Origin: Halostagnicola kamekurae
GTDB taxonomy: Archaea > Halobacteriota > Halobacteria > Halobacteriales > Natrialbaceae
Assembly: GCF_900116205.1 (NCBI RefSeq)
Contig: NZ_FOZS01000001.1
Span: forward strand, 1 to 64,000
Length of the DNA: 64,000 bases
Reading direction: 5' to 3'
Under the pieces are notes generated by a model. The model had not been told where the DNA came from. It saw only the letters and a program-made list of their open reading frames with translations, and searched no databases. The position numbers were made by a program, and so were the translations under genes. Below, in pieces: positions 1 through 64,000 of the stretch. Position 1 is the stretch's first letter; each line of letters begins with the position of its first letter.

Positions 1-1405
1 CGTTCGGCCGTCGGGGTTCTCACCCGACTAACGCTGCTACTATGACCAGAATTTTCGTTACTGCACGGTCCACACGAGATCTCTCCCGTGCTTCCACCCG
101 AACAGTATGCCAACCTACGGAATCACCCTCTGACGGGTGTCGCTCGGTCTCGGTGGTGGACTTGAGCCCCGATCATTTTCAGCGCGCCGAACCTCGGCCG
201 GTAAGCTGTTACGCTTTTCTTAGAGGGTAGCTGCTTCTAAGCTCACCTCCCGGCTGTCTAGGGCTCGGCACCACTTTCGATCGCACTTAGTCCACACTTG
301 GGGACCTTAACCCAGCTCTGGGTTGTCTCCCTTACGGTACACAGGCTTACCCCGCGCACCGGTCTCCTCACGTCAACAGCGTTCGTAGGTTCGGAGTTGG
401 ACAGGGAGGCGAACTCCTCTCGGAGGCCGGTCTCCCAATCCGTCGCTCTACCCCACAAACTACCTCGGTGAAGGTCATGCTTCGACATGTTTCGGTTGGA
501 ACCAGCTGTTTCCGGACTCGATGGGCCTTTCACCCCTACACATAAGTCACGAGAGGGTATTGTAGGACACCAACTCTAACGGGCCTCCACGTGCCTTTCG
601 GCACGCTTCGCCCTGCTCATGCGTAGATCGTCCGGTTTCGGGTCGTGTCCGGTCGACTCCCCGCGCTTGAACACGGTGACCCTGGTGCAAAGCACTGCGG
701 TCATATCGGTTTCCCTCCGCCTTCCCCGATGATCGGGTTAGACTCGTCGAACAGACACACTCTCTGGTTCGTTTTTCAAAACGTACGACAGAACACCGGC
801 TTCCCACACGGCTTACTACAGGTTCGCACCTGATTCATTTCGTGTCGGACCTTTCGTGCCCTGTCGTTCTATCGCCAACTGATTTCACGCCCTATTGCAC
901 CTCCCTTCTTGGGGTGCTTTTCAGCGTTCGCTCACGCTACTTGTTCGCTATCGGTCTCAAGGAGTATTGAGTCTTTGCGGTCAATGCCCGCAACATTCAC
1001 GAGGAATATCCAATCCCCGCTACTCTGGTACTGACACACACCATACTAACCTACAGTACGGGACTGTCACCCTGTCTCGTACTCCATTCCAGGAGATTTC
1101 TCATAGATGGTCTGGTGCTGCAAGTCAGCCCGAACACCACATTGCCCGTGAAGGCTTCGGTTTGGACTGTGTCGGGTTCACTCGCCGTTACTAACGACAT
1201 CGCGAGTTGCTTTCTTTTCCTGTCGATACTAAGATGTTTCAATTCTCGACGTTCCCCATTGCGCGAAGCAATTGCGGTGGGGATTCCCATTCGGAAATCC
1301 TACGTTCTTCCCCTCCGTGCGGGTCCCGTAGGCTTATCGCAGCTTGGCACGTCCTTCTTCAGCTCTTGAGCCGAGCGATCCACCAGCTGGCACAGTAGCC
1401 ACGTT
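1..1405 (-). rRNA. rrl: 23S ribosomal RNA, 5' part (cut by window edge)
   Basis: The minus strand reads as the 5' half of a haloarchaeal large-subunit rRNA, with its 5' end near 1405 just after a stretch reading GTGGCTACTGTGCCAGC. The plus strand carries no believable protein frame here. The gene follows 16S and tRNA-Ala in the usual archaeal order and is transcribed from the promoters beyond 3.6 kb. The 3' part and the 5S gene lie outside the window to the left. The 5' end is estimated from the conserved start and is good to about 10 bases. Confidence 0.95.
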
Positions 1406-1617
1406 CTTTCGGATCAGTAGTGACCCGGGAACGGGTCCAGTGGACGCCTGGACTACACGTACACACGGTCTCATCTGCACGCCCGTAGACAGCGGGCCTG
1501 CATTAACCCTTCCCACCCACGCTTGCGCGGAGTGGTGCATCGGTTCTTGCTTCGGATTAGATCACAGCGCCGTCACCCACTTAAGGGGCACGATTCGCTT
1601 CGACCTAACCCGACTCA

Positions 1618-1689
1618 TGGACCCACAGGGATTCGAACCCTGGGCATCCTCCTTGCAAAGGAGGCACTCTACCACTGAGCTATGGGCCC
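1618..1689 (-). tRNA. tRNA-Ala (anticodon UGC)
   Basis: The minus strand folds as a 72-nt cloverleaf. The acceptor stem GGGCCCA pairs with TGGGTCC, the anticodon loop is TTTGCAA, the T-loop is GTTCGAATCC, and A is the discriminator; CCA is not encoded. A tRNA-Ala(UGC) in the 16S-23S spacer is the normal euryarchaeal arrangement. It should be cut out of the primary rRNA transcript by RNase P and tRNase Z; a gene for the latter is at 58.6-59.5 kb. Confidence 0.98.
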
Positions 1690-1774
1690 ACCCCCGCCTC
1701 AACGAGGCCGGGGATCAAACGCGACGTTAGCCTTGACAGTTCTAAGGTGCTCGCTCGGCCCTGCGCGGGTCCGA

Positions 1775-3375
<1,601 letters not shown>

Positions 3376-3602
3376 CCAGTGACCCCATCGCCGACCGATC
3401 GAGCGTCACCGAACTGTCAAGGCTAACATCAGATCCCATCTTAACGGCGGACCGCAGGGGTGGAATCCTCATCTCCTTCGGACTCAATCATACGCCCTCA
3501 GGGGTACAAAACCCCTTCGGACCCAGACCGTCCGACCCGGCACGCCGACCATATCGGCCACCGGCCACGTGTTCGTTGCGTTCACATCCGAACCGACCCA
3601 TC

Positions 3603-3619
3603 CATATAAGGCCGTCGGA
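3603..3619 (-). promoter_or_regulatory. rrn promoter element, proximal
   Basis: The minus strand reads CCGACGGCCTTATATGG, with a TATA element inside a larger motif (CGAYGGCCTTWTATG) that recurs at 3685-3700 and 3841-3857. Tandem promoters with this kind of box are established for haloarchaeal rRNA operons. It lies about 300 bases upstream of mature 16S. Confidence 0.8.
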
Positions 3620-3684
3620 TCACACCCACGCCGAGAACCACACCCCGGCGCCGGCATCCACGTACCCAACCAAAGACCACGGCC

Positions 3685-3700
3685 CCATAAAAGGCCATCG
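3685..3700 (-). promoter_or_regulatory. rrn promoter element, middle
   Basis: The minus strand reads CGATGGCCTTTTATGG, the second copy of the rrn promoter motif. It is spaced about 80 bases from the proximal copy and about 155 from the distal one. Confidence 0.8.
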
Positions 3701-3840
3701 TCTTCACCTCGACCACTACCGGCCGAGCACGAGTACGTGTCAACGCACGCGAACCAACTCAACCCTCCGTGCTGGAACGCAGCCAGAGGGGACGTGACAT
3801 CCCGCGTCACGTCGATTACATCCTTACCGAGAAGACATCC

Positions 3841-3857
3841 ACATAAAAGGCCGTCGA
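3841..3857 (-). promoter_or_regulatory. rrn promoter element, distal
   Basis: The minus strand reads TCGACGGCCTTTTATGT, the third copy of the motif. A TTCGAA-type word (GGTTCGAAAG, 3867-3876) lies just upstream, as is common in haloarchaeal rRNA promoters. The rest of 3303-4227 has no believable gene; it holds the 16S leader and these promoters. Confidence 0.8.
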
Positions 3858-4227
3858 ACCAAACCCGGTTCGAAAGCCGATACCATGCCACGATTTTCCA
3901 CGTATCGGTTGCACTACTGACAGTAATAAACGGGTTCGATAGTGGAACGGTGCATCCGCTCGAGAATCACGATATCGCGCGGGCGGAGGTCGGTCGCTCA
4001 TTCCGTCCTTGCAGACACGGTCTGACCGGATGATACCCGCGCGAGTTGGTATTCGAGCCTGCACGCAAGAACTCTTTCTTTCGCGTATCGAACGGGTCCC
4101 GCGGCGGCGTCGCACGCGAATCGTAAAGGGGACGAAAACGAATATGTTCGCGCGTGAGCGGCCAGAAAGCGTAAACGCGGATTCGCATCGATGCGAATAA
4201 ACCGCGGGGGTGACTAGGGGAGAACGA

Positions 4228-4605
4228 ATGGTCCGGGACCCGACCGCTTCGGAGTCGATGCCCTCGGCCGAAGAGATCTGCGCTGCGCTCGACGATCCCG
4301 ACTGTCGGGAGATTATCCGGAATCTCGAGGAGCCGTTGACGGCGTCCGAGCTCACAGAGCGATGTGAGATTCCCCAATCGACGCTGTACCGGAAACTCGA
4401 GTTGCTTACCGAGGCGACTCTGCTCGAGGAGTCGACCGAGATTCGACGCGACGGCCACCACGCGAGCAAGTACTCGGTCGCGTTCGAGGAGATCACCCTC
4501 GTTCTCGAGGACGACCGTTCGCTGGCAGTCCGGATCGAGCGGCCGGCCCGGACGGCAGACGAGCGGCTCGCAGAACTGTGGTCGGAGGTGCGAAAGGAAA
4601 CATGA
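4228..4605 (+). CDS. Winged helix-turn-helix transcriptional regulator (ArsR-like)
   Basis: A 125-residue acidic protein. After a short N-terminal tail, residues 10-75 form a helix-turn-helix of the kind common in small haloarchaeal regulators (LTASELTERCEIPQSTLYRKLELL), followed by a wing with EIRRDGHHASKY and a beta-rich C-terminal part. The ATG at 4228 follows the purine-rich stretch GGGGAGAACGA; a GTG at 4210 is possible. The stop overlaps the start of the next gene (ATGA), so the two are very probably co-transcribed and translationally coupled. The signal it senses is unknown; the membrane partner may supply it. Confidence 0.8.
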   Translation: MVRDPTASESMPSAEEICAALDDPDCREIIRNLEEPLTASELTERCEIPQSTLYRKLELLTEATLLEESTEIRRDGHHASKYSVAFEEITLVLEDDRSLAVRIERPARTADERLAELWSEVRKET

Positions 4606-4898
4606 GCACGGAACTTATCGAACCGACCACCGCCGCGATGGCGTTGATGGTCGTTAAAACGTTACTACTCGTTGTCGGAAGTATAATTACCTACTTCGCG
4701 TTCAAGGCGTATCGGAGAACGCGCCAGCCCGCGCTGGGTTATCTCACGGCCGGGTTCGCGATCGTGACGCTCGGATTCGTCCTCGCGGGGATGGTCCACG
4801 AGGTGTTCAACGTCGATCTGACGCTCGGGATCCTCGTCGAGAGCCTGCTGGTCCTGATCGGATTCTCGATCATCGCGTACTCGCTGTACGTCCAGTAA
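4602..4898 (+). CDS. Small membrane protein paired with HTH regulator (DUF7521-like)
   Basis: A 98-residue protein with three hydrophobic segments (about residues 15-35, 45-65 and 75-95) and a short basic loop (AYRRTRQ) between the first two. It begins in a 4-base overlap with the upstream regulator. Regulator plus 3-TM protein pairs of this kind recur in haloarchaea. I recall the DUF name with only moderate certainty, and no biochemical role can be read from the sequence. Confidence 0.7.
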   Translation: MSTELIEPTTAAMALMVVKTLLLVVGSIITYFAFKAYRRTRQPALGYLTAGFAIVTLGFVLAGMVHEVFNVDLTLGILVESLLVLIGFSIIAYSLYVQ

Positions 4899-5065
4899 CC
4901 GACACGAAGACGAGAGTCGACCGCGTATCCGTTTTGTGGTGCTGACGTCCTCCTCGGAGTTCTATCACCCGTTCGGAGGCGATCGCAGTCGCCACTGGCC
5001 GCTCGAGTCGAAACTCGAAGCCACCCGAGAAAGTAAAAGTTGAGCGGGAAGATGACGATACGGAC

Positions 5066-6535
5066 TTACCGATTGAGCGTGTGAATCGCCCGCCCGAGCG
5101 CGTTTTCCGCGGCTTCCATCACGGACTCCGAGAGCGTCGGGTGCGTGTGGATCGTTCGAGCGACGTCCTCGAGCGTCGCGCCGAGTTCGATCGCGAGGCC
5201 GAGTTCCGCGATCAGTTCGGAGGCCTCGGGAGCGACGATCTGTGCGCCGAGGACGAAACCGGCTTCCTCGTCGGCGACGATGCGAACGAAGCCGTCGGAT
5301 TCGTTCATCGTCAGGGCGCGGCCGCTCGCGCGAAGCGGGAACTCGCCGACGAGGGGCTCGAACCCCTGCTCGGACGCTTCGTCCTCGGTCAGTCCGACGG
5401 TTCCGATCTCGGGTTCGGTGAAGACGGCGGCGGGCATCGCCTGATAGTCGATCGCCGAGGGTTCGCCAGCGATCACTTCGGCGGCCACCTGTCCCTCCAT
5501 CGACCCCTTGTGTGCGAGCATCGGTTCGCCGGCGACGTCGCCGACGGCGTAGACGTGTTCTCGATTGGTCCGCGCTCGGTCGTCCGTCGGAACGAACCCT
5601 CGCTCGTCGGTCTCGATACCGGCAGCCTCGAGATCGAGCGTGTCCGAGACCGGTTCGCGACCGACGGCAACGAGGACCTTCTCGGCCTCGATCTCGAGCG
5701 GTTCTCCCTCGGCGGTTTCTAACTCGCCGCCGTCGGCCGCCGGTTCCGCGACGGGGTCGGCGACGACGCGGATCCCCTCGCTGTCAGCCGCGTCGTGCCA
5801 CTCGGCGGCGGTGTAGCCGAACTCGAAGTCGACGCCGAGTTCCGCCGCTCGCTTGCGAACGGGGCGCGAGAGGTGGTCGTCGTAGCCCGGCAGTGCGTCC
5901 TCGAGCATCTCGAGCACCGTCACGTCGGTGCCGAGTTTCGCGAAGACGCCGGCCAACTCCATCCCGATGTAGCCCGCGCCGACGATCACGAGCGACTCGG
6001 GGACCGACTCGAGGGCGAGCGCCTGCCGCGAGTCGAGGACGGGTTCGTCGCCGTACTCGAAGCCGGGGATCTCGATGGGGCGCGAGCCGGTCGCGATGAT
6101 CGCGTCCTCGAACTCGAGGGTCTCGCTGCCCTGTCCCTCGCCGTCGTGTGAGACCCGGACCGTGTTCTCGCCGTCGAACCGGGCAGTGCCCTCGAGTAAG
6201 TTGACCTGATTGGCCTTGCAGAGTTTCTCGACCCCGCTCGTGAGCTGGTCGACGACGCCGTCCTTCCAGTTCATCATTCCCGAGAGGTCGATCGCGGGAT
6301 TGGCGTGGATCCCCATCTCCTCGGCGTGGCTCGCCTCGTGGGCGACGTTCGTCGCCGAGATCAGCGCCTTCGAGGGGATACAGCCGTGGTTCAGACAGGT
6401 CCCGCCGTAGGCGTCGCGCTCGACCAGCGTCACGTCGAGGTCCAGTTGTCCGGCACGGATCGCGGCCACGTAGCCCGCGGGTCCAGCGCCGATTACCAGT
6501 ACGTCCGTGCCAGTTGTGACATCTCCAACGACCAT
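5066..6535 (-). CDS. lpdA: Dihydrolipoyl dehydrogenase (E3)
   Basis: A 489-residue flavoprotein that reoxidises the dihydrolipoyl groups of E2 with NAD. The FAD-binding GAGPAG is at residues 16-21, the redox-active pair is in GGTCLNHGC (Cys47 and Cys52), a second dinucleotide fold holds VGAGYIGMELAG, and the C-terminal active-site motif is HTHPTLSE (about 463-470). The length matches the family. It is the last gene of the 2-oxoacid dehydrogenase operon, 81 bases after the E2 stop, a larger gap than between the other subunits, so it may also have its own expression. All catalytic residues are present. Confidence 0.97.
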   Translation of the reverse strand: MVVGDVTTGTDVLVIGAGPAGYVAAIRAGQLDLDVTLVERDAYGGTCLNHGCIPSKALISATNVAHEASHAEEMGIHANPAIDLSGMMNWKDGVVDQLTSGVEKLCKANQVNLLEGTARFDGENTVRVSHDGEGQGSETLEFEDAIIATGSRPIEIPGFEYGDEPVLDSRQALALESVPESLVIVGAGYIGMELAGVFAKLGTDVTVLEMLEDALPGYDDHLSRPVRKRAAELGVDFEFGYTAAEWHDAADSEGIRVVADPVAEPAADGGELETAEGEPLEIEAEKVLVAVGREPVSDTLDLEAAGIETDERGFVPTDDRARTNREHVYAVGDVAGEPMLAHKGSMEGQVAAEVIAGEPSAIDYQAMPAAVFTEPEIGTVGLTEDEASEQGFEPLVGEFPLRASGRALTMNESDGFVRIVADEEAGFVLGAQIVAPEASELIAELGLAIELGATLEDVARTIHTHPTLSESVMEAAENALGRAIHTLNR

Positions 6536-6616
6536 TGTAGTGAGTCTCCGTGTCCGCTCGTGAGTCCGTTCGCCCGCCCGCTACTTCAACGGTAGCGGTC
6601 GAAAATCCGCGATCCC

Positions 6617-8266
6617 CTACTGCAACAGGAGCAGTTCGGGGTCCTCGAGGTACTCCATCAGCGCGTTCGTAAACCGCGCGCCGACCGCGCCGTCGATCAG
6701 TCGATGATCGAACGACAGCGACAGGGTCATGACCGAGCGCGGCTCGATCGATTCGGTGCCGTCTTCGTCGGTGACGACGCGGGGTTTGCGCTTGATCTCG
6801 CCGATCGCGAGGATCCCCGTCTCGGGGTAGTTCAGGATCGGCGTCGCGTACTCGCCGCCGATGCCGCCGACGTTCGTGATCGTGAACGTCGATCCCTGCA
6901 GTTCATCGGGCGAGATCGAGCGCTCTCGAGCCTTCTGGACGAGTTCGTTCGTCTCCGAGGCGATCTGGAGCAGTCCTTTCTCGTCCGCGTCGTCGACGAC
7001 GGGGACCATCAGGCCGACGTCGGTCGCCGTCGCGACGCCGATGTTGTAGTAATTCCGGTAGACGATCTCCTCGTTTTCCTCGTCGATCACCGCGTTCATC
7101 TCGGGGAACTCCTCGAGGGCGGCGACGACGGCTTTCGTGATGAAGGGCATGTAGGTTAGTTTGATCCCTTCCTCGGCCGCGCGCGGTTTGAGTCGCTCCC
7201 GGAGTTCGACGAGCTCGGTGACGTCGACCTCGTCGTGGTGGGTGACGTGTGGCGCGCTGTACTTCGATTCGACCATCGCGTCGGCGATGGCCTTTCGGAC
7301 GCCTTTGAACGGCTCTCTGCGCTCGCGTTCGCCCTCGAAACTATCGGCGGTTGCTTCGGTAGACGAAACGGCGGCCGCGTCGGCCTCCTGAGCCTCACGC
7401 TGCATCGTTGCGTACTCCGTTACCGCCTCCGGCGTCACGAACGGCTCGCCGTCCCGCGTCTCATCCGTCGGCACGGTGTCGATGTCGATTCCTTCCTCCT
7501 CGGCGAGCCGACGCGTCGCGGGTGCCGCCAGCGTTCGCTCGCGGTCGGCCGACTCGGCGAACTCCTGCGGAGTGGCCGTCTCGCCGGCCGCATCAGCGAT
7601 CGCACTCGAGTCTGCAGTGTCGGATTCGCCTCCGGAATCGGCGTTGGGCTCGGCCCCAGAACTGGCGTCGGCGCTCGAGGCCGACTCGTCGTCCGACGAG
7701 TCCGAACTACCGTCCGAAGCGTCGGAATCCGATCGCTCGCCGGCGGCCGCTCGAACGTCGCCGTCGGTGATTCGCCCGCCCGGACCACTCCCCTGGACGG
7801 ACTCTATGTCGACGCCTGCTTCGCGCGCCATGCGTCGCACGCGCGGGGGCGCGAACACTCGTCCCTCGGGCGTTGCGATCTCCTCGATGTCACCGCCCGT
7901 CGCGCCAGGGTCGCCGGCGGGTTCGTCCCCGGAAGCGGACACGGACGCCGAGTCGGCTTCGTGTCCGGTCGTCTCGGCCGCGCTATCGTCATCTTCGGCG
8001 TCTCTGGCCGTCTCCGAGGACTCCTCGCCCTCGACGTCGAACGTGATGATCACGTCACCGACGGGAACGATCTCGCCTTCCTCGGCGCGCAGTTCCCTGA
8101 CTGAGCCGTCGACGGGCGAGGGAACTTCGACGAGGGCTTTGTCAGTCTCGACCTCGGCGACGGGCTGGTCCTCCGAGATCGGATCGCCTTCTTCGACCAG
8201 CCACGAGACCAGTTCGCCTTCGGCGACTCCCTCGCCGACGTCGGGGAGTTTGAACTCGCGAGCCAT
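6617..8266 (-). CDS. pdhC: 2-oxoacid dehydrogenase complex E2, dihydrolipoamide acyltransferase
   Basis: A 549-residue E2. One lipoyl domain lies at residues 1-80 (lipoylated lysine in VETDKALVEV). A peripheral subunit-binding domain at about 133-175 (FAPPRVRRMAREAG) follows. Then come an Asp/Ser/Ala-rich linker and a second region resembling a subunit-binding domain at about 245-290 (LAAPATRRLAEEEG). The catalytic domain runs from about 330 to the end with SFDHRLIDGA. Most E2 proteins carry only one subunit-binding domain. The start lies one base after the E1 beta stop. The acyl substrate (pyruvate or branched-chain 2-oxoacid) cannot be decided, since haloarchaea oxidise pyruvate with a ferredoxin oxidoreductase. 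Confidence 0.95.
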   Translation of the reverse strand: MAREFKLPDVGEGVAEGELVSWLVEEGDPISEDQPVAEVETDKALVEVPSPVDGSVRELRAEEGEIVPVGDVIITFDVEGEESSETARDAEDDDSAAETTGHEADSASVSASGDEPAGDPGATGGDIEEIATPEGRVFAPPRVRRMAREAGVDIESVQGSGPGGRITDGDVRAAAGERSDSDASDGSSDSSDDESASSADASSGAEPNADSGGESDTADSSAIADAAGETATPQEFAESADRERTLAAPATRRLAEEEGIDIDTVPTDETRDGEPFVTPEAVTEYATMQREAQEADAAAVSSTEATADSFEGERERREPFKGVRKAIADAMVESKYSAPHVTHHDEVDVTELVELRERLKPRAAEEGIKLTYMPFITKAVVAALEEFPEMNAVIDEENEEIVYRNYYNIGVATATDVGLMVPVVDDADEKGLLQIASETNELVQKARERSISPDELQGSTFTITNVGGIGGEYATPILNYPETGILAIGEIKRKPRVVTDEDGTESIEPRSVMTLSLSFDHRLIDGAVGARFTNALMEYLEDPELLLLQ

Positions 8267-8267
8267 C

Positions 8268-9266
8268 TCAGAAGTTCACCGCGTTTCGGATGCCCGACTC
8301 GATACGCGCCGGTTCGGGCAGGTAGTAGTCCTCAAGCGCGTACAGCGGGAACGGCGTGTCGAAGCCGCTGATGCGTTCGACCGGTGCCTCCTGGTAGAGG
8401 AGCGCTTCCTCCTGAATCGTCGCGGCGATCTCCGCGCCGAGTCCGCCCGTCTTCGGGGCCTCGTGGACGACCGCGGCCCGGCCGGTTTTCTCGAACGAGT
8501 CGACGATGGTGTCGGTATCGAGCGGCGACATCGTCCGCAGGTCGACGACCTCGACGTCGATCTCGTCCGCGAGGTTCTCGGCCGCCTCGAGCGTCGGTCG
8601 GGTCATAGCACCCCACGTGAAGACGGAGATATCGGTGCCCTCACGGCGAACCGCGGCCTCGCCGAGCGGCACCTCGTAAGATTCCGTGGGAACCTCCTCG
8701 CGGAACGCCCGGTAGATGAGCTTCGGCTCGAGGAAGATTACCGGATCCGAATCTCGGATCGCGCTCGTCAAGAGTCCCTTCGTGTCGGAGGGCGTCGAGG
8801 GGATGACGACCTTGAGCCCGGGCTGGTGGACGAACATCGCTTCGGTCGACTCCGAGTGGTGTTCGGGAGCGCGAATGCCGCCGCCGTAGGGTGCACGAAC
8901 GACCATCGGACACGTGTAACGCCCGCGCGAGCGCGTGCGAAGCCGCGCGGCGTGGCTGACGATCTGGTCGAACGCGGGGTAGATAAAGCCCATAAACTGC
9001 ATCTCCGGGACGGGGCGCATCCCGTAGGCTGCCATGCCGATCGCCGTCCCGACGATACCGGATTCGGCCAGCGGCGTGTCGATGACCCGGTTCTCGCCGA
9101 ACTCGTCGTAGAGCCCTTCGGTCGCCCTGAACACGCCGCCGTTTCGACCGACGTCCTCGCCCATGACGACGACGTCCTCGTCCCGTTCCATCTCGGTGTA
9201 GAGCCCGTCCCTGACCGCCTGTACGAGGGTGAGGCTCTCGGCCTCCGCGGTAGATTGTGCTGACAT
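8268..9266 (-). CDS. pdhB: 2-oxoacid dehydrogenase E1, beta subunit
   Basis: A 332-residue transketolase-like subunit with the family's GEDVGRNGGVF, RAPYGGGIRAPEHHSES and HEAPKTGGLGAEI motifs. The frame stays open far upstream, but the ATG at 9266 is right: it sits two bases after the E1 alpha stop, is preceded by GGAGG in the end of that gene, and matches the family's N-terminus. With the alpha subunit it forms the alpha2beta2 thiamine-diphosphate enzyme that decarboxylates the oxoacid and acylates E2. Confidence 0.96.
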   Translation of the reverse strand: MSAQSTAEAESLTLVQAVRDGLYTEMERDEDVVVMGEDVGRNGGVFRATEGLYDEFGENRVIDTPLAESGIVGTAIGMAAYGMRPVPEMQFMGFIYPAFDQIVSHAARLRTRSRGRYTCPMVVRAPYGGGIRAPEHHSESTEAMFVHQPGLKVVIPSTPSDTKGLLTSAIRDSDPVIFLEPKLIYRAFREEVPTESYEVPLGEAAVRREGTDISVFTWGAMTRPTLEAAENLADEIDVEVVDLRTMSPLDTDTIVDSFEKTGRAAVVHEAPKTGGLGAEIAATIQEEALLYQEAPVERISGFDTPFPLYALEDYYLPEPARIESGIRNAVNF

Positions 9267-9268
9267 GG

Positions 9269-10378
9269 TTAGTCCTCCAGGAGCGCGTCGTCGCCGTGGT
9301 GCTCTCGAATCGTTTCGAACCACTCGCGCTGTTCCCGTAACCGTTTGGGAATTTCGTCGTACACGTGGGTGAAAATTTCCTCCGGCTCGGGGCGTCGAAC
9401 GCTCTCGGCGGCCTCGATGGCGTCGGCCACGTCGTCGCGAACCCGCGCGTCGATCGCGTCGACCTGCTCGTCGTCGAGGAGGCCGTTGTTCCGGAGGAAC
9501 GACTCGAGACGCGGAATCGGATCCTTCCGCTTCCAGCGCTCGACCTCCTCGTCGTCGCGGTAGACCGACGGATCGTCGGCGGTCGTGTGCGCGCCGAATC
9601 GGTACTGGACGGCCTCGATCAGCGTCGGTCGAAGTTCGCCTTGCCCCGGATCCTTCGCCTTCTCGACGGCGTCGCGGGTCACTTTGTACACCGCCAGCGG
9701 ATCCATCCCGTCGACCTGCACACCTTCGAAGCCGTACGCGGTGGCCTTCTGGGCGAGGGTCGCGCTCGCGGTCTGGCGCGAGCGCGGGACCGAGATCGCC
9801 CACTGATTGTTGTTACAGAAAAAGACGGTCGGCGTGTCGAAGACGCCCGCGAAGTTCAGGCCCTCGTGGAAGTCGCCTTCGGAGGTCGCCCCGTCGCCGA
9901 AGTAACACAGGAAGGCCTTCTCCTCGCCTTTCAATCGCGAGGCCCAGGCCGCTCCAGTCGCGTGGGGGATCTGCGTCGCGATGGGAACCGCGACCGAGAA
10001 GATGTTGACGTCCTCGGGGACGTAGTTGCCCTGCTCGTGACCCATCCAGTAGAGCAGGGTCCGCTCGAGCGAGAGCCCGCGAACCAGCCCGACGCCATGT
10101 TCGCGGTAGCTGGGGAAGATCCAGTCCGCGTCGTCTAACGCGTGTGCACTGGCGATCTGAGCGCCTTCCTGGCCCGACAGCGGCGGATAGGTCCCCATTC
10201 GCCCCTGTCGCTGGAGGCTCACCGCCCGCTCGTCGAAGTGGCGAACCAGCCGCATCTGCTCGTACATCTCGAGGAGTTCGTCGTCGTCGAGGCCCGGCAC
10301 CGACGCGCCCTCGACGACGCGGCCGTCCTCGTCTAGCACCTGTACTCGCTCTCGAGGATCGCGCTGTATCGTACTCAT
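9269..10378 (-). CDS. pdhA: 2-oxoacid dehydrogenase E1, alpha subunit
   Basis: A 369-residue thiamine-diphosphate subunit. The cofactor motif starts at [13 protein letters not shown] and ends at CNNNQWAIS, and [11 protein letters not shown] lies in the usual phosphorylation-loop position. A GTG 18 bases upstream (10396) would add six residues, but GGAGGT sits just before the ATG at 10378, so that start is chosen. It is the first gene of the operon E1 alpha, E1 beta, E2, E3. A 370-base upstream gap carries the likely promoter. Confidence 0.96.
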
Positions 10379-10751
10379 GGGAAGAACCTCCGGCACATAC
10401 CCGTACTAACAATCGCTCGAGATAAAGAATTTTCGTATAAATTTTACTCTTGGGTATAAAACTGCCACTGCTGTACAGATCTGTGCAGTAGAAGGAGTAT
10501 AGAATGGACGAACGTACCTCTTCTCGACGTATCGAACGGAGTTGCGTGAAAGCTAACGAATAACGATTCGGGTTTTGGACGGACGACCACAACGGTCGTC
10601 GGCCGCTGATCGGAAGACGACGAAACGCAGCGCCGATGGCGACGCGAGTGGACGTCGGTTCGGATAGAACGCCGGTTCGAAAAACGGATCAAGACAGACA
10701 AAGCGTCGGGACGAACAAAACGTCGGGACAAACAGAGCGTCGAGAGAGGGG
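10379..10751 (-). promoter_or_regulatory. Intergenic region with likely pdh promoter
   Basis: No gene is seen in these 373 bases. On the minus strand an AT-rich block at 10418-10462 holds two candidate TATA elements (TTTTATACCC at about 10452-10461, AATTTATACG at about 10433-10442) some 55-80 bases upstream of E1 alpha. This is the only AT-rich stretch in the gap and the best place for the operon promoter. The rest, 10470-10751, is featureless downstream of lipA. Confidence 0.55.
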
Positions 10752-11714
10752 TTACTTCGCGCGCGTCTGTCGGGCCTGCTCGCGTGCGCGTTCGATACTT
10801 TTATCCTCACGCAGTACCGCGTCCACGAACAGCTCGCCAGCTTTGTACGAGGACCGAACCATCGGGCCGCTGGCACAGTAGAGAAATCCGAGCTCTTCCT
10901 CGGCGACGCGCCGCCACGTCTCGTACTTGTCGGGGTGGTCGTAGCGCTTCACGTCCAGGTGCGAGCGCGAGGGCTGGAGGTACTGGCCCAGCGTGACGAT
11001 GTCGACGCCGCGCTCGCGCAGGTCCGCGAGCGTCTGGTAGACCTCGTGGTCGTACTCGCCGTGGCCGAGCATGATCGAGGTCTTGGTGTAGATGTCCGAA
11101 TTCCGGTCGACGTACTCGAGCACGCCGAGGCTCTGCTCGTAGCCCGCGCGCCGGTCGCGGACGGGAAACTGGAGCCGTTCGACGGTTTCGACGTTGTGCG
11201 CGATGACGTCAGGCCCCGCGTCGATGATCTTCTCGAGCAGGCGCGTTTCGCCCTGGAAATCCGGAATGAGGACTTCGACGAGGATGCCGGGATGTCGGCG
11301 TTTGATCTCGCGGATGGTCTCTGCGAACTGGCCCGCGCCCTGGTCCGGCAGGTCGTCCCGGTCGACGCTCGTCAGGACGACGTAATCGAGGCCGATTTCG
11401 GCGATGGCGCTCGCGACGTTTTCGGGTTCGTCGGGATCGAGCGGTTCCATGCCCCCCGTCTCGACGTCACAGAAGTTACAGCCTCGAGAGCAGCGATCGC
11501 CGAGCAGCATGAACGTTGCCGTCCCGCCGCCGGTGCCGTTCGCATCGGCCGATGGACCGTTTCGACCCGACCAGCACTCGCCGAGGTTTGGACAGTTGGC
11601 CTCCTCACAGACCGTGTGGAGATCGCGCTCTCTGAGCGTTTCGCGGATGTCGGCGAACTCCCGGCCCGACGGCGGTCGCGTTTTCAGCCAGTCGGGCTTT
11701 TGGGAACGACTCAT
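10752..11714 (-). CDS. lipA: Lipoyl synthase
   Basis: A 320-residue radical SAM enzyme that inserts two sulfur atoms into protein-bound octanoyl groups. The auxiliary cluster cysteines are Cys36, Cys41 and Cys47 (CEEANCPNLGEC); the SAM-cluster motif CSRGCNFC holds Cys75, Cys79 and Cys82. A TATFMLLGD strand and the C-terminal SSYKAGE match the family. It sits directly upstream of the 2-oxoacid dehydrogenase operon on the same strand, whose E2 needs the lipoyl group. A 15-residue Gly/Asn/Ala insertion between the two cysteine clusters (about 50-65) is unusual but lies in a surface loop. Confidence 0.97.
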   Translation of the reverse strand: MSRSQKPDWLKTRPPSGREFADIRETLRERDLHTVCEEANCPNLGECWSGRNGPSADANGTGGGTATFMLLGDRCSRGCNFCDVETGGMEPLDPDEPENVASAIAEIGLDYVVLTSVDRDDLPDQGAGQFAETIREIKRRHPGILVEVLIPDFQGETRLLEKIIDAGPDVIAHNVETVERLQFPVRDRRAGYEQSLGVLEYVDRNSDIYTKTSIMLGHGEYDHEVYQTLADLRERGVDIVTLGQYLQPSRSHLDVKRYDHPDKYETWRRVAEEELGFLYCASGPMVRSSYKAGELFVDAVLREDKSIERAREQARQTRAK

Positions 11715-11895
11715 ACTGGTAGGCTGGTTGCCAACCCTGAAAAATCGTAGTGGTATCTACGCCGTGAGCAGTGTGTCGAAGTATCTACACCGTAAGCGGC
11801 GTATCGAAAGTAACGACCGCGAGAGACAGCCGAACGCGAGCGAAGCCTCTCACGGTCGTGAATAAAGTAAAATCGGCTACTGAACGCGGAACCGT

Positions 11896-12090
11896 TTATA
11901 GACGGGTGACGTTGGTCGCGCGGGGACCTTTCGGTGCCTGTTCGATGTCGAATTCGATGTCTGTGCCTTCTTCGAGGTCCGGGCCGCCAACGTCTTCCAT
12001 GTGGAAGAACACGTCGTCGTCCGCGTCGTCTGTCTCGATGAAACCGTAGCCGCCTGTGTCGTTGAAGAAATCAACAGTGCCTTTCGCCAT
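11896..12090 (-). CDS. cspA: Cold-shock domain protein CspA-like
   Basis: A 64-residue OB-fold nucleic-acid-binding protein. It has the RNP-type motifs GYGFIET and DVFFHMED and begins MAKGTVDFFND. It is small and very acidic, as usual for haloarchaeal Csp proteins, which act as RNA chaperones. The chosen ATG at 12090 has a good TATA element 41 bases upstream. It is a stand-alone gene. Confidence 0.95.
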   Translation of the reverse strand: MAKGTVDFFNDTGGYGFIETDDADDDVFFHMEDVGGPDLEEGTDIEFDIEQAPKGPRATNVTRL

Positions 12091-12130
12091 TACGATTCTA
12101 TCGTGTGCCAGGACACGTATAACGCTTGTG

Positions 12131-12140
12131 TTATATATTT
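12131..12140 (-). promoter_or_regulatory. TATA box of cspA
   Basis: The minus strand reads AAATATATAA about 41 bases before the cspA ATG. This would place the transcript start near 12105 and leave a 5' leader of only about 15 bases, typical of haloarchaea. The remaining intergenic sequence to 12419 is GC-rich with no gene seen; it contains a short direct repeat CTCGCGTGCAG near 12348 and 12366. Confidence 0.7.
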
Positions 12141-12419
12141 CTGCGGATAACGACAGAAACGAGCCCGAGCCCGGAAGGACGGCACGTCGGTGGAGCATTT
12201 TCTCCGATACCGCTCCATATTCGTACAATACTACGTTGTTCGTGAGGTTCCAGGCGGCGTCCCCGAGGCGATTCGACCGACTATGCGGCGTAGGGCCCGA
12301 TTTCGAGAGTTTCGGTCCGACGGCGAGGCACACGACTCGAGGCGGCCCTCGCGTGCAGGGTGGCTCTCGCGTGCAGCCACGTTAAGTCTCGAGCGAGCGT
12401 ACGAGCGAGCGAGATCACG

Positions 12420-12977
12420 ATGGGCGCACTCGAGCGATTACGCGGACGGCAGAGACGCACCGAGACCGAAGAATCCGGCAGGCGCTCTCGAGCACAACAC
12501 GCCGTATCAGCGTCCGTCCGCGGCCTGCAGGCCGGGTTCGTCGCGACCTGTATCATGACGGCGTTTCGGCTCCCTATCCTTCGCTCGCTGCCCCCGTCGG
12601 CGAACTTCTGGAGCCAGTACGTGACCGGCGGCGATCCGAGCGATCATCCGATCGCCGGGCTCGTTTTGCACTTCGTCTACGGCGTGAGCGCGGGAGCGGT
12701 GTTCGGCGGGCTCTTCGCGCTTCAGGACGCCGAACGGTCGATCGAGCCCGAACAACGGGGGCTGGTCTGGGGGTCGGTCTACGGGATGGCGCTCTCCGCG
12801 TTCGGCTCTCAGATCGTGCTCAGAGAACTCCTCGATATCCGCCTCGAGACCGACGAACTCGCGCTGTTTCACGCCGGCCACCTCGTCTACGGGCTCGCAC
12901 TCGGCGCGTGGGTCGGCTCGCGGACCGAGGGGGTCAACGATCCGACGGCGGAATACGAGTACGACGACGGAAACTGA
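12420..12977 (+). CDS. Multi-pass membrane protein of unknown function
   Basis: A 185-residue protein. A basic N-terminus (about 1-35) is followed by four hydrophobic segments at about 38-56, 78-102, 120-140 and 158-175. The pattern ANFWSQYVTGGDPSDHP followed by a Gly/Ala-rich helix resembles small conserved haloarchaeal membrane proteins (DUF6789-like, recalled with low certainty). The ATG at 12420 follows GAGCGAGATCACG. A longer in-frame start at 12360 is unlikely because the added residues are basic and unstructured. It is convergent with the next gene. Confidence 0.65.
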   Translation: MGALERLRGRQRRTETEESGRRSRAQHAVSASVRGLQAGFVATCIMTAFRLPILRSLPPSANFWSQYVTGGDPSDHPIAGLVLHFVYGVSAGAVFGGLFALQDAERSIEPEQRGLVWGSVYGMALSAFGSQIVLRELLDIRLETDELALFHAGHLVYGLALGAWVGSRTEGVNDPTAEYEYDDGN

Positions 12978-12988
12978 GAATCAGCAGA

Positions 12989-13210
12989 TTAGGCCGCCGG
13001 CACCGACGGTCGCCCGCGTCGCAGCAGGGTGACCAGACCCTGCGCAGCCATCCCCAGGACGGCCCACTTCCAGGCGAAGACGGCGACGACGAGCAAGAGC
13101 GCGCCGCGCGTGCGTTTGCCGCGGTCGAACGATCGTTTCGCCTCGAGGGCGACAGAGAGGACCGTCAGCGAGCGGGTCGCTTTCGAACCAAGCAATCGTT
13201 TCAGTATCAT
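12989..13210 (-). CDS. Small basic membrane protein, unknown function
   Basis: A 73-residue protein with a basic N-terminal third (KRLLGSKATRS) and one hydrophobic segment at about 37-62 containing WKWAVLGMAAQGLV, then a short basic tail. It is convergent with the membrane protein that ends 11 bases away. The pattern of positively charged flanks and a central helix is coherent. I do not recognise a family. Confidence 0.55.
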   Translation of the reverse strand: MILKRLLGSKATRSLTVLSVALEAKRSFDRGKRTRGALLLVVAVFAWKWAVLGMAAQGLVTLLRRGRPSVPAA

Positions 13211-13351
13211 AGCCGTGCTTGTCGAGCTACCCGTATAACGTCGAAGCCGGCAGATGCAAGCCCGAGGTGTCGAGGGAGATCGATGGCACGCCGAAGATCC
13301 GCCTATCGAAAATCACGGTCCCAGAAGCGTCTCTGGAAGACCGACGGCGAA

Positions 13352-14392
13352 TCAGCGCGCCGAGAGGTCCGCCGCCTCGGCGAGCAGTTCGTGCGATCGG
13401 AGCACGTCCTCGTGGTCGGCGAGTTGCTGTTGGATAACGACCTCGTCGACGCCCGTCTGGTCGGTCATCTGGTCGAGCAGCGTTCGGATCGTGGACGGGC
13501 TGCCGGAGATCTGGCGGGGCCACTCTCCCGGCTCGATCGTCGTCGGCGTCGGCTCCGGGACGTATCCGAGCTCCTCGATCGCGGCTTCGGTCGAGCGGAT
13601 CGGCGGGCGATCGATCGTCCCCTGCTGGAGTCGCTGGTGTGTCGCCTCAGTCGTCGCGCGAAGCCGAGCCGCCTCCTCGTCCGTCTCGGCGCAGGTGACG
13701 TTCGCCGCGACCATTCCGTGGGGTTCGTCGGGGCCAGCACCGAACGACGACGGCTCGAAGTTCTCTCGATAGACCTCGAGCGCCCGAACCGCGGGGCCGG
13801 GTCGAATAAAGGCGGCAAAGCAGTACCGCAGCCCGAGCTGGCCGGCGATGGCGGCGCTCGAGGGACTCGAACCCAGAACCCAGATATCGGGGACGGTCTC
13901 GCGTGCGCGAGCCAGCTCGAGCTGGCTGAACGAGTGGTCGTCCGGGAACCCGTCGTAGAGGTGGGCGGCGACCTCGTTTATCTTGTCCCGGTGATCCTCG
14001 TTGGAGCCGGACCGATGCTGGCTCCGGTCGATCTGGAGCGCGCGGTCGCTGACCGGATTTCCGGTCGCCCGGCCGAGTCCGAGATCGATCCGGCCGGGCG
14101 CGAGCGCGTCGAGCACGCTGAAGGTCTCCGCGACCTTGTACGGGCTGTAGTGGTTGAGCAGGACCGTCCCGGAGCCCACCCGGATCTCGTCGGTCTTGGC
14201 GGCGATGTGCGGGATGAGTACCTCGGGTGTCGTACTCGCCAGCGAGTCGGTGAAATCGTGGTGTTCGGCCACCCACGCTCTCGAGTAGCCGAGTTCCTCC
14301 GCGTTCTGGGCTCGCTCGACGGTGTTCTCGAACGCGTCCGTTGCTGATCCGTCCTCGGGTATCGGCGCGAGGTCGACGATCGATAGATCCAC
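13352..14392 (-). CDS. LLM-class flavin-dependent oxidoreductase (MsnO8-like)
   Basis: A 346-residue luciferase-like TIM-barrel enzyme, expected to use FMNH2 or F420. Family signatures are VDLSIVDLAPIPEDGSA at the N-terminus, SRAWVAEHHDF, VGSGTVLLNHYSPYKVAE, PGRIDLGLGRA and VLGSSPSSAAIAG. The open frame runs upstream to 14701, but the upstream part is low-complexity arginine-rich. The family N-terminus begins exactly at the GTG at 14392, so that start is chosen. It is divergent from the mutS-like gene. The substrate is unknown. Confidence 0.9.
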   Translation of the reverse strand: MDLSIVDLAPIPEDGSATDAFENTVERAQNAEELGYSRAWVAEHHDFTDSLASTTPEVLIPHIAAKTDEIRVGSGTVLLNHYSPYKVAETFSVLDALAPGRIDLGLGRATGNPVSDRALQIDRSQHRSGSNEDHRDKINEVAAHLYDGFPDDHSFSQLELARARETVPDIWVLGSSPSSAAIAGQLGLRYCFAAFIRPGPAVRALEVYRENFEPSSFGAGPDEPHGMVAANVTCAETDEEAARLRATTEATHQRLQQGTIDRPPIRSTEAAIEELGYVPEPTPTTIEPGEWPRQISGSPSTIRTLLDQMTDQTGVDEVVIQQQLADHEDVLRSHELLAEAADLSAR

Positions 14393-14527
14393 ACCGGCGT
14401 ATCGGAGCCAGCGAGTAATGAACGATACGTTCTCGGGGGTTAGATCCGGATGTTTCGGCCGGTACCGCCGCCTCGAGCGACCGCGCGGGCGAGGGTTTTT
14501 TCTCGCTTCGATGGGATACGCCGGTCG

Positions 14528-16579
14528 ATGGAACTCGAGACGATTCCGGGCGTCGGCGAGAAGACGGCTCGGTCGCTCGCGACGCTCGAGGATCCCGAGC
14601 GGGCGCTCAAATCGGGCGACGTGGCGGCGCTCGCGAAGGCGCCGGGAATCACGCAGGGGCGAGCAGCCCGCATCGCGCGCGGGGCGATCCGCCGCGAACA
14701 CGACGACCCGGGCGGCTTCCTCGCGACCGAGCGCGCACGCGAGGTCTACCGCGAGGTGCTCTCGCTGTGTAAAGAACGCACCGTGACGGAGTACGGCGCC
14801 CAGCGTCTCGAGACGATCTACCCGAGTCCGTGTCGGTCGCGGATCGAGGAGGTACAGACCTTCGTTCGCGAGGCGATCGAACGCGATCCCGACCCCGCTG
14901 TTCTAGAGGCGCTCGAGGGGGTCGAACCGCTCGAGCGCGGGGGAGACGTCCAGGTTCGCGAGCGGTGTCTCGCGACGACCGACGCGGAGCGGTACACCGC
15001 CGCTCGCGAGGCGATTCCGGAACTCTCCGTCGAGGTGGTCGAAGACGCACAGGGGCTCGCCGAACTCGCTCGCGGCTACTCGACGGTGATCGCCATCGAC
15101 GAGACGTTCGCGGGCGTCACCGTCGACGGCGACGTGCAGGTCCGCCCCGACGCCCTCGAGAATCCCGCGGAGATCGTCCCCGAGCGGTCGGTCGCCTTCT
15201 TCGCCCGCAACCGTGACAGCTTGCGGGCCGCCATCGCCGTCCACCGCAGCGCCGACCTCGAGACCGACTGCGACCTCGCGGCGCTCGAAGCCGGGCTCGC
15301 CCGGGTGAACGACGACGGAACCGTTGCCGGCGACGACGAACTGGATCGACTCGCGACGGCGGTCGACGACCTCGAGGTATCGGTCGGGGCGGCCGAATCC
15401 GTCGCGAACGACCACCTTCGGCAGGCGATCCGCGAGCAGGACGTGACGATCGAGGGAGCGGACCTGCTCTCGCTGGTTGAGCAGGGCGCGGGCGTCGACT
15501 CGCTGCTCTCTCGAGAACTCGACGACGAGTACGCACAGGCGGTCGCGGCCGCTCGAGAGCATCTGATCGACGCGCTCGACCTCGACGCGGGCGAGGCCGA
15601 AATCGCGCGGTGGACGTTCGGAGACGAGCCGACGTTTCCGGTCGAGCGCGACGAGGACACCGTTTCTCGACTCCGCGAGGAGCTCACGGCGACCAGAGAG
15701 CGCCGAGAAGCGCGACTGAAACGGGAGCTGGCGGCGGAGCTGGCAGATCGGCGTGATGCCGCGGCGGACCTCGTTCGAAACGCCCTCGAGTTGGACGTCG
15801 AACTCGCTATCGCTCGCTTCGCGCGCGATTTTGAGTGTACGATGCCCGAGTTCGTCGGCGGATCAGTGGGGGCGGTGGAATCGACGGGTTCAGCGGAATC
15901 GACGGATTCGGTTGACTCGAACAAGTCGTCCGGTGACCGCGGGTTCGAGATCGAGGGCGGTCGGTCGCCGTTGCTCTCGGAACCGCTCGAGGCGATCGAA
16001 CCGGTCGACTACGGGGTCTCGGGCGTCGCGCTCCTGTCGGGGGTCAACAGCGGCGGGAAGACCTCGACGCTGGATCTGGTCGCGAGCGTCGTCGTACTGG
16101 CGCACATGGGGCTGCCGGTGCCCGCGGATCGGGTTCGGCTCGAGCGCTTCGAGTCGCTGCACTATCACGCCAAGACCCAGGGGACCCTCGACGCGGGCGC
16201 GTTCGAGTCGACGGTCAGGCAGTTCGCCGACATAGCCGGCGACGGGGCGGGATCGCTGGTGCTGGTCGACGAACTCGAGAGCATCACCGAACCCGGCGCG
16301 TCGGCGAAGATCATCGCTGGCATCCTCGAGGCGTTATCGGAAAACGGCGCGACGGCGGTGTTCGTCTCCCACCTCGCGGGCGAGATCCGCGAGATGGCGG
16401 CCTACGACGTGGCCGTCGACGGCATCGAGGCCGTGGGACTCGTCGACGGCGAACTCGAGGTCAACCGCTCGCCGATCAAAGACCACCTCGCGAGATCGAC
16501 GCCCGAGCTGATCGTCGAAAAGCTCGCCGACGAGCGCGAGGCTGCCTTTTACGATCGATTGCTCGAGAAGTTCGGGTGA
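14528..16579 (+). CDS. MutS-family DNA mismatch repair-like ATPase (MutS5/MutS2-like)
   Basis: A 683-residue protein. An N-terminal helix-hairpin-helix (IPGVGEKTARSL, about residues 5-20) precedes a helical middle region with a Glu/Arg-rich clamp-like coiled coil (about 375-430), a Ser/Asp-rich spacer (about 450-475), and a MutS-type ATPase domain. Walker A is GVNSGGKTS (about 503-511), Walker B is LVLVDELE, and the H-loop is FVSH. The mismatch-recognition domain I of MutS1 is absent. The ATG at 14528 starts directly at the HhH; upstream codons are arginine-rich filler. It probably acts in recombination or repair rather than classical mismatch repair. Confidence 0.9.
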   Translation: MELETIPGVGEKTARSLATLEDPERALKSGDVAALAKAPGITQGRAARIARGAIRREHDDPGGFLATERAREVYREVLSLCKERTVTEYGAQRLETIYPSPCRSRIEEVQTFVREAIERDPDPAVLEALEGVEPLERGGDVQVRERCLATTDAERYTAAREAIPELSVEVVEDAQGLAELARGYSTVIAIDETFAGVTVDGDVQVRPDALENPAEIVPERSVAFFARNRDSLRAAIAVHRSADLETDCDLAALEAGLARVNDDGTVAGDDELDRLATAVDDLEVSVGAAESVANDHLRQAIREQDVTIEGADLLSLVEQGAGVDSLLSRELDDEYAQAVAAAREHLIDALDLDAGEAEIARWTFGDEPTFPVERDEDTVSRLREELTATRERREARLKRELAAELADRRDAAADLVRNALELDVELAIARFARDFECTMPEFVGGSVGAVESTGSAESTDSVDSNKSSGDRGFEIEGGRSPLLSEPLEAIEPVDYGVSGVALLSGVNSGGKTSTLDLVASVVVLAHMGLPVPADRVRLERFESLHYHAKTQGTLDAGAFESTVRQFADIAGDGAGSLVLVDELESITEPGASAKIIAGILEALSENGATAVFVSHLAGEIREMAAYDVAVDGIEAVGLVDGELEVNRSPIKDHLARSTPELIVEKLADEREAAFYDRLLEKFG

Positions 16580-16685
16580 GCATCGTCGAGTGTTCGACGC
16601 GGTGACTCTCCGGGCCGTCTAGCACGGATTCCTCGGCGGGCAGTAGCTATTTACACGAGGTATCGTTACATAAGTCCGTGAAAGG

Positions 16686-16702
16686 TTGTCAAAAGATGAC
16701 AA
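16686..16702 (+). promoter_or_regulatory. Palindromic operator candidate upstream of MFS gene
   Basis: TTGTCA and TGACAA form 6-base inverted arms separated by five bases, 37 bases before the MFS ATG. A TATA-like TTACATAAG lies at about 16666-16674, so the palindrome overlaps the expected transcript start, where a repressor would block transcription. No regulator gene is adjacent. Confidence 0.5.
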
Positions 16703-16738
16703 AATGGGCCGGTCGGCGCGAGACAGCGGGGTAGCTCG

Positions 16739-18109
16739 ATGGAAGAGTCGGACACCTTGAAATCCGATCCGAAGCTCTACGCTATCCTCGGGCTCGCCGG
16801 CGCCGGCGTGCTCGCGAGCACACTCGTTTCGCCCGCCTTGCCGGGGGTGGCGTCGAAGTTCGACCTGACGGAGGCTCGAGTCGGGATGGTGATGACCGCC
16901 TTTTTCCTGACCGCAGTCGTCGCAATTCCGATCGTCGGTATCGTGACCGACGTCTGGGGCCGACGTCGAGTGTTTCTGGGATCGTTACTCGTCTACGGCG
17001 CGGCGGGGACGCTGATCGGGTTCGTCGACACGTTCGCGGTCGTGTTGCTCCTGCGGGCGGTACAAGGGTGTGCCTTCCCGGGTCTGCTGCCGATGGCGAT
17101 CACGCTGATCGGCGACCATTACGACGGGGCCGTCGCGACCACGGCGCAGGGCTATCTCACGAGCATCACCGGGTTCGGCGGGATCGTTTCTCCGCTCGCC
17201 GCCGGCGTGCTCGTCGACATCTCCTGGCGGCTTCCTTTCTGGCTCTACGGGATTTCGTTCGTCGCATTTGTCTTGTGTTACTGGTGGCTTCCGGAACCGA
17301 CCGCCTCCCACACGGACCAGAAATCGACAGCGCTCGAGTCGACCGCCGGTCCGAATCCCACGCCGGGGGCGAATCGGCCCGCGGTTCCGAACCCCGCGCC
17401 GGAACGCAGCGAACCGGCAACCCCCGGTTCCACCCCGGATCACGAGCAGGTAAGAGAGCCCGGCGATGCGAACGCGGGTGGAAATACCAGCGTCTTGACC
17501 GCCCGGGTTTCGGCCTGGATCGCCCGGCTTTCGGAGATGGTACGCGAAGTCGAAGACGCGCTGACGAGCGAGGCCAGAACCGTCATCGCCGCCGTCATCG
17601 CCCTGTTTTTCGTCCGATACGCGCTGTTTACGTTCATGCCGCTGTACGCGGTCACCGTGTTGGGAGCCAGCGAGTTTATCGGAGGCGTTGCCGTCGCCGT
17701 CCTCGGGTTAGGGAGATTCGTCGCGGCACCCTACGCAGGACGGCTCGCGACCTGGATCAGCCGGCCGACGGTTCTGGTCTCGAGCCTGCTCTGTTTCGGC
17801 GCGGGAACCTGGGCGCTCCTCCTGACGACCGATCCCTGGGCCGTCATCGTCATCCTCGGACTGACGAGCGTCGGGGACGGTCTGTTCGACCCGATCGCGA
17901 ACGATATCGTCACGATGAGCGCCCCTGCGGCCGTCCGTGGCCGCATCGTCAGCGTCCTCGAGGTCGGAAAAACGGGGGCGATTGCGGTGTCGCCGGCCGC
18001 GTTCGGGCTCTTGCTCTCGGCGAGTTCCTACACGATACTGTTCCTGACGGGCGGGGCGCTTATGGCGGCGACGGCAGGGACCGTCGGGTTCGTCCTGTTC
18101 GACGACTAG
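16739..18109 (+). CDS. MFS family transporter
   Basis: A 456-residue transporter of the major facilitator superfamily with about 12 membrane segments in two halves. The 2-3 loop shows DVWGRRRVFLG, the family signature. The cytoplasmic loop between the halves (about residues 195-270) is unusually long and Pro/Thr/Asn-rich, then carries an amphipathic stretch before helix 7. The first helices (AGAGVLASTLVSPALPGVA) resemble drug-efflux type MFS proteins, but the substrate is not predictable. Its ATG follows a palindrome and a TATA-like element, and a hairpin follows its stop. Confidence 0.9.
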   Translation: MEESDTLKSDPKLYAILGLAGAGVLASTLVSPALPGVASKFDLTEARVGMVMTAFFLTAVVAIPIVGIVTDVWGRRRVFLGSLLVYGAAGTLIGFVDTFAVVLLLRAVQGCAFPGLLPMAITLIGDHYDGAVATTAQGYLTSITGFGGIVSPLAAGVLVDISWRLPFWLYGISFVAFVLCYWWLPEPTASHTDQKSTALESTAGPNPTPGANRPAVPNPAPERSEPATPGSTPDHEQVREPGDANAGGNTSVLTARVSAWIARLSEMVREVEDALTSEARTVIAAVIALFFVRYALFTFMPLYAVTVLGASEFIGGVAVAVLGLGRFVAAPYAGRLATWISRPTVLVSSLLCFGAGTWALLLTTDPWAVIVILGLTSVGDGLFDPIANDIVTMSAPAAVRGRIVSVLEVGKTGAIAVSPAAFGLLLSASSYTILFLTGGALMAATAGTVGFVLFDD

Positions 18110-18117
18110 AACGAATC

Positions 18118-18147
18118 GGTATTCGGAATTCGGCGCATTCCGATACC
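18118..18147 (+). terminator. Strong hairpin after MFS gene, terminator-like
   Basis: GGTA, a bulged T, then TCGGAAT pair with ATTCCGA and TACC around a 7-base loop, giving 11 base pairs starting nine bases after the MFS stop. No T-run follows directly, so it may protect or process the 3' end rather than terminate. The rest of the gap to 18437 holds no gene and no clear origin repeats. Confidence 0.5.
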
Positions 18148-18437
18148 CGCGGCTGTGCAAGTACAGCGTCGATGCCGTTCGGACGAATGCACCGGTTTCC
18201 AAACCAGTCCAAGTTCCCACGGAAGCGCTGTTCGTTCAGACGCCGGACTGGCAGCGAGGAGAGGAATCGAAAACGCCGGCTCGAGCCCGCGCTCGAGTGG
18301 CCCGTGGTTTCAGGTCCGCTGAGGCGAACCCCGCCGGTGAATCGAACCCATCGAAACGGCCTGAAACGGGAAAGAATCGGAAACGGAACCGCGTACGCCG
18401 AAAACAACTAAGTAGCTCGGAGAGCGTGGTGGAACTA

Positions 18438-19568
18438 ATGGATGGGGACCCCGACGAGGGGATGTTGTCGTGGGACGAATCCGTGTTCCGGAACGAACAC
18501 GTCTTCGAGATCGACTACGTCCCCGAGACGTTCAAACACCGCGAGAGTCAGACCCAGAGTCTGACCTACGCCTTGCGGCCCGCGGTTCGCGGGTCGCGCC
18601 CGCTGAACGTGATGGTCCGAGGGCCGCCCGGAACGGGAAAGACCACCGCGATTCAGAAGCTGTTCGACGAGGTCGGCGCACAGACCGGCGACATTCGAAC
18701 GATTCGGGTCAACTGCCAGGTCAACTCGACGCGCTACTCGGTGTTCTCCCGGCTGTTCGAGGGGACCTTCGACTACGAACCGCCCTCGTCGGGCATCTCC
18801 TTCAAGAAACTGTTCGGCCAGATCGCCGAGAAACTCGTCGAGCAAGACCGCGTACTCGTCGTCGCGCTCGACGACGTAAACTACCTCTTTTACGAGAACG
18901 AGGCCTCCGACACGCTCTACTCGCTGCTTCGCGCCCACGAGGAGTACCCCGGCGCGAAGATCGGCGTCGTCGTGGTCTCCTCCGATCCGACCCTCGAGGT
19001 GATCGACGAACTGGACTCGCGGGTCCAGAGCGTCTTCCGCCCCGAAGACGTGTACTTTCCGGTGTACGACCAGCCCGAAATCGTCGACATCCTCGACGAG
19101 CGCGTCAGGAAGGGGTTCAACGACGGGGTCATCTCCCGGGACACGCTCGAGTACGTCGCCGAGCTAACCGCAGAGAGCGGCGACCTCCGGGTCGGGATCG
19201 ACCTGCTTCGGCGAGCGGGACTCACCGCCGAGATGCGCGCCAGCCGCGTCGTCGAGCGCGAAGACGTCGAAACAGCCTACGAGAAGTCCAAGTACGTGAG
19301 CCTCTCACAGAGCCTCTCGGGACTCAGCGACACGGAACGCACCCTGCTCGAGGTCATCGCGACCAACGACGGCGAACAGGCAGGCGCCGTCTACGAGGCC
19401 TTCCGCGAGGAGACCGACCTGGGCTACACGCGCTACTCCGAAATCGTCAACAAACTCGACCAGCTCGGCCTGATCGAGGCCGATTACGCCGAGATCGACG
19501 GCCGCGGTCGTTCGCGCTCGCTGACGCTCGCCTACGAGAAAGAGGCGGTGCTCGATCGGCTCGAGTGA
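18438..19568 (+). CDS. orc1: Orc1/Cdc6-family replication initiator
   Basis: A 376-residue AAA+ protein. Walker A is GPPGTGKT (residues 62-69), Walker B is VVALDD (about 142-147), a sensor-type SSDP follows, and a C-terminal winged helix lies at about 285-376 (YTRYSEIVNKLDQLGLI). Translation from 18438 (after GGTGG) gives the normal family N-terminus; an ATG at 18462 is also possible. Such proteins bind origin recognition boxes and load MCM. Haloarchaea carry many paralogs, and without visible origin repeats next to this one it need not mark an active origin. Confidence 0.93.
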   Translation: MDGDPDEGMLSWDESVFRNEHVFEIDYVPETFKHRESQTQSLTYALRPAVRGSRPLNVMVRGPPGTGKTTAIQKLFDEVGAQTGDIRTIRVNCQVNSTRYSVFSRLFEGTFDYEPPSSGISFKKLFGQIAEKLVEQDRVLVVALDDVNYLFYENEASDTLYSLLRAHEEYPGAKIGVVVVSSDPTLEVIDELDSRVQSVFRPEDVYFPVYDQPEIVDILDERVRKGFNDGVISRDTLEYVAELTAESGDLRVGIDLLRRAGLTAEMRASRVVEREDVETAYEKSKYVSLSQSLSGLSDTERTLLEVIATNDGEQAGAVYEAFREETDLGYTRYSEIVNKLDQLGLIEADYAEIDGRGRSRSLTLAYEKEAVLDRLE

Positions 19569-19597
19569 GTGCGCTCCGGTTCGACAGCTCGCGGCTT

Positions 19598-19867
19598 TCA
19601 GGCCTGCTCGAGGTTCTCGCGGTACGCCTCCGCGTGCTCGATCGCCCGGTCGACGGCCGCTTCGGTCTCGCCGCCGGCGCGTTCGCGCAGTTGTCGGAGG
19701 GTGTTTAGGTGGTCGTCGAGCATCGCGTGATCGACTTTTTCGGCCTCCGACTCGAGTTGGCCGGATTTCTCCGCGGCCTCGCTGAGGTCGTCGCGGATAT
19801 CGTCCTCGGCGGTGTCGGCGGCGTCCTCGAGTTCCGTTCGGGCGTTCTGCAGTTCGGAAGCGACCAT
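19598..19867 (-). CDS. Conserved acidic coiled-coil protein (DUF7553-like)
   Basis: An 89-residue protein, almost entirely helical and very acidic (ELEDAADTAEDDIRDDL), with heptad-like spacing throughout. I recognise the type from other haloarchaea but no function is known. It is convergent with the orc1 gene and divergent from the DyP-like gene, sharing the 97-base promoter region with the latter. Confidence 0.7.
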   Translation of the reverse strand: MVASELQNARTELEDAADTAEDDIRDDLSEAAEKSGQLESEAEKVDHAMLDDHLNTLRQLRERAGGETEAAVDRAIEHAEAYRENLEQA

Positions 19868-19930
19868 ACGTGACTCCCACCACGACGCCGGTCAAAACGC
19901 TGGGGGTGGCGTACGCGAGCCCCCGAAATA

Positions 19931-19942
19931 CACATATATATT
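19931..19942 (+). promoter_or_regulatory. TATA box of the DyP-like gene
   Basis: CACATATATATT lies 23-34 bases before the GTG start at 19965. The transcript would then begin at or very near the GTG, that is, leaderless, which is common in haloarchaea. This supports the GTG over the far upstream in-frame start at 19812, which runs through the neighbouring gene's promoter. Confidence 0.65.
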
Positions 19943-19964
19943 TCTCGAGTCCAACCTTCCGCTA

Positions 19965-21251
19965 GTGACGGTTCCCGAGCGACGCGGACTCACCAGACGA
20001 GACTACCTCCGAGCGGTCGTGGCGGTCGGCGGTGCCAGCGCCATCAGCGCCTGTCTCGACGAGCGCGGGGAGGTCGACGTGCCCGCCGGAACCAACGACC
20101 CCGGCTCGCTTCCGGCGCGCCAACACGCCTGGAACGAGTTTCTCGAGACCGACGACGACGGCAACGTTCGACCGCCGGAACACCACGTGCTAGTGGCGCT
20201 CTCGCTCGCGGACGATCCCGCCGGTGAGAACGATGGTGATTCGCTCGAGGAGGCGACCGAAACGGTCGAGGAGAGCCTGCGGACGCTCGAGCGGGCCTAC
20301 GAGTGGAGCAACGACGGGCTGTTGTTCACGGTGGGGTACACGCCGTCGTACTTCGATCGATTCGACGGGAAGCTCCCTGAAACGGTCGATCTCCCCGCGC
20401 CGGAAGCGCTGACGGACCGCGAGGACCCCGCGTTCGACGAGTTCGACGCACTGCTCCACCTCGCCAGCGATCACCCCGAGGTCGTGCTCCGGGCCGAAGA
20501 AGCGCTCTTCGGCGAGCTCGAGACGGTAAACGGCGAGCCCGTCGAGACGGACCTGACGGGCGTGTTCGACCGACTCGAGGAGCGTCGCCGAACCGGGTTC
20601 GTGGGACCGGGGTTGCCAGCCGAGCACACCGACGTCGACGGCGTTCCGGACTCGGTGCCGGAGGAGGCTCCGTTTTTCATGGGCTTTCGATCCGGCTTTC
20701 AGGAGAGTCAGGCGACCGAAGACCGCGTCACGATCCGGGACGGGCCCTTCGCCAGCGGGGCGACCCAGCAGCTCTCGTCGCTCGACATCCAGCTCGACGT
20801 CTGGTTCGAACAGGAAAGCCACGCCCAGCGCGTGATGAAGACGTTCAGCCCGGACCACGACGAGGATCAGGTCGGCGATATTGGCGAAGCGCTCGAGATC
20901 TCGAACGGACTCACCGACGAGCAGATCGACGACACCGAGTCAGACGCGCGAAATCGCGGCGTCGTCGGCCACGCCCAGAAGGCGGCGCGAGCGCGCGAGG
21001 ACGGCGAGCCGATCATCCTTCGGCGGGATTTCAACACGGTCGACGGCGACACCCCCGGCACGCATTTCCTGTCCCTCCAGCGGGAGATGGATGACTTCCT
21101 CTCGGTTCGAGAGGCGATGACGGGGGCCGACCTCGACGTGGGGATCATTCAGAACAACGGCATTCTGGGCTACATCTTCGTCGGTCGGCGCGGGAACTAC
21201 CTCCTCCCGCCCCGGTCGCACCGGGCGCTTCCGACGCCGAGTCCCGACTGA
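19965..21251 (+). CDS. Tat-exported DyP-peroxidase-like lipoprotein (DUF7405-like)
   Basis: A 428-residue protein. The N-terminus has a twin-arginine motif (TRRDYLRAV, Arg11-Arg12) and a lipobox ending at Cys30 (AISAC), so it should be an exported membrane-anchored lipoprotein. The C-terminal half carries DyP/EfeB landmarks: a likely proximal haem ligand His336 (VGHAQKAAR), LRRDFN and FLSLQREMDDF. The motif corresponding to catalytic GFRDG reads GFRSG (240-244), with Ser243 in place of the Asp. It starts a cluster with an iron-transport lipoprotein, suggesting a role in haem or iron handling rather than classical peroxidase chemistry. The DUF number is recalled, not checked. Confidence 0.75.
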   Translation: MTVPERRGLTRRDYLRAVVAVGGASAISACLDERGEVDVPAGTNDPGSLPARQHAWNEFLETDDDGNVRPPEHHVLVALSLADDPAGENDGDSLEEATETVEESLRTLERAYEWSNDGLLFTVGYTPSYFDRFDGKLPETVDLPAPEALTDREDPAFDEFDALLHLASDHPEVVLRAEEALFGELETVNGEPVETDLTGVFDRLEERRRTGFVGPGLPAEHTDVDGVPDSVPEEAPFFMGFRSGFQESQATEDRVTIRDGPFASGATQQLSSLDIQLDVWFEQESHAQRVMKTFSPDHDEDQVGDIGEALEISNGLTDEQIDDTESDARNRGVVGHAQKAARAREDGEPIILRRDFNTVDGDTPGTHFLSLQREMDDFLSVREAMTGADLDVGIIQNNGILGYIFVGRRGNYLLPPRSHRALPTPSPD

Positions 21252-21438
21252 TCGCCGTCCCAGCGACCGCCGACAGTACGACGACGCCGGAAGTGCGACA
21301 ACCGTCGACGCCGAAACGAGCATCGATTCCAGACGACCGCGACAGCACGACGACCGCCGATGACAGACGACCATCCGGTCCAGACGACCGTCGGCGGTAA
21401 AGCGAACGGTTACAAACGACCAACGGCTGAGAACGCAC

Positions 21439-22647
21439 ATGGACCGGCGAATCGATCGACGGCGCTTTCTCGTGCAAACGGGCGCGGCGGCGGGCGCTGT
21501 CGCGCTAGCGGGGTGTACCCTCGAGGTCGAGGACGGAGCCGCCGAAGGGAGTGGGGACCCCACGCTACCCCAGTTCTACGAGATTCAGGACAAACCGGAC
21601 GCGGTGTACTTGCCGACACACCGGGAAGCGATGAAGATGCTCGAGCCGGTCGAGGCCGGCGAGTACACGCTCGCGCCGATGCTCTCGTACGTCCATCCCT
21701 TTTGGATCATCAGCGGCGACGAGATCGAGCGCGAGGAGCCCGACGACGGCAACGGCGTCCACCTCATGGTCGTCGTCTGGGACACCGAAACCGGCGTCGT
21801 GCTCCCCGTCGACAGCGGGGCACAGCTTCGGGTCAAGAAAGACGGCGAGCAGGTCGGCTCGCCGCGAACGCTCTGGACGATGATCTCCCAGCAGATGGGC
21901 TTTCACTTCGGCGACAACGTGCCGCTCGCCGACGACGGCACCTACACCGCCGAGCTGACGCTCCCGCCGCTCGACGTTCGCACGACGGGCGAGCTCGAGG
22001 GGAAGTTCGCGGAGACGGAGACCGCCTCCTTCGAGTTCGAGTACGATCAGACCTTCCGCAACGAGGTCGCCACCGGGGTCGAGTACCTCGATCGCGAGGA
22101 GTGGGGCGACCCCGGCGCGCTCGAGCCGATGCGCCACGGTGGAGACATGAACAGTGGGGACATGAACGGTGGAGAGGCGAGCGGCGAGGGCAACGGCGAC
22201 GGCCACGTTCAGTTCTCGGCGCTGCCGCCGGCCGAGGAGTACCCCGGGGCGGGACTCGAGCCGAGTTCCGGCGAGGACGCGGCCACGAGCAGCGACGCGG
22301 TCTTCGTGACACGGCTTCTCGAGTCCGGATCGCGGTTCGTCGAGGGGAGCGAGCGGTACCTCCTCGTCTCTCCCAGAACGCCCTACAACCGGGTTCCGCT
22401 CGCGGACATGTCCATGACGGCCGCGATTTCGAACGGCGAAGCCGCAGATTCCGTCGCGCTCGAGCAGACGATCGACGGCGAGTACGGCATCCACTACGGG
22501 GCCGCGCTCGCGGGCGTCGAACCGGGTTCGAGGGTGACGATCGAGATCGACTCGTTCCCGCAGGTCGCGCGCCACCAGGGGTACGACACGGCGTTTTTCG
22601 ACATGCCCCCGGTCGAACTGACGGTGCCGGAATCGATCGACTCATGA
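21439..22647 (+). CDS. P19/Tp34-like iron-transport lipoprotein (DUF7350-like)
   Basis: A 402-residue exported protein. The Tat motif is RRRFLV (residues 7-12) and the lipobox ends at Cys26 (ALAGC). The N-terminal half resembles periplasmic Fe/Cu-binding P19/Tp34 proteins: PMLSYVHPFWI, VHLMVVVWD and GFHFGDNVPL. A Met/His/Gly-rich stretch at about 233-248 (MRHGGDMNSGDMNGG) may bind copper or iron. The C-terminal half is a second beta domain without recognised family. Its stop overlaps the next start (ATGA). The family call rests on motif resemblance. Confidence 0.65.
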   Translation: MDRRIDRRRFLVQTGAAAGAVALAGCTLEVEDGAAEGSGDPTLPQFYEIQDKPDAVYLPTHREAMKMLEPVEAGEYTLAPMLSYVHPFWIISGDEIEREEPDDGNGVHLMVVVWDTETGVVLPVDSGAQLRVKKDGEQVGSPRTLWTMISQQMGFHFGDNVPLADDGTYTAELTLPPLDVRTTGELEGKFAETETASFEFEYDQTFRNEVATGVEYLDREEWGDPGALEPMRHGGDMNSGDMNGGEASGEGNGDGHVQFSALPPAEEYPGAGLEPSSGEDAATSSDAVFVTRLLESGSRFVEGSERYLLVSPRTPYNRVPLADMSMTAAISNGEAADSVALEQTIDGEYGIHYGAALAGVEPGSRVTIEIDSFPQVARHQGYDTAFFDMPPVELTVPESIDS

Positions 22648-23273
22648 CGGCGACGCGCACTCGAGTCGCAGTCGCGCTCGCAGTCCTGCTGCTTGCCGCC
22701 GGCCTCCTCGCCGCGCCGGCCAGCGCCGGACACAGCCCCGGCGTCTACAGCTTCGAACCGGACGACGCACGCGTGGCCGCCGGCGAAACCGTCGCGGTCG
22801 ACGTCATCCTCGCGGCCAACCGGACCCCCGCCGGCGACGGGCTCAGCGAGGCGGGCTTCACCGTCGACTACGACGCGGATCGGTTCTCGGTCGTCGACGT
22901 CGAACACGGCTCGTGGTTCGAAGATGGCGACGAGCCGCCGGAAGGGGCGATCGACCGCTCCAGCGCGGTCGACGAGGACGCGGGCACCGTCTCGGTCGAA
23001 ACCGCACTCGAGTCGCCCGACGACGGGGTGGCGAACACCGCACCCGTCGCGACGATCACGTTCCGGGCCAGCGAGGACGCCGCCGACGGCGAGAGCAAGC
23101 TCGCGTTCGCGAACAGCTCCGCGGCGACGCCCGCGAGTCCGTCGCCGACCATTACCAACGAGGGGACCCTCGAGGTCGGCGAGGGCGTGCTGGGCGCGAG
23201 CGGGTTCGGCGTGCCGGTCGCGGTCGGATCGCTGTTGCTCGCTGTTCTCGTTGGTCTCCGACGACGAGGATAA
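22644..23273 (+). CDS. Secreted cohesin-domain protein with C-terminal anchor
   Basis: A 209-residue protein. A Sec-type signal (about residues 1-28, ending PASAG) is followed by a cohesin-like beta-sandwich at about 35-165 (GFTVDYDADRFSVVDVEHG, ATITFRA). A C-terminal hydrophobic segment ending LRRRG resembles the anchor tails of haloarchaeal surface proteins. Cohesin folds mediate protein-protein contact, so it may tether its two co-transcribed lipoprotein neighbours at the cell surface. The ATG overlaps the previous stop. Confidence 0.75.
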   Translation: MTATRTRVAVALAVLLLAAGLLAAPASAGHSPGVYSFEPDDARVAAGETVAVDVILAANRTPAGDGLSEAGFTVDYDADRFSVVDVEHGSWFEDGDEPPEGAIDRSSAVDEDAGTVSVETALESPDDGVANTAPVATITFRASEDAADGESKLAFANSSAATPASPSPTITNEGTLEVGEGVLGASGFGVPVAVGSLLLAVLVGLRRRG

Positions 23274-23430
23274 GGCGCTCTCAGGACGTACTCTCTCGCC
23301 TCGAAGCCCAACTTCGTACTCATCTTGGCCTGTTTCGCCCGTGGAAGTTCTCCTCGAGTGCCGATGGATTACGATCGGTCGCGAGCCAAACGTATCGGTC
23401 AAAATCGAATCCGATCGGATTCTGTGCTGG

Positions 23431-24335
23431 TTACGGCGCGGTGTCGGTCGATTCCATCAGTTCGACGTCGACCGCCTCGCGCAATCGATCGAACTCCCCG
23501 TCGGTCAGAAACCAGTAGTTCAGTTCGGGCTGCTCGCGGACGAAAAGCGGCGTTTCGGACGCGTCGACGATAGCCACTCGGAGGAGCGGGTCGGTAAACA
23601 ACTCGAGAAGTGCGTCGATACTGGTCGGGGTAGCCGGAACCGTCCCGACGAGTTCGATCCCGTCGCGGACCGCACCTCGTTCGACGAGCGCCGCGACGCT
23701 GTCGGCGTCGATCCGCTCGAGAAGGGGTCGGAGTCCGAACAGTTCGATCGTCTCGGCGTCGCGTTCGGCGCGCTCGAGGAGGGCTTCGAGCACCGTTCGA
23801 ACTGACGGAGCCGCGGCCGCCGACGCGGGGGCGATGGAATACGCCGCATGGCTCCCCGTCTCGAGGGACTGAAATCGGTCCGTGGAGACGCTCTCGCCGA
23901 ACGGGCGAAGCGAGGCGACTAACTCGAGCGGAACCGTCTCGCAGAGCGATTCGTACTCGGAGGCCAGCAGGCGACACGATTCGGCGTCGGAATCGTCGCG
24001 CGAGAAAATCGCCGTCCCCGACTCGTCGACAACCGCGCGACGAGGAGGCTATCGCTGAACAGCGAAAGCACCGCGTCGACGACGGCAGGCGTGGCATCGA
24101 CGGTTCCCCGTAGCGTCTCATCGTCCACCTGGACACCCGCGTCTCGAAGCCGCTCGGCGCTCTCTGCGTCGACGTGGTTCGTTAACAGTGGTTCGATACC
24201 GACGACCTCGAGTTCGGAGAGCGAGCGATCCGTACTCGCGAGAATCGCTCGAGCGAGTTCGGCGGATCGCTCGTGTCTCTCGGGTCCAGAGTGATCGATG
24301 GTGAAACGGATCATAGTGGCACTCATGGCAATCAT
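23431..24335 (-). pseudogene. Frameshifted gene with two copies of the same domain
   Basis: Read on the minus strand, the N-terminal part (24335 to about 24032) and the C-terminal part (to 23431) are in different frames. Inserting one base near 24032 joins ...SDSLLVAR to VVDESGTAIFSRDD and gives a continuous protein of about 300 residues. The two halves are homologous: VVGIEPLLTNHVDAES against LFGLRPLLERIDADS, and LFSDSLLVA against LFTDPLLRVA. A single-base deletion, or a sequencing error, would explain it. The start may be the ATG at 24335, 24326 or 24314. I do not recognise the family; the repeated module loosely recalls effector domains of haloarchaeal HTH regulators, but no HTH is visible. 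Confidence 0.7.
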
Positions 24336-24953
24336 ATCGGCAGATACAGTTAATTCGGACTACTTAGGGTCCTCGAAATGGCCACTTGGATCGGCCAGAA
24401 CAGAGCACGGAGGCTGCACCATTCCAGACAGGTCACGTGCGGCGGCGCGCGCTTGCTCGCGGGTCGCGATAGCGATTCGCGAGCAGAAACTGTTCGAGGT
24501 CTTCGGTCACGAAGTGATTGAACGGCTTGGAAGTCGCGAAGCGTCTTCCAGTGGATGAGAGAGCGAGTTTGCGGGCGAGCGAATCGGCTGGGGAGTGCGA
24601 GATCCGAACGAGTGAGGATCTCGAAGTGCGAACGGGGAACGCAGTGACCCGCGAGCGGTGTGGAAATCCTAGTTGCCAGCAATAGGGTGGTCAAGATGCA
24701 GCATCGATCCGTGTCATGCAACTCGAGTATAGCACTGTTGAAATTCTATTATTCAGATTTATCTTAGCGTGAAATACACGCACACTACAGATGCATACTG
24801 ACCGCTGCAATTCCTACGGGTTTCAGTACTGGCGTAGTGCTGGCATCCATCTTTGTTAATAACTCATCCGATATATTTTGCTAAATTATAGCTAAGAATC
24901 CGAGTTTTATAGCAGCTGTTTTAATAAAATGGGACTGTCAAAGGTGGAGCAAG
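24336..24953. other. Gene-free region with repeat copy and AT-rich promoter
   Basis: No credible gene is seen in 618 bases. Bases 24544-24668 are one arm of a long inverted repeat. From about 24750 the sequence becomes strongly AT-rich, unlike the chromosome average. It ends with TTTTATAGC (24905-24913) and TTTAATAAAA (24920-24929) as candidate TATA boxes and GGTGGA (24943-24948) as the ribosome-binding site of the cation-efflux gene. Confidence 0.6.
24544..24668 (-). repeat. Inverted repeat arm 1
   Basis: The minus-strand sequence (from TTTCCACACCGCTCGCGGGT to CACTGGAAGA) aligns well by eye, with a few small gaps, to plus-strand 31470-31606. The pair is in inverted orientation about 7 kb apart. 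It is non-coding as far as can be seen. Confidence 0.75.
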
Positions 24954-25889
24954 ATGAACGAACACGAGTCGGCCCACGATGGCTCACACGATGACCACAA
25001 TCACGGACATGGGAGATCATCGACGAGTAGCTGGAAACTAGCTGCCGTCTCGGTCATCAACCTCCTCGGATTCCTCGCTGAACTTGCTGGCGGTCTACTG
25101 TTTGGTTCAGTTGCGCTCCTGAGCGACGCCTTTCACATGCTATTTGACGCGCTCGCGTACGTGATGGCGTTCGCTGCCGCCCACATCGCCGACAACTATG
25201 GAGATAGTGATCGCTGGTCGTACGGTCTCCATCGTCTCGAACCGCTTGCCGCCTTCCTCAACGGCCTTTTATTGCTGCCGATGGTCGGGTTCATCCTCTG
25301 GGAATCCTACCAGCGATTTCTTGAGCCGGTGGCAATCGGAACTGGCCCCACGCTCGCCATCGCAACGGGTGGCCTACTGGTCAACATCGGCTCGGTATAC
25401 GTCCTACAGGGCGGCGGGATGAGCCTCAACGAACGAGGGGCGTTCTACCACCTTCTCGGCGATGCCGGTGGCTCAGTTGCCGTTATTATCTCTACGGTTG
25501 TTATCGAGATGACTGGACTCCAGATCATTGACCCAATCGTCGCAGGGCTAATCGCTGTCGTCATTACATGGTCGGCGGGGAAAGTACTCCGTGGGAGCAG
25601 TGCGATCTTCCTACACCGGACGCCATTCGAGCAGCACGAGGTACGGGCCATCCTGCGGAAGGTCAATGGCGTGACCGCCGTAGACGACCTGCATGTATGG
25701 CAGATTTGTAGTCAGATCACGGTCGCCACCGTCCATCTTGAGACCGACGTGGAGACAATGCCTGAAGCCGAGACGGTAACCCGAAGCGTCCACGAGGAAC
25801 TTGTCCATCATGGCGTCGATCACGCCACTGTCGAACTGTGTCCCGGCTATGGCGACCGCAGCACGCACCTGAACAATCACGCCCACTAA
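24954..25889 (+). CDS. Cation diffusion facilitator (CzcD/ZitB-type metal efflux)
   Basis: A 311-residue transporter. The His-rich N-terminal tail (about residues 2-22, DDHNHGHGR) is followed by six membrane segments with the metal-site residues in segment 2 (LLSDAFHMLFDA) and segment 5 (YHLLGDAGGS), and a cytoplasmic C-terminal domain (VDDLHVWQ). HxxxD/HxxxD site residues are typical of Zn/Co/Cd antiporters. It is followed two bases later by a SpoIIAA-like gene. Its AT-rich upstream region and position between repeats suggest it arrived by transfer. Confidence 0.94.
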   Translation: MNEHESAHDGSHDDHNHGHGRSSTSSWKLAAVSVINLLGFLAELAGGLLFGSVALLSDAFHMLFDALAYVMAFAAAHIADNYGDSDRWSYGLHRLEPLAAFLNGLLLLPMVGFILWESYQRFLEPVAIGTGPTLAIATGGLLVNIGSVYVLQGGGMSLNERGAFYHLLGDAGGSVAVIISTVVIEMTGLQIIDPIVAGLIAVVITWSAGKVLRGSSAIFLHRTPFEQHEVRAILRKVNGVTAVDDLHVWQICSQITVATVHLETDVETMPEAETVTRSVHEELVHHGVDHATVELCPGYGDRSTHLNNHAH

Positions 25890-25891
25890 CG

Positions 25892-26338
25892 ATGACAGAC
25901 GATTTTACCTCCAACTTCGCGGCCACAGAGCGGACGACCTCCCCCATGTTCGAGATTCTTAAAGCGACCAAAGACAACGTAGTCGCGGTTCGGATGGGAG
26001 ACGGCACGCCTGCCGGGTATCGGGAGTTCTATGACCTACTCGTTGAGAAGACCGACGAGTTCGGGACAGTGCATGTCTACGAAGAGACGATAGAATGGAC
26101 GCTATCGACATATCTCTCGCACCTGCATGGTGTCGTCCCCGATCTGCGAACCGGTTCGAAATTCGACATTGGTCGGTATGCCACGGTCGGTGATTCCCGC
26201 TGGGCTAAACTCCTTTACTACCAGTGGCGTGCAATCGCCCCAGTCTGGCCGGTCTCGCCGGACGAGATGCGCTACTACGGGCTGTCGAAACGCGACTATG
26301 CACTTGACTGGGTGATGTCTACCAATCCCACCAAATAG
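25892..26338 (+). CDS. SpoIIAA/STAS-like protein
   Basis: A 148-residue protein. After a 19-residue tail, residues 20-145 match the SpoIIAA-like family (MFEILKATKDNVVAVRMGDG, then GSKFDIGRYATVGDSRWAKLL and a Tyr/Trp-rich end DYALDWV). Lipid or nucleotide binding is known for related STAS domains, but the role of this family is unclear. The two-base spacing after the cation-efflux gene means co-transcription and suggests a link to metal stress. Confidence 0.8.
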   Translation: MTDDFTSNFAATERTTSPMFEILKATKDNVVAVRMGDGTPAGYREFYDLLVEKTDEFGTVHVYEETIEWTLSTYLSHLHGVVPDLRTGSKFDIGRYATVGDSRWAKLLYYQWRAIAPVWPVSPDEMRYYGLSKRDYALDWVMSTNPTK

Positions 26339-26593
26339 ACATTTCAGTGGAGTAGAATTGAACGTATTGGATAAATATACTATGTATCATCTTTATTCAA
26401 CACGCAGTTTCTAAAATCTCTACGACAAATCACCCGCCACTCCGTTATCTACTTCACCTGTACTTACCGATCTCTCTCAAACCTTGATAGCCGCAGATAA
26501 ATTCAACAGAACTTCGAGTATCTACGTTGCAAGACGACATTATTCCCGGCCTGAAACAGTAGTTATATGACACTACAGGGCGTTGGATCAAAT

Positions 26594-26672
26594 GGAAGCC
26601 ACACACTCCGCGACAGGGGGCGTTTCGTATTGAAATGCCCCGGGTGCTACTACCACCCGAGACGTGGCTTCC
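26594..26672 (-). repeat. Hairpin element A (structured, related to 54380-54425)
   Basis: The element is bounded by GGAAGCCAC (26594-26602) and GTGGCTTCC (26664-26672), perfect 9-base inverted arms, with an inner hairpin CGGGTG/CACCCG. Its minus strand matches the element at 54380-54425 in the order GGAAGCCAC, CGGGTG, TAGCACCCG, GGCATTTCA. The region 26339-26799 around it holds no gene and is AT-rich between 26339 and 26560. It could be an end remnant of an IS200/IS605-type element or a structured RNA. Confidence 0.55.
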
Positions 26673-26799
26673 GAACCCTTGAAGGAACGGTTGCCATGAT
26701 TGGATATCTTCTCCGCGGGCTTAAACATCCCGTCCGACAGACGAATCGAAGTCGACTACCAGCGATCGCCGCGTCCACGCTTGGAGGGTGGTGGGATCG

Positions 26800-27138
26800 A
26801 TGACCGCGCCGACGGACAGCCTGGTCGTGGACATCGTCCGCACGCTCGAGAACGAAGGAATCCCTCGAGACTCCTACCAACTCGGCCGGGAGTTCGATCC
26901 CGAGGCGCTCGCCCGACTGCTCGAGACCGGCGGCAGTTCGGTCGAGGTCCGCCTCGAAGTGCAGGGCGTCTCGCTCGTCGTGACGAAGCAGGCTGTCTGG
27001 GCAACCGACGATCCGCCGTCGTCCCCGCCCGAGTGCCCCCACTGTGGGCTCCCGGTCAGCGCCGTCGTCCAACTCGTTCCGAGCCACCACACCGCCTATC
27101 CCTGCGGGTGTCGGGTTCGGGGTGATCTGCTCGAGTAG
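26800..27138 (+). CDS. Small protein with HalOD1-like domain and zinc ribbon
   Basis: A 112-residue protein. Residues 5-65 resemble the HalOD1 output domain (IVRTLENEG, FDPEALARLLETG, EVQGVSLVVT). Residues 80-108 form a four-cysteine zinc ribbon (CPHCG and PCGC). GGAGGGTGGTGG precedes the ATG. HalOD1 domains occur in haloarchaeal signalling proteins; a zinc ribbon fused to one would suggest nucleic-acid or protein binding. The domain call is by resemblance. Confidence 0.6.
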   Translation: MTAPTDSLVVDIVRTLENEGIPRDSYQLGREFDPEALARLLETGGSSVEVRLEVQGVSLVVTKQAVWATDDPPSSPPECPHCGLPVSAVVQLVPSHHTAYPCGCRVRGDLLE

Positions 27139-27536
27139 GTGGGAGTTCGCGAATCGCAAGTCGTCAACTCGAAGAACCGCTTTCGACGGAACGAGTAATC
27201 CCCGAGGTTCTCATCCCCGTAGTTGGGATTTTCGTTCTCCTGATCGCTCCAAAAATAACCGACATCGGACGGAGTAGACGGTACTTCGTTCCGGCGTTCG
27301 TTTGCTGGTTTGGATGCCACCTACAGATCGGACTCGAAGAAGGGACGCTCGTCTCATTTCCCTATCCGATCGAGGTGAGTAGTGTGATTTTGCTGTTGGT
27401 CGGGTTTATCGGATTTCTGTTTCGCGGGCTCTTGCCGCATGGAAAGAACGAGAATCCACCGTATCCTCGGTTTGAAGCCACCTCGAAAGGGACAGACCCA
27501 ATGCATTCGGGGTTCATGGCGTCATCACAGACGTAA
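27126..27536 (+). pseudogene. 5'-truncated membrane-protein gene
   Basis: An open frame of 136 codons without any ATG in its first 110 codons, ending at TAA 27534-27536. Its product has two clear membrane segments: VIPEVLIPVVGIFVLLIAP, and VSSVILLLVGFIGFLFRG, with a short hydrophobic region FVPAFVCWFGCHL between them. The frame starts inside the 3' end of the upstream gene, so the original start has probably been lost by deletion near 27140. GTG/TTG starts deep inside would leave only the last membrane segment. Confidence 0.55.
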
Positions 27537-27629
27537 ACGACTTCGTGAAAACCCACTGCGATACGGAAAGCGTGCAGGCGGCCACGAAATCCTCGACTTA
27601 TATCCCGGAATACATTTAATCGTAGTACG

Positions 27630-28463
27630 ATGGCGGCCGAAGAGAAATCGCGTGTTCGAACGACACTTGCCCTCCTCGTTCTCGCAAATCTGCTTCCGTT
27701 TGTCGGACTCGAGGTCTTCGAGTGGAGCCTACCCGAAGCCCTCTTCGTGTACTGGATCGATATTGGACTGTTCGTAGTTCTGTATGCTGGATTAGTTCCC
27801 TTTGCGCAGAAAAAACCGCGACCGGAAGAACGGATGATTGGGTTAGTCACAGTTCCAATACCGTTCGTGTCTGGCCGTTCCGGATCGGTCCAGCCAGTCC
27901 AGTGGCTCCCGCCAATTTGGTATCGAAATCTGAAATACGCATTCGGTATTCTCGTGTTCGGACTCGGTTTCTGGTTTATAACTGGGAACCTATTTCTCGT
28001 CGAATCAGATCCCGGGTTTTATTACGATACTGAAGGAGTTCCTACTGATTCGATAGAGCAATCTTTCGTAGCAATTCAGCGGTCGTTCACCCCTGAGGCG
28101 CTTGGCATGATTGCGTTGCTGTTCGGATTTCGATTGCTCATCACTTATAAACAATTTAGTAGCCAACGACGGTACGAACGTGTCTCGGCACCGGTACTGG
28201 CTGAGATTCCGACACGGATCGTAGTGTTTTGGTTTCTTCTGACCGCAATAACGGCCATCTCGTTAATCGTGATTGTACTACCGCTTCTACACGACTTCGG
28301 GATATCGACGGTGAGTAAAGCCTGGGTTATCGTAATCGTCGTATTTGGGAAATTCACCATGGAATGGGCAGTCTTCCACGGAGGACGACTGGAGAATTCT
28401 GACGGCCTCATCCGGTGGCTCACACCCGAAGAGATACCTGATAAATCGGCAACCGATTCGTGA
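27630..28463 (+). CDS. DUF6498-type membrane protein
   Basis: A 277-residue protein with about seven hydrophobic segments. The opening LANLLPFVGLEVFEWSLPEA, then VYWIDIGLF, matches the start of the larger DUF6498 protein at 50.4-51.7 kb (LLPLVGVLLLEWNA, VYWFELAV), so the two are paralogs. The C-terminal HDFGISTVSKAWVIVIVVFGKF, then WAVFHG, also fits the family. No function is known. This copy lacks the C-terminal PH-like domain of its paralog. Confidence 0.75.
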   Translation: MAAEEKSRVRTTLALLVLANLLPFVGLEVFEWSLPEALFVYWIDIGLFVVLYAGLVPFAQKKPRPEERMIGLVTVPIPFVSGRSGSVQPVQWLPPIWYRNLKYAFGILVFGLGFWFITGNLFLVESDPGFYYDTEGVPTDSIEQSFVAIQRSFTPEALGMIALLFGFRLLITYKQFSSQRRYERVSAPVLAEIPTRIVVFWFLLTAITAISLIVIVLPLLHDFGISTVSKAWVIVIVVFGKFTMEWAVFHGGRLENSDGLIRWLTPEEIPDKSATDS

Positions 28464-28517
28464 GGCTGCTTTCCAGAGAGGAGGCCACCAGCTCCCGAGG
28501 AAACGGAACGACAGCGT

Positions 28518-28661
28518 CTATTCTTTCGCTTCGTCCCCCAGATTTTCATCGTAAAAATCTCTGAGCGCCAGTCGGCATCCGAGATACGTCGCAAGTACAG
28601 CAGTTACAAACAGTATCGCAAATGGAACGACGAGTTCGACGACCATACTATTCAATACCAT
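28518..28661 (-). CDS. Small single-pass membrane protein
   Basis: A 47-residue reading frame (ATG at 28661, TAG at 28518-28520), begins MVLNSMVVELVVPFAILF. It has one hydrophobic segment (about residues 6-32) and a charged acidic tail ending DEAKE. The acidic tail and absence of any overlapping gene make it plausible as a real microprotein. A start at the internal ATG (28646) is equally possible. It lies between the DUF6498 gene and uvrB, on the opposite strand. Confidence 0.5.
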   Translation of the reverse strand: MVLNSMVVELVVPFAILFVTAVLATYLGCRLALRDFYDENLGDEAKE

Positions 28662-28821
28662 AACATCCCATATCAGATTTTCCTCTCGCAAACGCGGTCA
28701 CGACACGTGATAGCGACCAGCCGAAATCCTCCCAGAGATCCAGACCGATGCCCTCGAGCGCCGCCACCGACCGACACCCAAGCGTGTCGGTCAAGTGCCT
28801 CGAGACCCTACTCGAGTCATC

Positions 28822-30876
28822 GTGAGCGACACTCGAGGCCCGCTACAACCGGACCGTCCAGACGCCGCCGAGCCGTTCGAGGTCGACGCACCCTTCGACC
28901 CCGCCGGCGACCAGCCCGAGGCGATCGAGGAGTTAGCCGAGGGGTTCCGATCGGGGGCGGACAAACAGACCCTGCTGGGCGTGACGGGGTCGGGAAAGAC
29001 CAACACCGTCTCGTGGACGATCGAGGAGATCCAGCAGCCGACGCTGGTGATCGCCCACAACAAGACGCTGGCGGCCCAGCTCTACGAGGAGTTCAGGAAC
29101 CTGTTTCCGAACAACGCCGTCGAGTACTTCGTCTCTTACTACGACTACTACCAGCCCGAGGCCTACGTCGAGCAGAGCGACACCTACATCGACAAGGACG
29201 CCTCGATCAACGACGAGATCGACCGGCTTCGCCACTCCGCGACGCGCTCGCTTTTGACCCGCGAGGACGTGATCGTCGTCGCGTCCGTCTCCGCGATCTA
29301 CGGCCTCGGCGACCCGCGAAACTACATCGACATGTCCCTGCGACTCGAGGTCGGCGAGGAGGTCGGCCGCGACGAACTCCTAAAGCGGCTCGTAGACCTG
29401 AACTACGAGCGCAACGACGTCGACTTCACGCAGGGCACGTTCCGCGTGCGCGGCGACACCGTCGAGATCTACCCGATGTACGGCCGCTACGCGGTCCGGG
29501 TCGAACTCTGGGGCGACGAAATCGATCGCATGATCAAGGTCGATCCGCTCGAGGGTGAGGCTAAAGGCAAACAGCAGGCCGTGCTCGTCCACCCGGCGGA
29601 GCACTACTCGATTCCGGAAACGAAACTCGAGACCGCGATGGACGAGATCCGAGACGACCTGGATTCACGGATCAGCTACTTCGAGCGCCAGGGCGACCTC
29701 GTCGCCGCCCAGCGGATCGAAGAGCGGACGACCTTCGACCTCGAGATGATGCAGGAAACGGGCTACTGTTCGGGTATCGAGAACTACTCGCTGTACCTCT
29801 CGGATCGCGAGTCGGGAGAGGCCCCCTACACGCTGCTCGATTACTTCCCCGAGGACTTCCTCACCGTCGTTGACGAATCCCACCAGACCATCCCCCAGAT
29901 CCGGGGCCAGTACGCCGGCGATAAGTCCCGCAAGGACTCGCTGGTCGAGAACGGGTTCCGACTGCCGACGGCCTACGACAACCGCCCGCTCACCTTCGAG
30001 GAGTTCGAGGAAAAGACCGACCGGACGCTGTACGTCTCGGCGACGCCAAGCGACTACGAGCGCGAGGAGAGCGACCAGATTGTCGAGCAGATCGTTCGAC
30101 CGACCCACCTCGTCGACCCCGAGGTGGAGATCTCGTCCGCCAGCGGGCAGGTCGACGACCTGATGGACCGCATCGACGACCGCATCGAGCGCGACGAGCG
30201 CACCCTCGTGACGACGCTCACCAAGCGGATGGCCGAGGACCTGACCGAGTACCTCGAGGAAGCAGGCGTGAACGTCGCGTACATGCACGACGAGACCGAC
30301 ACCTTGGAGCGCCACGAGATCATCCGCTCGCTTCGATTGGGCGAGATCGACGTGCTCGTCGGCATCAACCTCCTGCGGGAGGGACTGGACATCCCCGAGG
30401 TGAGCCTCGTCGCGATCCTCGACGCCGACCAGGAAGGGTTCCTCCGCAGCGAGACCACGCTCGTCCAGACGATGGGCCGGGCCGCCCGAAACGTCAACGG
30501 CGAGGTCGTCCTCTACGCCGACGATCCCTCGAGCGCGATGGCCGACGCCATCGAGGAGACCCAGCGCCGCCGCCGGATTCAACAGCGGTACAACGAGGAA
30601 CACGGCTACGAACCGACCACGATCGAGAAGGAAGTCGGCGAGACGAACCTCCCGGGGAGCAAGACAGATACCACCGAAATCTCCGGACGCGAACTCGCGG
30701 ACGACGACGAGGCGGCGCGGTACGTACAGGACTTAGAGGATCGGATGGAGGAAGCCGCGGAGAACCTCGAGTTCGAACTGGCGGCCGACATTCGAGACCG
30801 GATTCGGGAGGTGCGCGAGGAGTTCGAACTCGAGAGCGACGAAGAGGGAATCGCGCCGCCGGCCGAGGAGTTCTGA
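28822..30876 (+). CDS. uvrB: Excinuclease ABC subunit B
   Basis: A 684-residue damage-verifying helicase of nucleotide excision repair. Walker A is GVTGSGKT (residues 53-60); the beta-hairpin shows [10 protein letters not shown]; the DEAD-like box is VVDESH; the helicase motif VI reads QTMGRAARN; and the C-terminal UVR domain (about 635-670) binds UvrC. The start is the GTG at 28822 ([14 protein letters not shown]), which matches the family, rather than the GTG at 28795. uvrC lies 3.5 kb away on the other strand. Confidence 0.97.
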
Positions 30877-31111
30877 GCGAACATCGGTCAGAGTGCGGTC
30901 CTCGAGTCGTCGCGCTTGCGTATTGGAATCGAGCACGGCGACATTACTCCGGTTTCGAACCACGCTAACAGTAGATTCGCGATTTATTCATCCAGAACAT
31001 TCAAAATACCTGGAAGTGAAGCGGGGCTTATCACTGATTATCTCACCGAGCGTCCGTCTGAGAAGTAGAATTTCAACAGTGAAAAGTGTACAGAATTAGA
31101 TACTATGATTG

Positions 31112-31339
31112 ATGGCTCGTGACTTGACCTTCGGAAACTTCTTGAAGGACTTGGGAATGCGAATTGGGGCAGCAGCCGTAGTTTTAGGTATATTCTTTGG
31201 TCTCGGATATCTCAACCGAACTGATTTCCTCGGTCTTTCGAGTCTTCTTGGTAACCGCCTTGTGTTCTTTGCTGTAGCTTTCCTACTGATTGGAATCGCA
31301 TCCCTTGCCTGGATCGTATTCCAGCGATACAGGCGGTGA
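31112..31339 (+). CDS. Small membrane protein, unknown
   Basis: A 75-residue protein with two hydrophobic segments (about 16-36 and 48-68), starting MARDLTFGNF and ending FQRYRR. The base composition is lower in GC than neighbouring genes. A TTG three bases upstream is an alternative start. No family is recognised. It sits between uvrB and the second inverted-repeat arm. Confidence 0.55.
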   Translation: MARDLTFGNFLKDLGMRIGAAAVVLGIFFGLGYLNRTDFLGLSSLLGNRLVFFAVAFLLIGIASLAWIVFQRYRR

Positions 31340-31469
31340 ATACGCATTCGTGATTGCCGAATTGGTCTTGTAGTTTCCCACACATTCCTAGATGGGAAAA
31401 TGTATTACCAGCCGCTAGCAGAGGGAACGTCGGGAACCACGGTGAACGTTCCGTATCGCGCCAACACAG

Positions 31470-31606
31470 ATTCCCACACCGCTCACGGGTCACTGCGTTC
31501 CCGTTCGCACTTCGAGAACCTCACCTCGTTCGGATCTCGTGCTCGCCAACCGATTCGTTCGCTTCCGGATCGTTTCTCCCCGCTCGCTCACTCATTCAGT
31601 GGAAGA
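31470..31606 (+). repeat. Inverted repeat arm 2
   Basis: The plus strand (TTCCCACACCGCTCACGGGT to CAGTGGAAGA) matches the reverse complement of 24544-24668. The whole stretch 31340-31781 has no credible gene; the sequence beyond the arm is unremarkable. Confidence 0.75.
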
Positions 31607-31781
31607 CCTAAGCGTCTTCCGAGCAACCGCTCGTTCCACTCGCGACGACCTTGTGCAGTGGTATCGGCTGTCTTCGCCGGCGCTCAGCCAGCCGACAGCG
31701 CGCGCCACCGCTTTCCGGCTCTCAGCTCACAGCCTGAAGAAGTACGGAAAACATCGGTAACCTGCCGTTACACGCGGACGG

Positions 31782-33005
31782 TCACAGCACGCCGAATCCG
31801 AACTGAGCCATGCCGAAGACGGGGCCCCACAGGAGGTGGAGCGCGACGCCGACGACGACGGCCGGCAGGAAGTTGTAGATCGTCGCGACGATGGCCGCCT
31901 TGGCGTCGACGGCCAACAGCGGGAACAGCGCGTCGCCGTCCTGGGCGATTGCGTTCGCGGAGAGCGCGGAGAACGGCAGTCCGCCCTCGGCGTAGACGCT
32001 CGCCAGCAGGATCTGCGGGCCACAGCCGGGGATCAACCCGACCATCGCGCCGCCGATCGGTGCGAGCACGCCCGCCGTCGCCGCGATGGCCGTGACGTCC
32101 AGCCCGGTCAGGACGACGGCGTACTCGTAGACGAGGAAGGCGACGAGCACCCAGACGGTGACGAAACTCGTCTCCATCGCCGCGTGGGTGAGCGTATCGT
32201 AGATCGACCCGAAGGAGTCTCGAGCCCGCGCAACCTCTCCCTCGCCGACGTAGTGGCGGCCGACGCCGTAGAGGTACAGCGACAGCACCGCGCCGGAGAT
32301 GCCGACGATGGTGAACAGGCCGTCGAATCCGAGACCGAGCGCGAGCGGTACCTCGGGGCCGCCCCGAAGCAGGTAGAGGGTCCCGAGTCCGAGTCCCACG
32401 AGCGCGGCGGCCCACCACAGGACGTGCGCGAGGTGTGAAAGCGGCGTGAGCACTCGAGAGACCCGATCCGGCCCCGACTCGTGGGAGTGGGTCGGGGACG
32501 GGCCGCCGTAGTCGTGGGCGGGGTTGGGTCCGACGCCGTTGTTGACCACGGTCCCGCCGTCGGCCATCGCCGGCGAGAGTTGGGAGACGGCGTTGTCGAC
32601 TCGAGTGACGCCCAGTCCGACGGAGTCGACGAGGTAGCCGGTCGCGACGGAGGCGGCGAATGCGATGGCGTATGCGTACAGCGCGGCCTCGGGCGCGAGC
32701 GCGAGGATCACGAACGCCGAGTCGCCGGCGGTCGCGCCGAGCGTCGCGACGACGGTCCCGAAGCTAACCGTGCCGCGGACGTAGAGCGGCATGACGATAA
32801 TCGCACCGCCACAGCCGGGGGTCAATCCCAGAAGTCCGCCGAACAGGACTTGCAGTCGCTCGTTGTTCTCGATCGCGCCGACCACGGCACCGTCGGTCCA
32901 GTACTGGATCAGACCGAACGCGAGTATCGTCACCGCGACGAACGTGCTCACCTGCACGTAACCGTCCCGGAGGGAAGCGAAAAGAACGTCTAGCAGTTCG
33001 TTCAC
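31782..33005 (-). CDS. ArsP_2-type putative metal (manganese) exporter
   Basis: A 407-residue protein with about ten membrane segments. Two related motifs, GLTPGCGGAIIVMPLYVRG and GLIPGCGPQILLASVYAEG, mark the two halves and are typical of the putative heavy-metal transporter family ArsP_2, often labelled manganese transporter. A His/Asp-rich cytoplasmic loop (about residues 150-180, HDYGGPSPTHSHES) lies between the halves. The promoter carries a palindrome resembling DtxR/SirR sites, so metal-dependent control is likely. Confidence 0.85.
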   Translation of the reverse strand: MNELLDVLFASLRDGYVQVSTFVAVTILAFGLIQYWTDGAVVGAIENNERLQVLFGGLLGLTPGCGGAIIVMPLYVRGTVSFGTVVATLGATAGDSAFVILALAPEAALYAYAIAFAASVATGYLVDSVGLGVTRVDNAVSQLSPAMADGGTVVNNGVGPNPAHDYGGPSPTHSHESGPDRVSRVLTPLSHLAHVLWWAAALVGLGLGTLYLLRGGPEVPLALGLGFDGLFTIVGISGAVLSLYLYGVGRHYVGEGEVARARDSFGSIYDTLTHAAMETSFVTVWVLVAFLVYEYAVVLTGLDVTAIAATAGVLAPIGGAMVGLIPGCGPQILLASVYAEGGLPFSALSANAIAQDGDALFPLLAVDAKAAIVATIYNFLPAVVVGVALHLLWGPVFGMAQFGFGVL

Positions 33006-33043
33006 GGGCGCTCACCCAGAGATTGGCTCTGGCTGGCCCAGGG

Positions 33044-33068
33044 TTTAGACATCTCTAAAAATATATTT
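33044..33068 (-). promoter_or_regulatory. TATA box and palindromic operator of the metal exporter
   Basis: A TATA-like AAATATATTTT (33058-33068 on the minus strand) runs directly into the inverted repeat TTTAGACATCTCTAAA (33044-33059). The arms TTTAG/CTAAA with a six-base centre match the shape of haloarchaeal DtxR/SirR-family operators. Its place between TATA and the expected transcript start (about 33035) would allow a regulator to block or alter initiation. Confidence 0.6.
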
Positions 33069-33182
33069 GCCACCGTGCGGTAAATAGTTGCTGGTCTCTG
33101 CAACCTCGGCGGCGAGAGCCAGGAACCGGCGAAATAGAGAGATAAACGGGTCGACTCGTCCGGTCACGACTCTATTGCGCTC

Positions 33183-33293
33183 GAGACGGCGATATATCGA
33201 GACGACTACACCTGAGACGCAGGTACCTCGAGACGACGACACTCCGAGACCGCTACACCTCGGGACCGCTACACCCCAGAACCGTTATACTTC
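33183..33293 (+). repeat. Seven tandem degenerate 16-bp units
   Basis: Units beginning GAGACGGC, GAGACGAC, GAGACGCA, GAGACGAC, GAGACCGC, GGGACCGC and AGAACCGT follow each other with a period of 16 (one of 15). Most share the core GAGAC-N5-ACACCTC. The last unit overlaps the stop codon and last codons of the acetyltransferase. A 16-base period does not preserve frame, so it is non-coding expansion. Confidence 0.75.
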
Positions 33294-33890
33294 TAGCGTG
33301 TAGACCACTTCGGGGTAGAACTCGCCGGCGATTTCGACCTCGCCCTCGTCGGTTCGTTCGAATCCGAGCGACTCGTAGAAGCCCCGTCCCTCGTCGTTGA
33401 ACGCGAAGTCGATCAGCTGAATGCGCTCGATATCGTACGCCTCGAGTTGGATCCTGAGCCGTTCGTGGAGTCGGGTGCCGATCCCGCGGCCCTGAAAATC
33501 GGGGTGGACGTACAGCCGAAGCACGTCGGCCGTCTCGCCGTGGACGACGGCCTGGGCGAACCCGACGATTCGATCGCCCGCGTCGTTACCGGATTCGGCG
33601 GCAGGTTCTTCGCCGGCAGGTTCGGCGGCGGCGGTCGAGCGGGCGTCCCACTCGTTGACCGGAGTGTCGTCTGCACGATCGCTCGAGCCTTCGCCCGCGG
33701 CGTCTTCGACTTCGACGACGAGGACGACGGTCCCCGGGGCCTCGAGCGGGATCGCACCCGCGCCGTACCACTCGTCGATCGCCCAGTCGATCGTCTCCGC
33801 GTCGAGTTCGTCGTAGGTGTCGTGCCACGTCTCCCGGGCGACCGCTCTGATCGACTCGAGGTCGTCCGCAGTCGCGGGTCGAACGTGCAT
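33285..33890 (-). CDS. GNAT-family N-acetyltransferase
   Basis: A 201-residue acetyltransferase. The N-terminus VRPATADDLESIRAVA and the acetyl-CoA loop HPDFQGRGIGTRL, then YESLGFERT, are classic. A roughly 35-residue acidic and Ala-rich insertion (about 70-105) interrupts strands 3 and 4, a common haloarchaeal feature. The substrate is unknown. Its 3' end is built from the last unit of the tandem repeat. Confidence 0.93.
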   Translation of the reverse strand: MHVRPATADDLESIRAVARETWHDTYDELDAETIDWAIDEWYGAGAIPLEAPGTVVLVVEVEDAAGEGSSDRADDTPVNEWDARSTAAAEPAGEEPAAESGNDAGDRIVGFAQAVVHGETADVLRLYVHPDFQGRGIGTRLHERLRIQLEAYDIERIQLIDFAFNDEGRGFYESLGFERTDEGEVEIAGEFYPEVVYTLEV

Positions 33891-34043
33891 ACCAGGTGGT
33901 TGGGCCGAGAGCCCTAAAGGTGTTCTCGGCGCTCAGGTGAGATGTAAGTCGGTGCGGAGTTCTCGCTGGCGATGGCTCGGTCTCTGCCAGCACGCCGACA
34001 CGACGTCCCGGCACGGTACCGATGCGGACCGAACCGCGGCCGC

Positions 34044-34367
34044 TCAACCGCGTATTTCGAACCCGCGATCTCGTAGCAGATCGGGCACTCGATCCCGGTG
34101 GTCGCCCTGAATCTCGATCCGTCCGTCGTCGACGGTTCCGCCCGCGCCGACGGCGCTCTTGAGATCCGATGCAACCGACTGGACCTCCGAATTCGGAAGA
34201 TCGAACCCCTCGATGATGGTGACGGGCTTGTCGTAGCGCCGGCGCTCCATGCGAATCGAGAGCGTCTGCTGGGAGCTCTCGAGGTCGCCCTGACTGTCGA
34301 GTTCGTCGAGCAAATCGTCGATCGAATCGTCGTTTGCCACACGATAGCATTCTTCGTCGGAAGTCAT
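34044..34367 (-). CDS. SUI1/eIF1-family translation factor (YciH-like)
   Basis: A 107-residue protein. Residues 35-107 form a SUI1 domain (ERRRYDKPVTIIEGFD, LKSAVGAGGTVDDGRIEIQGDHRDRV, RGFEIRG). An acidic 30-residue tail precedes it. SUI1 proteins bind the small ribosomal subunit and control start-codon choice. The ATG at 34367 gives a normal length. Confidence 0.93.
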   Translation of the reverse strand: MTSDEECYRVANDDSIDDLLDELDSQGDLESSQQTLSIRMERRRYDKPVTIIEGFDLPNSEVQSVASDLKSAVGAGGTVDDGRIEIQGDHRDRVPDLLRDRGFEIRG

Positions 34368-34424
34368 AACGCTGTCCCTGCGACCGTCGGGCGAACGCGA
34401 CGGCTCGAGTGCCGGCCCAGCGGC

Positions 34425-36167
34425 TCAGAGTCTCGACTCGATCGTCTCGGCCGTCTTCGATCCGACGCCCTCGACGCTCCGAAGATCCTCGAGGGAGGCC
34501 TCGCGGACGTTTTCGACGCTGCCGAAGCGACCGAGCAACCGCTTTCGCGTCTCGGGGCCGACCCCCGGAACGTCGTCTAACACCGTCTTCACCTCGTCGC
34601 GGATCGTCTGGTGGTACTGGACCGCAAAGCGGTGAGACTCGTCGCGCACACGCTGGAGCAGGTGCAGGTGCGGGGCGTCCGACGGCCAGGAGAACTCCCG
34701 ATCGGGCGTGATGACCGTCTCCTCGGCCTTGGCCAGCGCGATCGCCGGAACGTCCCAGCCCACCATCTCGAGCGCGTCTCGAGCCGCCTCGAGCTGACCC
34801 TCCCCGCCGTCGATCACCAGCAGGTCGGGGTCCGGGCGGTCGTCCCGGCCCTCGACGGCGCGGCGGGCGCGCCACTCGAGCAGCGCCCGCATGTTGTCGT
34901 AGTCGTCGTTCTGATCGGCGAGTTTCTTCCGGCGATAATCGGCCTTTTCGGCGTTGCCGTCGACGAACGCGACGTTGCTGCCGACCGCCGATTTCCCCTG
35001 GGCGTGGCTCACGTCGAACCCCTCGAGCCGATCGGCCGCCTCGAGGCCGAGCGCGTCGGCGAGCATGCCACACTCGTCGCGACCGCCGACGTTCCGCCGA
35101 GCGTTTTTCAGCGCGAGGTCGACGAGTTTCGCCTCGCGGCCGGCACCCGGAACGCGGACGTCGATTCCTTCCGTCTCGAGCCAGCCCGCGACCTCCTCGT
35201 CGCCGTGGCGCTCGGGGAGCAACAGGGCGTCCGGCAGGTCCCGCTCGGCGTAGTACTGGACGAGAAACGCCGCGAGGACGGACGCGACGCGCTCGGTCTC
35301 GCTGTCGGGGGCCGGCGCTTCGACGCGGTGGCGGTCCCGTTCGACCAGCTTGCCGTCTTCGGCGCGGAGTCGCGCGACCGTCGCGTTCTCGCCTTCGATC
35401 GCGACGCCGAGCACGTCGACGGCCCGTTCGTTGCCGGCCGACTGAACGGCTTCGCCGCCCTCGCCGTGGAACGCCTCGACCGACTCGAGTCGGTCCCGAA
35501 GGTTGGCCGCGCGTTCGAACTGCTTGTCCTGTGCCGCCTCTTCCATCTCCCGCCGAAGCGGGTCCGCGAGGATTCCGGTCTCGCCCTCGAGAAACCGCTC
35601 GACGACGGTCACGTCCTCGACGTAGCTCTCGAGGTCGATCTCTCGCGTGCAGGGGGCGGTACAGAGGCCCATCTCGTAGTCGAGACACGGCCGGTCCCGA
35701 CCCGAGTACTTGTGGTCCGAACAGCCCCGGACGCCGTAGGTCTCTCGCAGCGCTTTGACGACGGTCTCTACCCGACCCTTGTTCGTGTACGGCCCGAAGA
35801 CGGTCGCGGACTCGTTCGGATCGCGCGTGATCTCGATCCGCGGGGCCGCGTGGTCGGTCAACTGGACCATCGGGTAGGACTTGTCGTCTTTCAGTCGGAC
35901 GTTGTAGCGGGGCTGGTGGCGCTTTATCAGGTTCGCCTCGAGCAACAGCGCCTGGGTTTCCGTGTCCGTGACGGCTATCTCGATGTCGTCGGCGCGATCG
36001 ACCATCCGCCGGATCCGAGCGCTTCGCGGATCGGCGTACGAGTGCACCCGATCCCGTAGGTCGACGGCCTTCCCGACGTAGAGGGTCGCCTCGTCGGCGC
36101 GAAACTGGTAGACGCCGGGCTCGCGCGGCAGCGACCGCGCCCGCTCGCGAACCGTCTCGGCGTTCAT
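34425..36167 (-). CDS. uvrC: Excinuclease ABC subunit C
   Basis: A 580-residue dual-incision nuclease. The GIY-YIG domain is at residues 10-90 (PGVYQF, LYVGKA), a Cys-rich patch follows ([21 protein letters not shown] is split between two loops), the UVR motif lies at about 195-230, the RNase H-like 5' nuclease contains GFDVSHAQG and [10 protein letters not shown], and tandem helix-hairpin-helix motifs end the protein ([25 protein letters not shown]). The ATG at 36167 is chosen over an upstream extension that is Arg-rich filler. It acts with the UvrB of this window. Confidence 0.97.
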
Positions 36168-36289
36168 CGGCGGCCCTAGGCGTTCGACGACTTTCAGCCT
36201 ACCGTCACAGCGATTCCCACACCGACGCGAGCGACCGCTCGATCGCCCGCGATCCGACGGCTGGTGCCGCTCGACGCGACAGTTTCTCG

Positions 36290-36583
36290 GTGGTCGCCGC
36301 ACAACGAAAAAAAAAAAGTGACTCGACGGAACGGTGCTGGCTGGTCGAACGGACCTTCGACGACCGAAACCTCGTGACGATCGTCTACGCGACCCCCGAC
36401 GGGTCGCGGTACCACCAGCGGGAACGATCGGCGACGTCCCTCCGGGAGGGATCGACGGTGACCGCGGCGGCCGACATCGATCCGGACGAACTCGAGGCAG
36501 TCACCGACGAAGAGACGAGAGCGCGCTACGCGGCCGAGGTAGAGCGAATCGCGAGCACACACGATCCCGACGACGCAGTCTAA
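36290..36583 (+). CDS. Small conserved haloarchaeal protein, unknown
   Basis: A 97-residue protein. After a Lys-rich start, residues 16-60 form a beta-rich part ([21 protein letters not shown]) and the end is an acidic helix ([16 protein letters not shown]). The start is the GTG at 36290; an 11-base poly(A) tract lies just inside the gene (36307-36317), making the reading frame liable to slippage. Divergent from uvrC. I recognise only the general type. Confidence 0.6.
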
Positions 36584-36687
36584 GTGCGGGGAGATATCGA
36601 AAATAGCCAATACGCTCTCCAGAACGGTTTTCTCGCCGCCTGTACTCGGTGGAAAAACCTTATCAATTCTGGGTGAAATGGACACCT

Positions 36688-37611
36688 ATGGCTGCGATAG
36701 AAGCCACCGCCCTGACAAAATCCTACGGTCGGACGCTCGCGCTCGAGGACCTCTCCTTCGAGGTCCGCGAAGGCGAAGTGTTCGGCTTTTTGGGTCCAAA
36801 CGGTGCCGGAAAGTCCACGACGATCAATATCCTCCTCGACTTCATCCGGCCGACCGCCGGCGAGGTGAACGTCCTCGGGATGGATGCACAGGCACGGAGC
36901 CGCGACATCCGCCAGCGAACCGGCGTCCTCCCCGAAGGGTTCGAGACCTACGACCGGCTCACCGGTCGCCAGCACCTCGAGTTCGCCCTCGACTCGAAGG
37001 GTGCCGACGACGATCCGGACGAGCTCTTAGAGCGGGTCGGCATCCCCGACGCCGGCGACCGAAAGGCCGGCGGCTACTCGAAGGGGATGTCCCAGCGACT
37101 CATGCTCGCGATGGCGCTTATCGGCGAACCCGACCTCCTGATTCTCGACGAGCCCTCGACGGGACTCGACCCCAACGGGGCTCGGGAAATGCGCGAGATC
37201 GTCCTCGAGGAAGCAGACCGCGGCGCAACCGTCTTCTTCTCGAGCCACATCATGGAGCAGGTCGAAGCCGTCTGCGACCGCGTCGGCATCCTCAAGGACG
37301 GCCAGATGGTCGCCGTCGACACCGTCGAAGGCCTGCGCGATTCGGTCAGCACCGGCACGACGCTTCGGATCACCGTCGACCGAATCGACAGCGGGGCGGT
37401 CGACGACATCCGCGCGATGCCGGAAGTCAACTCCATCAGAACGGACGAGAGCGGCCCGTCGCTCATCGTCGAGTGTAACGGATCGAAAACGACCGTTCTG
37501 AACGAGATCGAACAGCAGGGACTCGAAGTCCGGGACTTCCAGACCAAGGAGGCGTCGCTCGAGGACGTCTTCCAGTCGTACACGACCGGACGGGAGGTGC
37601 GCGCCCAATGA
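36688..37611 (+). CDS. ABC transporter ATP-binding protein
   Basis: A 307-residue ATPase. Walker A is GPNGAGKST (about residues 37-45), the signature YSKGMSQRL is at about 130-138, Walker B is LLILDEPSTGLDP, and the H-loop is SSHIME. A C-terminal extension of 80 residues is typical of ABC-2 type exporter subunits (NatA/CcmA-like). The start follows a TATA-like ACCTTATCAA, and the stop overlaps the permease start by four bases. The substrate is unknown. Confidence 0.95.
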   Translation: MAAIEATALTKSYGRTLALEDLSFEVREGEVFGFLGPNGAGKSTTINILLDFIRPTAGEVNVLGMDAQARSRDIRQRTGVLPEGFETYDRLTGRQHLEFALDSKGADDDPDELLERVGIPDAGDRKAGGYSKGMSQRLMLAMALIGEPDLLILDEPSTGLDPNGAREMREIVLEEADRGATVFFSSHIMEQVEAVCDRVGILKDGQMVAVDTVEGLRDSVSTGTTLRITVDRIDSGAVDDIRAMPEVNSIRTDESGPSLIVECNGSKTTVLNEIEQQGLEVRDFQTKEASLEDVFQSYTTGREVRAQ

Positions 37612-38573
37612 GCACCGAGACCGCGAGCAGTTCGGGATCGGGTTCGGCGACGAGTTCGATCAATCTCGAGAGCGTCCGCGCAGTCGCGAAGAAGGACTTC
37701 CAGGACGCGGTGCGCTCGTGGGTGTTCTGGGGACTGAGTTTCCTCTTCTTCCTGTTGCTGGTCGGTATCACGGGCGGAATAGCGTATTTCAGTACCGGTT
37801 CCGGGTCGACGCAGGAATTGACGACGGGTGGGCTCATTTCGATCGTTAGGGATGTGACGCGGGTCATTATCCCACTGATCGCATTGATATTGGGCTGGAA
37901 ATCGATCGCCGGAGAGCGAGAGAGCGGCACCATCAAAGTGTTGCTCTCGCTCCCGCACTCGCGAAAGGACGTGGTGCTCGGCAAACTGATCGGCCGCTCT
38001 GCCGTACTGTCGCTGTCGATGATCATCGGGTTCGGTCTCGCGGCCATCGTCGTCGCCGGCCTACTCGGTAGCTTCGACATCGCGCAGTACGTCGGATTAC
38101 TCGGAATGTCGATCCTCTACGGCATCGCGTACACCGGCATCGCCGTCTCGCTCTCCTCGCTTACCAAATCGACGACGCTTGCCGGTGGTGCGGTCTTCGG
38201 CGTCTTCCTGCTATTTTACGGTGCCTGGTACCTCATCCGCATCGGATTCAGTATGCTGGTGCAGCGGGACATAATCAGTGGGGTCACGTACACGCGGACG
38301 ACCGAGTTATCAGATGGGACGACTAGGGAGATGACGGGGGAGCGGGTTCCCGATTTCGTATTGTTCCTCGACTCACTCGATCCGGGAACCGCCTTCAATA
38401 ACGCGCTCTCGATCGTGAGTCCGGCCATCGACGGCGTCAGATATCCGGATTACATATTCCCGAACGGCATGCCGTTCTACCTCGAGGATTGGGTCTCCTT
38501 TATCATCCTGCTTTGCTGGATCGTCATTCCGACCGCCATCGCACTCTGGCGGTTCGACCGCGTCGACCTGTAA
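37608..38573 (+). CDS. ABC-2 type permease
   Basis: A 321-residue membrane protein, partner of the preceding ATPase (ATGA overlap). Six hydrophobic segments are seen (first at about 42-64, last at about 293-315). The motif GWKSIAGERESGTIKVLLSLPHS before segment 3 is the hallmark of NatB/GldF-like ABC-2 permeases. A long outer loop with charged residues (about 225-275) lies before the last segment. Confidence 0.93.
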   Translation: MSTETASSSGSGSATSSINLESVRAVAKKDFQDAVRSWVFWGLSFLFFLLLVGITGGIAYFSTGSGSTQELTTGGLISIVRDVTRVIIPLIALILGWKSIAGERESGTIKVLLSLPHSRKDVVLGKLIGRSAVLSLSMIIGFGLAAIVVAGLLGSFDIAQYVGLLGMSILYGIAYTGIAVSLSSLTKSTTLAGGAVFGVFLLFYGAWYLIRIGFSMLVQRDIISGVTYTRTTELSDGTTREMTGERVPDFVLFLDSLDPGTAFNNALSIVSPAIDGVRYPDYIFPNGMPFYLEDWVSFIILLCWIVIPTAIALWRFDRVDL

Positions 38574-38592
38574 CACGCATATTTCTTCCGTT

Positions 38593-38985
38593 TTAGGCCT
38601 CGGACGTACCGTACTCCTCGAGAACCGATCGTAACGCGGTCGAGAGTTCCTCGAACCGCTCCATCGAGAGCGGGTCGGTCGTCACCCAGACGCCGAGTTC
38701 GCCGCTGATGACGCGCGTGAGGTAGCCGTTTTCGAACATCCGAATCGTCGCCTCGTACTCGCCGAGCTGGGTGTTTCGGTACGCCGACTGCGACCGAAAG
38801 CCGAGCGCCTCGTGTTCGGCGAAGCCGACGAGGTCTGCGGTCCGCTCGAGGTCCGAGCGGAGATACAGCTGTTCGACCTCGTCTTCGGTGAAGTAGGTGA
38901 TGCTCCGGAGTTCGTCGCCAACCGCGGTTCGACAGACACTCAGGAGTTCGTCGACCAATTCCTGATCGATGCTACCAGTGCTCAT
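38593..38985 (-). CDS. Conserved haloarchaeal protein (DUF7522-like)
   Basis: A 130-residue soluble acidic protein with alternating helices and strands (LRSITYFTEDEVEQLYLRSD; LGEYEATIRMFENGYLTR). It is the type of stand-alone conserved haloarchaeal protein with unknown role; the DUF number is recalled, not checked. It is convergent with the ABC transporter operon. Confidence 0.7.
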   Translation of the reverse strand: MSTGSIDQELVDELLSVCRTAVGDELRSITYFTEDEVEQLYLRSDLERTADLVGFAEHEALGFRSQSAYRNTQLGEYEATIRMFENGYLTRVISGELGVWVTTDPLSMERFEELSTALRSVLEEYGTSEA

Positions 38986-39161
38986 AGGCTAACATTGGGA
39001 CGATCGGATAATAGCGTGACGGTGGCGGAAGGATCCATCCGGGAGCTGTCGATGCGCTTCGAGCGGGCGGATACGAATACGAGACAGAGTGGCCGTATGC
39101 TGGAGTTGACCGCGGTACGACCGGGACGACGATTCTACCGTGATCGACTGCAGCCCTCGAA

Positions 39162-41345
<2,184 letters not shown>

Positions 41346-41559
41346 TTAAAGTCGCTGTCTCTCTCCGGCGCGCTCGATCGTCCGTCGGCGGTGACCGAAG
41401 CGTCGCTCGAGCATCGGTCGATGGACGCCCACGGCGTTCGAGTGTTGGTCGGCGACGATCGAGAAGTTTCGTCGCCGATTTAGCAGTCGCTCGAGGGCGT
41501 TCGGACGAACCGCAACGTCGGAGCCACAGAGGCTCCGCAGTGAGAACGAGAGCGCTCGG

Positions 41560-41829
41560 CTAGACGGAGGGCGTCTCGAGGGTCCAGCCGGGATCCTGTC
41601 CGGTCTGATCGATCGCATCGGCCCGACACGCCGGGCAGTAGTCGGGCGTCGTACTCTCGTTTCGGGGAACGTAGACCGCGCCGCCACACGTCACGCACGC
41701 ATCGGAAACGACGGTTACACAGTCGTGACAGAGGTTGAAGTCGTCGACCGTGAGTTCGCGCAGGGGTTCGAGTTGTTTGTCCAAGAGATACTCGTCGATG
41801 ACCGCCTGACAGTTGTGGCACGGTTTCAT
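41560..41829 (-). CDS. Zinc-ribbon protein with four CxxC pairs
   Basis: An 89-residue protein with CHNC (4-7), CHDC, CVTC and CPAC, enough for two zinc sites, each probably a treble-clef or ribbon. A conserved haloarchaeal type (DUF7571-like, recalled). Such proteins often bind nucleic acid or act as adaptors; no target can be named. Confidence 0.75.
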   Translation of the reverse strand: MKPCHNCQAVIDEYLLDKQLEPLRELTVDDFNLCHDCVTVVSDACVTCGGAVYVPRNESTTPDYCPACRADAIDQTGQDPGWTLETPSV

Positions 41830-42012
41830 AGCGATGCGTCCGGTACCATGACATAGTAACACAAAGATCTGTCGCCCCCGCCAAATCCTCACACCACTTC
41901 GCCGTCGTGTGGATTTCGACGACCGGGGCGGCTCGAGCGGGACCGGAGACCGCCGTTGCCCGCCGATCCGAAACCTGAACTGGTTTATTCCCGGCCTGAA
42001 AACCATCGGTCG

Positions 42013-42657
42013 ATGACCATCGTCGCTTTCGACTTCGACGGAACGCTCTCCGATTCGGAAATGACCGTCCTGCTCGGCGACCGCTGTGGGGTCGCCGACG
42101 AGATGGCAGCGATCACCGAACGCGCGATGAACGACGAGATCGGCTACGCGGAAAGTCTGCGCGAGCGCGCGGCCCTGCTCGAGGGACTTTCGGAGGCCGA
42201 GGCCCGGGCCGCCTTCGACGAGGTCGAACTCCGCGAGGGATCAGCGGGCCTGATTCGGGCGCTCAACGACGCCGGGGTCACCACCGCGATCCTCACCGGC
42301 GGCTTCAAACGCGGCGTCGCGGCGGCGCTCGAGAAAGAGGACGTCGGCGTCGATTACATCGTCTCGAACAGTCTCCCGATCGAAGACGGCGCGTTGACCG
42401 GGGACGTCGAAGGGCCGCTCATCGAGGGGACGAAAGACACGGCGCTCGAGAGCCTCGCCGGCGACGTCGGCGTCTCCATGTCGGAGACGGTCGCCGTGGG
42501 CGACGGCGCGAACGACCTGCCGATGCTCGAGGTCGCCGGCCTCCCGATCGGATTCGACCCGAAACCGGCGGTCGAACCGGCCTGCGAGGTCGTCGTTACC
42601 TCGATGGCCGAAGTCCGCGATACGCTGCTCGCCGAAGGCGTGCTCGACCGGACGTAG
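42013..42657 (+). CDS. serB: Phosphoserine phosphatase-like HAD hydrolase
   Basis: A 214-residue HAD enzyme. Motif I is DFDGTLSDSE (nucleophile Asp7, acid Asp9), motif II contains ILTGGFKRG, and motif III is VGDGANDLPML. The length and the loop ERAMNDEIGYAESLRERAALLEG (split motif) agree with SerB, the last step of serine synthesis. A start upstream at 41956 is less likely because GG(T)CG precedes the ATG at 42013 and the HAD motif begins at once. Confidence 0.88.
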   Translation: MTIVAFDFDGTLSDSEMTVLLGDRCGVADEMAAITERAMNDEIGYAESLRERAALLEGLSEAEARAAFDEVELREGSAGLIRALNDAGVTTAILTGGFKRGVAAALEKEDVGVDYIVSNSLPIEDGALTGDVEGPLIEGTKDTALESLAGDVGVSMSETVAVGDGANDLPMLEVAGLPIGFDPKPAVEPACEVVVTSMAEVRDTLLAEGVLDRT

Positions 42658-42764
42658 GCGAATCGCCGGACGAAGTGATTCGCTCGAGTCGGTTCCCGAC
42701 GAGAGAGCCGGGCACGACGCTGGACCGGGGCGTTACTCGAATCGAACACCACCAGACTGCGCCG

Positions 42765-43970
42765 CTACTCCGAAAAGAGACTCGTGTGGACCGGGGCGAA
42801 CGCCTCCGGTTCGTCCTCCTCCTCGGCGGTATCCGTGATCGCCCGTCCGTCGAGCCCCGCCGATAGCAGCGCCGACAGCGGCGGGCCGACCTTCTCGGGT
42901 TCGACGAGGAACGCGTCGTGGCCGTGGTCGGATTCGATGACGTGGTGGGAAACCGCGACGCCTGCGTCCCGACAGGCGTCGGCGAGGACTTCGGCCTGTT
43001 CGACGGTGAAGTGCCAGTCCCCGGTAAACGAGAGGACGAGCAGTTCGCCCTCGAACGCGGCCAGCGCGTCGGCGTCGGACTCATAGCCCGCCGCGAGGTC
43101 GAAGTCGTCCATCGCGCGGGTCAGGTAGAGGTAGCTGTTGGCGTCGTAGCGCTCCGTGAACTTCTCGGCCTGGTAGTCGAGGTAGGACTCGACCTCCCGA
43201 TACGGGAAGAAGGCCCCGGCCGGGTCCGTCGGCTTCTCTCGAGTCGCCTCGCGCCCGGCGGAGCGGCGGCCGAACTTGCGGGCCATCGACGCCTTCGAGA
43301 GGTACATGATGTGGCCGATCTGGCGCGCTCGAGCCAGCCCGTCGGTCGGCTCGGGACCACCGTAGTAGTGGCCCTCGTTCCAGTTCGGATCTGACGTGAT
43401 CGCCCGCCGCGCGACGGTGTCGAGAGCGAGACACTGGGCGTCGAGGCGGGCGGCGGCCGCGACCGACGCGGCGTAGTCGACGTCGTCCGGATACCGCCGG
43501 AGCCAGTCGAGGACGTTCATCCCGCCGACGCTGCCGCCGATGACGGCGTGGAGCCGGCCCACGCCGAGTTCGTCCAGCAGTCGTCGCTGCGAGCGCGTCC
43601 AGTCGCCGATCGTCACGGGCGGGAAGTCAGTGCCGTAGGGCTCGCCCGTCTCGGGGTTCGTACTCGAGGGGCCGGTCGTCCCGTAGCAGGAACCGGGCGC
43701 GTTCGCGCAGACGACGTAGTACTCGGTGGTGTCGATGGCCTTGCCGGGACCGACCACGTCGCCCCACCAGGCGCGGGCCTGCCCGGCCGTCTCGTCGCCC
43801 GAATCGGGCCGGCGGGCGACGTGGGCGCTGCCGGTCAGCGCGTGACAGACGAGGACGGCGTTGTCGCCCGTGAATTCGCCGTAGGTCTCGTAGGCGACCT
43901 CGAGCGAGGGGATCGACTCGCCGCTCTCGAAGGTGAACTCGCCGAGGTCGACGGTCGCTTTGGTCGTCAT
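42765..43970 (-). CDS. metX: Homoserine O-acetyltransferase
   Basis: A 401-residue alpha/beta hydrolase-fold enzyme that activates homoserine with acetyl-CoA. The nucleophile elbow is [12 protein letters not shown], and the catalytic His is in SDHGHDAFL. The N-terminal [12 protein letters not shown] and [12 protein letters not shown] are typical. The ATG at 43970 overlaps the metY stop by four bases. The upstream open extension is the other strand-frame of metY and not part of the gene. Its product is the substrate of MetY. Confidence 0.96.
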
Positions 43971-45340
43971 GGCCGCTCCTCCGGGGATCGTTCCGCCGTC
44001 CCCGCACGCGATTCGTCGGCCGCCGCCGACGCCGTCTCGATCGCCGCGTCGATGTCCGCGAGAATGTCCGCGGGGTCCTCGATGCCGACCGAAAGCCGAA
44101 CGAGGTCGGGCGTGACGCCCGCGTCTTTCTGTTCCTCGGGGGAAAGCTGACCGTGGGTCGTGCTCGCGGGGTGGATGACGAGCGTCTTCGCGTCGCCGAT
44201 GTTCGCGAGGAACTGCGCGACCTCGACTTCCTCGCAGAAGCGCTTGCCGGCCGCGAACCCGCCCTCGAGGCCGAAGGCGATCATGCCGCCGAAATCGGAG
44301 AGGTAGTTCGAGGCGTTGTCGTGGGTCGGGTGGCTCTCGAGGCCGGGGTACGTGACCCAGGCAACGTCGTCGTGGTCGGCTAAGTACTCGGCGACGATGG
44401 TCGCGTTCTCGCAGTGTTTGTCCATCCGCAGGGGCAGCGATTCGAGTCCCTGTAGCGTCTGCCAGGCGTCGAACGGCGACTGCTGGTTGCCCAGACTGCG
44501 CGTCGACCGGAAGCGAACCGCAGCGGCCAGCGGCGCGTCCGGAAAGTCCCGCGAGAAGTCGACGTCGTGGTAGGCGTGGTTCTGCCCCGAAATCTCGTCG
44601 TAGCCGTGCTCGCCCCACGGGAACTGCCCGCCGTCGACGAGGATGCCCCCGACGGTCGTCCCCGACCCGTGGAGCCACTTCGTCGTCGACTCCCAGACGA
44701 CGTCCGCGCCGTGTTCTAAGGGCCGACAGAGGTGGGGCGTCGCGAAGGTGTTGTCGACGACCAGCGGCACGCCGTGATCGTGGGCGATGGTCGAGAGCCG
44801 ATCGAAATCGGGCGTCACGAGCGAGGGGTTGCCGATCGTCTCGACGTGGACGAACGCCGTGTCGTCGTCGATCGCCTCCTCGTAGGCCTCGGGCTCGAGC
44901 GTCGGGACCAGCCGCGTCTCGATGTCCCGCCGGGCGGCGGTCTTCGAGAAGTAGGCGGTCGTCCCGCCGTAGGTATCGGTCGAGAGGACGACGTTGTCGC
45001 CCGCCTCGGCCAACACGAGTACGGCCGAGTCGAGCGCGGCCATTCCGCTCGCGGTCGCCACCGCGCCCGGCGCGCCCTCGAGGGAGGCCAGGCGGCGCTC
45101 TAGGGTCTGGACGGTCGGGTTCGAGATCCGCGAGTAGATGTGGCCCTCGCTCTCGAGGGCGTAGAGATCCGCGGCGCTGTCGGCGTCGTCGAACACGTAG
45201 GAGGTGGTCTGATACAGCGGCGGGGCCATCGCGCCCGTCTCGGGATCGGGTGACTGGCCGGCGTGAACGCTTCGCGTTCCGAATCGACACCGTTCGGGAT
45301 CGTCGATCCCATCGCTCGTGTCGTCGCTCATGTTTTGCAT
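43967..45340 (-). CDS. metY: O-acetylhomoserine sulfhydrylase (aminocarboxypropyltransferase)
   Basis: A 457-residue PLP enzyme of the Cys/Met metabolism family. The PLP lysine is in [13 protein letters not shown], and [15 protein letters not shown] and TSGM-type [12 protein letters not shown] motifs are present. It converts O-acetylhomoserine and sulfide to homocysteine. A second in-frame ATG (45331) may be the real start. It is first in the metY-metX operon; a likely promoter lies in 45341-45420 close to the divergent MFS gene. Confidence 0.96.
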
Positions 45341-45469
45341 GCATACTTCTCCACGGACTTATGCGTCTCAGTAACGGCAAAAACCGCAAATTCTGCGAGA
45401 TATTACCACACATCTGACGAGTATGCCGGGACGAACGAGTTCTTAGGGGAGCAGCCCCAACGGCCGCTC

Positions 45470-46699
45470 GTGTCATCGAATCGTCGGGATCGGGCGGTGC
45501 TCGCGGCCGTCGTGTTCGCCGTGTTGTTCTCCCAGCTGCTGCTCTATCCCGGCATCAGTACGCTGGTCGAAGCGCTCGGAGCGGACACGGGCGGCGGCTC
45601 GTCGGCGTTTGCGACGACCGAACTCGACGCGAGCATGTGGTTCCTCGTGGCCGAATTCGCGGCCTACGTGGTCTTCGTCGGCGTCTGGGGGGCCGCGAGC
45701 GACATCACGGGGCGGCGAACGCCATTTATTGTCACGGGTGCGCTCGCCGGTGCCGTGGGCTATCTCGCTCTTGCTGCCGTCCCGATGCTCGGTTCGATCC
45801 CCTTCGAGGGCGTCCTCCTGTTGCGCGTTCTCCAGGGCGCGATGACCATCGGCGCGTTCTCGCTGACGATGACGATGCTGATGGATCTCGAGGGCGGTCA
45901 CGGGAAGAACATGGGCGCGGCGGGGATCGCGATCGGGCTCGGCGCCGCTCTCGGCGCGCCGATCGGCGGCCAGCTCACGACGGTCGATCCGCTCGCGCCG
46001 CTGGTCGTTGCGGGCGTCTTGCTCGTCTGCGTGGGTGGCTTGGTCACCCTCGTCCCCGACCGGGCACCGACCGGGCGGCGGGCGGCTCGAGACCTCCTCG
46101 AGGGCGTTCGTCGACGGCCGACGCTCTCGATTCCCTACGCGTTCGGATTCATCGATCGACTCACGGCCGGCTTTTTCGCGCTCGTCGGCACGCTGTACTT
46201 TCAGGAGGCGTTCGAACTTGGACCGGCCGGGACGGGGATCTTGCTGGCGTGCTTTTTCGCACCGTTCGCACTCTTGCAGTACCCGATGGGAGCGCTCTCG
46301 GATCGGATCGGTCGAACCGCGCCGGTCGTCGCGGGCTCGCTCTGTTACGGCGTCGCCATCCTCGGCGTCTACGTGGCTCCGACAGTGCCGCTCGCAGCCT
46401 TCGCGATGGTGATCGTCGGGGTCCTCGGGGCGCTCGTCTCGCCGGCGACGATGGCGCTGGTCACCGACCTCGCCGCGGACGGCGAACGCGGAGTCGCGAT
46501 GGGCGGGTTCAACCTCGCGGGCAGTCTCGGCTTTCTTGGCGGCTTTCTCATCGGCGGCAGCGTCGCCACGGCCTACGGCTACGGGTTGGCCTTCCTCGTC
46601 GTCGGCGGCCTCGAGATCGCGATCGCGATCGTCACCGTTCCGGTGTTCCTCAGACTATCACTCGGCGGACACAAACATGTTCGTGAAAACGAGGCATAA
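45470..46699 (+). CDS. MFS transporter
   Basis: A 409-residue transporter with about 12 membrane segments; the A-motif [13 protein letters not shown] between helices 2 and 3 and a second copy [13 protein letters not shown] in the second half are clear. The GTG at 45470 gives a normal N-terminus ([15 protein letters not shown]); the longer frame upstream would run across the metY promoter. The family resembles tetracycline/multidrug efflux MFS proteins. Substrate unknown. Confidence 0.9.
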
Positions 46700-46831
46700 A
46701 CCACACCGGCGCGTTGCGTCTTTTTAAGCCGGTTCTCGAGGGGGGACCGCGAGAATTGTGGTATGCGAACACATGACTGTACGACGACAGAGGGGATCAC
46801 TTTTTATGTACGTAGTACCAAGAAAGTCGCG

Positions 46832-47311
46832 ATGGCACGAAAGCGAACGGTCTCACGTCGAACGGCACTCAAGGTCACAGGTACTGCTGCGGCGACCGCG
46901 CTCGTCGCAGGATGTAGTGGCGGCGGAGACAACGGCGGCGACGGCAATGGCGACGACGGGGACAGCGGAAGCGAAGAGTACGAGATCAGCCCCGATCAGG
47001 AAATCACGCTGATCGCGGATTCGGGTGGCTGGGTCGGCTCCGCACCCGACGCCATTGCGGACGTGGAGAACCCAACGCTGGCGCTTCAGTCGGGCGAAGA
47101 GTACAACATCGGCTGGTCGGAAGCGAACGACGAGTTGGAACACAACCTCGAGATTCGAAACGACAGCGGCGAGGTCGTCAAAGACTTGGAAACCGACCTG
47201 GTCGCCCAACCCGACGAGCGAATCGAACTCACCTTCGAACCCAGCGAAGAGACGACGGTCTATCGCTGTGACCCACACAGCGCGATGGAAGGCAGCATCG
47301 TCCTGCAGTAA
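46832..47311 (+). CDS. Halocyanin-like blue copper lipoprotein
   Basis: A 159-residue exported protein. A Tat motif (SRRTALK) and a lipobox ending in Cys (VAGC) are followed by a Gly/Asp spacer and a plastocyanin fold with type-1 copper ligands: His in LEHNLEI, then Cys, His and Met in YRCDPHSAMEG. It is a membrane-anchored electron carrier. The start at 46832 (MARKRTVSRR) is chosen over 46763 because the upstream residues would bury the Tat signal. Confidence 0.93.
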   Translation: MARKRTVSRRTALKVTGTAAATALVAGCSGGGDNGGDGNGDDGDSGSEEYEISPDQEITLIADSGGWVGSAPDAIADVENPTLALQSGEEYNIGWSEANDELEHNLEIRNDSGEVVKDLETDLVAQPDERIELTFEPSEETTVYRCDPHSAMEGSIVLQ

Positions 47312-47654
47312 CTGATTCGCGCGTTTTATCGTTTTCTTCGACGCTCGTCTCGAGCGGTATCGGTGTCGAACCGATACGCGATTTTTCTGTCTTTCAGAGC
47401 GCTCGGGAGAAGTGAGTAGGTGAAAAATCGTTCGGGGCCGATGGAGCGGTGACTATCGGATCCGACTTCTCTGCGAGACCAACATCGTGACACGCCACCG
47501 GATTCCGGCGGTGGACAGGAATGTCATACCAATTAGTACCACACGTAAAACAACCCGTGGCTATCGCTAGCATGTATTGTGGAATTTAGCAGTTAGAGAG
47601 TCCACAGCGCAAGAATAAGAACATACAAGTGCTCGAGTCACCTCTCATAATAAA
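47312..47654 (+). other. Gene-free region before EamA gene
   Basis: Nothing coding is seen in 343 bases. A small hairpin (CCACCG 47495-47500 with CGGTGG 47509-47514) lies mid-way. The last 70 bases are AT-rich and probably hold the promoter of the next gene, whose ATG follows CTCATAATAAA. Confidence 0.5.
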
Positions 47655-48686
47655 ATGAATTCACAGAGAGATATTCTCCTCTTTGCCGCGCTCGCACTCG
47701 CCTGGGGAACCGCCTTCAGCGCGATCGAGATCGGACTCGGATCGCTGCCGCCGCTCCTGTTTGCCGCCTTCCGACTCGACGTCGCGACCGTCCTGTTCGT
47801 CGGCCTCGTCGCCGCGCTCGGTCTCGAGTGGCGACCGCGAACGCGAGCGGACGCGGTATCGATCGTCGCCGGCGGCGTGCTCCTCGTCGGTGCGCACTAC
47901 GGACTGTTGTTCGTCGGTCAGTTGTACGTCTCGAGCGCCGTCGCCGCGATCGTGTTGAGCCTGACGCCCATCGTCACGCCGCCGATCGCGCTCGCACTGC
48001 TCCCGCGAGAGCGAATCCGACCGCCCGCAGCCGTCGGATTGGTGCTCGGACTGGTAGGTGTCGTCGTCATCGCCGTCTCCGGCGGTTCGCTGGGCGGGCA
48101 GGCACTCGGCGTCGGCCTCCTGTTCGGCTCGGCCCTCTCGATCGCCGTGGGGTCCGTCGTCCTCGAGCGGACGAGATCGACGCTGTCGATCATCCCGCTG
48201 CAGACGTGGGCGATGGGCGTCGGCGGACTCGCGTTACACGCCGTCAGCGTCCTCCACCCCGGTGAAAGCGTTCTCGCGGTGACGTTCACGAGTGACGTCG
48301 TGGCCGCGCTCGCGTATCTCGGCGTCGTCTCGACCGCCGGCGGCTTTCTCGCGTACTTCACGCTGCTCGAGCGCGTCGGCGCGACGGAACTCAGCCTCGT
48401 CAACTACACCTCCCCCGTGATCGCCGCCGTATTCGGGTGGCTCCTGCTGGGCGAGTCCATCACGGCCGCGACGATCGTGGGGTTCGCGCTGATCGTCCTC
48501 GGCTTTACCCTCTGTAAGATCGACAGCCTCTGGAAAATCGTTCGGCCGATCGTCGACGACGAGTACGGGCGTTCCTCGAGGCCCGCGAATGGATTCGTCG
48601 TCGGGCAAAATCCCTACGTTCGCTCCGCGAGCCACGAGACCGAGACCCGATCGACGTCCTCGTCACGGCCGTCGTGTGCCGACTGA
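47655..48686 (+). CDS. EamA/DMT-family transporter
   Basis: A 343-residue protein. Ten hydrophobic segments in two EamA repeats are visible, with ALAWGTAFSAIEIGL at the start of the first and AYLGVVSTAGGFLAYFTLLERVGATELSLVNYTSPVIAAVFGWLLLGES spread over the second. The family exports amino acids or metabolites. A C-terminal tail of about 45 residues beyond the last helix is Ser/Arg-rich and variable. Substrate unknown. Confidence 0.92.
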   Translation: MNSQRDILLFAALALAWGTAFSAIEIGLGSLPPLLFAAFRLDVATVLFVGLVAALGLEWRPRTRADAVSIVAGGVLLVGAHYGLLFVGQLYVSSAVAAIVLSLTPIVTPPIALALLPRERIRPPAAVGLVLGLVGVVVIAVSGGSLGGQALGVGLLFGSALSIAVGSVVLERTRSTLSIIPLQTWAMGVGGLALHAVSVLHPGESVLAVTFTSDVVAALAYLGVVSTAGGFLAYFTLLERVGATELSLVNYTSPVIAAVFGWLLLGESITAATIVGFALIVLGFTLCKIDSLWKIVRPIVDDEYGRSSRPANGFVVGQNPYVRSASHETETRSTSSSRPSCAD

Positions 48687-48812
48687 TCGTTCGAAATGTA
48701 TGCATTCGTTCACTCGGACTCGAGTGAACAGATTTCCGGCAGTTCGCGGTCGGTGCGCCATCAAAAGTACCATACCGTCGCACGACTCAGTAGCTGGTAT
48801 CGAGTGGTTTCC

Positions 48813-49925
48813 GTGACCGAAAAAAGCGAATATCGAGACGACTATCCCGACAAGACGCTGTATATTCCGGGTCCGACCGAGGTACGCGAGGACGTCATCG
48901 AGGCCATGTGCGAGCCGATGTTCGGCCACCGCATGGACCGCATGACCGATCTCTACACCACCATCGTCGAGGACACGAAGGAGTTCCTCGGTACCGACAA
49001 CGACGTCATCGTCCTCACCGGGTCGGGAACCGAGTTCATGGAGAGTTCGATCCTGAACCTCGTCGACGAGAACGTCCTCGTCACGACCTGTGGCAGCTTC
49101 AGCGAGCGCCAGGCCAACGTCGCCGAACGCCTCGGCAAAACCGTCGACACCCTCGAGTACGACTGGGGCCAGGCGGTCAAACCCGAGGACGTCCGCGCGT
49201 ATCTCGAGGAATCGGACACCGACTACGACGTGGTCACTTGCGTGAAAAACGAGAGTTCGACCGGCGTCCGCAACCCGGTCGAGGAGATCGGCGACGTCGT
49301 CGCCGAGTACCCGGATACCTACTTCGTCGTCGACGCGGTCTCGTCGCTCGGCGGGGACTACATCGACATCGACGAACACGGGATCGACGTGATCTTCACC
49401 TCGGTCCAGAAGGCCTTCGCCATGCCGCCGGGACTCGGCGTCTGCGTCGTCAGCGACGAGGCATACGAGCGCGAACTCGAGAAGGATTCGGCCTCCTGGT
49501 ACGGCGGCTTCCAGCGCACCCTCGATTACTACGACCGGAAGGGCCAGACCCACTCCACGCCCGCCATCCCGATCATGCTCGCCTACCGAAAGCAGATGAA
49601 ACACATGCTCTCCGAGGGCCACGACGCGCGCGACCAGCGCCACCGGGAGATGGCCGAGTACACCCGCGAGTGGGCCCGCGAGCACTTCGCGATGTTCCCC
49701 GAGGAGGGCTACGAATCCCAGACCGTGAGCTGTATCGAGAACACTCAGGGCATCGACGTCGCCGCGACCATCGACGCCGTCAGCGAGGAGTACGACATGG
49801 TCTTCTCGAACGGCTACGGCTCCGCGCTGGGCGAGAAGACGTTCCGAATCGGCCACATGGGCGAACACGATCTCGAGAGCATCAAGGAGCTAACCGACGC
49901 GATCGAGGACGTCGCCGATCTGTAG
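48813..49925 (+). CDS. Class V aminotransferase (alanine-glyoxylate/serine-pyruvate type)
   Basis: A 370-residue PLP enzyme. LYIPGPTEV near the N-terminus, VVDAVSSLGG and the PLP lysine in SVQKAFAMPPG match the alanine-glyoxylate/serine-pyruvate group. The GTG at 48813 (VTEKSEYRDDYPDK) is chosen because the family N-terminus begins soon after; longer starts would include a Ser/Arg-rich stretch. It probably interconverts serine or alanine with glyoxylate or pyruvate and may serve glycine and serine metabolism. Confidence 0.92.
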   Translation: MTEKSEYRDDYPDKTLYIPGPTEVREDVIEAMCEPMFGHRMDRMTDLYTTIVEDTKEFLGTDNDVIVLTGSGTEFMESSILNLVDENVLVTTCGSFSERQANVAERLGKTVDTLEYDWGQAVKPEDVRAYLEESDTDYDVVTCVKNESSTGVRNPVEEIGDVVAEYPDTYFVVDAVSSLGGDYIDIDEHGIDVIFTSVQKAFAMPPGLGVCVVSDEAYERELEKDSASWYGGFQRTLDYYDRKGQTHSTPAIPIMLAYRKQMKHMLSEGHDARDQRHREMAEYTREWAREHFAMFPEEGYESQTVSCIENTQGIDVAATIDAVSEEYDMVFSNGYGSALGEKTFRIGHMGEHDLESIKELTDAIEDVADL

Positions 49926-49994
49926 CTGGTCGCTCGGCGTTCGAGCGGCTCGACTGAGTCCAACAGCTAATTTTCCTAGCGCACAAGTGAGTGC

Positions 49995-50274
49995 ATGGAC
50001 GACACGGAGTATCGAAACGTTCGGCTGACAGAGGAAGCCTACCAGCAACTCGAGCACCAGAAGCGAGCCGGCGAGTCCGTTTCGGATACTTCGAGCGAAT
50101 CGCCGGCGAACGGTCGTTGACCGAGCGTGCGGGCATCCTCACTGACGGAGAAGCCGAAACGATGCGCGTGTCGATTCGAAAGCGCGAAGCCGAATCGCGA
50201 GACCAACTCGACCGACTCACCGACCGAATGGACTCGTGATAGTCGACAACCTCGAGCTCGAAACCTACGAGTAA
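49995..50274 (+). pseudogene. Decayed vapBC: frameshifted VapB antitoxin and VapC C-terminal remnant
   Basis: The frame from ATG 49995 begins as a haloarchaeal VapB-type antitoxin (YRNVRLTEEAYQQLEHQKRAGES) but stops at 50118. The rest of the antitoxin (YFERIAGERSLTERAGIL and the acidic helix ending RMDS) continues in another frame to TGA 50237-50239; one base near 50089 has been lost or gained. Where vapC should follow, only 11 codons remain (50242-50274), reading VDNLELETYE and stop, which resembles a PIN-domain C-terminus. So the toxin appears deleted and the antitoxin broken. Confidence 0.75.
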
Positions 50275-50361
50275 CAGAGCTAGTATCGAACCGGACGACG
50301 GTACTCGGCTCGACGGCCGAAAGCGTAACGACTTACGTGTGATCGATCAAACACGAGGCAA

Positions 50362-51714
50362 ATGGCTCCCCTCGAGCGACTGCGTACAATAGACGCGACG
50401 CCCGAGCTGTTCGCCGTGATCGTCTCGGGTCTTCTGCCGCTCGTCGGAGTCCTCCTGCTCGAGTGGAACGCCGCGACGCTCGTCACCGTCTACTGGTTCG
50501 AACTCGCCGTCATGTGCTTCTGGGCGCTGGTTCGGGCGCTCTTTGCCGGCCGGCCGTCCGAATTCGACCCGGAGATGTACCTCCTCGGGGCGCTCGTGGA
50601 CAGGCCCGTTTCGGTTCCGATCCCGCGCACCGGTTTCGGAATACGGCTCTCGACGCTCCCCATCTTCGCCATGGCGGTTCCGATACTCTCGCTCATCTGG
50701 TTCGCCACGGGAGCCGTGACCGTCGGACTCGTGGGTGGCCACGCGCTCGAGTCGAGCGCGATCGAGACGGGAGTCCTCGCTGCCGGCGTCCTGTTTCTCA
50801 CCGAGGGGAGCCGGACGGGACTCGAGTACTTCTACCGACAGGGGTACCGCGAGCACAGCGCCCAGACGGCGGTACGCGGCGTGATCTGGCGTATCGGAGT
50901 GTTATTCATCGTCGGGCTCTGTATCGCAGTGCTTGCCGTGGGGGCAGACCCCACCGTGGCCAGTGACGAGTCGATCGCCGCGGTGGACCCGACGATCGTC
51001 GGCCTCCCGCTACTGATCGGGATCGTCCTCGTCAAATCAGGGTTCGACCTCGCGGACGTCTACCGCGATCGACTGGTCGCGCTCGAGGAGTCGATAGGCG
51101 AACACTTCGACAGCGGGCACGATCCAGCGACGCCGGGGAACACTCCAACGACGCACAAGCACGCTCCGGCGACGACGGAACCGATCGACGGTTCCGTGCC
51201 GGACACAGCAAAACGAGTCCGTCCGCCCGTCGGCGGTCGCCTGCTCGCAACTCGGGCTCACCTCAAGCGATATCCGAACCTCTGGTTCGTTGGCGTGTTT
51301 ATTGCCGCCGGCGGGCTACTGTTCGCGTTCGACGGTGCCTGGTCGATCGTGGCCGGATTCGGGGTCGTCGCCATCGCCGTAACCGCTCTCTCGATCCATC
51401 TAGACTACTGGCTCCGCTACGCTTTCGTCGAATACCGGATCGACGACGACGCGATCGTCGGCTACGACCGGCTGTTTCGACAGCCGGTGTGGCACATCGG
51501 GACAGGGGACCAGCACACCGCCCGAATCGAACGCGACTGGATCGACGGCCGGCTCGAGACGGCAACCGTGGTTGTGGAACGTCCCGACACCGGCCGCACC
51601 CTGTGGCTTCCGCGAGTGGGCGATCCGGCGGCGATTCTCGAGGTTCTCGACCGCCAATCCCACGAGTCGACTCGGACGAAATCGGATCGTTCGAGACCGT
51701 CAAAAGGTCCCTAG
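50362..51714 (+). CDS. DUF6498-type membrane protein with C-terminal PH-like domain
   Basis: A 450-residue protein. Residues 1-240 hold about seven hydrophobic segments of the DUF6498 type. A Thr/Pro/His-rich linker (about 250-290) follows, then two hydrophobic segments (about 315-350), and a C-terminal beta-rich domain (YRIDDDAIVGYDRLF, TARIERDWIDGRL, VVERPDTGRTLWLPRVGDPAAILEVLD in parts) that resembles bacterial PH-like domains. The paralog at 27.6-28.5 kb lacks this part. Function unknown. Confidence 0.8.
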   Translation: MAPLERLRTIDATPELFAVIVSGLLPLVGVLLLEWNAATLVTVYWFELAVMCFWALVRALFAGRPSEFDPEMYLLGALVDRPVSVPIPRTGFGIRLSTLPIFAMAVPILSLIWFATGAVTVGLVGGHALESSAIETGVLAAGVLFLTEGSRTGLEYFYRQGYREHSAQTAVRGVIWRIGVLFIVGLCIAVLAVGADPTVASDESIAAVDPTIVGLPLLIGIVLVKSGFDLADVYRDRLVALEESIGEHFDSGHDPATPGNTPTTHKHAPATTEPIDGSVPDTAKRVRPPVGGRLLATRAHLKRYPNLWFVGVFIAAGGLLFAFDGAWSIVAGFGVVAIAVTALSIHLDYWLRYAFVEYRIDDDAIVGYDRLFRQPVWHIGTGDQHTARIERDWIDGRLETATVVVERPDTGRTLWLPRVGDPAAILEVLDRQSHESTRTKSDRSRPSKGP

Positions 51715-51797
51715 TCATACTCGACCGATGAGCCTACTCGAGCGACCTCGCCAGTCAACACCAACAGTCCGATCCCGGCCGCACAGTCGGGACAGCA
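51711..51797 (-). pseudogene. Duplicated 3' end of the zinc-ribbon gene at 53975
   Basis: The minus strand encodes ARACCPDCAAGIGLLVLTGE and the following residues to a TAG stop, matching the C-terminus of the intact gene at 53975-54226. By eye 75 of 87 positions are identical with no gaps, in direct orientation 2.3 kb away. Only the C-terminal third is present and no start is linked to it. The stop overlaps the end of the DUF6498 gene on the other strand. The remaining gap to 51949 shows nothing else. Confidence 0.75.
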
Positions 51798-51949
51798 CGC
51801 TCGAGCGTTCGCGAACGAAGTAAGCAATTTACCGTTAAATCGGGATGGATCCCGTGACAGCGGTTGGTATCGAAGGTTTTGTGACAAGTGGTTCGCCACA
51901 GGCGAACTCGAGGAGCGAATTCGTTCCCCAAAATCATTGACAGCGCTCG

Positions 51950-53074
51950 CTACCTGGTCGTTCGCGATTCGATTTCGATACTCGTCTCAGAGACCGCCGT
52001 CACTTCGCCGGCGATGGACGCGTGCTGGGGATTACTGATTCTGTCGGAACTCGGGCTCGCTATCCGATCGCCGACGCTAACTCGATCACCAGTCTCGACG
52101 ATCGGGGCGGCAGATTCCACGATATCGGGATTCGGATTAGTCGCGAGTGGAATCCGAACCCGAGACGGGTCGATCGCCGTTGTAGGTTCGGTTTCTATCG
52201 GCCGGGCGTTCCAGTCGTACTCCTCGAGCACGTCGATCCGACCGTCACCGAGTTCGTTTTCCTCGGCGGTTCGCTCGTCGAGGACTAGCAGGCCGTTCGT
52301 GCTTTTTCTGACGCCGTAGGCCTCCAGCGGTGCGTCGATAGGAAAACACCAGCCCGGACCCCCGTCGGCGATCACAGCGTCCGAGGGGAGCGTATCGGCT
52401 GGCCGACCGGCCGCGTTCAAGAGTTCGCTTATCGGCGTGCCGATAGGGACCTCGAGAAACCGACCCCGCGCCACGTCACCGTCGACGTGCACGTACTTCC
52501 GCGTCACCGGCGTTTCGTCGGACAGCGCTCGCGCGATGTTGATTAGCGTCTCGGTATTCTGGACGAGCCAGCCGTGATCCATCGGGAGGTCACCGCGCAG
52601 CACCGTGCCGTCGACCACCTTGAGGAGCACACTCTCCATGCCGTACTGGTACTGATTGTCCGTGTACGCGAACACGACGCCCTCGTGTTCCTCGCGCTCG
52701 AGTGGTAACTCGCCCGGCGGAACGATCGTCCCGTCGGTATCGGCCTCGAGCGCGTGCATGTACTTCTCGCGGTCTTTCCACTTCGCGCTAACGATGATGC
52801 GGTCGACTACCGCCTGCTCTAGCAGGACGTCGAACAGTGCGGCGAGCGTTTGGGCCTTCGTCTTCCCGAGCCACTTATCGATGAAGTAGTTCGGCTCGCT
52901 CTCCTGGTGATTCACCAGCAGGGAATCGACCTGCCCCAGAGCGTCCCACTTCGCGAAGGACGGAAAGCCCGCACCGCCCGCACCCGCGACCCCCGCTTCG
53001 CGAATGCGCTCACGCCCCTGCGCTCGAACGTCTGGCCAGGTAGCCTGCGCGCCGTGCGTTTTCGGCGTTGTCAT
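51950..53074 (-). CDS. RnfC/PduS-like flavoprotein (NADH-quinone oxidoreductase FMN-domain fold)
   Basis: A 374-residue protein. GVAGAGGAGFPSFAKW and LVNHQESEPNYFIDKWL form the FMN/NADH-binding core of RnfC, NuoF and PduS proteins. A soluble ligand-binding beta-grasp (SLBB-like) region follows, with an HTH-free C-terminus (IASPSSDRISNPQHASIAGEV) resembling the RnfC barrel-sandwich domain. No CxxCxxC ferredoxin cluster is present, unlike RnfC. The ATG at 53074 matches the family start; the much longer open frame upstream overlaps the divergent gene. Likely an electron-transfer subunit, possibly cobalamin-related. Confidence 0.75.
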   Translation of the reverse strand: MTTPKTHGAQATWPDVRAQGRERIREAGVAGAGGAGFPSFAKWDALGQVDSLLVNHQESEPNYFIDKWLGKTKAQTLAALFDVLLEQAVVDRIIVSAKWKDREKYMHALEADTDGTIVPPGELPLEREEHEGVVFAYTDNQYQYGMESVLLKVVDGTVLRGDLPMDHGWLVQNTETLINIARALSDETPVTRKYVHVDGDVARGRFLEVPIGTPISELLNAAGRPADTLPSDAVIADGGPGWCFPIDAPLEAYGVRKSTNGLLVLDERTAEENELGDGRIDVLEEYDWNARPIETEPTTAIDPSRVRIPLATNPNPDIVESAAPIVETGDRVSVGDRIASPSSDRISNPQHASIAGEVTAVSETSIEIESRTTR

Positions 53075-53130
53075 GGCGGGTAAACGGTGGATCGATGCAA
53101 CGGTCAGACTTTGGCCGCAGCCGTGAGGGG

Positions 53131-53140
53131 AGTTTATAAA
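53131..53140 (+). promoter_or_regulatory. TATA box of HTH-10 regulator gene
   Basis: AGTTTATAAA lies about 31-40 bases before the ATG at 53171, placing the transcript start near 53163. The 96-base gap also must hold the minus-strand promoter of the RnfC-like gene, so the two are likely controlled together. Confidence 0.7.
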
Positions 53141-53170
53141 TGCACTACGTCCGTATCGTGGGCCACCCGA

Positions 53171-53836
53171 ATGCGTTATCTCGAAGTGAGTTTGCAGCGA
53201 CCGCCCAACGAGCGTCATCCGATGCACCAGTTTGTCGTCGAACACGATAGCTACGACGCCTCGAGACTGCTCTATCAACACCAGTACGCCGACGACGAAA
53301 ACGCGGTCCTGTTTCACGTCGACGGACCGCGTTCGCCCTACGAGGAGGTACTCGAGGACGTGCCAGCGACCCTCGAGTTCGAGATCGCTCCCTGTCGAGA
53401 CGAGACGTTTTATTTGTATGCTCGGGGATCGCTTACGGAGTCCGAACGGGTCTTTATCGACGCGGTATTCCAGCCAGGGTTGATAGCCGTCCCGCCGATC
53501 GTATATCAAACAGACGGGACGATTCGGCTGACGGCGATCGGCCCCTCCGATGCGATCCAGACAGCGGTCGGGAATATCTCCGATCTCATGAGCGTCGATG
53601 TCGTGTCGATCGGTGAGTTTCGCGCCGGGCGAATCAACTCGCGGACGGCCCTGACCCAGCGCCAGTTCGAGGCCGTCTCCGCCGCCGTCGATTGTGGCTA
53701 CTACCGCATGCCCAGCGAAGGATCGCTCGAGGAAATCGCCGCTCGCCTCGAGTGCTCGAGCGGGACGGCAGGTGAGTTGCTTCGCCGCGCCGAACGGACC
53801 GTGATGACGCGACTCGTCGGACGAAACCCGTTCTGA
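53171..53836 (+). CDS. Bacterio-opsin activator-like HTH-10 regulator
   Basis: A 221-residue protein. The N-terminal 150 residues are a beta-rich sensor-like region. Residues 155-215 are the HTH-10 domain of the Bat type: LTQRQFEAVSAAVDCGYYRMP, then GSLEEIAARLECSSGTAGELLRRAERTVM. The start at 53171 has the TATA box at the right distance. It is divergent from the RnfC-like gene and probably regulates it. Confidence 0.93.
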   Translation: MRYLEVSLQRPPNERHPMHQFVVEHDSYDASRLLYQHQYADDENAVLFHVDGPRSPYEEVLEDVPATLEFEIAPCRDETFYLYARGSLTESERVFIDAVFQPGLIAVPPIVYQTDGTIRLTAIGPSDAIQTAVGNISDLMSVDVVSIGEFRAGRINSRTALTQRQFEAVSAAVDCGYYRMPSEGSLEEIAARLECSSGTAGELLRRAERTVMTRLVGRNPF

Positions 53837-53974
53837 GGGGGAGCCATAGCACCGTGTGAGTTTTTCAATACAGGTGAAATCGCCAAACAAGCCCGATCGG
53901 CAACATAAACGGTCGAATCCAAAGAGAGACGAAGTAGATGTACGATTCGAGCCGATAACGGGCCGGGTAGAAAA

Positions 53975-54226
53975 CTAGTCCGAACCCATCGATGAGCCCG
54001 CTCGAGCGACCTCACCGGTCAACGCCAACAGTCCGATCCCGGCCGCACAATCGGGACAGCACGCTCGAGCGACCGCGGCGTACCGACTCTCGAGTGCCGG
54101 ACACGGCCGGGTCGAAACGCGGAGCACGCGGTCGGCGGGAATCGACTCGTCGCACCGATAACAGACGGTCGAGGAGGATCGGTCGGCGCTCGAGTGGCCA
54201 CCGGAATCGTCGGTGCTTGAGGTCAC
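53975..54226 (-). CDS. Small zinc-ribbon protein
   Basis: An 83-residue protein. CYRCDE (about 21-26) and CCPDC (about 56-60) give two CxxC pairs for one zinc ion, and the end is hydrophobic (AAGIGLLALTGEVAR). The GTG at 54226 is preceded by GGAGG; a TTG at 54259 would add 11 residues. Its last 87 bases are duplicated at 51711-51797. A haloarchaeal type of unknown role. Confidence 0.65.
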   Translation of the reverse strand: MTSSTDDSGGHSSADRSSSTVCYRCDESIPADRVLRVSTRPCPALESRYAAVARACCPDCAAGIGLLALTGEVARAGSSMGSD

Positions 54227-54379
54227 GCGAATCGCCTCCGGGGCATCGCTCGGGCGCAATTCCTCGGATATAGGCGACCGTTCGAGTCTTCGAGGTGGTC
54301 AAACGTGATGCTGCGCTGTCGTTCGAGAGTTTTTTGTCTCGGTGGGAGTAAGTAAAGCATGGCACCAAGTGTTCCGCTT

Positions 54380-54425
54380 GGAAGCCACACGCTTCGGGTG
54401 TTCTAGCACCCGTGGCATTTCACGC
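54380..54425 (+). repeat. Hairpin element B (related to 26594-26672)
   Basis: GGAAGCCAC is followed by CGGGTG-TTCTAG-CACCCG hairpin, with GCCAC/GTGGC forming an outer stem, then GGCATTTCACGCG. The arrangement and words match element A read on its minus strand. No believable gene is seen between 54227 and 54762; the rest is AT-rich from about 54470. Confidence 0.55.
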
Positions 54426-54762
54426 GTATGCCCGCGGCCAATTCGGCGCGCGCAGCTTCCATCATGACAGTTAGTCTGAAGTATAATATACCTACTGGTA
54501 CGGGATGGAAGAAGAGGTCTGGAGGAGGGAAAGAAGGTGGTTTGGATTGGAGTTATCGTGCTCGAGACGCTGTGATTTTACTTCGGATCAGTTGCAGGGT
54601 GCTCGAGGACGAACCGCAACGGTGGCTCTGTTGGAATCCTATTCTTCATCGGTATTTGAGCGTGTGACAGGCTACAGATTCGGATTGGCCGTTTACTATT
54701 TCACAGACCATATTGATAATGATCCGACATTCATATGTATGTATGAATCAAAATCGTGACCA

Positions 54763-54990
54763 ATGCCGGCTATCTCCCTGATAGGTGCTGTATTGTTTGT
54801 CCTCCAAGCTGTTGTCGGATACGATCTCTATCGTTCACTTCCGAGTAGTGGAATCTCTGAGATGGTTATCGGGGCTATGATCACAGGTGTCGGAATCACA
54901 TTCTTATTTGTATTTGGTATGGTTCCGACGCTTGCGCTTGATTTCGTGTTCGTATTGATCTCTACAGTGATATCTAGTCAATTCAACTAA
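54763..54990 (+). CDS. Small membrane protein, unknown
   Basis: A 75-residue protein with two hydrophobic segments (about 3-21, then 33-69 as one or two helices). The GC content is clearly lower than the chromosome average. It starts MPAISLIGAV after ACCA at 54763. No family is recognised, and it may be part of transferred DNA. Confidence 0.45.
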   Translation: MPAISLIGAVLFVLQAVVGYDLYRSLPSSGISEMVIGAMITGVGITFLFVFGMVPTLALDFVFVLISTVISSQFN

Positions 54991-55120
54991 CGGTACGTCC
55001 TGAATTGGTCCTTGTATCCTATCCCCGCGATACGTGAGACATCTGTACCTACTGATCCTTTCAAAGTTTGTTAGCCGATGTTTTTTTACCGATGATGGTT
55101 TCAACAGCCCCTAAACGGTC

Positions 55121-55189
55121 GAAAGTCCCTTTCAGTCCCGCCCGCGGTGAGTGTGTGGGCTGCTGTAGACAGCGTCGTCACAGCGGGCG
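55121..55189. other. Strong stem-loop, candidate structured RNA
   Basis: A small hairpin GAAAG/CTTTC (55121-55133) is followed by a longer stem: CGCCCGC (55139-55145) pairs with GCGGGCG (55183-55189), and GTGA (55147-55150) with TCAC (55178-55181), across one mismatch. Inside, GCTG/CAGC could pair. It lies in a 312-base gene-free gap (54991-55302) downstream of aIF1A. It could be a 3'-end structure of that transcript or an independent RNA; strand is not decided. A run of T lies at 55080-55087. Confidence 0.4.
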
Positions 55190-55302
55190 AAACGAGCTAT
55201 TTGACGGGATAGCCGACCGCTGATAAAATGGAGTCTCGTCGCATTACTTCCGGTCGGGCAATTGGCCGCCTACGGAGTGTACGCCCGTGTCTGATGGAAT
55301 CG

Positions 55303-55590
55303 CTATGCGATGTGGCCTTCGCGACGGAGCTGGTCGGCGTCGGACTTCTCGTAGCGCCAGGTGATGTCGGCCTTCTCGTCCTGCCAGTCCCAGGGCTCGA
55401 CGAGGACCACGTCGTCCTCACGGATCCAGATGCGTTTTTGCATCTTACCGGGGATGCGCGCGGTGCGTTCTTCCCCGTCGGCACAGCGGACTGTGACTCG
55501 GTTCGCCCCCAGCATGTTCGTGACCGTCGCGAAAACCTCGTCATCGTCTGGCATTCGGAGGTTTTTGCGGCTGCTCTCGTCCTCGCTCAT
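55303..55590 (-). CDS. eif1A: Translation initiation factor aIF1A
   Basis: A 95-residue OB-fold factor. [41 protein letters not shown] and [14 protein letters not shown] are the aIF1A hallmarks. It helps bring initiator tRNA to the small subunit. The ATG at 55590 gives the usual short acidic tail. The upstream open frame is not part of it. Confidence 0.97.
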
Positions 55591-55746
55591 ACGTCGTCGT
55601 TGGCGTTGGAGGGTTTTAAACTCTATCAACGAAATCGTGCGGATAGCGATCCGACGGCGGTGACCGGATTTCGGTCGGCGACGACTCGAGACCGGCGACA
55701 CCCCCAAACCGCGCCGTTTATTTTGGGCGGCAATCGACTCACGCGT

Positions 55747-55926
55747 ATGCTCGATAAACTCGGCCCGCTCGGTATCGCGGGGCTCATCATCGTTCTCGTC
55801 GGAATCGCGCTCATCGCTCTCGAGAGTCTCATGATCGCCGCCGGAATGGCGCTCGTGCTCGTCGGACTGGCGGTAACCGTCAAGGCGCTGGTGTCGGGGA
55901 TGCTCGGGGCCTTCGGCATGATGTAA
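55747..55926 (+). CDS. Small double-helix membrane protein (DUF7470-like)
   Basis: A 59-residue protein with two hydrophobic segments (about 8-28 and 31-52), beginning [13 protein letters not shown] and ending GAFGMM. A TATA-like GTTTATTTT about 38 bases upstream supports the start. It is a conserved short haloarchaeal type with unknown function; the family label is from memory. Confidence 0.65.
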
Positions 55927-56008
55927 GAGGATACAGACAGGCGTTTCGCACCGTCCGGCCGCCCGATAACTGGATAACGTTAACGTGCTACCGGCCGTAT
56001 GGACTTCT

Positions 56009-56263
56009 ATGGGGTACACGTTGCACTATTACGACCTGGTGTTGCTCTGTATCGCCGCGAGCCTCGCAGCCGGGGTCCTCATCGGAGTCGCGACGTCGAT
56101 CGCGTTCGAAGTCTCAATTGCAGCTCTCGGACTCGTCGCCATCGGCTTCGTCGCCCACGCGCTGTTCGTCAACGGCCCCGTCGACGAACTCGAGGACCTG
56201 GGCGAGGAAGTCGAGCCCGCGGATGTTCCGCAGGTTCTCTCACCGCTCGAGACTCAGGACTAA
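56009..56263 (+). CDS. Small membrane protein with acidic tail (DUF7471-like)
   Basis: An 84-residue protein with two hydrophobic segments (about 6-28 and 32-52) and a cytoplasmic acidic tail ([19 protein letters not shown]). The ATG at 56009 is preferred; a GTG at 55985 is in frame. It ends 14 bases from the convergent DUF460 gene. Function unknown. Confidence 0.65.
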
Positions 56264-56277
56264 AACCGGCTCCGCGC

Positions 56278-58251
56278 TCAGGCTTCGTTGTCTCCCGCTC
56301 GGTGCTCGCTGATGAGCTGGTCGACCATCGACGCCTTCTGGTCGCGCCTGCGGTCTCGAGCCCGGTCGTGCCAGTCGTCGATCACGGCCTCGACGTCTTC
56401 CTCGCGAGCGACGGCGAGTTCGTCGACCTCCTGCATGGCGACGTCGCCCGCCGGGCCGACGGGGAGTTCGGCCTCGAAGAGGATCCGGTCGGCCGCATCC
56501 GAGAGCCCGCCGTCCTTGAGGACGACCCGCGGCTCGAATGAGGCGAGCAGTTCCGCGGTGGATTTGCCGGCACCGCTCGCGTCCCGGACGTAGACGACGT
56601 CGCCGGCTGCGATGCCGTACTGGTCGTCGGCCTCGCGGATCGCACCCTTGGTGAACTGCTCGATCACCTTCACCGGTACCAGCCCCTCCTTTTTGGCAGA
56701 TACGTCGCTGAAGTTCGAGTGATCGAGCTTCCAGAGGGCTTTCATCCGCTCGACTTTGTCCTCGAGGTCGTCGACACTCTCGCGGGCCTCGTCGCGTTCG
56801 CGCTCGAGGCGCTGTACCTTCTGCTCGAGGCGGCTCACCTCCGACTCCTTGCGGACCTGGCGACGCTCCTCGCGCCGGGAGACGGTGAGTTCCGCCTCGA
56901 GATCCTCGATCCGTTCGTCTTTGGTCTCGAGGCGCTCCTCGAGGCGCTCGACGTGTGACTGGAGGCGTTCGACCTGCCGGTCGAGCGATTTGATCCGCTT
57001 TTCCTCCTCGGTGAGTTCCCGCGGTTCGTGCTCGGTCGTCTCCTCCTCGTCCTCGGGTTCGTCGGAGAGATCCCGCAAAACGGCCTCGACGCTTTCCTCG
57101 TCGGCGACGACGCGCGCCGTCACCTCGCCGCGGTCGATTCCCGGCGGGAGTTTTGCGGCGATGCGCTCGAACTGATCCTCGTGATCGTCGACGGCGTACA
57201 GCGCCGCGGCCATCGCGTCCCGCTGGTGATCGTTGTCGTAGGGATGGTCGCGCGTGCGGTGTTGCTTCTCGTCGATTGGGAGATCACTGGTCGGCGTCCA
57301 CGCCGCGGCGTCGAAACTCCGCCGGAACTTCTCGACGGTCTCGGGGATCGGGGTCACGTCCGCCGCCACGATGATCGGCCGCCCGCGCTCGACGATCCAC
57401 TCGATCACGTCCGCGGCGTCGCTGGTTCGGGAACTCCAGACGTCGAGGATCTCGCCCTCGAGACTGGCGATGGCGACCGCGGTGGTCGTTCCCGGGTCGA
57501 TGCCGACGACGACGTGGTCGCGACGCTTGGCGAGCGGCTTGAACTCGATCCCGTCGCGGCGTTCGCGTTCGATCTCGATCCGAACGTCGCCCGAGCGCTC
57601 GTTCGAGACGGGGATGTCGCTCGGACGCCCCTGCACCGTGAACACGGCGTTGGCGTAGCCGCCGTAGGACTCCCGGATGTCGGTCTCGAACTCGAGGTTC
57701 TCGTCTTCGAGTTCGGATTCGACCTCGCGAGCGCGGCGCTTGACCGAGCCGTGAATCCGCCGGGTGTAGCGGTCCTCGCTCCAGCCGCCCTTGCCGGTCG
57801 AACGACCTCTCGAGACTTTCACCGTCGTCGTATCGGTAAAGGCCGAGACTTCGTGGCCGACGTTGTGGGCCGCGAGTTTGGCGGCGGCCTCGGCCTCTTT
57901 CATCGGGTCCTTGCCGTAGGGGATTCCGTGGCGTTTGGCAACTCGAGAGAGGGGTTCGGGCTGTTGGGCCCCCGTCACCTGCACGAGTCTGGTCTCGGCG
58001 GGCAGCGACCCCAGAAAGTGGATCAACTGGTCTTTGTCTGCCGCCAGTTCGTACATGTTGTCCGTCGCGACGAGCGCCGGCTCGACATCGTCGATCAGCC
58101 GTCTGAGTTTGCGGTGGGTGACGACGTCTCGATCGAGCTCCTCGCCGTCGTACTGGACCAGCGCGTAGGAAGGCGAGTCACCGCGGACGTCCCCGCTCTG
58201 AACGTCGACGCCGAAGACGACTGCGTTCAACGCACTCGTTCGGGTGCTCAC
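56278..58251 (-). CDS. DUF460 protein with RNase H-like fold and coiled coil
   Basis: A 657-residue protein. The N-terminal part (FGVDVQSGD, DNMYELAADK) precedes an RNase H-like domain (HVVVGIDPGTTTAVAIASLEGEIL, DATPIP-type AADVTPIP, and YDNDHQRDAMAAALYA), characteristic of the archaeal DUF460 family. Residues about 400-505 are a long charged coiled coil (KRIKSLDRQVERLQSHVERL), and the C-terminus is a small alpha/beta domain. The start is a GTG. Acidic nuclease-type residues suggest a nucleic-acid role; no function is established. Confidence 0.88.
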   Translation of the reverse strand: MSTRTSALNAVVFGVDVQSGDVRGDSPSYALVQYDGEELDRDVVTHRKLRRLIDDVEPALVATDNMYELAADKDQLIHFLGSLPAETRLVQVTGAQQPEPLSRVAKRHGIPYGKDPMKEAEAAAKLAAHNVGHEVSAFTDTTTVKVSRGRSTGKGGWSEDRYTRRIHGSVKRRAREVESELEDENLEFETDIRESYGGYANAVFTVQGRPSDIPVSNERSGDVRIEIERERRDGIEFKPLAKRRDHVVVGIDPGTTTAVAIASLEGEILDVWSSRTSDAADVIEWIVERGRPIIVAADVTPIPETVEKFRRSFDAAAWTPTSDLPIDEKQHRTRDHPYDNDHQRDAMAAALYAVDDHEDQFERIAAKLPPGIDRGEVTARVVADEESVEAVLRDLSDEPEDEEETTEHEPRELTEEEKRIKSLDRQVERLQSHVERLEERLETKDERIEDLEAELTVSRREERRQVRKESEVSRLEQKVQRLERERDEARESVDDLEDKVERMKALWKLDHSNFSDVSAKKEGLVPVKVIEQFTKGAIREADDQYGIAAGDVVYVRDASGAGKSTAELLASFEPRVVLKDGGLSDAADRILFEAELPVGPAGDVAMQEVDELAVAREEDVEAVIDDWHDRARDRRRDQKASMVDQLISEHRAGDNEA

Positions 58252-58364
58252 GGACGACTATAGGGGCGAGAACGGTATAAATCCGGCGCGGAATCGCTGC
58301 AGTACTTCGATCCGCGGTCTTCACAATGTATTTACACATCACGTCACTCTGTTGTACCGATAGA

Positions 58365-58559
58365 ATGTCGTCGGAGCAGTCATCGCGAGACTCCCTACTC
58401 GGATACGCGGTACTGGCGGTCTTACTTCTCGCTGTGATCGCTCACGAGGTGTACGAAGTACCACTCAACCAGTTGTTGCAGACGGGGCTTTTGGTCGCGC
58501 TGGTTGTGATCTCCTATCAGATACTGCTCGTACTGAAGGACATCCGACGAAAACTGTGA
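58365..58559 (+). CDS. Small membrane protein, unknown
   Basis: A 64-residue protein with two hydrophobic segments (about 11-27 and 34-54), starting MSSEQSSRDSLLG and ending LKDIRRKL. The start at 58365 is preferred over 58326 because the extension is Cys/Thr-rich. No family is recognised. Stands between the DUF460 gene (divergent) and rnz (convergent). Confidence 0.55.
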   Translation: MSSEQSSRDSLLGYAVLAVLLLAVIAHEVYEVPLNQLLQTGLLVALVVISYQILLVLKDIRRKL

Positions 58560-58611
58560 CAACACCCACCGACACGCCGGCCGCGTCGAATCGAACGGCC
58601 GGAACGGGCGT

Positions 58612-59538
58612 TCAGTCGTCCTGATACGGAATCTCGAGCCGGTCCCCGTCTTCCGGCAGCGAGACCTCGCCGTCGAACACGTCTCGAGCCTGCGCGAGGT
58701 GATCCTCGACGTCGCCGGCGTACCGCGAGGAGATGTGCATGAGCGCCAGCCGATCCGCGCCGGCCCTGCGGGCGATTTCGGCCGCCTGTCGTGCCGTCGA
58801 GTGTGCCGTGTCCGTCGCGCGCTCGGTCCGGTCGTCGGCGAACGTGGCGTCGTGGATCAGCAGATCCGGCTCATCCGCGACCTCGATCGTCGCTTGCGTC
58901 GGGCGGGTATCGCCCGTGTAGACGAGCGAGCGGCCGGGACGGGGTTCACCGACGACCTGATCCGGTTCGACGACGGTGCCGTCCTCGAGTTCGACGGCCT
59001 CGCCCTCGTGGAGTCTCGAGAACTTCGGGCCGACCGGGACGCCGAGTTCTTCGGCGCGCTCGCGGTCGAACCGGCCCTTGCGGTCGTCCTCTACCAGTGC
59101 GTAGCCGACCGAGCGCGTGTCGTGGTCGGTCTCGAAGACCCGAACCTCGTACTCGTCGGCGCGGTAGGCGACGTCGTCGCCGCCGACCTCGTTGATCCGG
59201 ACCGGAAACGACGGCCGGTTGCCGAGCGCGTTGACGAGCGAAGAGATCTCCGATCGGGTGCCCCGCGGCGTGTGGATCGCAAGCGGGTCCGTCCGGTCGT
59301 TGAACGCCATCGTCTGGAGGAGTCCCGGAATACCGAGGACGTGATCGCCGTGGAGGTGGGTCACGAAGAGATGGGAGATCGAGAACCCCGTTCGAAAGCG
59401 CATCATCTGTCGCTGGGTTCCCTCGCCGGCGTCGAACAACAATTCGTCGCCCTCGCGCGCGACGAAGAGGCTGGTGGGGTTCCGTCGAGCGGTCGGAATC
59501 GCCCCGCTGGTTCCGAGAAACGTCACGCACAGTGGCAT
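58612..59538 (-). CDS. rnz: Ribonuclease Z (tRNA 3' endonuclease)
   Basis: A 308-residue metallo-beta-lactamase fold enzyme that trims tRNA 3' ends before CCA addition. The metal motif is HLHGDH (residues 61-66); ETDHDTRSVGY, VYTGDTRP, LIHDATF and HSTARQAAEIA carry the other ligands; HISSRY is near the end. The length is normal. The window's tRNA-Ala lacks an encoded CCA, so it is a substrate for such an enzyme. Confidence 0.96.
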   Translation of the reverse strand: MPLCVTFLGTSGAIPTARRNPTSLFVAREGDELLFDAGEGTQRQMMRFRTGFSISHLFVTHLHGDHVLGIPGLLQTMAFNDRTDPLAIHTPRGTRSEISSLVNALGNRPSFPVRINEVGGDDVAYRADEYEVRVFETDHDTRSVGYALVEDDRKGRFDRERAEELGVPVGPKFSRLHEGEAVELEDGTVVEPDQVVGEPRPGRSLVYTGDTRPTQATIEVADEPDLLIHDATFADDRTERATDTAHSTARQAAEIARRAGADRLALMHISSRYAGDVEDHLAQARDVFDGEVSLPEDGDRLEIPYQDD

Positions 59539-59720
59539 TGGCTACGGTTCGGACCGCGGCGACTAAACCGGCTTCGGATCGAAGCGGACCGACGCGCAAC
59601 TGGGTCATCGGTCCGGTCGGGCGTCGTGACGAGCCTCGGCGCTTCACGAGCGGATCCGCAATAGAAATTGAGTTCGATCGGTTCGGTTCGCGACCAGCGA
59701 TAGCGCCCGATAGGCGACGA

Positions 59721-60818
59721 CTACCGACAGGTTCCGCTCGCCGTGACTTCGACGTCCTCGGAGAGCGCCGCAGCCGCGCCGGTCGCGATCTCCCTCCAGT
59801 AGGCGCGTCGGGTCGCGTAACTCTGTGCGAGGAAGACGCTGTCGGCGCCGAGCTGGTCGACGAGCAGCCCGTCACCCGTCAGGCCGTCGTCGGCCGGCAG
59901 CGTCGCCTGCTCGGCACAGGAGGGCAACGCGGCGTTGATCGAATCCCGAACGCTCTCGAGCGTCGATAGCGGCGCGTTTCCGGCGACGACGATCCCGGTG
60001 TCACAGACGCCGCCGAAGTCCACCGCGACGTCGAAGTCGGTGTCCGCGATCGTCTCGAGTTCGGGATAGGACTCCGGCGAGAGCGCCATCGACGGGACGT
60101 ACCATCGCTGGAACGCGCCCGCGTCCGGCCCCCAGCCTTTCGTCCGCCAGCAGGTCGCGCCGGCCAGATCCGCGGCATGTTCGGCCTGATCGTCCGTTTT
60201 CGGCTGGACGGCGCCGCCGTGGGGTGCGATGAAGATCCGGTCGGAGCCGTTCTCGTCGAGGCGCTCGATCAGTTCGCCCTGCTCTCTGGCCTCCGACTCG
60301 GAGAGACTCGGGTTCGGAATCGTCGACGTGATCTCGGCGTCGAACTCCTCGTCGCTCACCGAACAGTCGCCCGCGGGGCCGGGACAGTTCGTCTCGTCGG
60401 TCGTCGCCTGTAGCTCGGCCGATCCGAGGTCAAGCCGACACCGAGCGCTGTCGGACATGCGGACGATGTCCTCCGGCGCCTCGGGGCGTTTTTCCGCGAT
60501 CGTATAGACTGCGAACTCGCTCGAGTCGTCCGGGCGGGACAGTCGAACCTGCTGGCCCGCCGAGAGCCCGTGTGCCGAGAGCAGTCGCGGATCGGCCGAA
60601 ATCGACGTTCGGTCTTCCACGAACTCGGCCTGTCCGTCTGCGAGCGAACAGACGAGACACGTCTCGAGGTCCGCCTCGCTGATGGCACTCGTGGCCGCCT
60701 GGTAGGAGCCGACAGCGAGGCCGAGTGCCGCCGGGGTTCCGACCATGGCGGTCAGGAGCGATCGTCGCGACGGGTTGAATCGGTCGATGCGTCCGTTGGT
60801 GTCTGAATCGTTTGTCAT
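59721..60818 (-). CDS. Poly-gamma-glutamate hydrolase-like Tat-exported protein
   Basis: A 365-residue protein. The Tat-like motif SRRSLL (about 17-22) leads into a hydrophobic segment. The rest resembles phage and bacterial poly-gamma-glutamate hydrolases of the PghP family: FIAPHGGAVQPKTDDQAEHAA corresponds to their zinc-site strand, and HGG matches. In classical PghP the next site has a Glu in GIEPGTS, here replaced (GAVQPKT), so activity needs testing. It lies 121 bases after pgsB on the same strand, an operon position that implies release or trimming of the polymer at the cell surface. Confidence 0.8.
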   Translation of the reverse strand: MTNDSDTNGRIDRFNPSRRSLLTAMVGTPAALGLAVGSYQAATSAISEADLETCLVCSLADGQAEFVEDRTSISADPRLLSAHGLSAGQQVRLSRPDDSSEFAVYTIAEKRPEAPEDIVRMSDSARCRLDLGSAELQATTDETNCPGPAGDCSVSDEEFDAEITSTIPNPSLSESEAREQGELIERLDENGSDRIFIAPHGGAVQPKTDDQAEHAADLAGATCWRTKGWGPDAGAFQRWYVPSMALSPESYPELETIADTDFDVAVDFGGVCDTGIVVAGNAPLSTLESVRDSINAALPSCAEQATLPADDGLTGDGLLVDQLGADSVFLAQSYATRRAYWREIATGAAAALSEDVEVTASGTCR

Positions 60819-60939
60819 GGTGTCATCGTTTCGATGGGAGCGTACCGCCTCCCGAGCGGCAGTCGACGAGCGAAGCGCCTGTGACCGGACGTCGACGAGT
60901 CGAGTGGCACTGTCGACGTGGGATTTCGTCTTTACATGA

Positions 60940-62217
60940 TCACCTCTGTACGCGAGAGAGTCGGGACGGCGTCCCGTCGGCGTCGCCGGACGACTGGGAG
61001 TCGACCGGCTGGACCGGGAGCCGGGAATCGACCGGTTTCCGGGGCAGTTCCAGTTCGAGATCCGACGTGGTCGCCCCGTTCGATTCCGGTGGCTCGGCGT
61101 GGCGCTCGATCGCGTCGTCGAGGTCGCGCATGAACTCGGCGACGGTGTTTCCCATCACGAGCACCGGCCAGCCGTCCGCGATCATCTCCGCTAAGACCGA
61201 CTCTGCCGACTCGGATTCGTGATCGTGGCTGATCACCGGAAACGAAGATTTCTCGGCGAACAGATCCGCGTGGCCGCCCGCGACTCGCGCCTGTTCGATC
61301 GCGTCGTCCTCGAAGAGGCCCTCGAGGTAGTCGTGAAACGACGCGGTACGAGCGCGCCGGTCCCGACGGAGGTAGACGAACGGCTGGATCCGTTCGTCGT
61401 CGACGAGCGCCTGACGCACCATTTCGGTGCTCTCGACGTCGTTGACGTCCGCGGCGTTGTAGACTCGACCGTCGAGCGCGTGGGTCCACTCGACGCGAAA
61501 GTCCGCGAGCATCGATTCGCGCTGGCGGTCCGACAGCGGTTCCTCGTCGATGGCCTCGAGGACGTGATCGAGCGCGTAGATGCACTCGGCGGCGGGGATG
61601 TTCTGATGGCGTTCGGGAACCTCGACGTGGGAGACGGTCGCGTCGACGGCCTCGAGTTCGCGTTCGATGTACGCCCGGAGTTGCTCGTCCTGCTCGCCGT
61701 TGACGACGTGGGTTCCGGCGGGCGTCGCGCGAGCGAACGCCCGTGCGATATCGGCGCGAGTCCCGCCGAGCGTATCGCGGTGGTCCTGGCGAACGTTCGT
61801 GAGGACGAGCACGTCGGGGTTGCCGAACCGCTCGTTCATCATCCGGGTCGTGTAGTCCGTGATCCCCTGGTTCTCGAGGACCAGCGCGTCGACGGGGAAG
61901 TACTTTCGAAGCTCCTCGACGTTCTCGTAGAGGGTGACGCGCTCGCCGCGTTCGATCGGGTTCTCCTCGCCGTCGTACAGCGAGAGCGGGTGGTTGCCGG
62001 TCACCTTCGCGTAGGCATCATAGCCTCGAGAGCGCAGGACGTCGTAGATCCGTTCGGTCGTTCCCGACTTGCCGCGGGTGCCGGACACGACGATCTTGAC
62101 GTCGATTTCCTCGAGTCGGCGACGGTGTTCGGTGCCGCGAGTGAGCGGTCCAGCGATGCGTCGAGCGAGCCGGGTGAGCGGCTCGGGAACGACCGTTGAA
62201 GTGGTGTCGTAAGACAT
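60940..62217 (-). CDS. pgsB: Poly-gamma-glutamate synthase ATP-grasp/Mur-ligase subunit PgsB
   Basis: A 425-residue protein. The Mur-ligase-type P-loop is VSGTRGKSGTT (residues 44-54); AKVTGNHPLSLYDGEE and VLVLTNVRQDHRDTLGG are typical of PgsB/CapB. A weakly conserved Pro/Ser tail follows the catalytic core. It activates glutamate with ATP for polymerisation. The gene starts 33 bases after the PgsC-like stop, and the hydrolase-like gene follows. Confidence 0.92.
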   Translation of the reverse strand: MSYDTTSTVVPEPLTRLARRIAGPLTRGTEHRRRLEEIDVKIVVSGTRGKSGTTERIYDVLRSRGYDAYAKVTGNHPLSLYDGEENPIERGERVTLYENVEELRKYFPVDALVLENQGITDYTTRMMNERFGNPDVLVLTNVRQDHRDTLGGTRADIARAFARATPAGTHVVNGEQDEQLRAYIERELEAVDATVSHVEVPERHQNIPAAECIYALDHVLEAIDEEPLSDRQRESMLADFRVEWTHALDGRVYNAADVNDVESTEMVRQALVDDERIQPFVYLRRDRRARTASFHDYLEGLFEDDAIEQARVAGGHADLFAEKSSFPVISHDHESESAESVLAEMIADGWPVLVMGNTVAEFMRDLDDAIERHAEPPESNGATTSDLELELPRKPVDSRLPVQPVDSQSSGDADGTPSRLSRVQR

Positions 62218-62250
62218 TGATAGTGTATCGATAGTTGGAATTCTCAGGTG

Positions 62251-63426
62251 TCAGGTATGGGTCCCGGCGGACTGTCGATCGGCGCTCGAGCGCGCCGGTC
62301 GAAGTCGCTCGAGTCGAAGCGCGGACACAGCGCCGACGACGACACAGGCGACGAGCAGCGCGATCTGGGGGAGCGCCGAAAGATCGGCTGTGAGCGCTCC
62401 GCCCGGTTCCGGCGTCACGACCAGCCGAAGACCGCCAAGAAAGAGCGCGAACGCACCGGTCGACAGCGATATCGACGTCGAGCGGTGCTCCGGGGGCATC
62501 CGGTGGAGGTTGTACGCGGCGATGCCGATGAGGATGGCCGTAAAGAACAGGTGCAGCCCGGAGGCGACCGGGAAGAACACCGCGATCGGAATCGATCCAG
62601 CGAGCGCGATGACGAGGCCGGTACCGAGTAACACCCGCCCGTACAACAGCGTCGATCGGTGGAACTGTTTGAGGATGCCATAGACGGCGGCGACGCCGAG
62701 GACGTACAGCGGGATGATGGCGATCGACTGGAGCGCGAACAGCGCGAGCAACGGCAGCGCGATGATCCCGTTGAGCCTGATCCCCCACCGCACGTACGAT
62801 CCCTCCGAGACGAGCATCCCCAGCGCGATGACGAGGAGGACGATCGGAAGTGAGATCTCGAGGAAGCCGCCCATATCGGCGATCACGGCGTTCCGGGCCG
62901 CGGCGATATCCGAGTTAGGCCCGTACAGTACCGGGGGCGTGAGCCGGCCGAGGCGGGGTGCCATCGCGAGATTGACGAGCGAGCCGCCGAGGGCGATCAG
63001 CCCGACGAGCGTTCCGACGCTCGCGGCCACGTCCTCGAGCCGCCGGTCGGAATCGAGCTGGTGGTAGTTGTAGGCCGCGACGCCCGGGAGGATGCTCCCG
63101 GCGAACGTCGCCGTCGTGAGCGAAACCTCGAGAACGCCGAGCGCGAGGAGTCCGCCGAAGACGGCCAGCGGGACGACCATGCTGAGGATCATACCTGCCA
63201 GCAACAGCTGTCGTCCGAACAGCAGGGTTCGCCGTTGGAGCACCGCCAGCCCGACGTAAGCTGCGGCCACGCCGATGACGAACGCAGGGAGCGCGAGGAC
63301 GTCGTAGAGAGCGTACACCGCGTACATCGGAACCACGAGGACGCCCGAGAGCCGGAGTCCGTACGCCTGCACGACGCCAATTCCGACCAGTAGTCCGACG
63401 ATCATCACCAGCGAGGCAACGATCAT
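62251..63426 (-). CDS. pgsC: PgsC-like poly-gamma-glutamate export/synthesis protein, duplicated
   Basis: A 391-residue membrane protein. Two copies of the PgsC/CapC fold are fused: MIVASLVMIVGLLVGI, then GLRLSGVLVVPMYAVYAL, recurs as ALGMLVSEGSYVRWGIRLNGIIALPLLALFAL; and FAGSILPGVAAYNYHQL recurs as FFTAILIGIAAYNLHRM. Normal PgsC is about 150 residues. The ATG at 63426 starts exactly at the PgsC N-terminus; the frame continues to a GTG at 63585 with a polar Arg-rich extension, and a TATA-like AACTTTATTT at about 63600 leaves the start uncertain. Confidence 0.88.
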   Translation of the reverse strand: MIVASLVMIVGLLVGIGVVQAYGLRLSGVLVVPMYAVYALYDVLALPAFVIGVAAAYVGLAVLQRRTLLFGRQLLLAGMILSMVVPLAVFGGLLALGVLEVSLTTATFAGSILPGVAAYNYHQLDSDRRLEDVAASVGTLVGLIALGGSLVNLAMAPRLGRLTPPVLYGPNSDIAAARNAVIADMGGFLEISLPIVLLVIALGMLVSEGSYVRWGIRLNGIIALPLLALFALQSIAIIPLYVLGVAAVYGILKQFHRSTLLYGRVLLGTGLVIALAGSIPIAVFFPVASGLHLFFTAILIGIAAYNLHRMPPEHRSTSISLSTGAFALFLGGLRLVVTPEPGGALTADLSALPQIALLVACVVVGAVSALRLERLRPARSSADRQSAGTHT

Positions 63427-63895
63427 CGTCGGATCGACCTCCACCGACGTTCTGGGGCGCGTCCGCCGGAACCTACCGGTCGCTCCGTCGACGGACGGGC
63501 GCGAGCGCTTCGTACGAACTGGTTTCGACGAGCTGTCTCCAGATCGGTGGTGGCGTTCGTCGCTGGATAACCCATACGAGCCCACACATCGAATTACTAA
63601 ATAAAGTTTATCTAGCGCTGTATTTTACTTCTAGATTATCTATACTAACTAGTGTTTTACTTATTGATACAGAAATATAACTAGTATGTTATTAGTATGA
63701 CGCTGGATGAATGTTCACTATATGAAGATTGTGGCCGTGAGCGATCGGTTTCTCGCGAAACCATCGCACGAGAGAACATATGACAAACCTACGGGAGCGA
63801 TCACGACGCGAAGGGACGCGATAGGGTCACCGAACGAACTCGACGTTTTACGTTCTCGGGGCCCGAAGGGGGAGTATCCAGTTGATTCAGAAGAG
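63427..63895. promoter_or_regulatory. Intergenic region with promoter of the pgs operon
   Basis: Bases 63586-63720 are strikingly AT-rich against the GC-rich flanks. TATA-like words on the minus strand near 63597-63606 point to the pgs operon promoter. TAACTAG/CTAGTAT-like words recur at about 63647-63697. No gene is seen; plus-strand elements for the gene at 63896 probably lie at 63840-63890 (TTTTACG). Confidence 0.5.
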
Positions 63896-64000
63896 ATGAG
63901 ATCGAGACCCGAGTTCGGAGCGGTCAAACGAATCGTCGCGATCCTGCTCGCGCTCGCCGTCGTCCTCGCGGCGGGGGTCGTCATCGGGCAAGCACCGACG
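63896..64000 (+). CDS. Start of an exported or membrane-anchored protein (cut by window edge)
   Basis: The first 35 codons of a gene open to the window edge. After MRSRPEFGAVKR comes a hydrophobic segment (IVAILLALAVVLAAGVV) that would be a signal anchor. Divergent from the pgs operon. Neither family nor length can be known from this stretch. Confidence 0.55.
   Translation, partial: MRSRPEFGAVKRIVAILLALAVVLAAGVVIGQAPT

Follow-up and report, generated by a model that had tools for sequence, protein, structure and literature searches.

In the window, by which we mean the whole 64,000-nucleotide stretch of Halostagnicola kamekurae DNA analysed here, gene 1 of a three-gene locus encodes a member of the DyP fold superfamily, and genes 1 and 2 form a conserved pair. 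The near-universal occurrence in the sampled haloarchaea of an exported DyP-fold protein that lacks the usual catalytic Asp, and whose gene usually lies beside one for a P19-like lipoprotein, suggests unstudied extracellular iron handling that operates without the standard permease.

The three open reading frames proposed by the first-pass annotation are present where it had placed them (Table 1). Genes 1 and 2 both encode Tat lipoproteins, as it had claimed, with the twin-arginine motifs RRDYLR and RRRFLV and the lipoboxes ISAC and LAGC, respectively; the Tat motif and lipobox residues are invariant in gene 2 homologues and belong to the family consensus for gene 1. The GTG start of gene 1 lies at the same place in ~20 relatives, its TATA-like element is identical in two Halostagnicola relatives (L032 and L033), and its transcript is probably leaderless. 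Genes 2 and 3 overlap by 4 nt (ATGA), an arrangement that recurs in ~20 Natrialbaceae loci. A Cdc6-like gene precedes the trio and a cation-efflux gene follows it, the latter of CDF type and located 1.7 kb downstream (window positions 24954-25889).

Table 1. Features of the locus, in window coordinates.
Feature	Coordinates	Strand	Properties and evidence
Gene 1, Tat lipoprotein, DUF7405, DyP-superfamily fold	19965..21251	+	428 aa, GTG start; Pfam E 1.5e-149
Gene 2, Tat lipoprotein, P19/FtrA-type domain plus DUF7350	21439..22647	+	402 aa
Gene 3, secreted cohesin-domain protein with PGF-like C-terminal tail	22644..23273	+	209 aa
Ser243 codon, position of DyP distal Asp (GXXDG)	20691..20693	+	alignment with 10 bacterial DyPs, family statistics
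His336 codon, predicted proximal haem ligand	20970..20972	+	invariant; HMM alignments
Arg353 codon, predicted distal Arg	21021..21023	+	invariant; aligned with EfeB Arg347
Gene 2 part matched by P19 (Iron_transport) model	21832..21978	+	19.1 bits; homologues support
DUF7350 domain of gene 2	22255..22623	+	Pfam
TATA-like promoter element, ~28 nt 5' of gene 1 GTG	19930..19942	+	conserved in relatives; function inferred

Pfam assigns the gene 1 product to DUF7405, a family of unknown function. Its NCBIfam matches to DyP are weak, with the EfeB equivalog model TIGR01412 scoring 11.2 bits against a cut-off of 428, and searches of the window's own genome with PF04261 and PF20628 returned no match, since tests of single sequences against HMMs miss the relation between DUF7405 and DyP. 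When 108 family members were scanned singly, Dyp_perox_C (Pfam) matched 54 of them at E values up to 1 (best 1e-7), the EfeB model 22 and the DyP model 12. The curated Dyp_perox_C cut-off was passed in 15 of 194 haloarchaeal genomes, and those matches that could be compared by coordinates fell mostly on the same genes as DUF7405.

The fold emerged from structural and profile comparisons. An AlphaFold2 model of gene 1 built from 108 sequences reached a pLDDT of 92.9; an earlier one, based on just 19 sequences, was of low quality (pLDDT 50) and was discarded. With the later model, the top Foldseek matches were all DyPs (best E 3e-16), and the best 50 matches of VIA, a second structure aligner, were all DyP/EfeB proteins with Z scores of 24.7-26.0, the highest having an rmsd of 2.9 over 282 residues; E. 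coli EfeB itself gave Z 25.1 over 292 residues. Profile-profile comparison of the family with ten bacterial DyP/EfeB proteins aligned them end to end at 98.6% probability (E 6e-16). Against all PDB sequences, DyPs ranked first for the family profile, weakly (E 0.07), with the His and the Arg-Arg in register. The resemblance to DyP is thus not due to chance: Foldseek, VIA and profile-profile comparison agree on the DyP/EfeB fold, an alpha+beta barrel, that the first-pass annotation had suspected, and the fold test set beforehand came out in its favour.

We then considered the active site. In ten bacterial DyP/EfeB proteins, the residues corresponding to EfeB Asp235, His329 and Arg347 are invariant. 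Profile and MAFFT alignments place the bacterial Asp column on Ser243 of gene 1, within the motif MGFRSGF (the distal-Asp slot of GXXDG), and the Arg column on Arg353, so that gene 1 retains the second catalytic residue of DyPs, the distal Arg. The Asp-to-Ser change noticed in the first-pass annotation is therefore real; it is not peculiar to the window copy, as Ser or Ala occupies this site almost family-wide (89 Ser, 17 Ala and 2 Asp among 108 aligned members; 32 Ser, 19 Ala, 1 Gly, 1 Asn and 0 Asp in a class-spread sample of 53 genomes, most of them picked by genome number). The two members that keep Asp (L126 and L127) are long divergent forms of 727-732 aa with inserts, placed by a rough tree inside the DUF7405 family and not at its base; both (L126:4867-7062 and L127:5593-7773) keep GFND, are extended at the C-terminus and carry a large insertion that separates the His motif from the Arg motif.

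His336 and Arg353 are invariant in 108/108 and 53/53 members, and Lys339 and Arg354 are likewise found in 53/53 of the class-spread sample. No His other than His336 is strictly invariant in the family. His336 aligned with the DyP haem-ligand His in 39 of 52 matches to an HMM of the bacterial set, although one MAFFT alignment sets it three columns off; its spacing from Arg353 is 17, compared with 15 to 18 in the bacterial proteins. The kept haem ligand proposed in the first-pass annotation is thus upheld as a ligand predicted by sequence.

Bacterial enzymes bear on what the loss of the Asp may mean for catalysis. DyPs carry a distal Asp and Arg almost exclusively, a few having Glu in place of the Asp (review, PMC7611857). 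The D143A variant of the K. pneumoniae DyP (KpDyP) keeps its pocket architecture, is impaired in H2O2 cleavage and yields a compound I that is a stronger oxidant (PMC6153280), whereas in R. jostii DypB it is Arg, not Asp, that is reported to be essential, as cited in PMC8197335. The dependence of DypB on Arg, together with the strong compound I of D143A, implies that a protein without the Asp may still turn over. As the distal Asp was tested for and is absent, we do not file gene 1 as a DyP-type peroxidase; its fold is that of DyPs, and given the conflicting Asp/Arg reports for KpDyP and R. jostii DypB, its sequence would lead us neither to assume nor to exclude peroxidase activity.

Gene 2 bears out the P19/Tp34-like partner that had been claimed. 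The P19 model (Iron_transport, PF10634) stays below its 21-bit cut-off on the window copy alone; all 51 of 51 gene 2 homologues match it (best 4.4e-9) and all 51 match DUF7350 too, and the family profile reaches FtrA and P19 structures at E values of 1.6e-6 to 5e-4. His108, Met110, Met148, Met153, His156, His352 and His379 are invariant in the family. In many copies from Natrialbaceae the two domains are separated by a long linker rich in His and Asp, of which the window copy has almost none. No match to EfeO (peptidase M75) was found in gene 2 or in 50 homologues. Judged by these profiles, gene 2 joins a P19/FtrA-type domain to DUF7350, and is not EfeO. Its type and the missing M75 domain make EfeO-EfeB the wrong pairing, so that of the first-pass description as an EfeO-EfeB relative without EfeU, the EfeB-like fold and the missing permease stand and EfeO does not. 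FTR1/EfeU (PF03239) was found in 0 of 194 haloarchaeal genomes, while the same model matched four control genomes; given this absence across the genomes sampled, an FTR1 permease cannot be what the pair supplies.

DUF7405 occurs in 172 and DUF7350 in 167 of the 194 haloarchaeal genomes (about 86-89%). The counts, together with the genomes listed, imply that DUF7350 never occurs there without DUF7405; five genomes have DUF7405 alone, three of them with only divergent paralogues. Co-occurrence is strong (Fisher p 1e-24, not corrected for phylogeny), and joint absences are spread over several genera. Genes 1 and 2 lie within 5 kb of each other in 41 of the 53 class-spread genomes (as direct neighbours in 29, up to 4.8 kb apart in 12) and not close together in the other 12; they are also close in ~65 of the best 80 GTDB loci, a set biased towards Natrialbaceae. 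Haloferax volcanii carries both families, and a sample of the phylum outside Halobacteria contained DUF7405 in 0 of ~124 genomes.

The survey of three-gene clustering thus supports the association of genes 1 and 2, which gene 3 shares only in Natrialbaceae and a few others. The cohesin gene is present in 5 of 53 class-spread loci, as a lineage-restricted companion, and follows in at least 22 of the best 80 GTDB loci, which are Natrialbaceae-biased; the neighbourhood comparison used a composition-filtered gene set, which missed gene 3 of the window. In six loci (L063, L065, L066, L069, L086 and L128) the place just downstream of gene 2 is taken not by the cohesin gene but by one for a small Tat lipoprotein that has HWHF-like motifs; the one copy examined, that of L065, had no Pfam or NCBIfam match.

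Other neighbourhoods vary. A menaquinone cluster (NCBIfam) surrounds the genes in ~two dozen loci of Natrialbaceae, with isochorismate synthase, menD and menB before them and menA and menE after them, whereas the neighbours at the window locus are other genes; we put a menaquinone-related function low, as this synteny is confined to one lineage. No transporter consistently adjoins the pair. In Natrinema (L067:11369-12853) gene 2 is not adjacent, and the next gene after gene 1 encodes a Tat protein with a plastocyanin-like copper domain at its end. Several DUF7405 paralogues (L112, L113, L115 and L118-L121, ~6000-7000) are flanked on one side by genes for formate dehydrogenase alpha, an HdrA-like protein and a TorD-type chaperone and on the other by AOR and MobA genes, suggesting a redox setting. 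A second class (L116, L117 and L122-L125, ~6000-7000) directly adjoins a gene for a secreted UnbV_ASPIC/FG-GAP protein. From both kinds of neighbour we conclude that the family is used in several settings. One genome holds several broken DUF7405 fragments side by side, apparently a decaying tandem array (G113:C1:1559155-1563507).

Taking these data together, we tentatively favour a surface module for iron or haem handling, composed of an EfeB-like fold and a P19-like partner and working without FTR1. EfeB and P19 each belong to known bacterial ferrous-iron uptake systems (PMC9174327), and it is from the P19-like partner and these known roles of both bacterial parts that we infer, by analogy, an iron function for the pair. 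The mechanism starts from what was computed (fold, residues, pairing, distribution, export signals and the lack of FTR1) and supposes haem loading, iron as the substrate, a direction of electron flow and an importer. Genes 1 and 2 would form a lipid-anchored protein pair outside the haloarchaeal membrane that most likely captures and processes extracytoplasmic iron. Gene 1 would be a DyP-superfamily haem protein with a proximal His336, a distal Arg353 and Ser in place of the acid-base Asp, which might either alter the oxidation state of iron, using H2O2 at a slow rate or a different oxidant, or free iron from haem, the role that has been proposed for EfeB. The gene 2 protein would hold a metal ion at its P19-type His/Met site, and probably also through DUF7350, keep it and hand it to an importer other than FTR1.

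This iron reading is favoured by the DyP fold with its invariant His336 and Arg353, by the P19/FtrA homology with invariant His/Met residues and the His/Asp-rich linker of many Natrialbaceae, by the finding that DUF7350 never occurs without DUF7405, by the proximity of the two genes and by the absence of FTR1 from the genomes sampled. Against it speak four observations. A search with a DtxR/FerR-like palindrome gave matches at chance level and none near the operon. In the iron-starvation proteome of Haloferax volcanii, compared by name and not by gene number, no protein of this kind is mentioned among changes of at least 10-fold (PMC11349517). The pair has no consistently adjoining transporter, and the paralogues beside formate dehydrogenase and UnbV/FG-GAP genes indicate that the family is linked to more than iron.

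Two alternatives concern gene 1 itself. It is rather unlikely, in our estimate, that the protein is a pseudo-peroxidase whose binding of haem or another porphyrin serves to store, transfer or sense it without redox turnover, with gene 2 accepting the metal or haem. The family-wide loss of the distal Asp alongside a kept haem-ligand His and Arg (which contacts a propionate in DyPs) would fit such a role, as would the intact architecture and impaired H2O2 cleavage of KpDyP D143A (PMC6153280); the stronger oxidant formed by that same variant (PMC6153280), the Arg requirement reported for DypB (cited in PMC8197335) and the two members retaining Asp all argue against it. We likewise consider it unlikely that gene 1 is an Arg-dependent extracellular peroxidase removing H2O2 or oxidizing organic compounds, with gene 2 as a Cu/Fe partner in stress or redox functions and not in iron acquisition. 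Here the invariant distal Arg, the paralogues in redox gene clusters, the menaquinone-cluster location and the cupredoxin-domain protein encoded next to gene 1 in Natrinema are set against a conserved partner that is P19-like, a menaquinone context confined to one lineage and the missing Asp that most studied DyPs need.

The third gene had been taken as a possible surface scaffold. That it unites both lipoproteins through cohesin-dockerin-like contacts we regard as very improbable: a Pfam Cohesin domain (E 3e-10, 40.9 bits, above cut-off) and the recurring gene 2/3 overlap speak for it, but the cohesin gene is rare in the class-spread loci, Pfam finds no dockerin in the gene 1 or gene 2 protein, and the single dockerin-like match in the window's genome scores 22.7 bits against a cut-off of 22.9, leaving none above it. 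Gene 3 is secreted and ends in a (P)GF-transmembrane-Arg tail, which we take to resemble archaeosortase substrates.

It is possible, if doubtful, that the favoured iron module is a class-wide haloarchaeal route of iron or haem acquisition, made up of an Asp-less DyP-fold protein, a P19-DUF7350 lipoprotein and a non-FTR1 importer. If true, it would be a hybrid of bacterial Efe and Ftr logics, of which we found no description: literature searches for DUF7405, for haloarchaea with EfeB and for haloarchaea with Dyp-type peroxidase returned nothing on point, and text searches of DyP reviews found no mention of archaea. Two Pfam families of unknown function are now linked by homology to known ones and gain a map of the active site as well as a partner; a class with Ser or Ala provides natural variants for the question of which DyP distal residue is needed; and haloarchaeal non-siderophore iron handling without FTR1 becomes testable through a defined gene pair in Haloferax volcanii.

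Compared with known systems, gene 3 resembles cellulosome cohesins in its Pfam domain and differs from them in having a single domain, a PGF-like C-terminal tail and a genome without a dockerin above cut-off. Gene 2 resembles FtrA, P19 and Tp34 (8vv5, 7r3p, 3nrp and 2o6c) in the segment around M..G.H.GDN, which is profile-aligned with FtrA at E 1.6e-6. Unlike these proteins, it is a lipoprotein with an extra DUF7350 and, in many copies, the His/Asp-rich linker, and unlike FtrA/P19 uptake systems it has no FTR1 permease partner (FtrC, FetM). Gene 1 differs from EfeB/DyP peroxidases (E. coli EfeB 2y4e and 3o72, Shewanella TyrA 2hag and B. subtilis 6kmm) in the replacement of the GXXDG Asp by Ser or Ala, in its lipid anchor and in the absence of an EfeU or EfeO partner. 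At ~15-20% identity, it nevertheless has in common with them the fold across the whole mature protein (Z 25-26), the proximal His, the distal Arg and the spacing between the two, and with EfeB it shares export by Tat.
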